NCBI GenBank assembly: GCA_017642935.1
Contig: JAEPOK010000001.1
Span: forward strand, 62,001-126,000
Direction of reading: 5' to 3'
Origin: Hyphomicrobiales bacterium
GTDB taxonomy: Bacteria; Pseudomonadota; Alphaproteobacteria; Rhizobiales; MH13
DNA: 64,000 nt
Below the pieces are notes generated by a model that saw only the letters and a list, made by a program, of their open reading frames with translations, was not told the origin of the DNA and ran no database searches. Made by a program: the position numbers and the translations under genes. Shown here piece after piece: positions 1-64,000 of the stretch. Numbering within the stretch: position 1 is the stretch's first letter; the number at the start of each line of letters is the position of its first letter.

Positions 1-99
1 CTCCTCCTGAACTCTCCCCATTGAACGCTTGGTTGTTTTGAGCGTTGGCCTGCCATCTGGTCGTGCCTGTGTTACGGTGGGTTTTCAAAGAGGATACTG

Positions 100-579
100 A
101 TGGATTTCTCGATCTCCTGGTCTTTGCTCGCGTTTTTTGCGGTGACATTTGCTGCCGCCATGTCCGGTGGCTATTTCAGACCCGGCGATTGGTATCGCGA
201 TCTGGCCAAACCCAGTTGGAACCCGCCTGACTTCATGTTTCCAATCGCCTGGACTGTTCTCTACGCCATGATGGCGGTCGCAGCATGGCTTGTCTGGGAG
301 GCTGTCGGTTGGCCGGCAGCTTTGGTGCCGATTGGGTTTTGGCTGATTCAACTGATTTTCAATGCGCTTTGGTCGGCGCTGTTTTTCGGCATGAAGCGGA
401 TGGATTGGGCGCTCATCGATGTCGCGCTGCTTTGGCTTGCCATCGTCGGAACGATCATGACGTTCTGGCCGATTAGCACGCTCGCAGGCTGGTTGATGGT
501 ACCGTATTTGGCGTGGGTCAGCTTTGCAGCGTTCCTCAATCTCACAATTTTACGGCTCAATTCGCAACAAGCCGCCTAG
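100..579 (+). CDS. tspO: TspO/MBR family tryptophan-rich sensory protein
   Basis: A 159-residue, very hydrophobic protein with about five membrane segments and many tryptophans, the size and pattern of bacterial TspO (peripheral benzodiazepine receptor family). The WNPPDFMFPIAWTVLYA motif near residues 40-56 and the C-terminal FAAFLNLTILRLN are family signatures. In Rhodobacter, TspO is an outer-membrane tetrapyrrole/oxygen-responsive protein that dampens photosynthesis gene expression. Its place beside crtC is the usual PGC position, normally just after crtB, which would lie left of the window. The ATG follows an AGAGGATA stretch. It converges on crtC. Confidence 0.95.
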   Translation: MDFSISWSLLAFFAVTFAAAMSGGYFRPGDWYRDLAKPSWNPPDFMFPIAWTVLYAMMAVAAWLVWEAVGWPAALVPIGFWLIQLIFNALWSALFFGMKRMDWALIDVALLWLAIVGTIMTFWPISTLAGWLMVPYLAWVSFAAFLNLTILRLNSQQAA

Positions 580-593
580 TGCGATGAAGCGTC

Positions 594-619
594 GGTCCAG
601 CTATGTTGCTAGCCGGACC
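594..619. terminator. Inverted repeat between convergent tspO and crtC
   Basis: GGTCC-a-GCTA and TAGC-c-GGACC form an imperfect stem between the two convergent genes; the crtC stop codon (609-611) lies in the right arm. There is no T-run on either side, so a bidirectional terminator is only inferred. Confidence 0.4.
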
Positions 620-1538
620 ACTTTGCGCGGCGCGGCATCTTAAAGGGCAGCATCAGTTTCACGATCGGACTGGCGAAACGGTCAAGGTTCAAGCTCTCGT
701 GGACGGCCGGGCAACGCCTGCCACCAAGCACCATCTGCAGGGCGTCGCGGGTGTAAAACGGCGCGTCGACAAAGGTCTCTGTGATCCGCGTCTGGCTTGG
801 GTCTTCGGAGCGTGTGTCGCGGGTAACGCCCCAAAAACCCTTATTCAGATCCACACGCGGCGGTGTGTCGATCTCTGTGACGGTTCCGTGCGCGTCCACG
901 TGGATTGCGATGGTTTTGTGGGCGCCCGACCGTTCCTGCGGTTCGTAGAACATTACCGCGCCGTCCTCGACACTAGCGCGCGACCAGGTCCAACCGGAGA
1001 AGTCCGCCTCAAGGGCAGTCGTTCCGGTGTTCGTGTCGGCATAGCCGTGCCCTTGCCAGGACAAGCCGGGTTTATCGATGTTGGCTTCGATGCGGCCGAA
1101 TGGGGCGTAGGGCCACCAATGGTGACGCGCTGTCGTGTCCAACGCGAAATGGGTCGGCTGGCTGACATCGGGCGTGAAACGAATCTGACCCTTGAGCCGC
1201 AAGGGCCACGGCACGGTCACCTCATCGACGTCAATCACGAGCGTGTTGCCCTCCCAGCGCAGGGCGCTTGGCCCGACGGTGAAATGGTCGGGCCCATCAT
1301 CGAGCGCGCCTTTGCCTCGCTCGGTCATCGCCCAACGGGCTTTGGGGCCATAGAGCGCGACGTTGATCGCGATGTGATCATAGGGGTCGTTGCGCCCTGA
1401 CCAGGCGTAATAGGGTGAAAACACCGAGCCTATGAATGCGATCACCGACAGGCCATGGCGGCCATCATCACTCAGGCCGTCGACATACCACCAACGGTAA
1501 CCGTTCGGCGCGACGGGCGTGTCGAAGCGAGGTCGGAG
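609..1538 (-). CDS. crtC: Hydroxyneurosporene synthase / carotenoid 1,2-hydratase (start unresolved)
   Basis: CrtC adds water to the 1,2 double bond of acyclic carotenoids (neurosporene or lycopene series). The conserved N-terminal FDTPVAPNGYRWWYVDGLS begins near 1526, and VIAFIGSVFSPYYAWSGR follows; about 306 residues from there to the stop, normal for the family. The frame is open upstream to 2075 but only as crtD out of frame. No ATG, GTG or TTG occurs in this frame between the conserved N-terminus and about 1560. The first ordinary start downstream is a GTG near 1445, which would remove about 28 conserved residues. The end given here is the CTC codon just before the conserved block and is provisional. 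crtC overlaps the 3' end of crtD by about 65 bases, so translation may be coupled, or there may be a frameshift or sequencing error. Confidence 0.82.
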   Translation of the reverse strand, partial: LRPRFDTPVAPNGYRWWYVDGLSDDGRHGLSVIAFIGSVFSPYYAWSGRNDPYDHIAINVALYGPKARWAMTERGKGALDDGPDHFTVGPSALRWEGNTLVIDVDEVTVPWPLRLKGQIRFTPDVSQPTHFALDTTARHHWWPYAPFGRIEANIDKPGLSWQGHGYADTNTGTTALEADFSGWTWSRASVEDGAVMFYEPQERSGAHKTIAIHVDAHGTVTEIDTPPRVDLNKGFWGVTRDTRSEDPSQTRITETFVDAPFYTRDALQMVLGGRRCPAVHESLNLDRFASPIVKLMLPFKMPRRAKWSG

Positions 1539-3001
1539 ACGATCCGAGCTGCCGCCAGGCGGCCCGAAAGGGCTGCCATCGGGACCCCCGGACCCGGATG
1601 GACGCTGCCCCCCGCCAGATAAAGTCCCGGGACTTTGGTCCGGTTGTCCGGTCGTTGAAAGCTGGCGAACGGTGAATGGTTCGCCCGCCCGTAAAGCGCG
1701 CCTCCCGTCGCCGGAAACAGCTGGTTGAACCCCTCCGGACCGGTCGGCACGCTCATCGTCGGCTCCACGTCCACTTTCAGGCCGCAAGTTTCCAGGCGCG
1801 CCAGACTGCGTTCCATGCATTGTTCCATCTCCGATCGGTCCGGGTTCTGGTCGCCATTGGGTGGGGCGTTGATCACCATCAGCATACGCTCGGTGCTGTC
1901 CGGTTCGGCCAGTCCACCGGTGTCGGCGCGGTCTTGGGCGCAGATGTAGACGGTGGGATCGCCGGGATAGGCGCTGCGCCGGAAAACGGCGTCGAACTCT
2001 TCGGGATAGTCTTGCCCGAAGAAGACAGAATGGTGCGCCAAGGGGAAGCCTTCGGTTTTGGCCTTGAGCGTCCATCCAATCGCTGAAAGCGAGCGGGCTG
2101 CCGGTTTGACGGGATCGACCGCGCGCTGCACGTCAGTGCCAAACAGGCCAGCCCCTACGGCTGATGCGTCCGCGTTGACAACGACAACGTCGCCGCTGTG
2201 GCGCTCGCCATTTTCCAGGATAACCGCGCCGGCGGTGCCTTTGTCGGTATCGATGCGTGCAACCTTCGCGCCTGTTTGAATGATCACGCCCTTGGCCTCA
2301 CAGGCGCGGCGCATCACCTGCGCCAGCTCTCGCATCCCGCCATTCACCAGCCAAACGCCATCAAGCTCGACATGGGCAATGAGCATCAGTGTTGCCGGTG
2401 CCAGAAAAGGCGAGGCGCCAGTGTAGGTGGAGTAGCGGCCAAAAAGTTGAACAAGACGTGGGTCGTCAAAACGGCCTTTTAACGCGCGCCACAGGGTCGA
2501 AAAAGGTTTCACCGCTAGCCCTTTGGGTCCGAGCCGCGCGCTCATGCCGAGCATGGATGGCTTGGACGAGCGCAAGAAAGGCTGTTCCAGGGTGGCGTAC
2601 ATCGCTGCGGCTTCTTGCGCGAACTGACGGAAATTGGCCGCTTCTCTCGCGTCGCAAAAGGCGCCAATGGCATCCGCGCTCTGATCCAAATCGGCAAACA
2701 GATCGAGCGTTCCGCTGTCATCCCACGCGTGGCGGGCGAGCAACTCAGCCTTGGTCAGACCGACGGCATCATCGAAGCTCAGCCCCGCCTCGTCGAAAAG
2801 CTCGTCAAACACCCATTTCATCGTGAAGACGGTGGGGCCGCCATCGATAGCGCTGCCTCCAACTGGGACAGCGCGAACTTTGCCGCCGACTTCTGCTTGG
2901 GCTTCGAGAACAGTAACCTGAAGCCCTTGGCTCGCCAGAGAGAGAGCTGCCGAAAGGCCGCCGATGCCGGCGCCGACGATCACGGCATGGTGGGTGTTCA
3001 C
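1472..3001 (-). CDS. crtD: Methoxyneurosporene dehydrogenase (carotenoid 3,4-desaturase)
   Basis: FAD-dependent phytoene-desaturase-family enzyme that introduces the C-3,4 double bond into hydroxylated or methoxylated acyclic carotenoids. The dinucleotide motif GAGIGGLSAALSLASQG is at about residues 10-26, followed by LEAQAEVGGK. The C-terminal signature GLYLAGGSVHPGPGVPMAALSG near residue 460-480 is typical. The frame is open to a TTG at 3007; the GTG at 3001 (about 509 residues) is preferred because it gives the usual short N-terminus. The C-terminus runs about 20 residues beyond the usual end and overlaps crtC. It is divergent from crtE across a PpsR-type palindrome. Confidence 0.94.
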   Translation of the reverse strand: MNTHHAVIVGAGIGGLSAALSLASQGLQVTVLEAQAEVGGKVRAVPVGGSAIDGGPTVFTMKWVFDELFDEAGLSFDDAVGLTKAELLARHAWDDSGTLDLFADLDQSADAIGAFCDAREAANFRQFAQEAAAMYATLEQPFLRSSKPSMLGMSARLGPKGLAVKPFSTLWRALKGRFDDPRLVQLFGRYSTYTGASPFLAPATLMLIAHVELDGVWLVNGGMRELAQVMRRACEAKGVIIQTGAKVARIDTDKGTAGAVILENGERHSGDVVVVNADASAVGAGLFGTDVQRAVDPVKPAARSLSAIGWTLKAKTEGFPLAHHSVFFGQDYPEEFDAVFRRSAYPGDPTVYICAQDRADTGGLAEPDSTERMLMVINAPPNGDQNPDRSEMEQCMERSLARLETCGLKVDVEPTMSVPTGPEGFNQLFPATGGALYGRANHSPFASFQRPDNRTKVPGLYLAGGSVHPGPGVPMAALSGRLAAARIVSDLASTRPSRRTVTVGGMSTA

Positions 3002-3020
3002 TGGCAAGGCCTGTTTGATG

Positions 3021-3038
3021 TGTCAATTATTGTTGACA
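3021..3038. promoter_or_regulatory. PpsR/CrtJ-type operator between crtD and crtE
   Basis: TGTCAATTATTGTTGACA is an exact TGT-N12-ACA palindrome in the divergent crtD/crtE control region. A half-matching copy (TGT-N12-ACG) starts at 3053, so two sites lie side by side, as PpsR tetramers usually need. The regulator itself (ppsR) is encoded in this window. Confidence 0.85.
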
Positions 3039-3108
3039 CTAAACCAAGTCGTTGTAGATTGACAACAACGGAACGGTCGCCGATCCGCTGATGAAAAGGA
3101 TGGTCCCC

Positions 3109-3978
3109 ATGGATATCAAGTCTCGTATCGACCATGCTCTTAAAGCGGCCATTGAACGCGCTGGTGGCCCCGATTCTCCCCCGCAGCTTGCCGAAGCGAT
3201 CCGCTATGCGGTGTTTCCCGGTGGTGCACGTGTTCGTCCGCGTCTCTGTTTAGCAGTGGCGTCAGCCTGTGGCGATGATCGACCGGAACTGACCAACGCC
3301 GCAGCAGCCTCCGTCGAACTCCTGCATTGCGCATCGCTCGTTCACGACGATATGCCTTGTTTTGACAATGCCGACCTTCGCCGCGGGCGGCCAGCCGTTC
3401 ACACGGCCTATGGTGAGCCTTTGGCGTTGCTTGCCGGCGATGGGATGATCGTTCTGGCTTTTGAGATCTTGGCCCGCGCCGCCGTTCAAGCCCCTGAGCG
3501 CCTTGCGCCCTTGGTGACCACGGTTGCTGGTGCGGTTGGTATGCCGCATGGCATTGTTGCCGGGCAGGGCTGGGAAAGCGAAACGCAAGTGCCGGTCGAT
3601 ACCTATCATCGAGCCAAGACGGGCGCTCTGTTTGTCGGCGCATCGATGGCGGGTGCGGTCGCTGCGGGCGCTGATCCGGCACCCTGGCGGGCGCTAGGTG
3701 ATCAGTTGGGCTCAGCCTATCAGGCTGCCGATGATCTTCGCGACGCGCTGTGCTCATCCCAGGAGATGGGCAAGCCGGCTCATCAGGATGATGCGCATGA
3801 CCGGCCAAGCCTGGTCAGCGAGTGCGGCATCAAAGATACGATTGGCCGCTTGGAAGGCTATGTGGCTGGCGCGATTGCCGCCATTCCCGATTGCCGGGGA
3901 CGAGCCTCGTTGGAGGCTTTGATTATGAGCGAAGCCAAACGGCTGAAGCCGAAAAGCCTCTCTCAAGCGGCTGCTTAA
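3109..3978 (+). CDS. crtE: Geranylgeranyl diphosphate synthase
   Basis: Trans-prenyltransferase that makes geranylgeranyl-PP for carotenoids and for the bacteriochlorophyll tail. The first aspartate-rich motif DDMPCFD is at residues 80-86, followed by ADLRRGRP; the second is AADDLRDAL with D208, D209 and D212. Length from this start is 289 residues, normal for bacterial CrtE. Upstream ATGs at 3091 and 3100 are in frame, but AAAAGGA (3094-3100) is well placed as ribosome binding site for 3109. First gene of the crtEF-bchCXYZ-puf run. Confidence 0.95.
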   Translation: MDIKSRIDHALKAAIERAGGPDSPPQLAEAIRYAVFPGGARVRPRLCLAVASACGDDRPELTNAAAASVELLHCASLVHDDMPCFDNADLRRGRPAVHTAYGEPLALLAGDGMIVLAFEILARAAVQAPERLAPLVTTVAGAVGMPHGIVAGQGWESETQVPVDTYHRAKTGALFVGASMAGAVAAGADPAPWRALGDQLGSAYQAADDLRDALCSSQEMGKPAHQDDAHDRPSLVSECGIKDTIGRLEGYVAGAIAAIPDCRGRASLEALIMSEAKRLKPKSLSQAAA

Positions 3979-4004
3979 CACCTCGCATTTGAAGGCCTGG
4001 CAGA

Positions 4005-5135
4005 GTGACAGAAACGGTGCGCGACACTTTTGGCGACCGTGTTCGTGAATGGCGTGCGCGCCTCATTCAGAACCCGAAATTCATTCGCTGGGCGACCCGA
4101 TTTCCACTGACGCGGCCACTCTCCCGGCAGAAAACCCGGCAGATGTTCGATCTGGTGGCAGGCTTTGTCTACACGCAGATTGTGACGACCTGTGTGCGGG
4201 TGAAACTGCTTGAGCAGCTTGCCGACGGCCCAAAAACGCTGGGACAACTGTCGGTGGCTACCGGCCTGGATGAAGACGCCACGATTCGGCTCGTACGTGG
4301 TGCACAGGCGCTCGGCCTCATCTCATCACGCTCTAGCGAACGTTTTGGTTTGGACGATCTCGGCGCGGCGCTTCTTGCCAACCCAGGTGTGTTGGCGATG
4401 ATCGAGCATCATCAGATTCTCTATGAAGATTTGCGCGATCCGCTGGCGCTGTTGAAAGATCAATCGAGCCCGACCGCTCTTTCGCGCTATTGGGCCTATG
4501 CGCAGAGCGGTGCGCCGGATGATCTGCCTGGCGGCTCGGTTGCCGACTACAGCCGCCTGATGGCCGCCTCGCAAAGCTTCATCAGCGATGAGGTTCTCGA
4601 TGCTTACCCGCTCACCAATCATCGGTGCCTGATGGATGTCGGGGGTGGGGAAGGGCGGTTCGCCCAGGCGGCGCTGGAGCGTACGCCGGGCTTGCAGGCA
4701 ACAGTGTTTGATCTGCCGGCTGTGGCCGAGCGCGCCAATACCCGCCTGGCAGCCTCTGACCTCAGCGCTCGGTTCGATGCCAAGGGCGGCGATTTCTTCG
4801 CCGATTCTCTCCCGCTAGGCGCCGATATCATCTCGCTGGTGCGCATTCTTCACGATCACGATGACGATAAGGCGCTGCATCTGTTGCGGCAGGTGCGTGC
4901 TGCGCTTGACGTCGGACAGACTCTTCTCGTCGCGGAACCAATGGCGGGCACGGCCGGGGCAGAGAAAGCTGGGGACGCCTATTTTGGCTTTTACCTCCTT
5001 GCGATGCGCAGTGGACGACCGCGCACCGAGGCTGAATTACGCTCTTTCCTGGAACAAACCGGTTTCGGCCACATTCGAAGTCCGCGCACCGACAATCCGC
5101 TGCTGACCCGGGTGCTGGTTGCCCGTACGGTGTAA
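4005..5135 (+). CDS. crtF: Hydroxyneurosporene / demethylspheroidene O-methyltransferase
   Basis: SAM-dependent O-methyltransferase that methylates the 1-hydroxy group of acyclic carotenoids. A winged-helix dimerisation region (about residues 50-130) precedes the Rossmann methyltransferase domain with its SAM motif DVGGGEG at residues 211-217. The length, 376 residues, is normal. The start is GTG, 26 bases after the crtE stop. crtF is expected to be read together with crtE and into bchC. Confidence 0.94.
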   Translation: MTETVRDTFGDRVREWRARLIQNPKFIRWATRFPLTRPLSRQKTRQMFDLVAGFVYTQIVTTCVRVKLLEQLADGPKTLGQLSVATGLDEDATIRLVRGAQALGLISSRSSERFGLDDLGAALLANPGVLAMIEHHQILYEDLRDPLALLKDQSSPTALSRYWAYAQSGAPDDLPGGSVADYSRLMAASQSFISDEVLDAYPLTNHRCLMDVGGGEGRFAQAALERTPGLQATVFDLPAVAERANTRLAASDLSARFDAKGGDFFADSLPLGADIISLVRILHDHDDDKALHLLRQVRAALDVGQTLLVAEPMAGTAGAEKAGDAYFGFYLLAMRSGRPRTEAELRSFLEQTGFGHIRSPRTDNPLLTRVLVARTV

Positions 5136-5155
5136 GGGAAAAACCGAAAGGTGAG

Positions 5156-5173
5156 TGTCAAACGTACTTGACA
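5156..5173. promoter_or_regulatory. PpsR/CrtJ-type operator upstream of bchC
   Basis: TGTCAAACGTACTTGACA is an exact TGT-N12-ACA palindrome about 65 bases before the bchC start. A degenerate copy (TGT-N12-TCA) starts at 5182, 26 bases later. The tandem arrangement is the same as that known at bchC in Rhodobacter. Confidence 0.85.
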
Positions 5174-5238
5174 GATTGATGTGTCAATTTAGAGTGTCAG
5201 TACGTTGAATTGACCTCTGAACCGAAAACATTGATCTC

Positions 5239-6192
5239 GTGGCCCTAACTCTTTCCACCAAAGCCGTTGTTCTTCAGGCTCCTGAGACGCTGAGCGTCCG
5301 TGAGCTGGCGCTTTCCGCGCCGGGATCGGACGATCTGGTGGTCGATGTGGATTGGAGCGGGATCAGCGCCGGCACCGAGAGGCTTTTGTGGAGCGGGCGG
5401 ATGCCCGACTTCCCTGGCATGGGTTATCCGCTGGTGCCCGGCTACGAATCGGTTGGCCGTGTGGTCGATGCCGGATCGGACGTTGCTGACCGGATCGGCG
5501 AAACGGTTTTTGTCCCAGGCGCACGGTGTTTTGGCGATGTGCGCGGCCTGTTTGGCGGCTCAGCCGCCCGCGTGGTTGTCGCCTCTCAGCGCGCGCCCGC
5601 AATCCATGAGCATCTTGGCCGCGAAGGCGTGCTTCTGGCGCTGGCCGCAACGGCCTATCACGCGCTTGCCGCAAGCGATGCGGTGCTGCCCGATCTGATT
5701 GTCGGCCATGGCGTGCTCGGTCGTTTGCTGGCGAGAATCGCAACCAGCCTTGCCGATGAAGCGCCAACCGTTTGGGAAACCAATGCCAAGCGCGCCGAGG
5801 GTGCGCAGGGCTATGCAGTTGCACATCCCGACAAGGATGATCGGCGCGATTTTCGCGCGATCTACGATGTGAGCGGGGACAGCACGCTGCTCGACTCGCT
5901 CATCGGTCGCCTGTCGCGCGGCGGACAGATTGTGCTTGCCGGCTTCTATGACAAACCGCTGCAGTTCGCTTTCCCGCCAGCCTTTATGCGCGAAGCACGT
6001 TTACGCGTCGCTGCCGAATGGCAGCCTGGCGACCTGGAAGCCGTGCTTGGCCTCATCGATGCGGGCAAGCTCTCGCTGGATGGGCTGATCACACACAATG
6101 AGCCGGCCGATGCTGCTGATCGTGCCTACCGCACAGCCTTTGGCGATCCCGATTGCCTGAAAATGGTTCTCGACTGGAGGAATGCCGCATGA
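5239..6192 (+). CDS. bchC: 3-hydroxyethyl bacteriochlorophyllide a dehydrogenase
   Basis: BchC oxidises the 3-hydroxyethyl group to 3-acetyl, a late step of bacteriochlorophyllide a synthesis. It is a medium-chain dehydrogenase-like protein of 317 residues with GYESVGRVVDAGSDV in the N-terminal domain and a shortened nucleotide-binding fold around IVGHGVLGRLLARI. There is no zinc-site cysteine cluster, as in other BchC. It starts with GTG and its stop overlaps the bchX start (ATGA). Confidence 0.94.
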   Translation: MALTLSTKAVVLQAPETLSVRELALSAPGSDDLVVDVDWSGISAGTERLLWSGRMPDFPGMGYPLVPGYESVGRVVDAGSDVADRIGETVFVPGARCFGDVRGLFGGSAARVVVASQRAPAIHEHLGREGVLLALAATAYHALAASDAVLPDLIVGHGVLGRLLARIATSLADEAPTVWETNAKRAEGAQGYAVAHPDKDDRRDFRAIYDVSGDSTLLDSLIGRLSRGGQIVLAGFYDKPLQFAFPPAFMREARLRVAAEWQPGDLEAVLGLIDAGKLSLDGLITHNEPADAADRAYRTAFGDPDCLKMVLDWRNAA

Positions 6193-7241
6193 CGTCTATG
6201 CTTGAAGACGCCAGCCAGATTTCAGCTGCTGAGGCCACAGAAGCGCCGACCCAGCACACGCTGATCGACACGCAGGCTTCGGTCCGCGCTGAAGCTGCGC
6301 AAGAACCTGATGATGTGCACACCGGGCCGGTGACCAAGGAAACGCAGATCATCGCGATCTACGGCAAAGGCGGAATCGGCAAATCGTTCACGCTCGCCAA
6401 CCTCTCCTACATGATGGCGCAGCAGGGCAAGAAAACGCTGCTCATCGGTTGTGATCCCAAATCTGACACGACGTCGCTGCTGTTCGGCGGGCATTCCACA
6501 CCAACTATCATCGAGACCTCCTCGAAGAAGAAGGCGGCTGGCGAGGAAGTGGAAGTGGGCGATGTCTGCTTCAAGCGCGATGGCGTCTACGCCATGGAGC
6601 TTGGAGGCCCGGAAGTCGGTCGTGGTTGCGGCGGACGCGGCATTATCCATGGTTTTGAAACCCTTGAGAAATTGGGCTTCCACGACTGGGATTTCGACTA
6701 CGTCTTGCTCGACTTTTTGGGCGACGTTGTCTGCGGTGGCTTCGGCCTGCCGATCGCCCGTGACATGTGCCAGAAGGTCATCGTCGTCGGCTCGAACGAT
6801 CTTCAGTCGCTCTATGTGGCCAACAATGTTTGCTCGGCGGTGGAATATTTCCGCAAGCTCGGCGGTAATGTCGGTGTGGCGGGTATGGTCATCAACAAGG
6901 ATGACGGCACTGGCGAAGCGGCAGCGTTTGCGGAATCGGTGCAGATTCCGGTCCTGGCCTCGATCCCGGCGGACGAAGACATTCGCCGCAAGAGCGCCAA
7001 TTACGACATTATCGGCAAGCCGGGTGGCGATTGGGGCCCTCTGTTTGAGGAGCTCGGCATGAACGTTGCCGAGGCGCCGCCGAAACACCCGACGCCGCTT
7101 ACCCATGAGCAGTTGCTCGATCTCTTCAAAGGCAAAGAGAGCGACAATGGGTATGAGCTGGAGCCGGCGTCCTACGCCGATATGTGCGGCGTGAACTACG
7201 TCGAAAAGCCTTCCCTTGAAGTCGTGTACGACGAGGTTTGA
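6189..7241 (+). CDS. bchX: Chlorophyllide a reductase iron protein subunit X
   Basis: NifH-like ATPase that delivers electrons to BchYZ for reduction of ring B. P-loop YGKGGIGKS at residues 58-66; the two cysteines of the shared [4Fe-4S] cluster are C147 (in GRGCGGRG) and C182 (in GDVVCGGF). An acidic, Ala/Thr-rich N-terminal extension of about 50 residues precedes the domain. The ATG at 6189 overlaps the bchC stop and gives 350 residues; upstream in-frame starts would lie inside bchC. Confidence 0.95.
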   Translation: MTSMLEDASQISAAEATEAPTQHTLIDTQASVRAEAAQEPDDVHTGPVTKETQIIAIYGKGGIGKSFTLANLSYMMAQQGKKTLLIGCDPKSDTTSLLFGGHSTPTIIETSSKKKAAGEEVEVGDVCFKRDGVYAMELGGPEVGRGCGGRGIIHGFETLEKLGFHDWDFDYVLLDFLGDVVCGGFGLPIARDMCQKVIVVGSNDLQSLYVANNVCSAVEYFRKLGGNVGVAGMVINKDDGTGEAAAFAESVQIPVLASIPADEDIRRKSANYDIIGKPGGDWGPLFEELGMNVAEAPPKHPTPLTHEQLLDLFKGKESDNGYELEPASYADMCGVNYVEKPSLEVVYDEV

Positions 7242-7243
7242 GG

Positions 7244-8905
7244 GTGAGCGCCATCGATCATCTTGACCGGTCCAACACTTCCGAAGCGGGCGGATTTTCC
7301 GCCGGTGATCGTGAAGTGCATGAGGTCGTTTATGATGATGCCGGTCAGGTGTTGATCGACAATGTGCCGCTTGATGGCGCCGCGCCAGAGGCAACCACTG
7401 AAACCGTAGAGACCGTCGCAGCTCCTGGCGCCGACGGCTGTCACGCCGGTAAAGACACCATGCTGGAGGCCGCCAAGCAGGCAGGCCAGAGCAAGATGCT
7501 CGACCAGTTCGCCAAGGATTACCCAGTCGGACCGCACGATCAGCCACAATCCATGTGTCCGGCCTTTGGTTCGTTGCGCGTCGGTTTGCGGATGAAGCGC
7601 ACGGCCAGCGTGCTCTCCGGCTCGGCCTGCTGCGTTTATGGCCTCACCTTCACATCGCACTTTTACGGCGCCAAGCGTTCGGTCGGCTATGTGCCGTTCA
7701 ACTCCGAGACCCTGGTGACCGGCAAGCTGTTTGAGGACATCCGCGAGGCTGTCTTTGAGATGGCCAAGCCTGAAGACTATGACGCCATAGTCGTCACCAA
7801 TCTCTGTGTGCCGTCGGCCTCCGGCGTGCCGCTTCGGCTTCTGCCCAAAGAGATCAACGGCGTGCGCATCGTTGGCATCGACGTGCCGGGTTTCGGCATA
7901 CCGACCCATGCCGAAGCCAAGGATGTTCTGGCTGGCGCGATGCTGAAATATGCGCGCGACGAGGTCATGAGCGGACCTGTTCAAGCACCTGACACACCGA
8001 AATCCGACAAGCCGACCATCACTCTGGTCGGTGAAATGTTTCCGGCTGATCCGGTGGTCATTTCTCAACTTTTGGCCCCGATGGGCTTGGCTGCTGGACC
8101 GGTTGTGCCAACACGTGAATGGCGCGAGCTCTATGCTGCGCTCGATTGCGCCGCGGTTGCCGGCATCCACCCGTTCTACACCGCCTCGTTTCGCGAGTTT
8201 GAAGCAGCAGGTCGCCCTGTCATCGGGTCCGCCCCGGTGGGCCGTGATGGCACCGCCGATTGGCTGCAAGCCATTGGCCGCGCCTGCGGCGTGTCGGCCG
8301 AGACGATCGGTGCGGCCCAAAATGCGATCATGCCAGCCATTGAAGGCGCGCTCTCGGCGATGCCGATCAATGGACGCATCACGCTCTCGGGCTATGAAGG
8401 CTCGGAACTTCTTGTCGGTCGCTTGTTGGTCGAGAGCGGTGCCGACCTCCGCTATGTTGGCACGGCTCTTCCGAAAACCCGCTTCTCTGACCCTGACAGC
8501 AAATGGCTGGAAGCGCAGGGCGTCCACGTCCAGTTCCGCGCCTCGCTGGAACAGGATCTGGCCGCGATGGCTGAATTCGAACCAGACCTCGCGATTGGAA
8601 CGACGCCTGTTGTGCAAAAGGCCAAAGAGCTTTCGATCCCTGCGCTCTATTTCACCAATCTGATCTCTGCCCGACCCCTGATGGGGCCAGCCGGCGCTGG
8701 CTCGCTGGCCACGGTGATCAATGCCGCGCTCGCCAACAAGGAGCGTTTCGACACGATGACTGCTTTCTTCGAGGGTGTCGGCACAGGTGACACGGCGGGT
8801 GTTTGGGAAGGCATGCCGAACGTGCGCCCGGACTTCAAGAAAAAGTACGCTGCGCGCGTCGCCTCCAAAACCAAGAAAGTCGTGGAGGGCTCGGTCGGAT
8901 GCTAG
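7244..8905 (+). CDS. bchY: Chlorophyllide a reductase subunit Y
   Basis: NifD-like catalytic subunit of chlorophyllide a reductase, which forms a heterotetramer with BchZ. The conserved core begins at [18 protein letters not shown], followed by [27 protein letters not shown] and NLCVPSASG, which carry the cluster-ligand cysteines. The GTG start 3 bases after the bchX stop gives 553 residues, about 50 more than Rhodobacter BchY; the excess is an acidic N-terminal extension. The stop overlaps the bchZ start. Confidence 0.94.
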
Positions 8906-10365
8906 TTCTCGATCACGATCGCGCTGGTGGCTATTGGGGCTCCGTCTACGCTTTCACGGCCATCAAAGGCTTGCAGGTGATCATTGATGGTCCTGTGGGC
9001 TGCGAGAACCTGCCCGTGACCTCGGTCCTGCACTACACCGATGCGCTACCGCCGCATGAATTGCCGATTGTTGTCACGGGGCTGGCCGAGGAAGAGCTTG
9101 GCCAAAAGGGCACCGAAGAGGCGATGAGCCGGGCGCACAAGGTGCTCGATCCCGACTTGCCAGCTGTCGTTGTCACCGGCTCCATTGCCGAAATGATCGG
9201 CGGCGGTGTGACGCCCGAAGGCACCAACATTGCCCGCTTCCTGCCGCGCACGATCGATGAAGATCAGTGGGAAAGCGCGGATCGCGCCATCAAGTGGCTG
9301 TGGACCGAGTATGGCCCCAAAAAGGTCAAGGCGCTGAAACCGCGCAAAGAAGGTGAGAAGCCCAAGGTCAACATCATTGGGCCGATCTATGGCACGTTCA
9401 ACACGCCATCTGATCTGGCGGAAATTCGCCGCCTAATCGAAGGCATTGGGGCCGAGGTCAATCTGACGTTCCCGCTTGGCAGCCATCTGGCCGATGTGCC
9501 GAAACTCGCCGACGCCGAAGTCAATGTCTGCATGTATCGCGAATTCGGTCGCCTGCTCTGCGAGAGCCTCGACCGGCCCTATCTGCAAGCGCCGATTGGC
9601 CTGCACTCAACGACCAAGTTCCTGCGCAAGCTGGGCGAGCTTTTGGATCTCGACCCTGAGCCGTTCATCGAGCAAGAAAAGCACACCACCATCAAGCCAC
9701 TCTGGGATTTGTGGCGCTCGGTGACACAGGATTTCTTCGGCACCGCAAGCTTTGCCGTGGTCGCCAACGAAACCTATGCCCGCGGCCTGCGCAACTTCCT
9801 GGAAAACGAGATGGGCTTGCCCTGCACGTTTTCGGTGGCGCGCCACACCGGCAAGAAAACCGACAATGAGGCCGTGCGCGATCTGGTGCACACCAAGACG
9901 CCACTGGTTCTCTTCGGCTCCTACAATGAGCGTATGTATCTGGCTGAGAAGCCGGGTGGTGGTTTCGGTCCGCAGGCGCAGTACATACCGGCCTCGTTCC
10001 CCGGCGCCATTATTCGGCGGCACACCGGTACGCCGTTCATGGGCTATGCGGGCGCGACATATCTGATCCAGGAAGTTTGCAACTGCCTGTTTGATGCGCT
10101 GTTCAACATCCTGCCGCTTGGCACCGATCTCGACAAAGTCGAAGCGACGCCGACTCGCGTCCATGAAGAGCTGAGTTGGGACGAAGACGCCAAATGCCTT
10201 CTCGATGAGATCGTCGAAGCCGAACCTGTTCTGGTGCGCATCTCCGCAGCCAAGCGCTTGCGCGATGCGGCCGAAGCAGCTGCCCGCGCCGAAGGCCTTC
10301 GTCATGTGAGCGCCGAAGCCGTCGACCGCGCAAGCGGATCGCGTCGTGAGAAGGAGCTCGCCTGA
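8899..10365 (+). CDS. bchZ: Chlorophyllide a reductase subunit Z
   Basis: NifK-like subunit of chlorophyllide a reductase. Begins [19 protein letters not shown], with [18 protein letters not shown] close behind. The C-terminal region from [15 protein letters not shown] on is the PCP_red helical domain shared with BchB. The ATG at 8899 overlaps the last codons of bchY; the frame is open further upstream only within bchY. It has 488 residues, normal for the family. Confidence 0.95.
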
Positions 10366-10429
10366 TCATGACCGCACCACGCACATTTCTTTGTTTTTCC
10401 ACCATCTCCAACACCGGGGAGCTTTGCTC

Positions 10430-10651
10430 ATGACCGACACGTCCATCTCGACTGCGCGCACGCGTGGCGGAGACCGCCGCGAGTTTTGGCTGCTCTTCGC
10501 GTTCACCTTTCTTCTGGCTCTGCCGATCGTGATGCTTGCCAGGCTTTTGCCTTGGCGCGTCTTCGGCGAGCAACGCGCGCCGCGCCCTTCGGTGATTGCC
10601 GAGGCACGATCGGCGGCAAGTGCAGCCATTGGCTACGCCTTTATGGGCTAG
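10430..10651 (+). CDS. pufQ: PufQ, bacteriochlorophyll/LH1 assembly factor
   Basis: A 73-residue protein between bchZ and pufB, exactly where pufQ lies in Rhodobacter-type puf operons. A charged N-terminus (RTRGGDRREF) is followed by one membrane segment (LLFAFTFLLALPIVMLARLL) and a basic, Ala/Ser-rich tail. PufQ is required for normal pigment-protein assembly; its exact action is unsettled. The ATG has a GGGGA stretch 9 bases upstream. Identification rests on position, size and the REFWLLFAF..LPIVMLA pattern rather than a strong motif. Confidence 0.8.
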   Translation: MTDTSISTARTRGGDRREFWLLFAFTFLLALPIVMLARLLPWRVFGEQRAPRPSVIAEARSAASAAIGYAFMG

Positions 10652-10696
10652 CCCGGATGCCCGGCTTTCAAGAGAGCCGGTCGCGTCCATGAGGTT

Positions 10697-10716
10697 CGAT
10701 CCGGCGAGCCGGATCG
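10697..10716 (+). other. puf intercistronic hairpin 1 (pufQ-pufB)
   Basis: CGATCCGG-cgag-CCGGATCG is a perfect 8-bp stem with a 4-base loop. Hairpins upstream of pufB are known to protect pufBA mRNA; that role is inferred here. Confidence 0.55.
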
Positions 10717-10747
10717 CAAAAAGGTTGGCCCGGTTTACCGGTCCAAC

Positions 10748-10768
10748 GCCAAGTCTTTTTGGCTTGGC
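10748..10768 (+). other. puf intercistronic hairpin 2 (pufQ-pufB)
   Basis: GCCAAG and CTTGGC arms flank a 9-base U-rich loop, 66 bases before the pufB start. With the hairpin at 10697 it makes a structured leader for pufB. Confidence 0.45.
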
Positions 10769-10833
10769 AATCCCCGCCGCGCGGGAGGTGCGCGGTAACG
10801 GCCGTTTACGGTCATACTACGGAGGTCATGTCC

Positions 10834-10980
10834 ATGGCCGCAGACAAAGGAACCCTGTCGGGTCTCTCTGCTGAGGAGGCGCAAGAGTTTCATCGACTCT
10901 TCAAGAAGGGCGCCATCGCTATGTCGCTCTTTCCCTTCCTCGCCCACATTTCCATGTGGTTCTACAATCCTTGGCTTTGA
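10834..10980 (+). CDS. pufB: Light-harvesting 1 (B870) beta chain
   Basis: A 48-residue antenna polypeptide: polar N-terminus with LSAEEAQEFHRLF, one membrane helix, and the C-terminal signature AHISMWFYNPWL. H38 is the expected axial ligand to bacteriochlorophyll; H20 is also conserved. GGAGG at 10821-10825 is 8 bases before this ATG; an in-frame ATG at 10828 is too close to it. LH1 beta pairs with PufA around the reaction centre. Confidence 0.95.
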   Translation: MAADKGTLSGLSAEEAQEFHRLFKKGAIAMSLFPFLAHISMWFYNPWL

Positions 10981-11009
10981 TCAGCCACTCTACTTAAGGA
11001 CCTGAAAAC

Positions 11010-11198
11010 ATGTGGAGAATCTGGCTTCTTTTCGATCCGCGTCGCGTTCTCGTGGCGTTGGCCGTGTTCCTGTTCACTTTGGCGCTGCTGATCCATTTCA
11101 TTTTGCTCAGCACCGACAAGTTCAATTGGTTGGAAGATTCAACCATGAGCAGCACCACTCATATCGAAACGATGATCCCGACCGACCATTTCGGTTAG
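11010..11198 (+). CDS. pufA: Light-harvesting 1 (B870) alpha chain
   Basis: A 62-residue LH1 alpha polypeptide beginning [17 protein letters not shown], with one membrane helix and ligand H29 in [17 protein letters not shown]. The C-terminal tail ([13 protein letters not shown]) is polar. It follows pufB by 29 bases with an AAGGA ribosome binding site. Confidence 0.95.
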
Positions 11199-11224
11199 TC
11201 GCGAGACGTTTCTTTGCCAACGGT

Positions 11225-11263
11225 GGCGGAGGGACAACCGGGCTGGTCCTGGCTCCCCCCGCC
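11225..11263 (+). other. Hairpin between pufA and pufL
   Basis: GGCGGAGGG and CCCCCCGCC form a GC-rich stem enclosing a smaller ACC...GGT stem. A stable hairpin at this point is characteristic of puf operons, where it causes segmental mRNA stability and an excess of LH1 over reaction-centre message. No T-run follows. Confidence 0.65.
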
Positions 11264-11327
11264 TCCCATCACTCGACGATTACTGGCTTGAGCTGACGAT
11301 CCGCCACGCTCGGCTAAGGAGGACATC

Positions 11328-12158
11328 ATGGCTTTGCTCAGCTTCGAGCGAAAGTATCGCGTGCGCGGGGGCACGCTGATCGGCGGCGATCTGTTCGACT
11401 TTTGGGTCGGACCCTTCTACGTCGGCTTTTTCGGTATCACGGCGTTGTTTTGCGCGATCCTGGGAACAGCCCTGATCATTTATGGGGCAGCGCTCGGCCC
11501 CACCTGGAACATTTGGCTGATCAGTATCAATCCACCTGACGTGGAGTATCGCCTGGCGCTCGCGCCTTTAAAGGAAGGCGGGCTTTGGCAAATCATCACG
11601 ATCTGCGCGATGGGGGCCTTTATCTCCTGGGCGCTGCGCGAAGTTGAAATCTGCCGCAAGCTCGGCATGGGCTACCATGTGCCGTTTGCGTTCGGTGTGG
11701 CGATCTTCGCCTATGCTTCGCTGGTCATTATTCGCCCGTTGATGCTCGGCGCCTGGGGACACGGTTTCCCCTATGGCATATTCAGCCACCTTAACTGGGT
11801 TTGGTTCACCGGCTACCAATACGGGAACTTCCATTACAACCCGGTGCATATGGTGGCGATCACCTTCTTCTTCACGACGACGTTCGCCCTGGCGCTTCAT
11901 GGCGGCATGGTGTTGTCCGCGGTTAATCCGCAGCGCGGGCAAGAGGTGAAGACACCTGAGCATGAGGACACCTATTTCCGTGACACGATCGGCTACTCGA
12001 TCGGCACGTTGGGCATCCATCGCCTCGGCCTGTTCCTAGCGCTCAATGCTGGGTTTTGGAGTGCGATATGCATCATCATTTCCGGACCGATCTATGCCGG
12101 ATCCTGGATCGATTGGTGGGAGTTCATCCGTGAAACGATCACCTGGGCCGGGCAATAG
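11328..12158 (+). CDS. pufL: Photosynthetic reaction centre subunit L
   Basis: A 276-residue five-helix core subunit. H154 (FSHLNW) and H174 (PVHM) match the bacteriochlorophyll ligands, H191 (LALHGG) and H231 (GIHRLG) the non-haem iron ligands, one residue offset from R. sphaeroides. E213-D214 in HEDTYF are the QB-side acids. A TAAGGAGG site precedes the ATG. pufM follows after 9 bases. Confidence 0.97.
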
Positions 12159-12167
12159 GAGGGTATG

Positions 12168-13247
12168 ATGAACAACTATCAGAACATCTTCACCCGCGTT
12201 CAGGTGATGGGCCATGTTGAGCCCGGCGTCGATATTCCTCGCGACGATGCCGCTTTCGAACGCAAGGGCGGCGTGCTCAGCTACTGGATCGGTAAGATCG
12301 GCAATGCACAGCTGGGACCGATCTATCTTGGCTTCCTTGGCGTCGCTTCGCTTATCACCTTCTCGATCGGTTTCATCATCATCGGCCTCAATATGGCTGC
12401 CGATGTAAATTGGAACCCTGTGCTGTTCGTACGTGAGTTCTTCTGGCTTTCGCTGGACCCGCCGCTGCCAGAGCATGGCCTCGACATTCTGCCACCCCTA
12501 CGTGAGGGCGGCTGGTGGCTGATCTCCGGCTTCTTCATCACGGCCTCCATCCTGTTGTGGTGGGTGCGCATGTACCGGCGGGCGATTGCGCTCGGTCTTG
12601 GCTTGCACGTCGCCTACGCGTTTGCCGCAGCGATCTGGCTCTATTTGGTGCTTGGCTTCATCCGCCCGATTATGATGGGCAGCTGGAGCGAAGCGGTGCC
12701 ATTTGGCGTCTTCCCGCATTTGGATTGGACGAACAATTTCTCCATCGTCTACGGCAATCTGTTCTGGAACCCGTTCCACGCGCTGTCGATTGTGTTCCTC
12801 TACGGTTCGGCGCTGCTGTTTGCCATGCATGGCGCGACGATCCTGGCGGTCACACGCTATGGCGGTGAGCGCGAGATCGAACAGATCACCGATCGCGGTA
12901 CGGCGTCGGAACGCGCAGCTTTGTTCTGGCGCTGGACGATGGGTTTCAACGCCTCGATGGAGTCGATCCACCGTTGGGCCTGGTGGTTTGCGATGCTCTG
13001 CACGCTGACTGGCGGCATCGGCATCCTGATTACCGGAACCGTGGTCGACGACTGGACGCTCTGGGGGATGAAGCACGGGATTGTGCCGGAAGACCTTTCC
13101 TGGTGGCCGATTACGCCCGACTCCACGACCTCTATGTGGGATGTCGAGCCGGCACCACCGCCGATACCGGTTGAGGCGGCCCCCGCCGCCGACGCCATGC
13201 CGGCAGCAGACGGAGCAACGCCGGCGGCTGAGGGAACGACCAACTAG
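12168..13247 (+). CDS. pufM: Photosynthetic reaction centre subunit M with long C-terminal tail
   Basis: Five-helix core subunit with bacteriochlorophyll ligands H184 (FPHLDW) and H204 (NPFHAL) and iron ligands H221 (AMHGAT), E236 and H268 (SIHRWAWWF). The start at 12168 is chosen over the adjacent ATG at 12165 because AGGAGG (12157-12162) is then 5 bases away. The length is 359 residues, about 35-50 more than usual: after MWDVEP the protein continues as a low-complexity Pro/Ala-rich tail (residues about 328-359), which would lie on the periplasmic side. No pufC or pufX follows. Confidence 0.96.
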
Positions 13248-13280
13248 TTTCAGTTGGGTTCTCAATCGGACTGAAAAGAA

Positions 13281-13305
13281 CGCCGGCCATTGGCCGGCGT
13301 TTTTT
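13281..13305 (+). terminator. Rho-independent terminator of the puf operon
   Basis: CGCCGGCC-att-GGCCGGCG forms a perfect 8-bp GC stem followed directly by TTTTTT, 33 bases after the pufM stop. Confidence 0.92.
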
Positions 13306-13502
13306 GTTGGGTCGTGTTCGTTGAAGGGCGCTTGCCGTGTCACCTGTCAGTCTTTGTCGGGAAGGCTTGGTTCGGCTGTTGTTTCGATAGCGTTGCCCTA
13401 TACGGTCTTGCATAGGCGATGCACAGGGTGGATGGGCGCCTAAACGGCTGTGATCGTCCGGCTCCCAATTGCCATGCAGAATTTCACCAAAGGGGGCGTT
13501 CG

Positions 13503-14051
13503 ATGACAACCGGTCATGTGTTCATCGCGTGCAGCTTGGATGGTTTCATAGCCCGGCCAGATGGTGATCTGGATTGGTTGATGCAGGTCGATACTGACGG
13601 CGAAGGTCATGGCTACGATGACCTGATTGCCTCCGTGGATGGACTGATCATGGGCCGCGGAACCTTTGAAAAAGTGCTAAGTTTTGAGCCTTGGCCGTAT
13701 CACAAGCCGGTCGTCGTGATGAGTGAATCACGTCAGCCGTCGGATGTTCCTGAAGCGTTGGCGGGGCAGGTTGAGATCTGCGATCTATCGCCTTCAGCGG
13801 CGATGGAGAAGGTACGCCGAGCCGGTTGGAAACGCGCCTACATCGATGGCGGCCAACTCATTCAGTCCTTTCTTGCAGCAAGGTTGATTGAGGACATGAT
13901 TATCACCCGTGTCCCGGTTCTCATCGGGCAGGGGTTACCCCTCTTTGGTGAGGTGATTGCCGATGTCCAGCTGGAGCATCTTGGAACCAAGGCGTTTGCG
14001 TCTGGCCTGGTGCAATCGCACTACCGGATTGTGCAAGAGGATTCGCTCTAG
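13503..14051 (+). CDS. RibD C-terminal / dihydrofolate-reductase-fold protein
   Basis: A 182-residue protein of the RibD C-terminal (DHFR-like) superfamily: N-terminal ACSLDGFIARPDGDLDWL, central LIMGRGTFEKVLSF, and the RAYIDGGQLIQSFLAARLIEDM segment, all typical of this fold. Members are NADPH-dependent reductases of unknown substrate. Upstream in-frame starts exist (13419), but the ATG at 13503 follows AAAGGGGGCG and begins the conserved fold. It sits alone between the puf terminator and the convergent puh genes, and no member has a standard photosynthetic role. Confidence 0.85.
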   Translation: MTTGHVFIACSLDGFIARPDGDLDWLMQVDTDGEGHGYDDLIASVDGLIMGRGTFEKVLSFEPWPYHKPVVVMSESRQPSDVPEALAGQVEICDLSPSAAMEKVRRAGWKRAYIDGGQLIQSFLAARLIEDMIITRVPVLIGQGLPLFGEVIADVQLEHLGTKAFASGLVQSHYRIVQEDSL

Positions 14052-14078
14052 CTATAGTCTTCGCGCATGGCAAAGAAA

Positions 14079-14109
14079 CGGCGCCGATCAATGATGAATG
14101 ATGGCGCCG
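14079..14109. terminator. Hairpin between convergent DHFR-fold gene and puhBC
   Basis: CGGCGCC and GGCGCCG arms (7 bp, perfect) flank a 17-base loop in the 96-base gap between convergent genes. There is no T-run, so a terminator role is inferred from position. Confidence 0.4.
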
Positions 14110-14147
14110 TCCAAGTCCGAGAGTCCGTCTAACGAGTGGTGGCTCGG

Positions 14148-15296
14148 TCAGGTGCCGCCGGCATGGCCGTAGCGCAGCAGATCAGCTGTGGCGCCAGTTT
14201 CCAACGGTCCGAAGGAATCCAGTCGGATAGACCGGCCGGTAAGGGCGTCGGAAAGATAAACCCCATCATCTGCAAAGCGCTGCAGCTGATAGGGCGCAGC
14301 AAGGTCAAAATCGGAATGATCCCTCGACATGCCAAGGCCGCGCAACGCGCCTCGCAGGAGGCCGTCAGTCCCGGCTTCTACTGTCGTGATCAGGCTGCCA
14401 TCGGCGACGTTTTGAACGGCGATGCGATCACCTTCCAAGGGCAGGAACTGAATCTCTTGGGAAAATTCAGGCAGGCCGGCATTCGCGCGTAGATCGCCGG
14501 TGCCGGTCCATTGCGCAAAGGCAACCACCAGAACCGTTAAAAGCGCCGCACCGGCGGCCATCATGACCAGAGGGCGGGGAATATGATGCGGATCGTGCGC
14601 CTTGGCTTCCTTGCGGTCGGGTTCTGCCTCAACCTTCGGAGCAGCATCAGCATTCAAGGACGCCATGTTGGCGCCGGACCGTTCCAGCGCTTCGGTGGCC
14701 TGCACGTGCGAGGTATAGGTGTCGGTCAGCAGTTTGGCGACGCTTGACGCTTGCGGGATGGCGCGCAGTGTCGGCTCGGTCTGGCGCATCCGCCAAGGCC
14801 GCACATGTGGCCATAAAATGAGATAGGCGAGCGACACGTCGGGCTTCAATTGCAGCGAAAGGCTGCCGACATCGTTTGTGTTGGCGCGCAGCGCAGCACC
14901 GTCAACGACCGCAAACGGTATGTTGAACGTCTTTTGGATCGCCACGCCAACGCGCATCACGAGGCGTTTGTTGGTGATTGTGTAGACTGTGGTTTTTTCC
15001 ACAAACCAGGCGAGCAGCATCAAAATCGCGATGCCAGCAAAGCCAAAAGCGACAATAACGCTCGCCTCGCCAATCGCGGTGCTAAGGCTCGCGCCGCCCG
15101 AAACAGAAAAAGCAACCCGCGCCAACGCGGCCAAGGTGACCAGAATAGCGATCGCGCGGGTGCGAAAAACCTGGCGAGCGAAGGCCCGCCAGGAAGGTGT
15201 TCCTTGCCACAACACGAACTCGCCACGCGGCAGCGTCGCGGGAAGCCCGCGGACAGGCTCTGTGGCGTAGTCATCATGGTTGTGGATGTAGTTCAA
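14148..15296 (-). CDS. puhB: PuhB-PuhC fused photosynthetic complex assembly protein
   Basis: A single 382-residue frame that covers two proteins usually encoded separately. Residues 1-205 match PuhB: two membrane segments (about 45-66 and 80-98) and a PH-like domain with YTITNKRLVMRVG (105-117). Residues 205-240 are a polar, Lys/Glu-rich linker. Residues 241-382 match PuhC: a membrane anchor (about 243-263), a soluble domain, and the C-terminal PYQLQRFADDGVYLSDALTG. PuhB aids reaction-centre assembly and PuhC LH1/reaction-centre organisation. The start overlaps the puhA stop (ATGA), as expected in a puhABC operon. There is no internal stop. Confidence 0.85.
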   Translation of the reverse strand: MNYIHNHDDYATEPVRGLPATLPRGEFVLWQGTPSWRAFARQVFRTRAIAILVTLAALARVAFSVSGGASLSTAIGEASVIVAFGFAGIAILMLLAWFVEKTTVYTITNKRLVMRVGVAIQKTFNIPFAVVDGAALRANTNDVGSLSLQLKPDVSLAYLILWPHVRPWRMRQTEPTLRAIPQASSVAKLLTDTYTSHVQATEALERSGANMASLNADAAPKVEAEPDRKEAKAHDPHHIPRPLVMMAAGAALLTVLVVAFAQWTGTGDLRANAGLPEFSQEIQFLPLEGDRIAVQNVADGSLITTVEAGTDGLLRGALRGLGMSRDHSDFDLAAPYQLQRFADDGVYLSDALTGRSIRLDSFGPLETGATADLLRYGHAGGT

Positions 15297-16090
15297 AGCA
15301 GCGGCTCCGGACGGTCAGGTGCGGCGTAGAAATAGCCGGCACCGAAATAGCCCATGATCTTTTCCTCTTCGAGCATGGTGATCTCGTCGATTTTCGCGGT
15401 CAGCGGAACGTCCGCGAACTGCGATCCTTTGATCGCATGCACATAGAGGTAGGTGTCGGGACGGGTTTTCACGACAGCGAAGTTGGCTGGCATCAAGACC
15501 GTGCGCGCTCCTTCCTCATCGGAGACCTTGATCTCGTAATAGCGGATGACGCTTTCGGCCTGGTCGACCCAGACATCGACAATGGTGCCGCCGACCTGTT
15601 TGTCGACACCGACCACGTTGCAGCCGATGGGATTGGGATCGCCATCGGGGATCCCAAAAGCTTCGACCATGCGCATCGGGCGAATCTTGACCGCGCCGGA
15701 ATTCAACAGATCCGGGACATCAGCGCGCAAGGCGTAGGCGCCAGGGCCAACGCCATCGAGCATCGGATTGTCGCCCGTCGGGTCTTTGGGAGCGCCGGAC
15801 CATGGCTCGCTCGGTTGCAGCGCTAGCTCGCGGGCCTCGCGCTCATAGTTCGGAACGGTGACGTCGCCATGGCCATGCGGCAAACGGAACGTCTTTGGCT
15901 CAGGCATGTAAATGCCGTGCTCATAGATATTGCCTGTTTCGTCCGACTCCAGCGGATAGCCTTCGCGACGCGTTTCCCTTTGCAGGTAAAACAGCAAATA
16001 GCCGAAAAACAGCCAGAACGCGTACAGCAGAACCTGCGCGAGGTCCAAATGCGTGGTGAAGTTGACGAAATCGAATTGGGTATAATCCAT
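15293..16090 (-). CDS. puhA: Photosynthetic reaction centre subunit H
   Basis: A 265-residue H subunit: short periplasmic N-terminus MDYTQFDFVNFTTHLDLAQ, one membrane helix (about residues 18-36), then YLQRETRREGYPLESD and a cytoplasmic PRC-barrel domain with VVGVDKQVGGTIVDVWVDQ. It caps the L/M core and conducts protons to QB. A GGAGG ribosome binding site lies just upstream (complement of 16095-16099). It is the first gene of puhA-puhBC and is not next to lhaA as in most clusters. Confidence 0.96.
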   Translation of the reverse strand: MDYTQFDFVNFTTHLDLAQVLLYAFWLFFGYLLFYLQRETRREGYPLESDETGNIYEHGIYMPEPKTFRLPHGHGDVTVPNYEREARELALQPSEPWSGAPKDPTGDNPMLDGVGPGAYALRADVPDLLNSGAVKIRPMRMVEAFGIPDGDPNPIGCNVVGVDKQVGGTIVDVWVDQAESVIRYYEIKVSDEEGARTVLMPANFAVVKTRPDTYLYVHAIKGSQFADVPLTAKIDEITMLEEEKIMGYFGAGYFYAAPDRPEPLL

Positions 16091-16393
16091 TGCGCCCTCC
16101 TATAGCTCCCGAGTGCGTGAAAAGTGGCCAGACCGCAGGCTTAATGGGCCCTGCCAAGCGGTTGGCCGAGCAGAAGAGCGATGGTGAGAGAGCGTGGGCT
16201 CGCCGTGCCGAAGGGCGCGCGGTCCAATGCTCATGATCTGTCGTTTGACGAGCATCACCTGTTTCGTCCGTTCTGTTCGATCCGGCGCGGATGCACCGGC
16301 ACATCGCACCTGCAGCAAACCACAGGGTCGACATCGTTTAAGAGTATGATTGACGCAGCGTATGTGTCAATCAAATTGGACGTTGATTCCAGT
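16091..16393. promoter_or_regulatory. puhA upstream region with degenerate PpsR-type site
   Basis: About 300 bases without a convincing gene between idi and puhA, both on the minus strand. TGT-N12-ACG at 16365-16382 has one mismatch to the PpsR palindrome, and TTGAC-N11-GTCAA (16350-16370) is a second inverted repeat. These suggest a puhA promoter here rather than plain read-through from idi. Short open frames in the region have no recognisable features. Confidence 0.5.
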
Positions 16394-16981
16394 TTACAGG
16401 TGAAAAAACGGACGCGATTTCATCATGAGGCGGTGAGTGGCGTTGATCGGTTGCGCAGCAGGCGCCCAAACGTTCCGCCAGCGCTGCACATAGAGGCGGA
16501 ACCACGGCGTGAAGGTTTCAGAATCAGCGTCGATCGCCTCGACCAGCCAGTCCATCGATACCCATTGCAGCTCGGCAATTTCCTCAGGGTTGGGTTTAGG
16601 AATCCAGGTTTCAGGATCAGCCGTACCTTTGAACATCTGAACGCGTTCATGTTCGATGAGGCCGCCGCCAACATCAGCGCGATAGGTCACCTCGCCAATG
16701 GGCTTCATAGGCAGCGAAATCCCAAGTTCCTCATGCATGCGCCTATCGGCGCAGGCTGCGATATCCTCCTGCCAATGAGGATGGCTGCAGCAGGTGTTCG
16801 CCCATAGACCGCCGCAATGGTATTTTTCCTCCGCACGCCTTTGAATGAGCAGTTCGCCCTGCGGGCTGAAAACGAAAACGGAAATTGCCAGATGCAAAAC
16901 GCCGAGCTCGTGCGCACGCAGCTTCTCGATTGGATAGAGCGATCCGTCGTCGGCGATAGCGGGAATGGTGATCTGGGTCAT
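16394..16981 (-). CDS. idi: Isopentenyl-diphosphate delta-isomerase, type I
   Basis: Interconverts IPP and DMAPP, supplying crtE. A 195-residue Nudix-fold protein: HLAISVFVFSPQGELLIQRR, the active-site cysteine in WANTCCSHP, ADRRMHEELGI (Nudix-type helix), and FKGTADPETWIPKPNPEEIAE. Idi genes are common in or next to PGCs. It lies downstream of bchJ on the same strand (41-base gap), so it may be read with bchEJ. Confidence 0.94.
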   Translation of the reverse strand: MTQITIPAIADDGSLYPIEKLRAHELGVLHLAISVFVFSPQGELLIQRRAEEKYHCGGLWANTCCSHPHWQEDIAACADRRMHEELGISLPMKPIGEVTYRADVGGGLIEHERVQMFKGTADPETWIPKPNPEEIAELQWVSMDWLVEAIDADSETFTPWFRLYVQRWRNVWAPAAQPINATHRLMMKSRPFFHL

Positions 16982-17022
16982 GAAGGCTCGGCCGAACTTG
17001 ATGGTGGCGCTCTGGGCAGCGG

Positions 17023-17670
17023 TTAGGCTGGCCAGTCTAAGCGAAAGATGCGCTGACGCCCACCGGGCGAAGTGCTGCCTTGATCGGTGATTTGCGCGTC
17101 AGGGTGAACCAATGCTCGGAATAGGCCTTGAAAGGTTGCCGTGTAGTAGAGGCAAGGTTGCCCTGGCGGATAAACCTCGAAGCAGGCCGGGCAATCGCTC
17201 AGGGTCAGGATTGCGGGTCGACCAGCCTTAAAGCTGAACCGACCGCTGCCAGCGAACGTCCAGGCGTTCTTGGCGATGGCCCTTAAGAGAATGGCGCTTG
17301 CTGCCCAGGCGGGCAGGGCGCGCAGTGCCGACTGAACAAGTTTCGGAATACGGTTCGCCAGTATGTAATCGGCGGTTCGATCGCCTGCTTTCCAAAAAAC
17401 GCCGTCAGCCTGGTCAGCGGACAAGGAGGCGCGGATCGTTTGGTGAAGGGCAACCACATCGCGTTCATCGACCATCGCGGAGGGCGGCGTGGCGATATGA
17501 TGGCCAAGACCGGCGCGCTTTGCCAACCGCTTGGTTTCGTCAGCGCCAAGCAAGTCGTTCAAGACGTTGAAGACCTGCAATAGGGCATTCGGCCCGATGC
17601 GGCCGAGCGCCCTCTTGTGTTGTTCGGGCTCGGCGCGCGTCGAATCCGATAAGGCCGACACCCCGCCCAT
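17023..17670 (-). CDS. bchJ: BchJ, V4R-domain bacteriochlorophyll synthesis protein
   Basis: A 215-residue protein with a C-terminal V4R (4-vinyl reductase) domain; the cysteine-containing DCPACFEVYPPGQPCLYY stretch is characteristic. BchJ was first called the 8-vinyl reductase, but work in Rhodobacter indicates a supporting role, with another protein (BciA) or chlorophyllide reductase doing the reduction. The start abuts the bchE stop (shared base at 17670), so the two are translationally coupled. Confidence 0.9.
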   Translation of the reverse strand: MGGVSALSDSTRAEPEQHKRALGRIGPNALLQVFNVLNDLLGADETKRLAKRAGLGHHIATPPSAMVDERDVVALHQTIRASLSADQADGVFWKAGDRTADYILANRIPKLVQSALRALPAWAASAILLRAIAKNAWTFAGSGRFSFKAGRPAILTLSDCPACFEVYPPGQPCLYYTATFQGLFRALVHPDAQITDQGSTSPGGRQRIFRLDWPA

Positions 17671-19352
17671 CAGGCAGGGATGTTTTGGTCAGCAGCTTGA
17701 TCCAGCGCTTTCTTGTGCCCGTCGAACACGGTGACATGGCCGACCTTTTCGGCCTCTTCCATCTGCTCGTCTGTGAGTTGAACCGGTGCGCCACCACACG
17801 CCATCGCCTTGGCCGCCTCATGCATGGTGCTCGCCGGGCGATTGTGGTTGGTCTGCCATTCGATCTTGGAAGCGTCGAAACGCTTTTTGGTCGTATCGAA
17901 CTTGAAATCGACACCCTTTTTCGACTGCGGTCCCCAGTAATTGACGCGGCCAAGATCGTAGAAGGTGCGTTCAAACCCGGCCTTCAGGAAGGCTTTCAAG
18001 CAACCCAGCAGATATTTGCGACGCTGGCCCGTGCCCTTCCAAGGGTAAGAGAAGAAGGCTTTGTTCATGTAGAAGCGTCGGTAATTGTGCATCACACGGT
18101 CAAGCAGCGTGGCGCGATCCATCGCTTCGGGCTTCATGATGGGGGTCACGAAATTGTACTTGTCGAAGTCGAACACCTCGACCTTGTCGCCAAGCTCCTT
18201 GAAGAGATCGGAGAAGGGCCAGGGGGTGTACATCGCCCAGTTGGCGAGGTCCGGCTCCCAATCGCGGGCCATCTGATAGGTCTCTTCCAGCGTCTCGACC
18301 GTTTCGTTTTCCAGGCCGACGATGAACTGCGCTTCGGTCACGATACCGGCTTCGCGCAGCAGGCGGATGGCGCGTTTGTTCTCCTCGATCGTGGTTTCCT
18401 TGTTGAAGAGATCAAGCTTCAACTGCGCCGCTGCTTCGGTCCCAAGCGAGATGTGGACCAACCCTGCCTTGCGGTAGAAGGGCAACAGTTCCTCATCGCG
18501 TAGAATGTCAGTGACGCGGGTGTTGATGCCCCAAAGCACGTCCAGGTCGCGATCGATCAGCTCCTGGCAGAACTGGATGAACTTCTTGCGATTTATGGTG
18601 GGCTCTTCGTCGGCGAGGATGAAGAAGCCGATGTCGTGCTCTTTCACCAACACCTCGATCTCATCGACCACCTTTTTAGGATCGCGAATGCGGTAGTCGC
18701 GCCAGAACTTCCACTGCGAGCAGAAGGAGCAAGTGAACGGGCAGCCGCGTGCCATGTTGGGGATCGCGACACGCCGGTTCATTGGGATGTACATGTATTT
18801 GTCCCAGTCGAGGATCGACCAGTCCGGCGACAGCCCATCAATGTCTTTGACCGTCGGTGCGGCTGGTGTGGCCACGACCTGATCGCCGTCAAGATAGGCG
18901 ATGCCTTGGACCGCTTCGCGTGCGCCCGGCCAATTGCCTTGGTGAATGGTGGAAATGAGGTCGACGAAGATTTCTTCGCCCTCGCCGCGCACGATGCAAT
19001 CAATCCAGGGGGCTTCGGCCAGCACCTGTTGATACATGAACGTGGCATGGATGCCGCCGAGCACGGTCACGGCGTTCGGGTGCAGCTCTTTGGCAACCTG
19101 CAGGATGCCTTGAGCCTTGTAGATCGATGGGGTGATGGCGGTGCAACCGATGACATCGGGCTTTTCAGCGGCGATGGCATCACGAATGTCAGCATCGGAC
19201 ATTTTGTTTGTCATCGCATCGATGAAGGCGACGTCAGTATAGCCAGCCTTTTTCAGCGAGCCTGTGAGATAGGCAACCCATGCCGGTGGCCAATTGCCGG
19301 CAATTTCCGCGCCGCCCGAGTGGTAGTTAGGGTGGATGAGGAGAATGCGCAT
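17670..19352 (-). CDS. bchE: Mg-protoporphyrin IX monomethyl ester anaerobic cyclase
   Basis: B12-binding radical-SAM enzyme forming ring E with oxygen from water. A cobalamin-binding-like N-terminal domain ([22 protein letters not shown], residues 67-106) precedes the radical SAM motif C204-x3-C208-x2-C211 in CPFTCSFC. The length, 560 residues, is normal. Its presence together with acsF gives both oxygen-independent and oxygen-dependent routes. Upstream lie an exact PpsR palindrome and an overlapping FNR-type box. Confidence 0.96.
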
Positions 19353-19415
19353 GGCCGGCCCAGTTCTGTGATCGCGTCAGGCATCTGACTGATCGTCACA
19401 GTGAACAGCGATAAG

Positions 19416-19433
19416 TGTCCATTTTCGTTGACA
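19416..19433. promoter_or_regulatory. PpsR/CrtJ-type operator upstream of bchE
   Basis: TGTCCATTTTCGTTGACA is an exact TGT-N12-ACA palindrome, centred about 72 bases before the bchE start. Confidence 0.82.
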
Positions 19434-19441
19434 CGTATCAA
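19428..19441. promoter_or_regulatory. FNR/FnrL-type box upstream of bchE
   Basis: TTGACACGTATCAA keeps the TTGA-N6-TCAA core of the FNR consensus and overlaps the right half of the PpsR site by 6 bases. Anaerobic activation of bchE by FnrL is known in Rhodobacter; binding here is inferred. Confidence 0.7.
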
Positions 19442-19541
19442 ATGAAGGTCGGTTTGATCCGGTGTGCCCGCCGTTCTTGCTCTGTCCGGCGTTTTGGCGT
19501 CTCTTGACCAAAAGAGTTCTTCTTTTGTCCCAAGCGGTAGG

Positions 19542-19569
19542 AAAAAAGGCCGATGCGAAAGCACCGGCC
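19542..19569 (-). terminator. Rho-independent terminator of the cytochrome c gene
   Basis: Read on the minus strand, GGCCGGTGC-tttc-GCATCGGCC (one mismatch) is followed by TTTTTT, about 33 bases after the cytochrome stop codon. Confidence 0.88.
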
Positions 19570-19601
19570 AATTTCTCAAAAAACGATGTATAAGCAGATG
19601 C

Positions 19602-20078
19602 TTACATGTCGCCGCCATAGTGCTCTTCGAGCACAGGTGCCGGATCAACCTCGTTACCATCGGCGTCAAAGCCAGCGAGATATTTGATCACGTTCTGGAT
19701 CTGTGCTTCCTGGCGTAGACCTGCGAATGCCATGCGGGTCCGTGGCACCATGGCGCGCGGGTTTTCAAGGTATTCCGACATGATCGCAACGGTCCAAACG
19801 CCGCCTTGCTCTTCGCCAGCTTCGATGTGGGAGTCAGAATAGCGGAAGCCTTCAACTGAGCCCCAATCGCGACCGATGATGCCGTTGAGCGGTGGGCCGA
19901 CGCGCTGCATGGCGTTGGGACCGACCATGTGGCAAGCGGAGCACTGGCGGAAGACAGCCGCGCCGGCCTCTGCATCTGCGTCGATATAGGCTTGGGCATC
20001 CTGCGCAGAAGCAATGCTGGCGCCGCCAACCATGGTGCAGGCCGCCGCAGCGAGCGCAATCGCGAAACGTTTCATCAT
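19602..20078 (-). CDS. cycA: Class I cytochrome c (cytochrome c2/c550 type)
   Basis: A secreted c-type cytochrome of 158 residues: hydrophobic signal peptide ending near SIASAQ, haem site CSACH, VGPPLNGIIGR, and a distal methionine probably in RTRMAFAG. With no pufC, this is the best candidate in the window for the periplasmic electron donor to the reaction centre; cycA lies next to the PGC in Rhodobacter too. The start is chosen by the GGGAGAAAG site upstream. The gene name is given by position and class; other c550-type roles are possible. Confidence 0.8.
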   Translation of the reverse strand: MMKRFAIALAAAACTMVGGASIASAQDAQAYIDADAEAGAAVFRQCSACHMVGPNAMQRVGPPLNGIIGRDWGSVEGFRYSDSHIEAGEEQGGVWTVAIMSEYLENPRAMVPRTRMAFAGLRQEAQIQNVIKYLAGFDADGNEVDPAPVLEEHYGGDM

Positions 20079-20353
20079 TCTTTCTCCCTTGGCCATTGGG
20101 CCGTCATTGAAATGCCACTCCGCAGAAACACTGACGCGAGCTTGAAAGCCCTGTCAAGGCGGCGGGCGGCGAGACGTCGAATTGCAACGCAAACTTCTCT
20201 TTCCTCATCGAAAGATGGTTTCCGCGGGCTTTCCGCCGCACTCTTCTTCTACGTTTGGTGTGATGATTGGTTCAAGCAGAGCACAAAAACGTGCCTGCAA
20301 CATTGGGCGCAGTCGGCGACGGTCAAGGGCCGCCGACTGCTCGTGAGTCCGTG
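20079..20353. other. Gap between hemA and cytochrome c
   Basis: 275 bases with no supported gene. The hemA-proximal end has a perfect 10-bp inverted repeat (GCAGTCGGCG at 20309-20318, CGCCGACTGC at 20331-20340) that could end or protect the hemA transcript; no T-run follows. No PpsR or FNR palindrome was found before the cytochrome gene. Confidence 0.5.
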
Positions 20354-21706
20354 CTAGGCGACGGCCCGCGATAGAGCGCATTGCGACCAAAGATCGTTGA
20401 GCGCGCTCACGAGCTGGGCGATGTCACCGTCCGTGTGCAGTGGGCCTGGCGTGATGCGCAGGCGCTCGGTGCCCTTGGGGACCGTCGGATAGTTGATGGG
20501 CTGGATGTAAATTCCATACCGATCGAGAAGTACGTCGCTGATAAACTTACATTTTTTAGCGTCACCTACCATCACCGGAATGATATGGCTCGGGTTCGGC
20601 AGATGCGGGATGCCTTTGGCGTCCAGTGCCGCACGGACCTTAGCCACACGCTCTTTCTGCGCCTCGCGCTCCACCGAGCTTTCTTTCAAATGCTGAATGG
20701 AGGCGGTTGCACCGGCTGCGATGGATGGTGGAAGCGCGGTTGTGAAAATGAAGCCCGAGGAGAACGAGCGGACATAATCACAGAGCGCAGCTGAGGCCGC
20801 GATGTAGCCGCCCATGACGCCAAATGCCTTGCCAAGCGTGCCCTCAACAACGGTGATCCGGTCCATGACGCCGTCGCGTTCGGCAATGCCAGCACCGCGT
20901 GGCCCGTACATGCCAACCGCGTGGACTTCGTCCAGGTAGGTCATCGCGCCATGTTTTTCAGCCACTTCAACGATCTCGAGCATCGGCGCGATGTCGCCAT
21001 CCATCGAGTAGACCGACTCAAAGGCGACGATCTTCGGTCGGCCGGGTGCAATATCGGAAAGCTTGCGATCAAGATCCTCCGGATCATTGTGCTTCCAAAT
21101 CATCTTGTCGGCGCGCGAATGGCGAATGCCTTCGATCATGGAAGCGTGATTGAGTGCATCGGACAGAATCACGCAGTCGGGGATTGTCGACCCCAATGTA
21201 CCGAGGGATGCCCAGTTGGAAACATAGCCGGAGGTGAAGATCAGCGCGGCTTCTTTGCCATGAAGATCCGCCAATTCCTGCTCCAGGAGCACATGAAAAT
21301 GGTTGGTGCCGGAAATGTTGCGAGTGCCGCCTGCGCCTGCGCCACAGCGCTCAATCGCGCCGTGCATGGCATCGATCACACACTGCTCCTGGCCCATGCC
21401 GAGATAGTCGTTTGAGCACCAGACCGTGACATCGTGGATGCCATCCGCGGTGTGGCGTTTGGCTTTGGGAAATGCGCCCATCTTACGTTCCAAATGAGCG
21501 AAAACGCGGTAGTTACCATTGTCGCGCAAACCGTCCAGAGCGCCGTTGAAGAACGCTTCATAATCCATCTGCTCGTCATTGGCGGCGACGGGATGCTCGT
21601 GCGTTTCGGTGATCAGATTGCCGGCTGGGCAACGCTGAACAGATCTCAGACCATCGAACGGAACAGTGCCATTCTCATTGTCGTTGGGTGTGGGTGTGTC
21701 CGTCAT
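20354..21706 (-). other. hemA: 5-aminolevulinate synthase module with possible internal start
   Basis: An in-frame ATG at 21706 ([10 protein letters not shown]) is preceded by GGGGACACTTTACC, a possible ribosome binding site about 10 bases away; it would give a free HemA of 450 residues. The usual HemA start corresponds to MDYEAFF at 21568. The 46 residues between contain a Cys-Pro pair (RCPAGN, C26-P27 from the internal start), the form of a haem regulatory motif known from eukaryotic ALAS. Whether it binds haem here is not known. Confidence 0.65.
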
Positions 21707-22582
21707 GGTAAAGTGTCCCCGATTGGAATGCGCGTCGGAAAACGCGTCAGATGCGCGCCGTTGATCGGCTTTTTGCGTGATGGTTGAACGTTCAATGGAA
21801 GATTTCTCGGCCTCGCCAACTGAGTCCGGTAGGGGGCGCCGGAGATACCAGCGCCAGAGTTCCTCATCGCGCCAGGGCAGAACGAGAAACCAATGCTCGA
21901 TGACGCCAAGGGCAGCGAGTGTCGTGAGTAGAACAAAAGTCGTTTGGGTTGGCGGCACGGCGCCCAAGGCTTGTTGCGCCAGCCAGGCCGTGAGGAGCGT
22001 GCCTGCCGTCACCGAGAGCGGGAAAAGCAGGTTGAGTGCGCGATTGCGGAAATAGCTTTTCAGATGCTCCAGATGGCTGGGCAGAAACTCCTCGGTGATG
22101 TTCGGCACACCGAGGAAGATGTTGAACTTGGTGGAAAGGCGCATCGCCCAAAGGATCATGAAAGTCCAAAGCGCGGTCTGGTTGCCGGCCGTCCAAAGCG
22201 CTGCGACCAGCCCGACGACCGTCAGCGCGATGGCCAGTTCATGGTGGATCAGCGTCTGGGTGGCGTATCTGAACCGTTGCCAGCCCTTCGCATCCGATGG
22301 GCAGTCGGTGCGGCGCGGGCCGGTGATCGTTCCGGTCAGAAAGCTCACCTCGTGCCAACCCCAGAACGCCAGCCCCGCCGTGAAGGCGATAAAGGCGCCG
22401 CTGACGGTCATCACGTCGCGCGTTAGCCAGACGGCAACGATGGCAGCGATGCCAAAGAGGCTCGCCACCGCCATGGTTGCGCGTGGCGTGATACGCGGCA
22501 GCCGGTCGGCCAGCAGAATCACCCCGGTGGAAAACCACCAGAGGAACAGCGCAAATCCGATCGGGGCGAGCCAGCTGGTCAC
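20354..22582 (-). CDS. puhE-hemA: PuhE-HemA open frame: assembly protein PuhE joined to 5-aminolevulinate synthase
   Basis: One uninterrupted 742-residue frame. Residues 1-250 are PuhE (DUF3623): seven or so membrane segments, [30 protein letters not shown], and the end [10 protein letters not shown]. About 55 polar residues follow with no stop. From about 339 on it is a full class I ALA synthase: [41 protein letters not shown], and the PLP lysine in EGTLGKAFG. PuhE and hemA are usually adjacent but separate genes. Either a real fusion is made, or HemA starts at an internal ATG (21706). PuhE tunes bacteriochlorophyll synthesis; HemA makes 5-aminolevulinate from glycine and succinyl-CoA. It follows acsF by 10 bases. 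Confidence 0.88.
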
Positions 22583-22592
22583 AGGTCTTGCA

Positions 22593-23699
22593 TCACCAGG
22601 TTGGTTGAAGCCGGCTGGTCGCCGGTATCGTATTGGGTTTGGTCTTCATGAAGTAGAGTCCGGCGAACGTGAGAAACGCGCTTGTGCCAAGGCCGAACTT
22701 GCGCAGCTTGCCACCAAGGCCGCCGGCACGATCAGCCTCGCCCATGGCTTGGTTGATCCGATTGAGCTTGCGCAGGCCCTCCAAAAACTTTGGATTGTCC
22801 AGATCAAGCAGAACCGGGAAGCACTGTTTGGTGATTTCGGTCGTCGTGCGGAACACCTGCATGTCGTATTCTTCGACATCCACCCCAAGGGCATTGTGAA
22901 ACGCCGGGCGGGCCTGGTCGCGCACATGCATGGTGCAGAAGACGGCGAGCAAGAAGAAGCGGATCCAAAGCTTGTTGCGGCCTTCCAGAAGCGTTGGGTT
23001 CGCACGCATCAAGAGCGAAAACGCTTCGCCGTGGCGGAACTCGTCGTTGCACCACTCTTCGAACCATTTGAAGATTGGGTGGAAGCGCTTGTCCGGATGC
23101 TTTTCCAGATGGCGGAAGATGGTGATGTAACGGGCGTAGCCGATCTTCTCTGACAGGTAGGTGGCGTAGAAAATGAACTTCGGCTGGAAATAGGTGTACT
23201 TCTTCGCCTTGGTCAGGAAGCCAAGGTTCACGCCAATGTCGAACTCTTTCAAAGCGTCGTTGATGAAGCCGGCGTGGCGGCTTTCATCGCGGGCCATCAG
23301 AGAGAAGAGCTCGCAGATTTCTTTGTTCTTGCCGCGCTTTTTCATCTCTTTGTAGAGCACGCAGCCGGAGAACTCGGCGGTTAAAGACGACACGAGGAAG
23401 TCGATGAATTCTTTTTTCAGCTCTGGATCGAGCGCATCGATGTCGATGTGATCCCAATCTTCGTTGCGTTTGAAATGACCCTTGTTGGGGTCATCGCGCA
23501 TTTCCTGGATCAGCGCGTCCCACTCTTCGCGCACCAAGGTCACATCGACTTTATCGAGCTTGTCGAAGTCGGTGGTGTAGAAGCGCGGATCGAGCAGGGT
23601 GGTTTCCTGCGCCATGCGCGTGGTTTCGTTGATCGGCGCGCGCGCTTTCACATCGGATGTGACGGGCGTGCCTTCTTTGACGGGTGAATGGACGTTCAT
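22593..23699 (-). CDS. acsF: Mg-protoporphyrin IX monomethyl ester oxidative (aerobic) cyclase
   Basis: Di-iron oxygenase forming ring E with O2. Ferritin-like metal motifs: E109 in AEFSG, E139-x2-H142 in ARDESRHAG, and E220-x2-H223 in [10 protein letters not shown]. The length is 368 residues. The start at 23699 ([10 protein letters not shown]) is chosen because it overlaps the puhD stop (ATGA); the frame is open 29 codons further but inside puhD. It complements bchE, so both cyclases are encoded. Confidence 0.96.
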
Positions 23700-23995
23700 A
23701 GCGCAGCCCTTTCTGAGAAGCTGAATTCGCAAAGTTCCATGAATTCGAAGTCGCCGGTCATCCGGGTCCAAGTGCGTTCCAACCAATGGGCGCGGCGCAC
23801 GGTGGCGGTGCGTTGCAGCACCACGCGTTCGCCATAAGGAACCTCGACCGGACGGCCATGGACGATGACTTCGTCACCAGGTGCGATGGCGATGTCGCCA
23901 TCCAATTCGACATAGGCGTGAAGGCTGTCGAAGGTGTTCTGCACATCGACAGTGCAGCCAACATCGAAGCTTTCGCGGCTGAACAGGCTGAACAT
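23696..23995 (-). CDS. puhD: PuhD, small conserved PGC protein
   Basis: A 99-residue protein: [53 protein letters not shown], and [18 protein letters not shown]. It lies between lhaA and acsF, the position of the conserved small gene called puhD in several PGCs. It has no membrane segment, and the beta-rich pattern suggests a small barrel; function unknown. TGGGAGGA precedes the ATG. The longer open frame in this phase upstream overlaps lhaA and is not coding. Confidence 0.8.
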
Positions 23996-24018
23996 TGGCA
24001 AGTCCTCCCTTAGCCCCG

Positions 24019-25470
24019 TTATCCGGGGAATTCGGCAAGGCCAAAGCCCTGCCTGTTGGTGGTGGTGTCCGTGGCGCGTCGCTGTGCGCCGACAAGCGGG
24101 CCCAAAACGATGAGCGTTGCGAAGAGCAGTCCGATTTCCAGGTGGTAGACAGCCCCATAACCAAAGGCTGGATCGGTGATGACCCGGCCAAAAAGCCCCG
24201 AACTTCCCATGGCTGTGAAGAGGTCGCGCAGTGCGCCACCGGCCGCCAGGCCAAGGCCAGCCGCCGTTGCGTTGACGGCACCCCATGCGCCGAGCGCGAT
24301 ACCATTGGTAGAACGTCCGTCGGCTGTGGTTTTTGCCAGCTGCATGGTTGCGGTGAGTAGGCAGACGGCAAAAAGGCCGCTGCCAAACCCGATCATCGCG
24401 GTTGCGCCGCGGAACATGAAGGCGGATTGAAGTGGTGCTGACAACACAACGAGTGTGAAACCGACTACACCGATTACCGCGCCCAAACCGGCATAGCGGT
24501 AGGGGTCGCAATTGTTGCCCAGGCGCTGTGCTGCCAAGGCAAACCCAGCCAGTGTGCCACCGGCAAAGAGGGCCGTGAGCAGTGTCGTGGCGCTGACGGA
24601 CAGGCCAAGAACTTGCCCGCCATAGGGTTCCAGCAGGATATCCTGCATGGAAAACGCCAGTGTCCCCAAACCAACCGCCAACAACAAACGGCCGGTGCGG
24701 TTGGTGCTGGTGAAGGCGCGCCAGGCCTCTGAGAAGGTTGGCCGATCAAGGTGCGGCGCGGTGGCGGCTGGGTTGCGCGCCTCTTGTTTCCAGAGCGCCA
24801 CCATGTTGAGCACAATGGTGACGACCGCTGCGCCCTGGATGACTTGGATGAGCCGTTGGTGGCTGAAGTCAGCCAGGAGCCAGGAGAAGCCCAGCGCACC
24901 GATCACCATACCGATGAGCAACATAACGTAGAGCAGCGCGACAACGCGCGGGCGCGCCTCTTCTGGGGCCAGATCGGTCGCCAGTGCTAGCCCGGCGGTT
25001 TGCGTGGTGTGCAGGCCAAGGCCGATTAGCAGGAAGCCAAGGCCGGTGATGATGTGACCAAGGAAGAACGGCCCGCCACCGACGCTCATCAGCAGAATGG
25101 CCATCGGCATGATCGCCAGGCCGCCGAACTGAAAAATGGTGCCAAACCAGATGAAGGGCACACGCTTCCAGCCGAGCAGGGATTTATGGGTGTCGGACTT
25201 ATGCCCGATAAGCGCTCGCAGAGGCGCGAATAGCAAAGGCAGCGCCACCATGATGGAAACGAGCCAGGCCGGCACTGATAGTTCCAGGATCATCACACGG
25301 TTCAGCGTGCCGGTGATCAGCGTTACGGCCATTCCGACGGAAATCTGGAACAGCGCCAGGCGCAGCAAGCGGGGCAGCGGCAGTTCATCGGTTGCAGCAT
25401 CGGCAAACGGCAGGAATCGTGGCCCAATCTTGGTCCACTGATCTTTCAGCTGGGGCAGCCGTCTGCTCAC
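24019..25470 (-). CDS. lhaA: LhaA, LH1 assembly protein of the PucC/BCD transporter family
   Basis: A 483-residue MFS-fold membrane protein with about 12 segments. Signatures: GTLNRVMILELSVPAWLVS, PLRALIGHKSDTHKS, GWKRVPFIWFGTIFQFGG, FSMQDILLEPYGG and GAWGAVNATAAGLG. LhaA assists LH1 assembly and may hand over bacteriochlorophyll. The GTG start overlaps the bchM stop. In most clusters puhA follows; here puhD follows directly after 23 bases. Confidence 0.93.
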   Translation of the reverse strand: MSRRLPQLKDQWTKIGPRFLPFADAATDELPLPRLLRLALFQISVGMAVTLITGTLNRVMILELSVPAWLVSIMVALPLLFAPLRALIGHKSDTHKSLLGWKRVPFIWFGTIFQFGGLAIMPMAILLMSVGGGPFFLGHIITGLGFLLIGLGLHTTQTAGLALATDLAPEEARPRVVALLYVMLLIGMVIGALGFSWLLADFSHQRLIQVIQGAAVVTIVLNMVALWKQEARNPAATAPHLDRPTFSEAWRAFTSTNRTGRLLLAVGLGTLAFSMQDILLEPYGGQVLGLSVSATTLLTALFAGGTLAGFALAAQRLGNNCDPYRYAGLGAVIGVVGFTLVVLSAPLQSAFMFRGATAMIGFGSGLFAVCLLTATMQLAKTTADGRSTNGIALGAWGAVNATAAGLGLAAGGALRDLFTAMGSSGLFGRVITDPAFGYGAVYHLEIGLLFATLIVLGPLVGAQRRATDTTTNRQGFGLAEFPG

Positions 25471-26185
25471 GTGCGCGGCTCCGCTCTGGTGATCTGAAAC
25501 GCCTGGCTGGTATAGAAACCTGACGCGATGCGCTTGGTGTTGCCGGCTGCGAAATCGGGCATGCGTTCGGCGATCAGGCGGCGCAGCTTGTTCTCTGAAA
25601 TCGGCACGATGGCTGGCGAGCGGTCGCCGCGTGGGAAGAGTTTGCCGACTGTATGCATGGCCGCGAGCAGTGGGGTCTTTGGCGCGAATGTGAAAAGCAC
25701 CTGACCGTCGGTCCGCTCGGCCAAACGGGCTAATGCACCGACTTTGTCGCCAGCCTCGTAGTGGATGACAGAGTCCATCGCGACCACATGATCAAAGCGG
25801 CCGAAGTTCTCATCCAGCATGTCGCCGGCGTGCCACGTGATCGTGCCTGGAAGATTGTGCGGCATGCGCTCGCGGGCGACGTCCACCAGGTTGGGCGAAA
25901 GGTCCACCGCGACGACGTCGGCGCCACGTTTGGCGGCCTCCACCGCAAGGGCTCCGGTGCCGCAGCCAGCATCCAGCAGGCGTTGGCCGGACATGTCATC
26001 GGGCAACCAAGACAGGAGCGTGGCGCGCATGGCATCGCGGCCCGCGCGCACTGTCGCGCGAATGCCAGACACCGGCGCATCAGAAGTCAGACGCTCCCAG
26101 GTCTTGGCGGCTGTGCGGTCGAAATAGGCTTGGATCTCGCCGCGCCTAGTTTGATAGGTATCCATGGGATGAGCGGTTTCCTGCA

Positions 26186-26186
<1 letters not shown>
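25467..26186 (-). CDS. bchM: Mg-protoporphyrin IX methyltransferase
   Basis: SAM-dependent methylation of the ring-C propionate. SAM motif LLDAGCGTGALAVEAAKRG near residues 70-88, then VVAVDLSPNLVDVAR; C-terminal RIASGFYTSQAFQITRA is typical BchM/ChlM. The ATG at 26186 overlaps the bchL stop (TGATG); the preceding TTG is in frame but unlikely. 239 residues. Confidence 0.95.
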
Positions 26187-30880
<4,694 letters not shown>

Positions 30881-30906
<26 letters not shown>

Positions 30907-32482
30907 CGTAGAGCGTCTCCAAAGTGATCTGCGCAAGCCCGTGCTCGGCGGCGAATGTTTCCGTGTTGCGGCGCGCCTTTCCGCGCACGAAGAATGGAAT
31001 TTTCTTCAGTTCCTTTTCGGCTTCCGCCGTCCAGCCGGTTGGCATGTCGGCGGGGCTATCCATCAGCGTGTTGGCGGCGTCCTGAACAGGTGCCGCAGCA
31101 AGCGCTGTTTCAGGCTCTTGCGTGGTCCGAGATGGGGCGTGGCCATGGTGCGACGGGCCATTGGCATCAGAGAATTCGAAGTCATCGCGGAACATGCCCA
31201 GCAGATGTTCTTCCAGACCCATCACCAGCGGATGCACCCAGGTATCAAAGAGCACGTTGGCGCCTTCGAAACCCATTTGGGGGGAATAGCGTGCGGGGAA
31301 GTCTTGAACATGGACGGGAGCCGAGATCACCGCGCAGCCAATGCCCAAGCGCTTGGCGATGTGGCGTTCCATCTGCGTGCCGAGCACCAGTTCCGGTGTC
31401 GCCTCGATGATGGCCTGCTCAACCTCTAGATAATCGTCTGTGATTAGCGGCTCGACGCCATAGTCTTTGGCAGCAGCTCGGATGTCGCGGGCAAATTCGC
31501 GGCTGTAGGTGCCAAGGCCGACAACTTTGAAGCCCATTTCGCTTTCGGCCACCTTGGCAGCGGCCAGAGCGTGCGTGGCATCGCCAAAGATGAAGACGCG
31601 TTTGCCGGTCAAATAGGTGGAATCGATGGACCGGGAGTACCAGGGCAGGCGGCTTTGCTCGTTGGCGAGCAAAGCGTCGGCATCGTCGCCAATGATCTCA
31701 GCGACTTCAGCGATGAACGCTTTGGTGGCACCGACGCCGATGGGCACGGTCTTGGTCATCGGTTGGCCGAAAGCACGTTTCAGCCAGTCGGCGGCGGTCC
31801 GAGCGATTTCAGGATAAAGGACGACGTTGAAGTCAGCATCACCCAGATTGGCCAATTCAGCCGGGGTGCAATCGAGCGGTGCGACTACATTGACGTCGAT
31901 GCCGAGGCTGCCCAGCAGCTTTGTGATCTCGGTGACATCATCGCGGTGGCGGAAACCAAGTGCAGTCGGTCCAAGTATGTTCGCCGATGGGCGCTGGCCT
32001 TCGGGCCGTGGCGAGCGAGCAGTTCCTGGTTCCGGGGCCTGCGCACCGGCGATGCCGCGCACCAGTTGGTAGAAGGTTTCCGAGGCGCCCCAATTCTCCT
32101 TTTTGGAGTAGGAGGGCAGCTCCAGCGGAATCACCGGGATTGGTAGATCCATCGCCTTAGCTAGGCCACCTGGATCATCCTGGATGAGTTCGGCCGTGCA
32201 GCTTGCGCCGCAGATCATCGCTTGCGGCTGGAAGCGGGCATAGGCATCGCGTGCTGCGCTCTGGAATAGTTCGGCGGTGTCCTTGCCCAGATCACGGGCC
32301 TGGAAGGTTGTGTAGGTAACCGGCGGACGCTCTTTGCGCCGTTCGATCATCGTGAACAGCAGGTCCGCATAGGTGTCGCCCTGCGGGGCGTGCAGCACAT
32401 AGTGCAGACCCTTCATCGCGGTGGCGATGCGCATCGCGCCGACATGGGGCGGGCCTTCATAGGTCCAGACGGTGAGTTGCAT
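30881..32482 (-). CDS. bchB: Dark-operative protochlorophyllide reductase subunit B
   Basis: NifK-like subunit. D36 (in [10 protein letters not shown]), the unusual aspartate ligand of the NB cluster, is at the same position as in Rhodobacter Bch[14 protein letters not shown] follows. The C-terminal 50 residues ([21 protein letters not shown]) are the PCP_red domain. 533 residues; a 3-base gap to bchN upstream. Confidence 0.96.
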
Positions 32483-32485
32483 CGC

Positions 32486-34377
<1,892 letters not shown>

Positions 34378-34861
34378 GAAGTGCCGCGCTCTCCCGATTT
34401 TGTGCCTTTGTGGCGCGACGAACGAACGCCCGTCTTGAAGCACAATCTAGGAGTTGGATGTCCAATCTGTCAATTAGACTGTACGTCAAAATTATTTGAC
34501 ACTAATGGATTTTTGCGGGAGAAAAGGCGTGCGGGACTTTAATGTGCGCAGCCCGCACCAAAAACAACAAGTCGATAATAACGCGTACTTTTGACGAATC
34601 GGAATAAATAAGTGTTGGCCAGCTGGGTGGGTTGCCTTAGGCCATTCGCATTGGCCGCTCCTTCACCGGACGGCCAGAAATTTAGGTCCGCATCTAGGGC
34701 GGATCGTCGGGCAGCGGACCTTTGATTTCCTGTCTGGCTGAAGTGCATAAGGGCGTCGGCGATAAGGCTTTTGGGCTGATCGCTGGGCGCTGACACAGCA
34801 ATAGCACGCGGATAGGCGCTTCGACGGTAGAGGCGCCGATCAGCCGACGGGGAGCAGTGGT
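34378..34861. promoter_or_regulatory. Divergent bchF/ppaA control region with PpsR-type sites
   Basis: 484 bases without a supported gene. Two overlapping near-palindromes, TGT-N12-ACG at 34468-34485 and CGT-N12-ACA at 34484-34501, each differ from the PpsR consensus at one base and lie about 90-125 bases before bchF. The rest is a 360-base leader to ppaA. No cobalamin-riboswitch core was seen, although PpaA has a B12-type domain. Confidence 0.65.
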
Positions 34862-35902
34862 ATGGCGACTATGCAAGATAAGGGGCGTTCGGAGCGCACG
34901 CGGCAGCCGCAAGGCAGCATCAATGGTGTGCCGGTGGCCGGCGATCCCCCGGTCCCTTTCGACGGGCGGATTGTCGTCGGGTCCAAGGCGGCTGCCTCAG
35001 AGCGATCTATCGCACTGCAAGAATCTGCAGCATCCTCGCCCGCCGCATCGGTCGATGGATTGATTCACACGATTGAGGGGGAGGTCATTCCCCGCCTGCT
35101 CTTGGCGCATCAGAGTATTTTGCGCGATTCGGTCGATGAAGGTTCGCGTTCAGGTGGCGTCACTTGGTCTGGCGCGCCGTTGGACGAGGCTGGCGACGAT
35201 GATGTTTTGACCGTCGATCCGCTCCGGGTGACGAAGGCCGATGTCAGCGCGTTTGCCGAGTTGCTGATCACGTTCGATGCCAACGTTGCCAAGCGGTTTA
35301 TTGATGCACAGGTGTCCGGCGGGCATGCCGTTCCGGACCTGCTTTTGGATTTGTGCGCGCCGACGGCGCGTGAACTTGGCGCCATGTGGTTGCGCGATGA
35401 ATGCAGCTTCTGCGACGTCACGATTGGCCTTTCGGGGCTGGAACAGGTGATTCTGCATTGTGCTGGGCCAGCAGGGTCTGTACGGCAGTCTTCATCCGTT
35501 GATCGCTCGGCTCTGCTCGCGCCGATGCCGGGCAATCAACACGTTTTTGGTCTGCTGATCGTCAAGGAATTGTTCCGGCGGTCCGGCTGGACCGTCCGAA
35601 GCCCTGCAACGAACGAATGGAACGCCGTGCTCGATGCGGTGCGTTCCACCCGTTACAGCGTCTTGGGTCTGTCGGTTGGCAGTGTAAACGATTTGCAAGC
35701 CTGCCAAAGCCTTGTAAAGGCATGCCGCAGTGAATCTTTGAACCCCAAAATGCTGGTCATCGTTGGGGGCTACGGAATACAGGAAGCCAATATGTCGACG
35801 CGCATGCTCGATGCCGACCTTATCGCCCGCGATGGGCGCGAAGGGTTGGACCAGATCGAACGCATGGTTGCGCGCATGGCGCCACAACGGCCCTACAATT
35901 GA
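34862..35902 (+). CDS. ppaA: PpaA/AerR-type B12-domain antirepressor
   Basis: A 346-residue protein in the fixed position before ppsR. An Ala/Ser-rich N-terminus is followed by a helical region (about 120-200) with MWLRDECSFCDVTIG, then a cobalamin-binding-like Rossmann domain with H227 in NQHVFGLLIVKELFRRSGW (the H-x-x-G of B12 lower-ligand motifs) and LVIVGGYGIQ. AerR/PpaA bind cobalamin and modulate CrtJ/PpsR repression by light and oxygen. The D of the D-x-H-x-x-G motif is replaced by N. GGGGAGCAG precedes the ATG. Confidence 0.9.
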   Translation: MATMQDKGRSERTRQPQGSINGVPVAGDPPVPFDGRIVVGSKAAASERSIALQESAASSPAASVDGLIHTIEGEVIPRLLLAHQSILRDSVDEGSRSGGVTWSGAPLDEAGDDDVLTVDPLRVTKADVSAFAELLITFDANVAKRFIDAQVSGGHAVPDLLLDLCAPTARELGAMWLRDECSFCDVTIGLSGLEQVILHCAGPAGSVRQSSSVDRSALLAPMPGNQHVFGLLIVKELFRRSGWTVRSPATNEWNAVLDAVRSTRYSVLGLSVGSVNDLQACQSLVKACRSESLNPKMLVIVGGYGIQEANMSTRMLDADLIARDGREGLDQIERMVARMAPQRPYN

Positions 35903-35941
35903 CCGACGGAGCGCGGGTTGTGATCAGTCCAACGAAACCTG

Positions 35942-37387
35942 GTGGATGCTTTGCTTAGCCCCAACATCGCCCGAAGTTTCAATGACGCTGAAAACCATCT
36001 GGGGGCAATGGACGCCAGCGTTGCCGCCAATCTTCTGTCAGCCGCCGCCGACCTGACGCTGGTTCTCAACAGCGATGGCGCTGTTCTTGACATGGCCTAT
36101 TCCGGCGCAGAGCTGACTGGCGAAGGCATTGATGGCTGGATCGGGCGTCCGCTGGGTGCCTGCGTGGCCGAAGACAGCCGCAACAAAATCGAGATCATGT
36201 TTGGCGAGCTCAGCTCAGGCCTCGTCTCTCGGCGCCGCGAGTTGAACTTCGTTGGCGAGAGCGGCGAGTCGCTGCCGATGAACTGTATGGCGGTTCGTCT
36301 TGGCGAGGATGGCCGCATCGTTTTGTTTGGTCGCGATATGCGGGGGCTCGCCCGTCTCCAACAGCGGTTGGTCAACACGCAGATCTCCATGGAGCGCGAA
36401 TACACGCGCCTGCGCCAAGCTGAAGCCTGTTACCGGCTGTTGTTCCAGATCGTTGGCGAGGCCGTGTTGATCATCGATGCGTCCACAATGGCCGTAACCG
36501 ATGCTAACCCCACCGCTGCTGCGCTGTTGGGCGTGCCGGTCGCGAAGATCGTCGGGCGGCGGGCCAGCCATGTGTTCGGCGCCAAGGACCGTGAAGCCGT
36601 GCGGGCGCTTCTGGCGACATCGCAATCGGTCGGCCGGGCCGAGGCGATCGCCAACGCCACAAGCGAGTCCACCGGTGGGCTGGAACTGAAGGCCTCGCTC
36701 TTCCGCCAGGCCGACGTGACCTACATTCTCGTTCGCCTCTTGCCACGCGCTGATCTTCAGACCAGCGTCTCGGCCGCGGGGTCGGAAGGTATCATGGCGG
36801 TGATCGACCGTCTGCCGGAAGGCTTTGTCATCATCGACGAGCAGCGACGGGTGCAAAGCGCCAACGCTGCTTTCTTGGAGTTGGTGCAGGCGGCCAACTA
36901 CGAACAGATCAACGATGTGGCCATTGACACCTGGTTTGAGCGATCGAGCGTTGATGCGACCGTGCTGCTCTCCAATGTTCGCGAGCATGGCTTGGTGCGG
37001 CGGTTCCCAACGGTGTTGCGCGGCGAGCTTGGTTCGGCTGAAGACGTTGAAATCACTGCCGTAGCCGTACCTGGCGATGCGGGCACGCTCTACGGTTTGG
37101 TGTTGCGCCGGTCGGTGCGGACGTCGTCAGACGAAACGCCGATCACGGGTTTCCCGGCGCAGTCAGCCGAACAGCTGACCGATCTCATCGGCCATATGCC
37201 ACTGAAAGAAGTGGTGCGGGAGACGACGGACGTGGTTGAGCGGCTATGCATTGAGGCGGCGCTGAAACTGACTGGCGACAATCGCGCCTCGGCGGCGCAG
37301 ATGTTAGGTGTTTCGCGGCAAAGCCTCTACGCGAAAATGCACCGTTTTGGGCTTGGCGATCTGACCAACGACAACGGCGAAAGCTGA
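35942..37387 (+). CDS. ppsR: PpsR/CrtJ transcriptional repressor of photosynthesis genes
   Basis: A 481-residue regulator with PAS domains (residues about 30-130, 160-270, 290-400) and a C-terminal Fis-type helix-turn-helix (NRASAAQMLGVSRQSLYAKM). C436, in ERLCIEAALKL beside the DNA-binding domain, matches the redox-sensitive cysteine of CrtJ/PpsR. It represses bch, crt and puc genes under oxygen at TGT-N12-ACA sites, found at several promoters here. The start is GTG; an ATG at 36008 would remove 22 residues. Confidence 0.94.
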   Translation: MDALLSPNIARSFNDAENHLGAMDASVAANLLSAAADLTLVLNSDGAVLDMAYSGAELTGEGIDGWIGRPLGACVAEDSRNKIEIMFGELSSGLVSRRRELNFVGESGESLPMNCMAVRLGEDGRIVLFGRDMRGLARLQQRLVNTQISMEREYTRLRQAEACYRLLFQIVGEAVLIIDASTMAVTDANPTAAALLGVPVAKIVGRRASHVFGAKDREAVRALLATSQSVGRAEAIANATSESTGGLELKASLFRQADVTYILVRLLPRADLQTSVSAAGSEGIMAVIDRLPEGFVIIDEQRRVQSANAAFLELVQAANYEQINDVAIDTWFERSSVDATVLLSNVREHGLVRRFPTVLRGELGSAEDVEITAVAVPGDAGTLYGLVLRRSVRTSSDETPITGFPAQSAEQLTDLIGHMPLKEVVRETTDVVERLCIEAALKLTGDNRASAAQMLGVSRQSLYAKMHRFGLGDLTNDNGES

Positions 37388-37419
37388 TCCCTTTTTCCTA
37401 GAAAAATGACAGCAAAAAG

Positions 37420-37437
37420 CGTCAAATAAAATTGACA
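37420..37437. promoter_or_regulatory. PpsR-type site upstream of bchG
   Basis: CGTCAAATAAAATTGACA matches TGT-N12-ACA except the first base and lies in the 79-base gap between ppsR and bchG. Confidence 0.6.
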
Positions 37438-37466
37438 CTTTTTGGTCGGGCGCGTAGCCTGCTCCC

Positions 37467-38417
37467 ATGAAACGCAGCAGCTTAACCATGCCTGCGCCGG
37501 CTCAACCGGCGAGCACACGGCTCGATCCTCTGGCTGTCTTGGAGCTGCTGAAGCCGGTCACCTGGTTTGCCCCAATGTGGGCCTTCTCCTGCGGGGTGAT
37601 TTCCTCCGGCGTCTCCATCACCCAATCCTGGGCCTTTGCGCTGCTTGGCATCGTGCTTGCCGGCCCTTTGGTCTGCGGCATGAGCCAGGCGATCAATGAT
37701 TGGTATGATCGCCACGTCGATGCCATCAATGAACCCGATCGCCCAATCCCCTCCGGGCGCATCCCCGGCCGGTGGGGGCTCTACATCGCCATCCTTTGGT
37801 CCGGGCTTTCGTTGCTTGTGGCATCGCTGCTCGGCACTTGGGTCGTCGTCGCGACGGTGGTCGGTCTGGTGCTTGCCTGGGCTTACAGCGCACCGCCCTT
37901 CCGCCTGAAAGAGAATGGCTGGTGGGGCAATGCCGCTGTTGGATTCTCCTATGAGGGCCTTGCCTGGTTCACCGGTGCTGCTGCGCTCATGGCTGCCTTT
38001 CCCGATTGGCGCATCGTGGCGCTCGCCGTGCTCTACAGCATCGGCGCCCATGGCATCATGACGCTCAATGATTTCAAGGCCATCGAAGGCGACAAGCAGA
38101 TGGGTGTGCATTCTCTACCCGTGCAGCTTGGCGCGTCCGGTGCTGCCAAACTTGCTTGCTGGGTGATGGCGCTGCCGCAAGTCGTGGTGATCGGTCTGTT
38201 GCTTGCCTGGGGCAAGCCGATATTCGCCGCGGCCATCGTCGTGGTCCTCCTGGCGCAGGTCGCGCTGATGATCCGCTATCTTCTCAACACCGAACGCTTG
38301 CTGGCGGAACCCTACCGCAATGCTGCGATTTACAACGCCACCGGAACGACGCTCTACGTGTCCGGCATGATGATCAGTGCGTTTGCCGTGCGCGGCCTTA
38401 TCCTTGGAGGCCTCTAG
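37467..38417 (+). CDS. bchG: Bacteriochlorophyll synthase (geranylgeranyl/phytyl transferase)
   Basis: UbiA-family prenyltransferase that esterifies bacteriochlorophyllide a. 316 residues, about eight membrane segments; first Asp motif NDWYDRHVDAINEPDRPIPSG and second NDFKAIEGDKQMG. It overlaps by a stop/start junction with the PucC-family gene at 38418. Confidence 0.95.
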   Translation: MKRSSLTMPAPAQPASTRLDPLAVLELLKPVTWFAPMWAFSCGVISSGVSITQSWAFALLGIVLAGPLVCGMSQAINDWYDRHVDAINEPDRPIPSGRIPGRWGLYIAILWSGLSLLVASLLGTWVVVATVVGLVLAWAYSAPPFRLKENGWWGNAAVGFSYEGLAWFTGAAALMAAFPDWRIVALAVLYSIGAHGIMTLNDFKAIEGDKQMGVHSLPVQLGASGAAKLACWVMALPQVVVIGLLLAWGKPIFAAAIVVVLLAQVALMIRYLLNTERLLAEPYRNAAIYNATGTTLYVSGMMISAFAVRGLILGGL

Positions 38418-39785
38418 ATGGCTGCGACGGACGTGAAACCTCTCGGTTGGCTCGGCATTGTGCGCCTCGGCCTGGTGCAAACTGCCCTTGGCGCCATTGT
38501 CATTCTGACCACCTCGACCCTCAACCGGGTGATGGTGGTGGAGCTGATGTTGCCGGCGATGGTGCCAGGTATTCTGGTCGGCATCCATTATGCGGTGCAG
38601 CTATCGCGCCCGCGCTGGGGTTACGGCTCGGATATGGGTGGCCGGCGCACGCCGTGGATCATTGGCGGCATGGCCGTTCTCGCCCTTGGGGGCGTTACGG
38701 CGGCGTTGTCCGTTGCCTTGATGGCGTCGAACACGGTTCTGGGCCTGATCGCCGCAACGCTTTCCTTTGTCGCCATCGGCGTCGGCGTTGGCGCGTCGGG
38801 CACATCCTTACTCACGCTGCTTGCTGTGCGCGTTGCACCCGAACGACGGGCGCCTGCCGCCACGATTGTCTGGGTGATGATGATCGTTGGCTTCATCCTG
38901 ACGGCCGCCATCGCAGGCGGTCAGCTTGACCCCTTCTCGATGACCCGCCTTGTGGTGGTGACGTCCATTGTCTCCGCGCTTGCCTTTGCGCTGACGCTTG
39001 TTGCTGTGGTGGGCCTTGAAGGCGCGCCGCAAAGCAAGCCGGTTGTTGAACCCTCCGTTGCTGCAGAGGCGAAGCCGCCGTTCCGTCAGGTGATTGCAGA
39101 AGTCTGGGCCGAGCCAAAAGCACGCAATTTCTCGATCTTCGTCTTCGCGTCCATGCTCGCCTATTCGACGCAGGATCTGATCCTCGAACCCTTTGCCGGC
39201 GCCGTTTACGGTTACACGCCCGGTGCTTCGACGCAGCTTGCCGGCACCCAGCATGGAGGCGTGCTTCTTGGCATGATCGTTGTAGCGTTGGCCGGCATGG
39301 GCTTCAAAGGGCGGCGCTTCGGCAGCCTGCAAGCCTGGACGGTTGGCGGCTGTGTCGCGTCGGGGCTCGCCTTGTTTGCCCTTGCCGTGTCGAGCCGCTT
39401 TGCCGAGGTTTGGCCGCTACAAGCCAATGTATTTGCGCTGGGATTTGCCAATGGCGCTTTTGCTGTCGCGGCCATCGGATCGATGATGAGCCTGGCGTCG
39501 GAAGGCGGGAAAAACCGCGAAGGCGTGCGCATGGGGCTTTGGGGCGCGGCGCAGGCCATTGCCTTCGGCCTCGGCGGCCTGGTTGGCACCATGGGTATCG
39601 ACATCACCCGCGCGCTCACCGGCTCGGTCACCTTTTCCTACACGACCGTCTTCACCTTGGAAGGCATCGTGTTCTTGATTTCAGCACTGCTCGCCGCGCG
39701 CATCGGCATGAACCATGTGGCCGAGCAGCGGAACCGGCTGTCCGTCGCTGGCGACGGTTATCTTTCGGGCGTTGGAGGCCCTTAG
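38418..39785 (+). CDS. PucC-family MFS protein between bchG and bchP
   Basis: A 455-residue BCD-transporter-family protein (often called orf428 or bchP2), related to lhaA in this window: TSTLNRVMVVELMLPAMVPG, RPRWGYGSDMGGRRTPWIIGG, YSTQDLILEPFAG and GLWGAAQAIAFGLGG. About 12 membrane segments. Role in pigment handling or antenna assembly is inferred from family and from its fixed place between bchG and bchP. Starts directly after the bchG stop. Confidence 0.9.
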   Translation: MAATDVKPLGWLGIVRLGLVQTALGAIVILTTSTLNRVMVVELMLPAMVPGILVGIHYAVQLSRPRWGYGSDMGGRRTPWIIGGMAVLALGGVTAALSVALMASNTVLGLIAATLSFVAIGVGVGASGTSLLTLLAVRVAPERRAPAATIVWVMMIVGFILTAAIAGGQLDPFSMTRLVVVTSIVSALAFALTLVAVVGLEGAPQSKPVVEPSVAAEAKPPFRQVIAEVWAEPKARNFSIFVFASMLAYSTQDLILEPFAGAVYGYTPGASTQLAGTQHGGVLLGMIVVALAGMGFKGRRFGSLQAWTVGGCVASGLALFALAVSSRFAEVWPLQANVFALGFANGAFAVAAIGSMMSLASEGGKNREGVRMGLWGAAQAIAFGLGGLVGTMGIDITRALTGSVTFSYTTVFTLEGIVFLISALLAARIGMNHVAEQRNRLSVAGDGYLSGVGGP

Positions 39786-39788
39786 ACG

Positions 39789-41081
39789 ATGGAAACGAAC
39801 GTTCAATCCGATGCAATGACCACCCCGCTCTCGGCCTCGCTTGCTGACGCGTATGACGCCGTGGTGGTGGGCGGAGGTCCTTGCGGCGCGACCGCAGCCA
39901 CCGAACTTGCTCGACAGGGTTGGAACGTTCTCCTGATGGACAAGGATGGTCGCATCAAACCCTGTGGCGGTGCCATTCCGCCGCGCTGCGTGGAAGATTT
40001 CGACATTCCTGACGCCTTGTTGGTGGCGCGTATCAAGTCGGCGCTGATGGTCGCGCCATCCGGTCGCCAGGTGCCGATGCCCATCGAAGGTGGCTATGTG
40101 GGCATGGTCGATCGCGAAGATTTTGACGAATGGTTGCGCGAGCGCGCCCAACTGGCCGGTGCTGACCGCGCTTATGGCACGTTCGATCATTTCTCCCGCA
40201 ACGATGATGGCACCGTAACGGTCCATTTTCGACCGAAAAGCGCCGATCCCGATGCGCCTTTGGCAACGGTCCGAACCCGTGGCTTGATCGGCGCCGATGG
40301 CGCGCGTTCGGCGGTTGCCAAGCAGGCGGTGAAGAATGCTGATCGCGTGCCGTGCGTGTTCGCCTATCATGAGATCGTCAAGGCGCCCAAAGCCAACGAT
40401 AATGGCGCGGATTACGAGCCGACGCGGTGCGACGTCTATTATCAGGGCCGGGTGTCGCCCGATTTTTACGGCTGGGTTTTTCCCCATGGCAAGCATGCAA
40501 GCATCGGCGTGGGCAGTGCCAACAAGGGCTTTTCCCTGCGCGGCGCCACCAAAACCTTACGCGAGATTTCCGGGCTCGATGGCGCCGAAACCGTGCGACG
40601 CGAAGGCGCGCCGATCCCGCTGAAGCCCTTGAAAAAATGGGACGATGGCAAGAACGTTCTGGTGGCAGGCGATGCTGCTGGCATCGTCGCACCGTCGTCA
40701 GGCGAGGGCATCTATTACGCCATGGAAGGCGGACGGTTGGCCGGGCTTGCCACGGCGAAGTTCTTGGAAACTGGCGATGCGCGTGCGTTAACCGGTGCGC
40801 GTCGTGCCTTCATGAAAGCCCATGGTCGGGTTTTTTGGATCTTAGGCATGATGCAGCACTTTTGGTACGCGAGCGACAAACGCCGCGAACGGTTTGTCTC
40901 CATCTGTGAGGACCCGGATGTCCAGCGGCTCACCTGGCAGGCTTACATGAACAAGAAGCTGGTCAAGGCCGATCCGATGGCCCATGCGCGCATCTTCTTC
41001 AAAGACCTTGCCCATCTGTTCGGGCTGGTCGCGCCGGCACCCAAAGACTCCGGTGGCGCCTCGCCAAAGCCGCAAGCCTAA
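39789..41081 (+). CDS. bchP: Geranylgeranyl diphosphate/bacteriochlorophyll reductase
   Basis: FAD-dependent reductase that converts the geranylgeranyl tail to phytyl. Dinucleotide motif VVVGGGPCGATAATELARQG near residues 27-46, KPCGGAIPPRC, and VAGDAAGIVAPSSGEGIYYAMEGG (FAD-binding) near residue 295. 430 residues, normal for BchP/ChlP. The start is 3 bases past the preceding stop. Confidence 0.95.
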   Translation: METNVQSDAMTTPLSASLADAYDAVVVGGGPCGATAATELARQGWNVLLMDKDGRIKPCGGAIPPRCVEDFDIPDALLVARIKSALMVAPSGRQVPMPIEGGYVGMVDREDFDEWLRERAQLAGADRAYGTFDHFSRNDDGTVTVHFRPKSADPDAPLATVRTRGLIGADGARSAVAKQAVKNADRVPCVFAYHEIVKAPKANDNGADYEPTRCDVYYQGRVSPDFYGWVFPHGKHASIGVGSANKGFSLRGATKTLREISGLDGAETVRREGAPIPLKPLKKWDDGKNVLVAGDAAGIVAPSSGEGIYYAMEGGRLAGLATAKFLETGDARALTGARRAFMKAHGRVFWILGMMQHFWYASDKRRERFVSICEDPDVQRLTWQAYMNKKLVKADPMAHARIFFKDLAHLFGLVAPAPKDSGGASPKPQA

Positions 41082-41093
41082 CCCGCATACCGC

Positions 41094-41378
41094 ATGGCGG
41101 AATTTCTGCAATCGGGCGCGATGATCGATGCGATCCTGGTGCTGGTTGCGCTCGAGGCGTTGGCGTTTCTGATATTCTATCGGTTTGTCCCAACTGCGCC
41201 GCGCTTGTTCGTGCCGCATCTGTCGGTGCTATGGCCGACGCTCTTGTCTGGCGCCTTGCTGATGTTCGCCGTGCGATTGGCGCTGACTGACGCGCCCTGG
41301 ACCTGGACCGCCAGCGTATTGGCGGCGGCCGGGATCGCCCATGTTGTAGACATCGCGCTGCGGTTCCGTCGCTTGTAA
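41094..41378 (+). CDS. Small membrane protein downstream of bchP
   Basis: A 94-residue hydrophobic protein with three predicted membrane segments (about 11-28, 40-60, 70-88) and a basic end (RFRRL). Only 12 bases separate it from bchP, so it is probably the last gene of bchG-P2-P. Function unknown; similar-sized membrane genes follow bchP in other clusters. Confidence 0.7.
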   Translation: MAEFLQSGAMIDAILVLVALEALAFLIFYRFVPTAPRLFVPHLSVLWPTLLSGALLMFAVRLALTDAPWTWTASVLAAAGIAHVVDIALRFRRL

Positions 41379-41508
41379 AGCTATAAGAGCGCCTGAGCAC
41401 GTTTCTTTGTGGCTTTTCTGTGAATTCGTGACACGGCTTCTTGTACGTGTCCTGGGCGTTTCTACGTAATCTTCATTGCAACATTTATATGGAGCTTTGA
41501 AGCACTCG

Positions 41509-41691
41509 ATGACAGACGTCCAGCCGACGGATAAACCGCAAAACTCAGCTGAAAGCACAACAGATCAGCAGCCGGAGACTCAAGACGTGATGAGTTTCCT
41601 GAAGAAACCGCTCAGTTTGACGGCTCCGACATGGGCTTTCGCACTCGCAGCGATTGTTGCGCTGGTTCTTCTGGCTGTTGCCATTGACTAG
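41509..41691 (+). CDS. Small single-span membrane protein, unknown function
   Basis: A 60-residue frame: acidic, Gln/Thr-rich N-terminal half, then one hydrophobic segment (WAFALAAIVALVLLAVAID) ending at the C-terminus. The layout (polar head, C-terminal anchor) is protein-like, and it overlaps the BOF gene that follows. The ribosome binding site is weak (GGAGC about 14 bases upstream). Not recognised. Confidence 0.5.
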   Translation: MTDVQPTDKPQNSAESTTDQQPETQDVMSFLKKPLSLTAPTWAFALAAIVALVLLAVAID

Positions 41692-42013
41692 ACTTGCGTT
41701 GTTCGCCGCGGTTTCCGTTTTGGCGACCTCGGCGTTGGCCTATGAGCTGACGACAGTTGATCAGCTTCAACCCTATGAACAGGCAGCTCTAAAAGGCACT
41801 GTCGAAAGGGTGACCGATGACGACACTTTTGTGTTTCGAGACTCGACCGGCACCATCCGCGTCTATATCGGCCCGCATCGCATGCCAGTGAGCGTCGGCG
41901 AGGTTATCACGGTGAAAGGGCAACTGGACGATGACCTGCCAAGAGAGATCTATGCGGACCAACTGGTCCTGCCAGATGGCCAGGTTGTGGAGGTTGGCGG
42001 CCCCTATGAATAG
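41684..42013 (+). CDS. Secreted OB-fold (BOF, YgiW/YdeI-like) protein
   Basis: About 109 residues from a TTG at 41684: signal peptide LALFAAVSVLATSALA, then a bacterial OB-fold as in YgiW/YdeI: AALKGTVERVTDDDTFVFRD, TIRVYIGPH, VGEVITVKGQLDDD, IYADQLVLPDG. Family members are periplasmic and linked to stress or cation responses. TTG at 41654 is an alternative start. It overlaps the previous gene by 8 bases. Confidence 0.72.
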   Translation: MTRLALFAAVSVLATSALAYELTTVDQLQPYEQAALKGTVERVTDDDTFVFRDSTGTIRVYIGPHRMPVSVGEVITVKGQLDDDLPREIYADQLVLPDGQVVEVGGPYE

Positions 42014-42588
42014 GGGCCGCTAATCCTTGCCTTTTTATCCTCGCCCCACGGCTTCTTAGGCGGCGATTTGAAGCTTGGTTCCAGTTCATCGAAAAGGCTA
42101 AGTGTTTGGTCGTCTTTGTTCGGGGCGCCGTAGCCGCGCATCCAGGGCGCAGGTTCAGCCAGCTGTCCGGCTGGCTCCCAAGAAAAATAGCCGAGCTTTC
42201 CCTTGGACGGGATGGGATCGCAGGGCACCGGATTTTCCAGCACCAAACCATGATTGCCCGGCCGCGAGCTGAACCACGGGCTGTCACTGGCCGACACAAT
42301 GTCCACCACATCGACGCTGCCGATGATCGCGCCGCGCGGCAGGTCAGTCGGCGGCGGGCAAGCAACGCCAAGTTCGTGGAATTTGTGCAGGCTCCATCGG
42401 TACTCTTTTTCGGTGAGGCCGACAGCTGCATGGATGGCGATACGGCGGCAATCCATGTTGCCCGACCGGATCGACCCCAAGGAGCGGTTCTCGATGACCT
42501 TGCCGCCGTGGATGATCGCCCAGGCAGACGGTTGGCGCACTGATAGGGCGAGAGGTGGCAAGGGGGGGTGGAAAGTGTCAGCAACCAT
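42004..42588 (-). CDS. ASCH-domain-like protein
   Basis: About 194 residues from the ATG at 42588 (MVADTFHPPL). LALSVRQPSAWAIIHGGKVIENRS resembles the start of ASCH domains, as does the central GAIIGSVDVVDIV; ASCH domains are thought to bind RNA or modified nucleotides. The start is preferred because longer versions reach further into the neighbouring YdcF-like gene. It converges with and overlaps the BOF gene by 10 bases. Confidence 0.65.
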   Translation of the reverse strand: MVADTFHPPLPPLALSVRQPSAWAIIHGGKVIENRSLGSIRSGNMDCRRIAIHAAVGLTEKEYRWSLHKFHELGVACPPPTDLPRGAIIGSVDVVDIVSASDSPWFSSRPGNHGLVLENPVPCDPIPSKGKLGYFSWEPAGQLAEPAPWMRGYGAPNKDDQTLSLFDELEPSFKSPPKKPWGEDKKARISGPYS

Positions 42589-43411
42589 CGGGAAGCAGGG
42601 CATCGGTGTGCCCCGCACGTTGGTAAGCGACGAGACCAGCCCATTCGCGGATAGCGAGTTGAAGGTCCGAGAGATTGCCTGCGTAGCCCCATCGAATTCT
42701 TTCCTGCCATCGCGCGCCGGGCACTGTGCGGTGATCGGTCGGATCGGCCACAATGTGCTCAAAGCCTGCCGCGCAGAGGACACCGATCGCGCGGGGCATA
42801 TGGAAGGCGCTGGTGATCAGCAGCAGTGGCGCCTCTGCCGTTGGCTCATATCCCTGCTCCTCCAAAAAAGCGGTAATGTCTGCCGGGTGCTCGGCGGTGG
42901 TGCGCGCAACCGCGCCAATGTTCACACGCTCTGGCGCTACGCCAGAGGCTTGCAGCATTTCGCCCACGCGTTCAGCGCTGCCTACAAAAAGCGGATCGCC
43001 CGTCGGATCAAAGGCGCCGCCGGTGAAGAGCACCGGCGTTTCCGGAAAGTCATTGGCGCGTCGGATGGCATGCAGGATCCGGTCGCCCGCGCTATTCACA
43101 TTCTGCGCGTTCCAGGCCGCGCTGGTGCGGATGTCTTCGCCGCCGCCTAGAACGATGATTGCGCTGGGAGGGCCGGCAAGGCCGGGGTTGGTGGAAAAGC
43201 GGTTCTCAAGTGGCGCGAGCCAGAGATGCCCCACTGGCACAAAGCCAACCAAGGTGACGGCCACCACCAAAGAGACCAGCACCCATGTGGCAATCTTGCG
43301 CCAACCGCGCCAAGAGGCCCAGAGCGCGGTTAAGAGCCCGAGCCAAAGCCAGAAATCTGGTCGCACGAGCGTGCTAAGCAGTTTCGACGGCAGGAGATCT
43401 AGATCGCTCAT
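42578..43411 (-). CDS. YdcF/DUF218-family membrane protein
   Basis: A 277-residue protein: two N-terminal membrane segments (about 19-33 and 40-60), then a DUF218 domain with PSAIIVLGGGED, VLFTGGAFDP, AEHPADITAFL and LLLITSAFHMPRA. YdcF/ElyC-like proteins affect envelope polysaccharide metabolism; the substrate is unknown. Its 3' end overlaps the ASCH-like gene by 11 bases, suggesting joint transcription. Confidence 0.85.
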   Translation of the reverse strand: MSDLDLLPSKLLSTLVRPDFWLWLGLLTALWASWRGWRKIATWVLVSLVVAVTLVGFVPVGHLWLAPLENRFSTNPGLAGPPSAIIVLGGGEDIRTSAAWNAQNVNSAGDRILHAIRRANDFPETPVLFTGGAFDPTGDPLFVGSAERVGEMLQASGVAPERVNIGAVARTTAEHPADITAFLEEQGYEPTAEAPLLLITSAFHMPRAIGVLCAAGFEHIVADPTDHRTVPGARWQERIRWGYAGNLSDLQLAIREWAGLVAYQRAGHTDALLPDGC

Positions 43412-43426
43412 CCGGCCTATCCCTGC

Positions 43427-44773
43427 CTATCGTTCAGGTATCAAGCCTCGTGGCGCAAAGCGCAGAGCGAGCACCAGAATGAGGCCCATCAGCACCGGAC
43501 GCAGATGCGGGGCGGCCTGCGTGAGGTGACCGGCCAACCAACTGTTCGGATCAAGCCCGCTGGAGAGCAGATTGACGAGCGCGAAACCGGCCGCTTCCGA
43601 CTGGACCCAGACGAACCAGATCAGGAAGCCGCCGAGGATCGAACCGAAATTGTTGCCCGACCCACCGACCACGACCATGACCAATACCAGGAAGGTGAAG
43701 CGCAGTGGCTGGTACGAGCCCGGCGTGAACTGCCCATCCACAGTCACCAGCATGGCGCCAGCGATGCCGCAAATAGCCGAGCCAATGACGAAGGCCTGCA
43801 AGTGGCGGCGTTTGACGTCCTTACCCATGGCGGACGCCGCGTTGGGTTGGTCGCGGATGGCGCGCATCATGCGGCCCCAGGGCGAACGTAACGCGCGTTC
43901 GGCGAGGTAAACCAGGACGACCAGCACGGCGGTGAAGAGCCCGATAAAGGCGAGTTTAACCGCGATCCCCGCCAGCGTGTTTGGCTCCATGCCCCAGTTC
44001 GTGGCCAGCTCAATGAAGGCCGGGTCTGTCTGAAGATCGACCTCATAGGGGACTGGACGCGGCAGGCTGGTGACATTTTTCACGCCACGCGACAGCCAGT
44101 CCTCATTCTTGATGAAAGCCAAGATGATCTCAGCGATGCCCAGCGTGGCGATCGCCAGATAGTCCGAGCGCAGACCGATGGCGATCTTGCCGATGATCCA
44201 AGCAGCACCGGCCGCCAGCAGACCGCCAAGCAGCCAGCCGATCAGGATGGAAACGCCCATGCCGCCGAGATAGCCCGATTGCGCCGGGTCCACCGCCTCG
44301 ATGGCATCGGTGGCAGGCCCGAAAACCTGGCCGAAAACGATGTAGCCGACGATCAGAAAGATCACCGTGGCGAGAAAACGGGCCAGTCCCTTGAGATAAG
44401 CGCGGGCAAGAACGACGGCGGCGATGGTGGTGCAAATGATCAGGGCGGACAGACCGATGCCCGACCCGCCGGCGACCCAGGCTTCTGGTACAGGATCAGC
44501 GGCCACCAGAACGGCCGCCAAGCCGCCCAGCGCAACGAAGCCCATGGTGCCGGCGTTAAACAGCCCGGCATAGCCCCACTGCACATTCACACCCAGCGTC
44601 ATGATGGCGGAGATGATGCAGAGCTGAAGGATGGTGAGCGCCAGCAACCAGCTTTGGGCAAAGCCGGTAAACACGAGAAGCGCGCCCATGATCGAGAACA
44701 GCAAGATCGGGTTTTGCCAAAGCGTCGGCTTGGCGGCAGCGACGCGCGCTGGGGAGTTGCTTGCTCCGCTCAT
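43427..44773 (-). CDS. livM: Branched-chain amino acid ABC transporter permease LivM type
   Basis: A 448-residue inner-membrane permease, longer than typical LivM (about 320-420), with about ten segments. NVQWGYAGLFNAGTMGFVALGG, SDYLAIATLGIAEIIL, RSPWGRMMRAIRDQP and VVVGGSGNNFGSILGGFLIW are characteristic. Overlaps livH by ATGA. Last gene of the SBP-livG-livF-livH-livM unit. Confidence 0.92.
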   Translation of the reverse strand: MSGASNSPARVAAAKPTLWQNPILLFSIMGALLVFTGFAQSWLLALTILQLCIISAIMTLGVNVQWGYAGLFNAGTMGFVALGGLAAVLVAADPVPEAWVAGGSGIGLSALIICTTIAAVVLARAYLKGLARFLATVIFLIVGYIVFGQVFGPATDAIEAVDPAQSGYLGGMGVSILIGWLLGGLLAAGAAWIIGKIAIGLRSDYLAIATLGIAEIILAFIKNEDWLSRGVKNVTSLPRPVPYEVDLQTDPAFIELATNWGMEPNTLAGIAVKLAFIGLFTAVLVVLVYLAERALRSPWGRMMRAIRDQPNAASAMGKDVKRRHLQAFVIGSAICGIAGAMLVTVDGQFTPGSYQPLRFTFLVLVMVVVGGSGNNFGSILGGFLIWFVWVQSEAAGFALVNLLSSGLDPNSWLAGHLTQAAPHLRPVLMGLILVLALRFAPRGLIPER

Positions 44774-45780
44774 ACGATGCGCCCCCTAAAGATGCCGGTG
44801 GGTCTGACCAAGAGTACGATCACCAAAAGGATGAACGAGACGGCAAATTTGTACTCGGTTTCGAGCAGCTGCATCAGGCCATCGACCTCGAAACCCTCCG
44901 GCCCGAGATATTCGAAGACGCGGCGATAGGCGTAGGTGACGGCCACCTCGGAAAACGCAATGACAAAGCCGCCGACGACCGCGCCGATTGGCTGGCCGAT
45001 ACCGCCCAAAATGGCCGCGGCGAACATCGGCAGGAGAAGCTGGAAATAGGTGAACGGTCGAAAGCTCTTGTCGAGGCCATAGAGCACGCCGGCGATGGTC
45101 GCGAGCGCGCCGGCAAGGATCCAGGTGACCATGACAACCTTCTCCGGCTTGATGCCGGAAAGCAGGGCCAAATCCTCATTGTCGGAAAAGGCGCGCATGG
45201 ATTTGCCGGTGCGGGTCTTTTGCAGAAACCAGAAAAGCGCCGCCATCACAGATACGGCCACAACGATGGTAATCATCTGGGTTGTGCGAAGCGCCAGGCC
45301 TTCATCAAGCCCCGTCATGTCGCGGAACTCGCGGGCGCGGATGATGAAGCGTGACCCGTCAGCAAAGTTGATGTCGCCAGTGCCGATAAAAATGCGCACC
45401 AGACCATTCATCATGAACATGACGCCAACCGACACCATGACGAAGATGACCGCGTCGACCCGTTTGTCGCGATAGAATTTGTAGATCACCTTGTCGGTCG
45501 CGAGCACCATGCCAACCGTGCCCAGGATCGCAATTGGCAGTGCCAGCAGTGCGACGGGCAGCGGGCCAAGTGATATGCCTAATGCCTGCAAACCCCAGGT
45601 GATGAAAATCGCCAGCATGGTGCCGAAGGCCATCGTGTCGCCATGGGCAAAGTTGGCGAAGCGCAAAATGGCGTAGATCAGCGTAATTCCAAGCGCGCCC
45701 AGGGCGAGCTGCGCGCCATAGGTGACGGCTGGGATGAGAACGAAATTGGCGAGCAGAACCAGAGCGTTGGCGAGTTCCAT
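44770..45780 (-). CDS. livH: Branched-chain amino acid ABC transporter permease LivH type
   Basis: A 336-residue permease with GALGITLIYAILRFANFAHGD, GKSMRAFSDNEDLA and AAILGGIGQPIGAVVGGF, the loops of the LivH family. Start overlaps the livF stop (TGATG). Confidence 0.92.
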   Translation of the reverse strand: MELANALVLLANFVLIPAVTYGAQLALGALGITLIYAILRFANFAHGDTMAFGTMLAIFITWGLQALGISLGPLPVALLALPIAILGTVGMVLATDKVIYKFYRDKRVDAVIFVMVSVGVMFMMNGLVRIFIGTGDINFADGSRFIIRAREFRDMTGLDEGLALRTTQMITIVVAVSVMAALFWFLQKTRTGKSMRAFSDNEDLALLSGIKPEKVVMVTWILAGALATIAGVLYGLDKSFRPFTYFQLLLPMFAAAILGGIGQPIGAVVGGFVIAFSEVAVTYAYRRVFEYLGPEGFEVDGLMQLLETEYKFAVSFILLVIVLLVRPTGIFRGRIV

Positions 45781-46493
45781 CAGGACTGGTCCCCGCCGAG
45801 AAACGTTGCGCGCACCTCTTTGTCGGCCAGGAGCGCCGCGCCGGTGTCGGTGTAACGGTTCTGGCCTTGAACGAGCACGTAGCCGGTGTCGGCGATCTCC
45901 AATGCCTGGCGCGCGTTCTGTTCAACCATCAGGATGGCAACGCCGGTTTTGGCGATCTCCAAAATGCGGTCGAACAGTTCGTCCATCACGATAGGCGAGA
46001 CGCCGGCGGTCGGCTCATCGAGGATCAGCAGCGTCGGTTCTGTCATCATCGCGCGACCAACGGCGACTTGTTGACGCTGACCACCGGACAGCTCGCCTGC
46101 CAATTGGTTGCGCTTGTCGTGGACCGCAGGGAACAGCTCATAGACCTTGTCGATGACGCCCGCGCCGCCATCCTCGCGCAGGAAAGCTCCCATTTGCAGG
46201 TTTTCTTCCACTGTCATGCCGGGGAACACGTTGTTGGTCTGGGGAACCATGCCCATGCCGGCTTCAACGCGCGCCTGCGGCGGCATGCCATTGAGGGTCG
46301 TTCCGTCGAAACTCACTTCGCCTTCGCGCAGGCCCATCATGCCGAAAATGGCCTTGATGGCGGTCGATTTGCCGGCGCCATTGGGACCGACGATGACGGC
46401 GACTTCGCCGCGATCGCAGACGATGGTGCAGTCTTGCAGGATATCAGCAGCGCCGTAGCCGCCGCGCATATTGTTGGCTTTGAGGAGGGTCAT
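45780..46493 (-). CDS. livF: Branched-chain amino acid ABC transporter ATPase LivF type
   Basis: A 237-residue ABC ATPase: Walker A VGPNGAGKST (about 36-45), signature LSGGQRQQ, Walker B LLILDEPTAGVSP. LivF-like markers include the short length and MVPQTNNVFPGMTVEENL. Overlaps livG. Confidence 0.92.
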   Translation of the reverse strand: MTLLKANNMRGGYGAADILQDCTIVCDRGEVAVIVGPNGAGKSTAIKAIFGMMGLREGEVSFDGTTLNGMPPQARVEAGMGMVPQTNNVFPGMTVEENLQMGAFLREDGGAGVIDKVYELFPAVHDKRNQLAGELSGGQRQQVAVGRAMMTEPTLLILDEPTAGVSPIVMDELFDRILEIAKTGVAILMVEQNARQALEIADTGYVLVQGQNRYTDTGAALLADKEVRATFLGGDQS

Positions 46494-47326
46494 GCCGGTG
46501 CCTCGTTCTCAGAAGCTTGGCCAGAGCCAATCTGGCTGGGCGCTTCGCCCTCATGTTTGGCGGCCTGCTTGCGCCCGACGCCGAGATAAGCCTCGATGAC
46601 GCGCTCATCTTTGCGCACCTCTTCGGCCTTGCCTTCAACCAGAACCTTGCCCTCGGCCATCACGATGACGGGGTCGCAGAGGCGAGAGATAAACGCCATG
46701 TCGTGTTCGATCATGCAAAAGGTGTAGCCGCGCTCTTCATTGAGGCGGATGATCGCATCGCCGATGGTGTTGAGCAGCGTGCGGTTCACGCCGGCGCCAA
46801 CTTCGTCGAGAAAAACGATCTTGGCATCCACCATCATGGTGCGGCCAAGTTCGAGCAGCTTTTTCTGACCACCTGACAGGTTCCCGGCGCGTTCCTCCAC
46901 CAAATGGGTGAGGCTCAGGAACTCCAGAACTTCATCGACCTTGTCGCGAATTTCCGCTTCGCTCTTGCGCACCGCGGTCGGTTTGAACCAGGCGCCGAGT
47001 AGCGACTCGCCAGGCTGGCCCGGCGGCACCATCATCAGATTGTCGCGCACGGTGAGCGTGGAAAACTCATGAGCAATCTGGAAAGTGCGCAGCAGGCCTT
47101 TGTGGAAAAGCTCGTGGGCGGGCAGACCTGTTATGTCTTCCCCGTCCAGTTCGACCTTGCCTGACGTGGGAGGGAAGGCGCCGGCGATGACATTGAACAG
47201 GGTTGTTTTGCCCGCGCCATTCGGGCCGATCAGGCCGGTAATGGTGCCGGTTTTGATTTCGATGGAAGCGCCATCAACGGCATGAACGCCGCCGAAATGC
47301 TTGTGCAGATCCGTGACGCGGATCAT
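46490..47326 (-). CDS. livG: Branched-chain amino acid ABC transporter ATPase LivG type
   Basis: A 278-residue ABC ATPase: Walker A IGPNGAGKTT, LivG-type RTFQIAHEFSTLTVRDNLM, signature NLSGGQKKLLE, Walker B IVFLDEVGAGVN (the usual P of DEP is V). The C-terminus (KQAAKHEGEAPS) is a polar extension. The ATG at 47326 begins the conserved domain; 12 upstream codons are in frame. Confidence 0.91.
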   Translation of the reverse strand: MIRVTDLHKHFGGVHAVDGASIEIKTGTITGLIGPNGAGKTTLFNVIAGAFPPTSGKVELDGEDITGLPAHELFHKGLLRTFQIAHEFSTLTVRDNLMMVPPGQPGESLLGAWFKPTAVRKSEAEIRDKVDEVLEFLSLTHLVEERAGNLSGGQKKLLELGRTMMVDAKIVFLDEVGAGVNRTLLNTIGDAIIRLNEERGYTFCMIEHDMAFISRLCDPVIVMAEGKVLVEGKAEEVRKDERVIEAYLGVGRKQAAKHEGEAPSQIGSGQASENEAPA

Positions 47327-47429
47327 GGCTGCTCCAATACTCTTGCGCGTTTTTGGATGCAAAACTGGCGCCTATCTCGGGTCAAATCCGAACTAGGCAT
47401 CTTGCTCAAAACGCTCCAGCGCGGATGCA

Positions 47430-47460
47430 CTATGGCCGCCCCTTTGAGGGACGGCCATAG
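47430..47460 (-). terminator. Strong hairpin between the binding-protein gene and livG
   Basis: CTATGGCCG and CGGCCATAG form a perfect 9-bp stem whose interior pairs further (CCC/GGG). It lies 31 bases past the binding-protein stop with no clear T-run. Such hairpins let the binding protein be made in excess over the membrane part. Confidence 0.6.
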
Positions 47461-47490
47461 CTTATCGTGCTGCAATCTGATGCGATGTGC

Positions 47491-48687
47491 TTAGCGGGTG
47501 CGCACGGTGTCCAGCGAACCGTCCATCAGCTCAAACTCGTTGAACACGCCGGAAGGCTCGCCAACATCGTTGAACTCAACGCCTGTCGCGCCGACATAGT
47601 CTATGTCGCCGCCAGCCGCCAGGATTTCCAAGCCGCGGGCAAGTTCACCGGCTGCGATTGGCTCACCAGGTGCGTTGGCGACGTCCATCATGTTGGCCGC
47701 AGCGGCTTCAGAGGTTGCTTCACCGCCGGCCTGCATGGCGAGCAGGATAAGGGCCGCTGCATCGTAGGACTGGCCGACGAAGGGACCTTCGTCGTTAACG
47801 CCACCGGCTTCAGCAACAGCTGGCCATGGGTTGTCGTCGCCAACAGCCGAGCCTGGCAGCGTGCCGAACCAGCTTTCCAGATCCGCGCCAAGATTGTCGA
47901 CGAGTGACGTGCCGAACATGCCGTCGCCGCCAACGAAGGTGTCGAAGGCGCCGGTGTCGATGGAGGAACGGATCACGCCCAGACCACCTTGGTCGACATA
48001 GCCGAGCACGACCAATGCGTCGCCACCAGCAGCAGCCAGCGCGCCAACTTCAGCCGAATAGTCGCCGCGGCCATCTTCGTGCGGAGCCGACAGGGTGACG
48101 GTGCCGCCCATGCCTTCAAAGGCCGCAACGAAGGCATCAGCGAAGCCCTGGCCATAGTCGTTGTTGGTGAAGGTCACAGCGACTTCGTCGATGCCGCGAT
48201 CCATCACAACTTCAGCCAAAACGATGCCCTGACGTGCGTCAGACGGCGCAGTTCGGAAGAACAGGCCATTGTCTTCGATGTCCGTCAGCGCAGGCGAGGT
48301 CGCCGATGGCGAGATATTGACGATGCCCTGCGGGACGGTCGCGTTGTTGATGATGGCGGTGGTTACGCCGGAGCAGTCAGCGCCCATGATCGCGGCCACA
48401 CCTTCAGCGGAGATCAAACGCTCTGCAGCCGCGGTGGCGGCGGCGGCATCGATGCAGGTGCTATCGGCGCGGACCGAAGACACGGTCTTGCCATCCAGGA
48501 AATTTCCAGAGTCGCTGATTTCGCTCATGGCCAGTTCAGCGCCTGCGGCCATGTCAGGCGTCAACGATTCAATCGGGCCGGAGAAGCCAAGAATGACGCC
48601 CAACTTAACTTCATGATCATCAGCCATCGCGGCTGTTGCGGTAATGAGAGCAGCGGTGCTGAGACCAGCGAGAAGTACTTTTTTCAT
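47491..48687 (-). CDS. Leu/Ile/Val-type ABC transporter substrate-binding protein
   Basis: A 398-residue periplasmic binding protein (Peripla_BP_6 family): signal peptide MKKVLLAGLSTAALITATAAMADD, then VKLGVILGFSGPIESLTPDMAAGAELA and GVAAIMGADCSGVTTAI. It is unusually acidic, as in many marine bacteria. First gene of the liv-type unit. The family also carries amides, urea and aromatic acids, so the substrate is not certain. Confidence 0.9.
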   Translation of the reverse strand: MKKVLLAGLSTAALITATAAMADDHEVKLGVILGFSGPIESLTPDMAAGAELAMSEISDSGNFLDGKTVSSVRADSTCIDAAAATAAAERLISAEGVAAIMGADCSGVTTAIINNATVPQGIVNISPSATSPALTDIEDNGLFFRTAPSDARQGIVLAEVVMDRGIDEVAVTFTNNDYGQGFADAFVAAFEGMGGTVTLSAPHEDGRGDYSAEVGALAAAGGDALVVLGYVDQGGLGVIRSSIDTGAFDTFVGGDGMFGTSLVDNLGADLESWFGTLPGSAVGDDNPWPAVAEAGGVNDEGPFVGQSYDAAALILLAMQAGGEATSEAAAANMMDVANAPGEPIAAGELARGLEILAAGGDIDYVGATGVEFNDVGEPSGVFNEFELMDGSLDTVRTR

Positions 48688-48867
48688 GTTGATTTTCCCT
48701 GTGAAGACGACGCGGTCGTGCCTTTTGGCGCGAATTTTTCTTCTTGTTGTGGCGCAAGCGCCCGCAAGCCGGGTGTTTACGCGTGCTTTTCCTTAATTCA
48801 AGTGGCTGAAGTGGCGCAACCGTTGATTTGTTTGCGTGGTTTACAGCGATGGGTCCGGCAAAGCGGG

Positions 48868-49935
48868 CTAGCCGCCGAAAAACCAGGCTGCTGCCTCGTC
48901 CAAAAGCGAGGCGTTTGAGCGCTGATTGCCATTGATCAGATAGGTCAGCACCACATCGTGCGCCGGGTAGTAGCGAAGGTCGGCTTCGAACCCGTCATAC
49001 CCGCCAGCATGGCCGTACCAAACGCCGAACTCATCCTCCTCGACGCTCACGCCAAGGCCATAATTGGGATCAAGGTCCGAGGGCTGAACCATGTCATCGC
49101 GGCTTGCAAAGGACACGATGCGCTGGCTTGCAAACAGAGCGCGGGCAAAGGCCTCAAGGTCGGATGCGGTGGTGATCACCGGCCCGTCCCCCAACACGCT
49201 GTTCCAGCCGAGCGCGCTGACATCCTGGCCGTCATCGTCATAGCCATGGGCGAAGGCATCGCCCGGGTCTGGCGGTGCGCCGATGGTCGAGGCGCCCATG
49301 TCGGCGCGGCGAAACACCCAACGCTGGAGGGATTCGGCGAGCGACCCGTCCAAAACGGTGAGAATGTGCCCAAGGATGACGTAATTGGTGTTGGTGTATT
49401 CAAAACGCGTCCCGGCCGGAACAGCGCTCTCAACATAAGCGAACGTCAGGGCCTCGGCTGGGGTCCAGCGATTGTCCGGGTTTTCAAAGGACGCCTCGGC
49501 GAACGCTTCGTTGAGATATTCCGGCAGGCCGCTTGAATGGTTCAACAGCTGTTCGATGGTGACCGGGCCTGCTCGGTCAAGCTGGTCGGCTCCTTTGATG
49601 GTCGCGACGAACCCATCGATGGGATCGCTTAAGGACAGGCGCCCTTCGTCGACGGCGGTGAGTATGGCGGCGGTAACCATCATCTTGCCGGTGGACGCCG
49701 CGTAAAAGCGCGTCTCCTCGGTAACCGGCTCGCCGGTTTCGATGTTAGCAAGGCCGGCGGCGACCAGGTAGCGCTCGTACGGGCCTGAGACGAGAAGCAC
49801 ACCGCCAGGAACGCTCTCCTCCGCCAGCCAGTCTGACAGCAGGGCTTGAAGCTCCGCCTCGTCGCTGGCTTGCCCAAAAGCCGGGCCGGCCAACAGGCCG
49901 ACGACAAGCAGAAGTGTAGAGGCACGCCAGCGCAT
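48868..49935 (-). CDS. Beta-lactamase-fold serine hydrolase (class C type, secreted)
   Basis: About 355 residues: signal peptide (LLLVVGLLAGPAFGQ), then a class C beta-lactamase/esterase fold with S-x-x-K in AASTGKMM, Y-x-N in EYTNTNY, and H-x-G in WYGHAGGYDG. Such proteins include D-aminopeptidases, esterases and transesterases, so a specific activity is not assigned. The ATG at 49935 puts the signal peptide at the N-terminus. It is downstream of the aldehyde dehydrogenase with a 4-base gap. Confidence 0.86.
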   Translation of the reverse strand: MRWRASTLLLVVGLLAGPAFGQASDEAELQALLSDWLAEESVPGGVLLVSGPYERYLVAAGLANIETGEPVTEETRFYAASTGKMMVTAAILTAVDEGRLSLSDPIDGFVATIKGADQLDRAGPVTIEQLLNHSSGLPEYLNEAFAEASFENPDNRWTPAEALTFAYVESAVPAGTRFEYTNTNYVILGHILTVLDGSLAESLQRWVFRRADMGASTIGAPPDPGDAFAHGYDDDGQDVSALGWNSVLGDGPVITTASDLEAFARALFASQRIVSFASRDDMVQPSDLDPNYGLGVSVEEDEFGVWYGHAGGYDGFEADLRYYPAHDVVLTYLINGNQRSNASLLDEAAAWFFGG

Positions 49936-49939
49936 CAGA

Positions 49940-51400
49940 TCACCGTGCCTCAACGATTAGCCTTGTGCGCTGGTAGGCATCAAGGCCTTCTATGCCGCCT
50001 TCATGGCCATAACCGGACTCGTCGATTCCGCCGAACGGTGTCTCGGGCAGCGAAATGGCGGTCGAATTGATGCCGAGCATACCGACCTGGACTTCCTTCG
50101 ACAGACGCTCGGCGGTGTGGCCGTTGGTGGTGAAAGCGTAGCCGGCCAATCCGACATCCAGACGGTTGGCGCGGGCGATCATCTCATCCAGGCTGTCGAC
50201 CGGCGAGATCGGGACGACGGGGCCGAACGGCTCCTCGTTCATCATCTCCATCTCATCGGTGGTGTCAGCAAGCACGGTTGGGGCGTAGAACGAGCCTTGG
50301 TTGCCGATGCGCTCGCCGCCCGTTGTGATGGTCGCACCTTTTGCGCGGGCATCCTGGACCAGGCTTTCCATGCGTTCGACTTGTCGTTCGGCGATCAGCG
50401 GCCCCATGGTCACACCTTTTTCCAGCCCGTTGCCGACGTTCACGGTTTTTGAGCGTTCGGTCATCGCATCGACGAAATCGCTGTAGACCTTGCGTTCCAC
50501 TAAGAACCGGGTCGGCGAGATGCAGACCTGGCCGGCATTGCGGTACTTGAAGGCGTGGATCATGTCGGCGGCTTTGGTAAGGTCGGCGTCGGCGCTGACC
50601 AGAACCGGCGCGTGGCCGCCCAGTTCCATCGTGACCCGCATCATGGAATCAGCGGCGAGCTTGGCAAGATGCTTGCCGACCGGCACCGAGCCGGTGAAGG
50701 AGAGCTTTTTGGTGATCGGCGAGGCGATCAGATGGCGAGAGATATCATCGGGCACGCCAAAGACCATCTGGACGGTGCCATCGGGCACACCGGCCTCAAC
50801 GAAACATTTGGCGATTTCGATGGCCGTTCCCGGCGTTTCTTCCGATGGCTTGATGATCACTGAGCATCCAGCGCCGAGGCTATGGGCGACCTTGCGGATG
50901 ACGTTCGATCCGGGGAAGTTCCAGGCCGTGAAGGCGCAGGCCGGGCCGACGGGCTCGCGTACCGCGGCGTAACGCGTGTTCGGCACGCTCGCCGGGATCA
51001 ACCGTCCATAGGCGCGTTTGCCTTCCTCGCCGCACCAGCGGGTCACGCCGATCACAAAGCTGATCTCGGTTTTCGCTTCCGGCAGCGGTTTGCCCATCTC
51101 CATCGTCAACACCTGCGCGATGTGGGTCTTGCGCTCCTCCATCAGATCGGCGGCCTTGTTCATGATCACCTGACGCGCGGCGGGCGTTTTCTGCGACCAG
51201 GCCTTGAAGCCTTTGTCGGTTGCCGCCAGCGCGCGATCGAGATCGGCGGCACTGGCATGGGGTAGGTCGGCGAGGGTTTCGCCGGTGGCCGGATTGATCA
51301 CGGCCTGGGTTTTGCCTGAGCTGCCTTGGGTCCATTGACCGTCGATCAGCATTGCAGGGGCGGTGTAGCCGGAATGGGTGGAGTGTGCTGCGTCAGCCAT
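49940..51400 (-). CDS. NAD(P)-dependent aldehyde dehydrogenase, succinate-semialdehyde type
   Basis: A 486-residue ALDH: FTAWNFPGSNVIRKVAHSLG, IIKPSEETPGTA, LSFTGSVPVGKHL, glutamate in MELGGHAP and catalytic cysteine in NAGQVCISPTRF. Motifs place it in the succinate/glutarate semialdehyde dehydrogenase group (GabD-like); the precise aldehyde is not known. It is divergent from the amidase operon across 160 bases, so a role in that pathway is possible. Confidence 0.9.
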   Translation of the reverse strand: MADAAHSTHSGYTAPAMLIDGQWTQGSSGKTQAVINPATGETLADLPHASAADLDRALAATDKGFKAWSQKTPAARQVIMNKAADLMEERKTHIAQVLTMEMGKPLPEAKTEISFVIGVTRWCGEEGKRAYGRLIPASVPNTRYAAVREPVGPACAFTAWNFPGSNVIRKVAHSLGAGCSVIIKPSEETPGTAIEIAKCFVEAGVPDGTVQMVFGVPDDISRHLIASPITKKLSFTGSVPVGKHLAKLAADSMMRVTMELGGHAPVLVSADADLTKAADMIHAFKYRNAGQVCISPTRFLVERKVYSDFVDAMTERSKTVNVGNGLEKGVTMGPLIAERQVERMESLVQDARAKGATITTGGERIGNQGSFYAPTVLADTTDEMEMMNEEPFGPVVPISPVDSLDEMIARANRLDVGLAGYAFTTNGHTAERLSKEVQVGMLGINSTAISLPETPFGGIDESGYGHEGGIEGLDAYQRTRLIVEAR

Positions 51401-51560
51401 GATTGTCCATGTGTTAAGAGGGATCGTTGGTCATTACCTATGCCACGCCGGCTCATCCGACGAGGCCCCGCCCTATGATTTCGATCTGCTGACGTTCATT
51501 GACCGTGTGCCCGCACCACTTGGCATCCCTCTTGCTCGGATGTCTTTTTAGAGAGTTCTC

Positions 51561-52793
51561 ATGATCCGTTTTTCCCAACCCACGTCCATATCACCCGATC
51601 CGCTTGGCGCCTTCATGGCGCACGCCCCCTATGCGCTTGAGGGTTACGCCGTCGAACCACAGAATGGCCCGCTGAGCGGGCACTCGCTGGCGGTCAAAGA
51701 CCTGTTCGATGTGGCGGGATTGAAGACCGGCGCAGGATCGCCGGTTTGGTTGAAAAGTACTCCGGATACCGAAAGGCACGCGCCTGCTGTTGACGCGTTG
51801 CTGGAGGCTGGTGCCCGCTTTGTGGGCAAAACGCTGACCGACGAGTTGGCATGGAGTCTGAACGGCGAGAACGCGCATTACGGCACGCCGGTCAATCCGG
51901 CAGCACCCGGGCGCATTCCTGGAGGGTCATCGGCCGGGTCGGCGGCGGCGGTTGCTGGTGGTTTGGCGGAGATCGGTCTGGGTTCAGATACCGGCGGATC
52001 GGTGCGGCTTCCGGCAAGTTATTGCGGCATCTGGGGTCTGCGCCCAACCCATGGACGGATCGATCTCGGTGGGGCGGTGCAATTGGCACCGAGCTTTGAC
52101 ACGGTTGGTTGGTTTGCCAAGTCTCCAGAATTGATGGCCAAGATCGGCGCGGTTTTGATGACAGATGGTGGCGTTGGCGCCGCACCGGAAAGGCTGCTGC
52201 TGGCCGAAGACATGTTTGCGCGGGTGGACGGGACTGTCCGCGATGCTTTGCTCGCCAAAGCCGTGCTTTTGGCCGAGCGGCTCGGATTGCATCTGGAGAC
52301 AACCGTTCTGGCGCCGCACGACGGCGATCTGGGTGATCTGGAGGCGTGGCGCGGCGTGTTCCGGGTGTGCCAATCGGCGGAAGCCTGGCAGGTGCACGGG
52401 CCCTGGGTGATCGCCGAGCAGCCCGATCTTGGGCCAGGGATCAAGGATCGTTTCGCTTACGCTCGTGGGTTGGATGCGGACGAAGTCGCGCAAGCCCAGG
52501 CCAGACGCGAGGATATCGCGGCCTATCTCGCCGGAACGCTGTTGCCAGGAACCTTGCTTGTGGTGCCGGGCGCTGCGGGCGTCGCGCCGCTGAAGGGGCT
52601 GCAAGGCCCAGCGCTTGATGCCGTCCGCAACCGCGCGCTGGACATTCTTTCGCCAGCCGGCCTTGGGCGCCTGCCGCAATTGGCGATCCCTGCGCTGACC
52701 ACCGCCGATGGTCCCCTTGGCTTGGGGTTGGTTGGCTGGTCGGGAGCTGACGAAGTGCTGCTCGGCGTTGGCCTTGATCTGGAGGGTCTATGA
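51561..52793 (+). CDS. Amidase-signature hydrolase
   Basis: A 410-residue amidase-signature enzyme with the Ser-cisSer-Lys triad: K46 (AVKDLFDV), S123 (IPGGSSAGSA) and S147 (GSDTGGSVRLP). Shorter than typical GatA (about 480), closer to catabolic amidases such as AtzE/AtzF. First gene of a five-gene run in which each stop overlaps the next start by 4 bases. It hydrolyses an amide; the substrate is unknown. Confidence 0.9.
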   Translation: MIRFSQPTSISPDPLGAFMAHAPYALEGYAVEPQNGPLSGHSLAVKDLFDVAGLKTGAGSPVWLKSTPDTERHAPAVDALLEAGARFVGKTLTDELAWSLNGENAHYGTPVNPAAPGRIPGGSSAGSAAAVAGGLAEIGLGSDTGGSVRLPASYCGIWGLRPTHGRIDLGGAVQLAPSFDTVGWFAKSPELMAKIGAVLMTDGGVGAAPERLLLAEDMFARVDGTVRDALLAKAVLLAERLGLHLETTVLAPHDGDLGDLEAWRGVFRVCQSAEAWQVHGPWVIAEQPDLGPGIKDRFAYARGLDADEVAQAQARREDIAAYLAGTLLPGTLLVVPGAAGVAPLKGLQGPALDAVRNRALDILSPAGLGRLPQLAIPALTTADGPLGLGLVGWSGADEVLLGVGLDLEGL

Positions 52794-53578
52794 GCCGTTT
52801 TGAGGGCCTGACACCGCTGGGACCCAACCCGCGCAACCGTTGGAAGGTGGGCGAGGATGCAGCCGATCTGGTGCGAGACCTTACGCCGCCACGTCCAGTT
52901 GAGATCGAAGCCAATCCCAAACCGGTCCGGATCGATTTGGCGCGCAGCGCGCTGATCATTGTCGACATGCAGAACGACTTTTGCCATGCCGATGGCTGGC
53001 TTGCCGGTATTGGTGTCGATGTAACCGGCGCGGGCTCTGCCATTGCGCCCTTGCAGCAGGTGCTTTCAGCCGCACGATTGGTGGCCATGCCCGTCATCTG
53101 GGTGAACTGGGGCAACCGGCAGGACTTGGCCAACATCTCGCCAGCCCTGCGGCATGTTTACGATGGCGCGGGCAGTGGCGGCGGTCTTGGCGATGCCGTC
53201 GGACCGCGCAAGGCGCTGGTGCTTGAAAAGGATAGCTGGGGCGCGGCGATCGTTGATCCGCTGGAACCCGAGCCGAGCGATATCTTCGTCGACAAGTACC
53301 GCATGTCTGGGTTTTGGGACACGCCGCTCGACAGCATTCTGCGCAATTTGAAGGTCGACACGCTGTTCTTCGGCGGCGTCAACGCCGACCAGTGCGTGCT
53401 GCACACGCTCGCCGATGCCAGTTTCCTTGGCTACGACACGCTGCTCTTTGAAGATGCGAGCGCCACGACAAACCCCGATTTCTGCATGCAGGCGACGTTG
53501 CACAACGCACGGCAAATCTTCGGTTTCACTCTGACATCGACCGCCTTTGTTGCCGGCATAGAAGGAGAGACATCATGA
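52790..53578 (+). CDS. Isochorismatase-family cysteine hydrolase
   Basis: A 262-residue hydrolase with the Asp-Lys-Cys triad: D59 (IIVDMQNDFCH), lysine in FVDKYRMSGF and cysteine in VNADQCVLHT. The triad and the long N-terminus (about 45 residues) resemble biuret and ureidoacrylate hydrolases, which cleave N-carbamoyl or amide bonds. ATGA overlap with the amidase and with the cupin gene. Confidence 0.88.
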   Translation: MSRFEGLTPLGPNPRNRWKVGEDAADLVRDLTPPRPVEIEANPKPVRIDLARSALIIVDMQNDFCHADGWLAGIGVDVTGAGSAIAPLQQVLSAARLVAMPVIWVNWGNRQDLANISPALRHVYDGAGSGGGLGDAVGPRKALVLEKDSWGAAIVDPLEPEPSDIFVDKYRMSGFWDTPLDSILRNLKVDTLFFGGVNADQCVLHTLADASFLGYDTLLFEDASATTNPDFCMQATLHNARQIFGFTLTSTAFVAGIEGETS

Positions 53579-54015
53579 CCGGACAGGTGGTCGCCAAATC
53601 ACCCGCTGACCTGAAGGCTTACAAAATCAGCCCCGACGACACGAACTATTTCGCCTGTCTTGCTGACCCGGTGGCCGAGGGCGTGCCGTTCACGTTCATT
53701 GTTGAGATCTACGAAAAAGGCGGGGCCACGCCGCCGAACACGCACAGCATTGCCCATGAGTTCTTCTTCATCCTGGAAGGCACTGGCAAGGGCTATTGCG
53801 ATGGGGTGGAGGTCGATCTGGCGCCCGGGTCATCGCTGCTCATTCCGCCGGGCAAGGAGCACATTGTGGAGAACACCGGCGCGGGCAAGCTTTATGCGCT
53901 CTGCGCGATGGTGCCCAATGAAGAATTTGCGGAGTTGATCCATTCTGGGCAAGAGGTGCCGCTGACGAAGGAAGACCTGGCCGTGATCTCGCGGCGCATG
54001 CCGGTGGCCGCATGA
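53575..54015 (+). CDS. Cupin-domain protein
   Basis: A 146-residue single-domain cupin: PNTHSIAHEFFFILEGTG (metal-site histidines and glutamate), DLAPGSSLLIPPGKEHIVEN (second motif histidine). It may be an enzyme or a small-molecule sensor; the metal site looks intact. It is coupled to its neighbours by 4-base overlaps. Confidence 0.85.
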   Translation: MTGQVVAKSPADLKAYKISPDDTNYFACLADPVAEGVPFTFIVEIYEKGGATPPNTHSIAHEFFFILEGTGKGYCDGVEVDLAPGSSLLIPPGKEHIVENTGAGKLYALCAMVPNEEFAELIHSGQEVPLTKEDLAVISRRMPVAA

Positions 54016-54404
54016 CGATCAACGACCCCGCAGTCTTGGTGGAGGTTGAGGCGGCGTTTGCACGCTATGAAGCGGCGCTGATCGGCAATGATGTCGCCGT
54101 TCTTGATGCGCTGTTTTGGGGCTCGCCGCATACCATTCGCTATGGTCCGGCGGAGAGCCTTTACGGGCAGGACGAAATCCTGGCGTTTCGCAAGGCGCGC
54201 CCGTCCGCGGGATTGGACCGCACGCTACGTCGTACCGTTATCACGACCTTTGGAACGGACTTTGCGACCGCCAACACCGAGTTCATCCGCGAGGGAACCG
54301 ATAAAATTGGCCGCCAATCACAGAGCTGGGTGCGGATGCCAGATGGCTGGAAGGTGGTCGCCGCGCATGTTTCGCTGCGCGAGCCGGTGGAGGGCGAAGC
54401 GTGA
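54012..54404 (+). CDS. HpxZ/AtzH-like protein (DUF3225, NTF2-like)
   Basis: A 130-residue NTF2-like fold of the DUF3225/AtzH type: LIGNDVAVLDALFWGSPHTIRYG, ESLYGQDEILAFRKARP, and GRQSQSWVRMPDGWKVVAAHVS. Relatives occur beside amidases in oxalurate (hpx) and cyanuric-acid (atz) gene sets, which supports a nitrogen-compound pathway here. Their biochemical role is not well defined. Confidence 0.85.
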   Translation: MTINDPAVLVEVEAAFARYEAALIGNDVAVLDALFWGSPHTIRYGPAESLYGQDEILAFRKARPSAGLDRTLRRTVITTFGTDFATANTEFIREGTDKIGRQSQSWVRMPDGWKVVAAHVSLREPVEGEA

Positions 54405-55765
54405 CGGTGGCCTATTTGCAGGATCGCGAAGCTTACGATCTGGCGGGTTTTCGTGCGTCAGTGCCGGGCATCACGCTGCTTGATGATCCGGTGACGCTGA
54501 AGCGGCGAAGTCGCGACTATTATTGGTTCAGCCCCATCGCCAAGGCGGCCCTGGATGGAAAAGTGGCCGATCTGGTCGCTGTGCCGCAGAGCATTGACGA
54601 TGTCATGCAGATTGCCGCGGCGGCGGCGCGACATCGCATCCCGGTGACAGTGCGCGGCCTTGGCACCGGGACCTATGGGCAGGCCGTTCCGCTTTTTGGC
54701 GGCATTGTGCTCGATTTTTCGCAAATGACGGCGATTGAGCGCGTCGGCTCGGATGGGTTCAAGGCGCAATCCGGCGCCAAGGTCGATGCGGTGGAACAGG
54801 CGGCGCGGGATCAGGGGTTGGAGCTACGTATGCACCCCTCGACCAAAAAGATGGCAACCATCGGTGGCTATTTCTGCGGCGGGTCCGGTGGCATCGGGTC
54901 GGTGACCTGGGGCGGTTTGCGCGAAGCAGGCAATCTTCATGGCGCCACGGTCGTCACCCTTGAGGAAGAGCCGCAGATCATCATGCTGGGAGGTCTCGAC
55001 ACCAACTTGGTCAACCGTACCTTCGGCTCGACCGGCATCGTGGTGGATGTGTCCGCCCCTTTGGAGCCGGCGCGGCCCTGGCAGGACGTTGTTGCCGCGT
55101 TTGCCGATTTCGACGAGGCACTTGCCTATGCGCACGATGTGGCGGCCAATGATGCCATCGCCAAGCGGCTGGTGTCGTTTCATGTGGCGAGCTGCGCTCA
55201 CTATCTGCGCCCTCTGATCCCGGGACTGGAGGCGGGGCAGTGTGCAGTTCTGATGATGATCGACAGTCGCGATTTGGAAAAACTCGAGACCAAACCTGTC
55301 ATCCTGTCGGAACCTTCCGATGAGCGCGAGGCCGATCCCAAACGTTTGCCGATCTATGAGATGGCCTGGGGTCACACCACGCTGCACGCGCTGAAAGAGA
55401 ACCGGAACCTCTCCTATTTGCAGACGCTGTTTCCCCCAGGGCGCATCATCGAAACGGCGACGAAGATGCATAATGCGCTCGGTGATGAACTGCCGATGCA
55501 TTTGGAGTTCATCCGTTATGAGGGTGAGCTGGCCGCCAATGGTGCGCAGCTTTGGCCGTACACGTCGCCGGAGCGACTTGCTGAGATTATCGCGCTGCAC
55601 GAGGAGGTCGGCGTGCCGGTCGCCAACCCGCATGTCTTCACCGTCGAAGACGGCTCGCGCCACAAACGCGTGCCTGGCGATCAGTTGGCATTCAAGGCCA
55701 AAGTTGACCCGCATGGGCTTTTGAACCCTGGCAAGATGCCAAGCTATGTTCCGGCAATTCCGTGA
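54401..55765 (+). CDS. FAD-binding oxidoreductase (GlcD/VAO type)
   Basis: A 454-residue FAD-linked oxidase: PCMH-type FAD domain with IPVTVRGLGTGTYGQAVPLFGG, MHPSTKKMATIGGYFCGGSGG and GSVTWGGLREAG, then a C-terminal cap ending HGLLNPGKMPSYV, the usual end of glycolate-oxidase-type enzymes. Last gene of the coupled run, followed by an ABC importer. The substrate is unknown. Confidence 0.88.
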   Translation: MTVAYLQDREAYDLAGFRASVPGITLLDDPVTLKRRSRDYYWFSPIAKAALDGKVADLVAVPQSIDDVMQIAAAAARHRIPVTVRGLGTGTYGQAVPLFGGIVLDFSQMTAIERVGSDGFKAQSGAKVDAVEQAARDQGLELRMHPSTKKMATIGGYFCGGSGGIGSVTWGGLREAGNLHGATVVTLEEEPQIIMLGGLDTNLVNRTFGSTGIVVDVSAPLEPARPWQDVVAAFADFDEALAYAHDVAANDAIAKRLVSFHVASCAHYLRPLIPGLEAGQCAVLMMIDSRDLEKLETKPVILSEPSDEREADPKRLPIYEMAWGHTTLHALKENRNLSYLQTLFPPGRIIETATKMHNALGDELPMHLEFIRYEGELAANGAQLWPYTSPERLAEIIALHEEVGVPVANPHVFTVEDGSRHKRVPGDQLAFKAKVDPHGLLNPGKMPSYVPAIP

Positions 55766-55972
55766 GGGGTTTGATTAGCATTGCCTCATTTTTCGGCAAA
55801 AGGCTGTGCATCGGGAATGAATGTTGGGCATGATGGATAAATGTGCAGGACTCGCGCTTTTCGCTGCTTGTCCTGGTTTTTCCTGACCTTTACCCGTGGG
55901 TCAGGCGCGCGGCCGTAAGGCGCGCGCAGGGGCCGATCTCGGTCTGGATCAACAAGAATGAGGAGAACAGCA
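55766..55972. other. Gap between FAD oxidoreductase and ABC importer
   Basis: 207 bases with no supported gene. It ends with GAGGAGAACAGC, a strong ribosome binding site for the next gene. A GC-rich GCGCGCGGCC...GGCGCGCGC inverted repeat lies near 55908-55927 and could separate the two transcripts. Confidence 0.4.
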
Positions 55973-56992
55973 ATGGGTCGCAAGATGATGGGACGCGCCG
56001 TAGTGGCCGCGACGTTGAGCGTTGGATTGGGTGCAACGTCCGCTGCCGCCACCGATATTCGGTTCATGATGGATTGGGCCTGGCAGGGTCCGCAGGCTTT
56101 CGCGCTGATGGCGCGGAACTCCGGCTGCTTTGAAGAAGGCGGCGTCAACATTTCGATGGACCGCGGTTTTGGGTCCGGTCGTGTGCCGGTGGAACTGGCA
56201 GGCGGCAATTATGATATGGGCCTGGCCGACATCAACCCGACCATCAAATTCCGGGCTGAAAACCCTGACAGCGACCTGATTGCCGTTGCGGTGCTCTTTG
56301 CCGGTTCCCCGCTGGTGGCCGTGGTTGCTGCTGACAGTGAGATTACCGAACCCGCTGATTTTGAGGGCACAACGCTTGCCGCGCCTGACTTCGATGCGGG
56401 CCGCCAGCTCTTCCCGATCTTCGCCGCTGCCACAGGCATTGATGATTCCACCATCGAGTGGATCTCGGTCAGCCCTGAATTGCGCGAGCCGATGTTGGTG
56501 CGTGGTGAGGCCGATGGCATCACCGGCTTCATCACGTCCTCGACGATCTCGCTTGATCGCCTGGGCATGGCCACCGATGAGCAGCGGGTGTTCCGCTACA
56601 AGGATTATGATGTGGAACTTTACTCCACTTCGATCCTGACGAGCCGCGCGTTTGCCGAAGAAAACCCGGAAGCGGTCAGCACGGTCGTGGGTTGCATGAT
56701 CAATGGTGTGCAGATGGCCATGGCTGATCCAGAGGCCGCTATGGAAGCTTTGGTCGACCATGAGCCGCTGACCGATCCAGAGGTTGAGCTGCGTCGTTGG
56801 CGGATCACCATGGAAGAAATGATCACCACGCCCGCGGTGGTCGAAAGCGGCATCTCCACCATCGATCCGGAGTACTTCCAGCGCTCCATCGCGTCGGTTG
56901 AGGATGCCTACGGTCTGCCCAACGTGCTGAGTGTAGATGACATCTTCAGCGATGCCTATCTGCCACCGGCTGAAGAGCGTATGCTGCCGTAA
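55973..56992 (+). CDS. NMT1/THI5-like ABC transporter substrate-binding protein
   Basis: A 339-residue secreted binding protein: signal peptide VVAATLSVGLGATSAAA, then FMMDWAWQGPQAFALMARNSGCFEEGG and AGGNYDMGLADINPTIKF, typical of the NMT1/THI5 and SsuA/TauA superfamily, which take up pyrimidines, nitrate, sulfonates or formamido-pyrimidines. It has an AGGAG site 8 bases before the ATG. Gene neighbours suggest it imports the substrate of the amidase operon. Confidence 0.88.
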   Translation: MGRKMMGRAVVAATLSVGLGATSAAATDIRFMMDWAWQGPQAFALMARNSGCFEEGGVNISMDRGFGSGRVPVELAGGNYDMGLADINPTIKFRAENPDSDLIAVAVLFAGSPLVAVVAADSEITEPADFEGTTLAAPDFDAGRQLFPIFAAATGIDDSTIEWISVSPELREPMLVRGEADGITGFITSSTISLDRLGMATDEQRVFRYKDYDVELYSTSILTSRAFAEENPEAVSTVVGCMINGVQMAMADPEAAMEALVDHEPLTDPEVELRRWRITMEEMITTPAVVESGISTIDPEYFQRSIASVEDAYGLPNVLSVDDIFSDAYLPPAEERMLP

Positions 56993-57016
56993 CACCGAAA
57001 GCCTGGAGGCGGTTAC

Positions 57017-57814
57017 ATGGGGACTGGATTTGTCGATATCGACAATGTGGCGCTGCGCTATGGTGGTGAAGCCACCGGCACGCTCGCCTTGTCGGGTATG
57101 AACCTGTCGGTGGACAAGGGCGAGTTCATCGCCGTTGTCGGCCCGTCAGGTTGTGGCAAGTCCACCCTTATGAAAGCGATGTCCGGGCTTTGGCCCGTGA
57201 CCTCCGGCGGCGTTTCCGTCGCCGGGCAAACCGTTTCCGGTCCCCTGTCGATTGTCGGCATGGCCTTCCAGGCAGCGACCTTGCTGCCGTGGCGCACGAC
57301 GCTCGACAATGTGATGCTGCCGCTGGAGATCACCCAGCCTTATCGCTCGGAGATGAGCCGGCGAAAAAGCCACTTCAAGGACAAAGCGCGGGCGCTATTA
57401 AAGCTTGTCGGCCTTGAGGGGTTCGATGAAAAATACCCATGGCAGTTGTCCGGCGGTATGCAGCAGCGGGTGTCGCTCTGCCGGGCGTTGATCCATGAAC
57501 CAGCTCTGCTGATGCTCGACGAACCCTTTGCAGCGCTCGACATGTTCACCCGTGAGGAGCTGTGGGGGGTTCTGCAAGAAGTGTGGATGACCAAAAGCCC
57601 CACCGTTATCCTGGTGACCCACGATCTGCGCGAGGCGGTTTATCTGGCCGACAAGGTGTACGTGATGAGTTCGCGACCGGGGCGCATCATCCATGAGCGC
57701 GAGATTGAGTTTGCCCGTCCGCGCGATCTCGATATCACCTTCCGCCCGGACTTTGGCGACATCGCGCACGATCTGCGCGACCACATCTACACCGCTCGAC
57801 AGGATGCCGCCTGA
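57017..57814 (+). CDS. ABC transporter ATPase, SsuB/TauB type
   Basis: A 265-residue ATPase: Walker [11 protein letters not shown] (about 43-52), Q-loop AFQAATLLPWRTTLDNV, signature LSGGMQQRVSL, Walker B LLMLDEPFAALD, H-loop VTHDLREAV. The LLPWRT and GGMQQR motifs are typical of nitrate/sulfonate/taurine systems. It is coupled to the permease by TGATG. Confidence 0.92.
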   Translation: MGTGFVDIDNVALRYGGEATGTLALSGMNLSVDKGEFIAVVGPSGCGKSTLMKAMSGLWPVTSGGVSVAGQTVSGPLSIVGMAFQAATLLPWRTTLDNVMLPLEITQPYRSEMSRRKSHFKDKARALLKLVGLEGFDEKYPWQLSGGMQQRVSLCRALIHEPALLMLDEPFAALDMFTREELWGVLQEVWMTKSPTVILVTHDLREAVYLADKVYVMSSRPGRIIHEREIEFARPRDLDITFRPDFGDIAHDLRDHIYTARQDAA

Positions 57815-58659
57815 TGGCCGATACGACAGCACCGCAGGCGACGTCACCCAGCGCTGACAAGGCACCTTCCGGCTTTCATATGTCGGCCAAGACCCTTGAG
57901 CGGATTATGCCCTGGGCGGTGGTAATCGGCCTCTTTGTGTTCTGGGAATTCGCCGTTTGGGTTTTTGATTTTCCGCAGTTCATTCTGCCTGCGCCCTCAG
58001 TAATCTTTGAGGCCATGTGGCAGTGGCGGGTGCCGATCCTGGACAATGCGGCGCAAACCGCCATGACGACGGTCGTGGGCTTTGCTATCGCCATCGTCTT
58101 TGGCCTTGTCACCGGGATCATCATCGGTTCGTCGAGCCTGATCTACAATGGCTTTTATCCGGTGCTGATCGGCTTCAACTCGATCCCGAAAGTGGCCGTC
58201 GTGCCGATCCTGGTGATCTGGTTTGGCATCGGTACGGTGCCGGCCATCATCACCGCGTTTCTCATTTCCTTCTTTCCGATCCTAGTGAACGTTGCGACGG
58301 GGATCGCGACCGTTGAGCCGGAGCTGAAAGACGTGTTGCGGGCACTGGGTGCCTCCAAACGCGACATCATCGTCAAGGTCGGTATACCGCGCTCGCTGCC
58401 CTACTTCTTCGCCTCGCTGAAGATCGCGATCACGGTGGCGTTTGTCGGCTCGATCATCGCCGAGACGGTGGCCTCCAACAAAGGCATCGGTCATCTCATG
58501 ATCGTGGCAAGCTCGCGGTTCGAAGTGCCGCTGGTCTTTGCCGGACTGCTGGTAACCGCCATCATGGGCGTCATCATGTATGTGATTGCCATCGCGGTGG
58601 AAAAGCGGATGACCGGGTGGTCGATGCGCGAAATGGATGGGCCAGCGGCGGGCAGCTAA
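57814..58659 (+). CDS. ABC transporter permease, SsuC/TauC type
   Basis: A 281-residue permease with six segments; PVLIGFNSIPKVAVVPILVIWFG and the EAA loop DVLRALGASKRDIIVKVGIPRSLP are characteristic of the NitT/TauT family. It completes the importer begun at 55973. Confidence 0.92.
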   Translation: MADTTAPQATSPSADKAPSGFHMSAKTLERIMPWAVVIGLFVFWEFAVWVFDFPQFILPAPSVIFEAMWQWRVPILDNAAQTAMTTVVGFAIAIVFGLVTGIIIGSSSLIYNGFYPVLIGFNSIPKVAVVPILVIWFGIGTVPAIITAFLISFFPILVNVATGIATVEPELKDVLRALGASKRDIIVKVGIPRSLPYFFASLKIAITVAFVGSIIAETVASNKGIGHLMIVASSRFEVPLVFAGLLVTAIMGVIMYVIAIAVEKRMTGWSMREMDGPAAGS

Positions 58660-58678
58660 AGGGCCGATCTAACGGATC

Positions 58679-58708
58679 GCAGTCTATCGTATTGCAGTCT
58701 AGCGTATC
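58679..58708. repeat. Two tandem 15-base repeats at the malK 3' end
   Basis: GCAGTCTATCGTATT and GCAGTCTAGCGTATC are adjacent 15-base copies differing at two positions. The second contains the malK-type stop codon (58699-58701). They lie in the convergent gap after the permease gene. Confidence 0.6.
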
Positions 58709-59757
58709 GCCTGGCCGTCCTCGTCGAAGAAGCAGATAAAGTCCTTTTCGAAGACCAGCGCGACCTCATCGCCCACCTTCACGGTCTCGGTGCCTGCCAC
58801 GCGCACGATCATGGTCTCGTGACCTTTGGGTGTCACGTAAAGATAGGTGTCGGCGCCAAGATACTCGACCACATCGACGCGGCCTTGCATGTGCGCATAG
58901 GCCGGATCGCCGAGCTGAATATGTTCCGGGCGTATGCCAAGCTTCACTGCCTTGCGACCGGTTGTGTGCTGCGGGAAGCTGCCGGTTCCATGACCGTCAA
59001 TCTTGAAGTTCTCCGCCACCGTCGTGCAAGGAATGATGTTCATCTTCGGTGAGCCGATGAACTGGGCGACGAACAGATTGGCCGGATGATCGTAGAGATC
59101 GCGCGGCGAGCCGACCTGTTCGATTTGGCCAGCTGAGAGCACGACAATCTTGTCGGCCAGCGTCATTGCCTCGACCTGATCATGGGTCACATAGATCATC
59201 GTCGAGCCAAGGTTTTGGTGCAGCTTGGCGATTTCAAAACGCATTTCGACGCGTAGCGCCGCATCAAGGTTGGAAAGCGGCTCATCGAATAGAAACGCAC
59301 TGGGCTCACGCACAATGGCGCGCCCGATGGCAACACGCTGACGCTGTCCGCCGGACAGCGCTTTGGGTCGCCGGTCGAGATAATCATCGAGCTTCAAGAT
59401 GCTCGCTGCATAATCGACTTTCTCTTGGATTTCGCTTTTCGGTTTGCCGGCTGTTTTCAGACCAAACCCGACATTCTCGCGCACCGACATGTGCGGATAG
59501 AGCGCATAGGACTGGAACACCATTGCAAGACCACGCTGCGATGGTGGCGCCGAAACAACGCTTTTGCCGTCGATCAGAATGTCACCGCGCGAGGTCTCTT
59601 CCAGGCCGGAGATAAGCCGCAGGAGCGTCGATTTCCCACAGCCTGACGGACCGACAAAAACGACGAACTCTCCATCGTCGATGGTCAGGTCCACACCCTT
59701 GATGACCTGTAACTCGTCGAACCATTTTTCAACCGCTTTGAGTTCAATCGCGCCCAT
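58699..59757 (-). CDS. Sugar ABC transporter ATPase, UgpC/MalK type
   Basis: A 352-residue ATPase with a C-terminal TOBE domain. Walker [12 protein letters not shown]-loop [19 protein letters not shown], signature [11 protein letters not shown], Walker [28 protein letters not shown]. Members of this group serve many sugar importers. Last gene of the sugar unit. Confidence 0.92.
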
Positions 59758-59766
59758 TGGAACCCT

Positions 59767-61086
59767 CTACTCTTTGTTCTGTGGAGCCCAAGGGGCTCCG
59801 TCCGCGGCGTATTGCAGCCATGTGGCGGCCGTCCAGGAGAACGCGCCGCCTCCAGCTGGTGAGCCGTCATTGCAATCAAAATATTCGGCAAAACCGAAAT
59901 TGGACATCAGCGCGCGGGTGTCGTCCCAAACCTGCTGGGCTTCGGTCGCATAACCTTGGTCGCTCAGCCCCTTGCCAATCATCATGTTCATGAAGGCCCA
60001 GACTGGGCCGCGCCAATAGCGAATGGAATCAAAGTTGGGCTGATCGGGATCGTGGCTGGCAACGCCATAGCCGGTCTTTGCGCGAATGCGCCTGAAATGG
60101 CCCAGCATGGCCGCGCGTTGGTCGTCTGAACCAGCACCGGCAAAGAAACAGAGCATGGCCGCATTGGAGACACCGCCGCCATGTTTGGAGGTGCGCAGGT
60201 CAAGCGCGGCAAAGGTTTCTTGGCTTGCATCCCACAGGCGGTCCACGCCGGCTTCTGCGCGGGCGATCCATTCTTCGATGACTGGGATGTCGTCGATCTT
60301 TTTCAAGACATGCGCCATGCGCAGCAGCGCCCGGTCGGCGGCCAGAAGGATGAAGGTGGTGCCGGGATCAGCGACGAAGAAGGGGTTGCGCTGACCGATG
60401 TCGCGGGCGTTCCAACCGAGCGAACGACCAAACTCCACCAGCGCAATGTAACGGTCATACTCTTCTTTGGTTGGCCGCATTTTGGCATCCACATGCTTCA
60501 AGTCGCGTCGCTCATAGGGCGCCACCTTGGAGCCATCGACGGCCTTCAGCGCCTCATCCCAATCAGGAGAATTATCGCGGCCCGATTCCCAAGGGTGGGT
60601 AACGGCAACAATGCCGAGCTTTCCGGGGTCACGGTAATCGTGCCACCAGCGGTGCCAGCGCATAAGCGCATCGAACACGCGCGCCGCGCGGGCCTGGCCG
60701 AGCGGGCCGTTGTCGCGGGAGAGCAGTTCCTCGGCGCAGAAGGCGGCTACCGGTGGCTGCGAGTGCCCAGACGTCGGCACAGGGCGTCCGGTGTCCCAAA
60801 CATTCGGGCCGGGGAAATAGGTCGGCGCTTCCTTGTGGAAGACGATGTGCGGGATCATCCCGTCGGGCCACTGATGGGCAACGAGCGTTTCGATCTCCGT
60901 CCAAGCGCGATCCAGATCGAAGGCGGCGAAGCCCATGGCAACGATCGCTGAATCCCAGTTCCATTGGTAGGGGTAAAGCCCCGCCGTTGGCACGGTGTAC
61001 CCACCGCGATCATTGCCGGTGATGATCGCCTGCGCCTGCCGCGACAGCGCAGCGTCATCCAAGTCCAGTTTTTCTGCTGCGGACAC
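59767..61086 (-). CDS. GH63/MGH1-like alpha-glycoside hydrolase
   Basis: A 439-residue (alpha/alpha)6-barrel hydrolase. YPYQWNWDSAIVAMGFAAFD near residues 38-57 (with the catalytic-type WD), WPDGMIPHIVFHKEAPTYF, and SIRYWRGPVWAFMNMMIGKGL. It resembles mannosylglycerate or glucosylglycerate hydrolases and related trehalase-like enzymes. Its place inside a sugar ABC unit, with no signal peptide, suggests intracellular cleavage of an imported osmolyte glycoside. The precise substrate is inferred. GTG start. Confidence 0.85.
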   Translation of the reverse strand: MSAAEKLDLDDAALSRQAQAIITGNDRGGYTVPTAGLYPYQWNWDSAIVAMGFAAFDLDRAWTEIETLVAHQWPDGMIPHIVFHKEAPTYFPGPNVWDTGRPVPTSGHSQPPVAAFCAEELLSRDNGPLGQARAARVFDALMRWHRWWHDYRDPGKLGIVAVTHPWESGRDNSPDWDEALKAVDGSKVAPYERRDLKHVDAKMRPTKEEYDRYIALVEFGRSLGWNARDIGQRNPFFVADPGTTFILLAADRALLRMAHVLKKIDDIPVIEEWIARAEAGVDRLWDASQETFAALDLRTSKHGGGVSNAAMLCFFAGAGSDDQRAAMLGHFRRIRAKTGYGVASHDPDQPNFDSIRYWRGPVWAFMNMMIGKGLSDQGYATEAQQVWDDTRALMSNFGFAEYFDCNDGSPAGGGAFSWTAATWLQYAADGAPWAPQNKE

Positions 61087-61089
61087 GGG

Positions 61090-62370
61090 CTAGCCTTTCA
61101 CACTGCCGGCGGTGAGCCCGGCTACCAGGAACCGCTCCAGCCATAGGAAGACGACGAGCACTGGCACGGTCGCCACCACGGCACCGGCCATCAAATGCTG
61201 ACGTGGCACTTCGGAGGAGTTGAGCGAGACGACACCGCGCGAGAGCGTGAAGATGCTCGGGTCATCGAGGAACATGAAGGCGAAGAGAAACTCGTTCCAG
61301 GCGATCATGAAGACGTAGAGCGAGACTGAGGCGAGGGCCGGCAGGGCGAGCGGCAGGGTGATTTTGACGATCACGCCGAACCGCGTCAGCCCATCCATCA
61401 GTCCGGCCTCTTCCAACTCCGCCGGGATGCCCTCGAAATAGCCTTTGAGCATGTAAAGCGCCACTGGAACCGTGGTTGCCGGATAGACGATCAACAGGCC
61501 GAGCAGCGAGTTGCGCAAGCCAAGCTGCGAGAACACCGCGTAGAGTGGGATCACCAGCACGATGGCCGGCACCATGTAGATTAAGAGGATCGAGCGCGCA
61601 AAGGCGTGCTGGCCTTTGAACCGCAGCCGCGCCACGGCATAGGCGCCGGGGATGGAAAAGAGCAGTGTCAGGATCACCGTTGCCGTCGAGACGATGAACG
61701 AGACGAGCAGATAGCGCCCGAAATTGAACTGGGTGAACAGCTCGTAATAGCTGGAGAAAAGGCCGGCAAAGCCCTGGCTGAGATCGATGGATAGGTCGAG
61801 TGGGTTGGCCAAAAGCTCCGCCTGGTTCTTCAGGCTGGTCATCACCATGACATAGAAGGGCAGGGCGACCATGACCGTGAAGATCACATAGCCAAGGCCC
61901 TTCATGGTGCGGATAAAGGCCGCTTCAGCCATGTAACGCGAGACTTTGCCCGATGGCAGATCGCCGATCATCAGCGTCGTACCGATAACGGTCAGCATTC
62001 CGAGAATGGCGAGCGCAATGCCTTGCCAAACCGCGACGGCGTCCATCGGCAGGCCGAAGGGCATGGCGAACGTTGCCAGCAAGTGGACGATCAAGAAGAG
62101 TATGAAAGCGATGGCGCGGGAGCGTTTGGTGGCGCGGGACTTGGGGTCGAGTGCGCTGATGTAAGCGCCTGCGACCAGGCCTGCGAGCGCGGCAGCGCCG
62201 GCGGGCGGTGAGGCAAAGGCGCCGGTGATGAGGCCGAGCGTCACCCCGACCACAATCATCACCACGAAGCCCGCCAAGGCGCCGATGACCGCGCTGATCA
62301 AGGTGCCTGCGCCGAAGTTAAAACCGGACTGTGCCGGGGCAGGCGCTGGGGACGTTTCTGCGATGGCCAT
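61090..62370 (-). CDS. Sugar ABC transporter permease, MalG type, N-terminally extended
   Basis: A 426-residue permease. The C-terminal 280 residues are a typical MalG (PFYVMVMTSLKNQAELL, EEAGLMDGLTRFGVIVKITLPLALPAL is the EAA loop). About 140 extra N-terminal residues carry four more hydrophobic segments (about 25-50, 60-74, 87-106, 112-136), not usual for MalG. Short gaps (3 bases each) join it to the hydrolase and to the MalF-type gene. Confidence 0.9.
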   Translation of the reverse strand: MAIAETSPAPAPAQSGFNFGAGTLISAVIGALAGFVVMIVVGVTLGLITGAFASPPAGAAALAGLVAGAYISALDPKSRATKRSRAIAFILFLIVHLLATFAMPFGLPMDAVAVWQGIALAILGMLTVIGTTLMIGDLPSGKVSRYMAEAAFIRTMKGLGYVIFTVMVALPFYVMVMTSLKNQAELLANPLDLSIDLSQGFAGLFSSYYELFTQFNFGRYLLVSFIVSTATVILTLLFSIPGAYAVARLRFKGQHAFARSILLIYMVPAIVLVIPLYAVFSQLGLRNSLLGLLIVYPATTVPVALYMLKGYFEGIPAELEEAGLMDGLTRFGVIVKITLPLALPALASVSLYVFMIAWNEFLFAFMFLDDPSIFTLSRGVVSLNSSEVPRQHLMAGAVVATVPVLVVFLWLERFLVAGLTAGSVKG

Positions 62371-62373
62371 GGC

Positions 62374-63714
62374 TTACGCCCCTCCCTCTTTGGGTGAGAA
62401 CCTGAAGAAGGCGAGTGCGAAGACCAAAAGCACGAAGAAGACGACCACGGCCACCGCAGCACCTGCACCAAGGTTGGAGAGGGCAAAGCCCTGCTCGTAG
62501 ACTTGGACGGTCAGCGTGCGCGTGCCCGCTGCACCACCAGTCAGCAGGAAGATGTCGTCGAATTTGTTGAAGGTCCAAATGAAGCGCAGAAGGAAAAGCA
62601 CCGATAGGATGCCGACCAATTGCGGCAGCGACAGGTACCAGAACTGTTGCAGCGGTGTGGCGCCGTCCATCTCGGCGGCCTCGTACATCTCTGCGGAGAC
62701 CGATTGCATCGCTGCCAGGATGAAAAGGAAAGAGAGCGGGAAGTACCGCCAGGCTTCGAACGCGATCACCGTGGAAAGCGCGACCGGGAATCCGAAGGTG
62801 AAGCCGAAGATGGTGACATCCACCTCACGCGTCCCGAAGAAGTTTATCGGCGCACCTATCAGCCCCATCTCGACCAGCATCGCGTTGATCGTGCCGGAAA
62901 ACGGATCGAGCAGGATGAGCCAGGTGAAGGCAACCGCGATCACCGGCGCGACATAGGGAAAGAGGAAAAGGCCGCGCAGAATACCGCGACCCTTGAAGGC
63001 GGTGTTCATCAGTTGCGCAGCAAACAGTCCAACCACCAGCGCGCCTGCGGTGGAGAACACGGTATAGTAGATGGTGACGCGCAGCACGAACCAGAACTCG
63101 GAGCTGTCAAAAACGCGCTGAAAGTTCTCAAGCGTGAAATCAAAGCTGGTGAGCACATTGACGCCGGAGCCCGTGACATTCGGCTCGGTTTGGCGAACGT
63201 CGATCGGGTTGTCGAGGAACGCCTGGGTGACCTCGGCCTGCAAGCGAAAGCGCTCGCGGAAGCCGCCTTCCAGATCGCCCAACGCGCAGGAAAGCTCACG
63301 GCCGGTCAGCGTGCAGCGCTCGTCAAGACCGGTGACCGTCAGGCCCTCTGGAATTTGGTCAGTGAAGGCCGCATCACGCACCGGTTGGTTGGGCGAGGAG
63401 TTGCGCATGCGATATTCAAGCTCGACCTCATCGCCAACAGCCTCAGCGTCGCCGCGAAAGCGCTCGGTAAGTAGCATGCTGGGCGCGCGAAGATCAGCCA
63501 ACTCGACCGGTTTGACGGAAATCCAGAAGTTGGCGAGCAGCGGGCCTAGCACGACCAAGACCACGATCAGCGCCGTCGGCAGCAGCATGTTGAAGGCAAG
63601 CCGCGCCTCGCGTTTGCGCATAGGTCCCGACCCCTTGGGCGGGCCAAGGGCGGATATGGGGCCGGAGCCTTTGGGCGGGCCTGAGGAGGAGTCAGCAATC
63701 GACACGGCATTCAC
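62374..63714 (-). CDS. Sugar ABC transporter permease, MalF type, with periplasmic insert
   Basis: A 446-residue permease. One membrane segment (LPTALIVVLVVLGPLLANFW) is followed by about 130 residues of probable periplasmic domain containing VELEYRMRNSSPNQPVRDAAFTDQIPEGLTVTGLDERC, a DUF11-like pattern, then the usual five segments with EAA loop MDGATPLQQFWYLSLPQL. The N-terminus has a duplicated GPPKGSGP. The GTG start at 63714 is supported by that repeat being under coding constraint; ATG at 63621 is the alternative. Confidence 0.88.
   Translation of the reverse strand: MNAVSIADSSSGPPKGSGPISALGPPKGSGPMRKREARLAFNMLLPTALIVVLVVLGPLLANFWISVKPVELADLRAPSMLLTERFRGDAEAVGDEVELEYRMRNSSPNQPVRDAAFTDQIPEGLTVTGLDERCTLTGRELSCALGDLEGGFRERFRLQAEVTQAFLDNPIDVRQTEPNVTGSGVNVLTSFDFTLENFQRVFDSSEFWFVLRVTIYYTVFSTAGALVVGLFAAQLMNTAFKGRGILRGLFLFPYVAPVIAVAFTWLILLDPFSGTINAMLVEMGLIGAPINFFGTREVDVTIFGFTFGFPVALSTVIAFEAWRYFPLSFLFILAAMQSVSAEMYEAAEMDGATPLQQFWYLSLPQLVGILSVLFLLRFIWTFNKFDDIFLLTGGAAGTRTLTVQVYEQGFALSNLGAGAAVAVVVFFVLLVFALAFFRFSPKEGGA
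63622..63681 (-). repeat. Two 24-base coding repeats (GPPKGSGP) in the MalF-type gene
   Basis: Copies at 63658-63681 and 63622-63645 encode the same eight residues; five of eight codons differ, all at third positions, which points to selection on the peptide. Confidence 0.7.
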
Positions 63715-63767
63715 CCGGTGCGTTCAAGCAAAGAATTGGTCGCAAACAAGGGTGCCAGAGGGGGAGG

Positions 63768-63796
63768 GCGATGCCGCCCATTCAGGGCAGCATCGC
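63768..63796 (-). other. Hairpin between binding-protein and permease genes
   Basis: GCGATGC and GCATCGC arms with an inner GCCC/GGGC pairing form a long stem in the 104-base gap. It probably lowers expression of the permeases relative to the binding protein. Confidence 0.5.
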
Positions 63797-63818
63797 ATCT
63801 AGCGTCTTTCGTTGGTGC

Positions 63819-64000
63819 CTACTCGACGGCGGCAGCCAACTCGTCGTTGATGATCGCAACCGTCGCGGCGGCGTCACGCTCGCCATCGATGAACTCGCGC
63901 ACATAGCGGTTGATAATCTGCGAGTTGATGATCTGCGAAGCAATGGAGAGTTGACCTTCGGTCACGCCCCAGCGATCAGCGGTTTCAAGGCCAGCGACGA
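63819..64000 (-). CDS. Sugar ABC transporter substrate-binding protein, C-terminal part
   Basis: Open frame entering from beyond the window: the last 59 residues, from VAGLETADRWGVTEGQ to ATVAIINDELAAAVE. It lies immediately upstream of the MalF-type permease, where the extracellular binding protein of a CUT1 unit is expected, and the helical C-terminus with ATVAIINDEL fits that family. Only the end is visible, so the assignment rests mostly on context. Confidence 0.7.
   Translation of the reverse strand, partial: VAGLETADRWGVTEGQLSIASQIINSQIINRYVREFIDGERDAAATVAIINDELAAAVE

Follow-up and report, generated by a model that had tools for sequence, protein, structure and literature searches.

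The locus analysed here raises the question of whether PuhB and PuhC, two factors that aid assembly of the photosynthetic core complex, can be parts of a single protein and, if so, what their union says about how they act. In Rhodobacter capsulatus, genetic analyses showed that PuhB aids reaction-centre assembly and affects LH1, and that PuhC affects RC-LH1 organisation. In the window (the whole 64,000-nucleotide stretch of DNA that was analysed), the fused gene puhBC lies at 14148..15296 on the minus strand, as an open frame of 382 codons that runs from a TTG at 15296 to a TGA ending at 14148 and encodes a protein with a calculated mass of 41.1 kDa. The original prediction placed the gene correctly but left out the strand, and its figure of approx. 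42 kDa was slightly too high. Directly upstream lies puhA, the gene for the reaction-centre H subunit (15293..16090, minus strand; TIGR01150, E 4.1e-97), whose stop codon shares four bases, TTGA, with the TTG start of puhBC.

Both parts of the product are recognised by curated NCBIfam models. Residues 7-182 (14751..15278, minus strand) match the PuhB model NF040894 over its full length (1-176/176; E 8.1e-61; 204.9 bits against a cut-off of 110), and residues 239-374 (14175..14582, minus strand) match positions 1-137 of the 138 in the PuhC model TIGR03054 (E 8.1e-26; 90.9 bits against a cut-off of 55); the linker comprises residues 183-238 (14583..14750, minus strand). Thus, both models score above cut-off in one frame, in agreement with the single 382-residue PuhB-PuhC frame proposed earlier, and the PuhC identity then assigned to residues 241-382 is borne out by the TIGR03054 match. 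The sole Pfam match, bPH_2 on residues 102-138, is borderline (21.7 bits against a gathering score of 22; E 2.4e-4), and no further match to the fused protein was found in the source genome. When 40 fused and unfused relatives were aligned, the near-invariant residues proved to be retained in the PuhB and PuhC halves alike; in particular, R325, D350, and G363 of PuhC are preserved. These results confirm that puhBC is a genuine fusion of puhB and puhC in one gene.

The two halves resemble the known families in most respects. Like members of NF040894, the PuhB part follows puhA, matches the whole model, keeps the conserved residues, and is predicted to have the layout of two helices and a bacterial PH fold; unlike them, it runs on past its C-terminal helix into PuhC. 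Similarly, the PuhC part is predicted to have the membrane helix and subsequent domain of TIGR03054 proteins, but it is tethered to PuhB and lacks a separate conserved start or ribosome site. The fused gene therefore departs from the free-standing arrangement of puhC as a separate gene with its own start; since that arrangement, although usual, is no part of the family model, the PuhC half stays a member of the family. The plasmid pTs485 of Ca. Thiodictyon syntrophicum (NZ_CP020372.1) offers a comparison: puhB and puhC are adjacent after puhA in the same order as here, but as two annotated genes 78 bases apart.

To place the fusion among its relatives, 117 distinct PuhB-PuhC loci were compared, of which seven are fused and 110 unfused. 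The continuous frame occurs in all four genomes examined from the genus (G000, the genome of the window, and G002, G003, and G004, with 49-67% identity to the window's protein) and in three carriers outside it, each from a further GTDB family: G064 (family f14), G261 (family f18), and G720 (family f67, of the same class but another order). The proteins of the other six carriers are about 36-67% identical to that of the window, and no fusion beyond the seven was found in a phylum-wide sample of 398 genomes. A survey of related genomes, suggested in the original prediction, has thus revealed the same fusion in six further genomes, half of them outside the genus. In the unfused loci, the two domains share a frame in 44 of 110 cases, 43 of them with exactly one stop between the domains, and lie in different frames or far apart in the remaining 66. 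Among them, locus L089 (Roseibium denhamense) has 4.5 kb between its PuhB and PuhC domains, which are not adjacent. An assembly or sequencing error that took out a stop or shifted the frame could in principle mimic a fusion, the more so as draft genomes are present among the carriers and five carriers match metagenome-assembled genomes. However, the same open frame recurs in seven separately assembled genomes with divergent DNA; the fusion is therefore not regarded as an artefact, and an error of this kind is so improbable that it can be set aside for practical purposes. For the same reason, a stop between the halves, which resequencing had been proposed to reveal, is unlikely.

The carriers form a single group whenever genes of the cluster are compared. 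In a tree of the PuhB and PuhC domains from which most of the linker was excluded, the seven carriers form one clade (SH-aLRT 100), as they do in trees of PuhA (support 99) and PufM (100/100). The support values of the 117-row PuhBC and 114-row PuhA trees are SH-aLRT values from a quick search; the PufM and RpoB trees were bootstrapped. In contrast, the RpoB host tree places the carriers in four positions, so that the fusion needs four changes, and a topology in which they are constrained to one clade is rejected (p-AU 8.7e-56). Three of the four placements adjoin relatives in which puhB and puhC are unfused (G064 with G017, G261 with G102, and G720 with G543). Because the cluster genes give one clade and the host marker scatters the same genomes, the fusion probably arose once, and the photosynthesis gene cluster lineage that carries it has probably moved horizontally between hosts. 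G102 also contains a second, very divergent puhA-puhB-puhC set (C1:3856500-3861000; L035 1-2600), which is accompanied by a separate PufM close by (C1:3854574) and forms a long branch distinct from the ordinary G102 cluster.

The junction itself suggests how the two genes were joined. In typical unfused loci, the PuhB stop runs into a GGAG-type ribosome site, which is followed by the PuhC start. The fusion would have arisen by loss of the short stretch with the stop and ribosome site between adjacent puhB and puhC. The distance from domain to domain is 90-132 nt in fused loci, compared with medians of 147 and 123.5 nt in unfused ones; as fused spacing is no longer than unfused spacing, the linker consists of the merged native tails, with no module added. 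Many genomes are one or a few mutations away from a fusion, yet a single fused clade was found. The linker had been described as charged and about 35 residues long. The gap between the family matches is 56 residues, approximately 28 of which (213-240) are predicted to be flexible, and the charged composition holds in the genus but gives way to an Ala/Pro-rich one in two of the other carriers. Among the seven carriers, aligned linkers are 50-64 amino acids long, and all insertions and deletions are in frame.

Two AlphaFold2 models of the protein agree (mean pLDDT 89.1 and 88.1), with near-identical secondary structure. The alignment behind the first mixed rows of separate PuhB and PuhC, and MAFFT misplaced roughly half of every PuhC row onto PuhB; the second was built on a clean alignment, in which, for modelling purposes, the single stop of in-frame unfused pairs was ignored. 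In the modelled PuhB part, helices 46-66 and 71-102 precede a PH fold at about 104-181. The modelled linker begins as a long helix from 183 to about 212, which prolongs the PuhB helix, and continues as a low-confidence stretch at about 213-240. In the PuhC part, residues 241-263 form a membrane helix, and a domain of mixed alpha/beta structure follows and extends to residue 379. The predictions thus agree with the earlier description of two membrane segments and a PH-like domain followed by a second anchor. Structure searches returned PH domains that match the PuhB part and filled the match lists; a sequence search for a relative with a solved structure gave none that was convincing. Segment 100-182 is basic (11 K/R, 5 D/E) and segment 264-382 acidic (9 K/R, 17 D/E), a charge bias that fits the predicted topology with the PH domain in the cytoplasm and the PuhC domain in the periplasm.

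Whether the gene yields one product or two bears directly on what the fusion could do. Across the seven carriers, there is no in-frame start with a ribosome site that is common to the linkers, and none of the seven genomes encodes a second PuhC above cut-off. These two observations, together with the reading frame that is preserved in linkers of differing length, favour a single product of about 41 kDa, which is likely; a truncated form may also occur. If the product is single, PuhB and PuhC would be fixed at a 1:1 ratio; this stoichiometry follows from the single product. Translation might also begin at a start codon in the linker, so that PuhC would be made additionally, and candidate codons exist: an ATG at residue 211, and single in-linker ATGs preceded by weak SD-like GGAG or GGAGG sequences in L004 and L118. 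However, the ATG at residue 211 has an SD-like match of only three bases and does not occur in L002, the closest relative (67% identical), no start is shared by the clade, and the puhE-hemA frame of the same cluster, by contrast, retains a conserved MTD start. Internal initiation is hence considered improbable. Cleavage of the polypeptide in its flexible tether, which would release ordinary free PuhB and PuhC, is rated only marginally higher and is likewise doubtful. The tether at 213-240 is predicted to be disordered, and its rate of evolution exceeds that of the domains (pN 0.38 vs 0.17; dN/dS is uninformative for the linker, as synonymous sites are saturated), but a plain tether would look equally like a fast, disordered linker, and the seven members have no tether sequence motif in common.

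If one polypeptide is made, a possible course of events can be outlined. The TTGA overlap would couple translation of puhBC to that of puhA, and helices 1 and 2 would anchor PuhB so that its PH domain faces the cytoplasm close to the H subunit. Beyond the flexible tether, helix 3 would carry the PuhC domain in the periplasm, so that the fused protein could offer both aids to one nascent RC-LH1 complex at a constant 1:1 ratio. The PuhB and PuhC halves would then act jointly, and the fusion may physically link reaction-centre assembly with LH1 closure, as originally proposed. In Dinoroseobacter shibae, a transposon insertion in puhB (puhB::Tn) alters pigmentation and leads to accumulation of Mg-protoporphyrin monomethyl ester (PMC10890935). 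Taken as a whole, a fusion of single origin and single polypeptide, carried in a horizontally moving cluster lineage and bringing both aids at 1:1 to the same nascent RC-LH1, is the reading that we hold with considerable confidence. A stronger proposal, in which the protein is a trans-membrane scaffold that obligatorily couples cytoplasmic H-subunit and reaction-centre assembly with periplasmic RC-LH1 organisation and has been selected in the horizontally moving lineage, is tentative and rather unlikely; if true, it would mean that PuhB and PuhC normally work together as a complex. Neutral fixation is a serious rival, to which we assign slightly less than an even chance. According to this explanation, a stop was lost once and the fused gene was then carried along without functional consequence. 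The step is mutationally easy, as seen from the unfused loci in which one in-frame stop separates the domains, the linker consists of merged tails, and the sample contains one origin only. Against neutrality, the fusion has been retained through several host changes and a divergence so deep that protein identity falls to about 36%, with the reading frame kept at every linker indel. Nevertheless, any fusion in which the second half lacks a separate start should be retained in this way, and the retention is thus no proof of benefit. Neutrality is also compatible with a single fused product, and the likelihoods given here to the rival explanations are not mutually exclusive.

The preferred reading, a single fused protein that serves one nascent complex, matters because PuhB and PuhC are both poorly understood, and a natural fusion hints that their actions coincide in space and time. 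The fusion yields a specific, testable prediction, namely that PuhB and PuhC interact in ordinary purple bacteria. Moreover, its presence makes it easy to recognise one lineage of photosynthesis gene clusters, which is apparently spreading horizontally. No PuhB-PuhC fusion or partnership was found in the open-licence literature searched, the coverage of which is limited, so that this absence is no proof; where PMC10576062 uses the term 'puhBC', it appears to abbreviate the operon.

In the window, puhBC lies in a photosynthesis gene cluster setting, with bch, puf, lhaA, and acsF genes around it. The genes identified on the minus strand run in the order bchN-bchB-(1270-aa frame)-bchL-bchM-lhaA/pucC-type-acsF-puhE/hemA-cytochrome c-bchE-bchJ-idi-puhA-puhBC. 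The order listed for D. shibae (PMC6052148) is lhaA-puhA-puhB-puhC-hyp-acsF-puhE-hemA-cycA; compared with this, puhA-puhBC stands at the far end here. The convergent neighbour of puhBC is pufM (12165..13247, plus strand; TIGR01115), which served as a tree marker; the convergent arrangement is found in six of the seven carriers, and in G261 both genes are on the same strand. A RibD_C/dihydrofolate-reductase-like gene (13419-14051, plus strand) occupies the interval from pufM to the puhBC end. Two proteins of the PucC/LhaA family, another class of core-complex assembly factors, are encoded in the cluster: one upstream of puhBC (24019..25470, minus strand; PUCC PF03209, E 9.7e-141) and one at 38418-39785 on the plus strand. 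A 576-aa frame at 32486-34216 was considered as a third fusion and rejected, as only BchN was matched and the first 160 residues match nothing.

A second merged frame of the cluster joins PuhE and HemA (5-aminolevulinate synthase) at 20354..22582 on the minus strand, with TIGR03055 matched by residues 10-247 and TIGR01821 by residues 339-739. No stop interrupts this frame of 742 amino acids, either here or in G003, the closest relative; in G002 and G004 the two genes do not share such a frame. Apparent PuhE-HemA fusions in several families were discarded because the DNA contains an in-frame stop; among the genomes read, the frame is continuous only in G000 and G003. The merged frame retains an internal MTD start after GGGGA, similar to the MTD starts upstream of HemA in G002 and G004, and HemA may thus also be made alone. 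In addition to the 5-aminolevulinate synthase gene that is merged with PuhE, G000 has a separate second gene for this enzyme at C3:12717-13943; the two are 78% identical.
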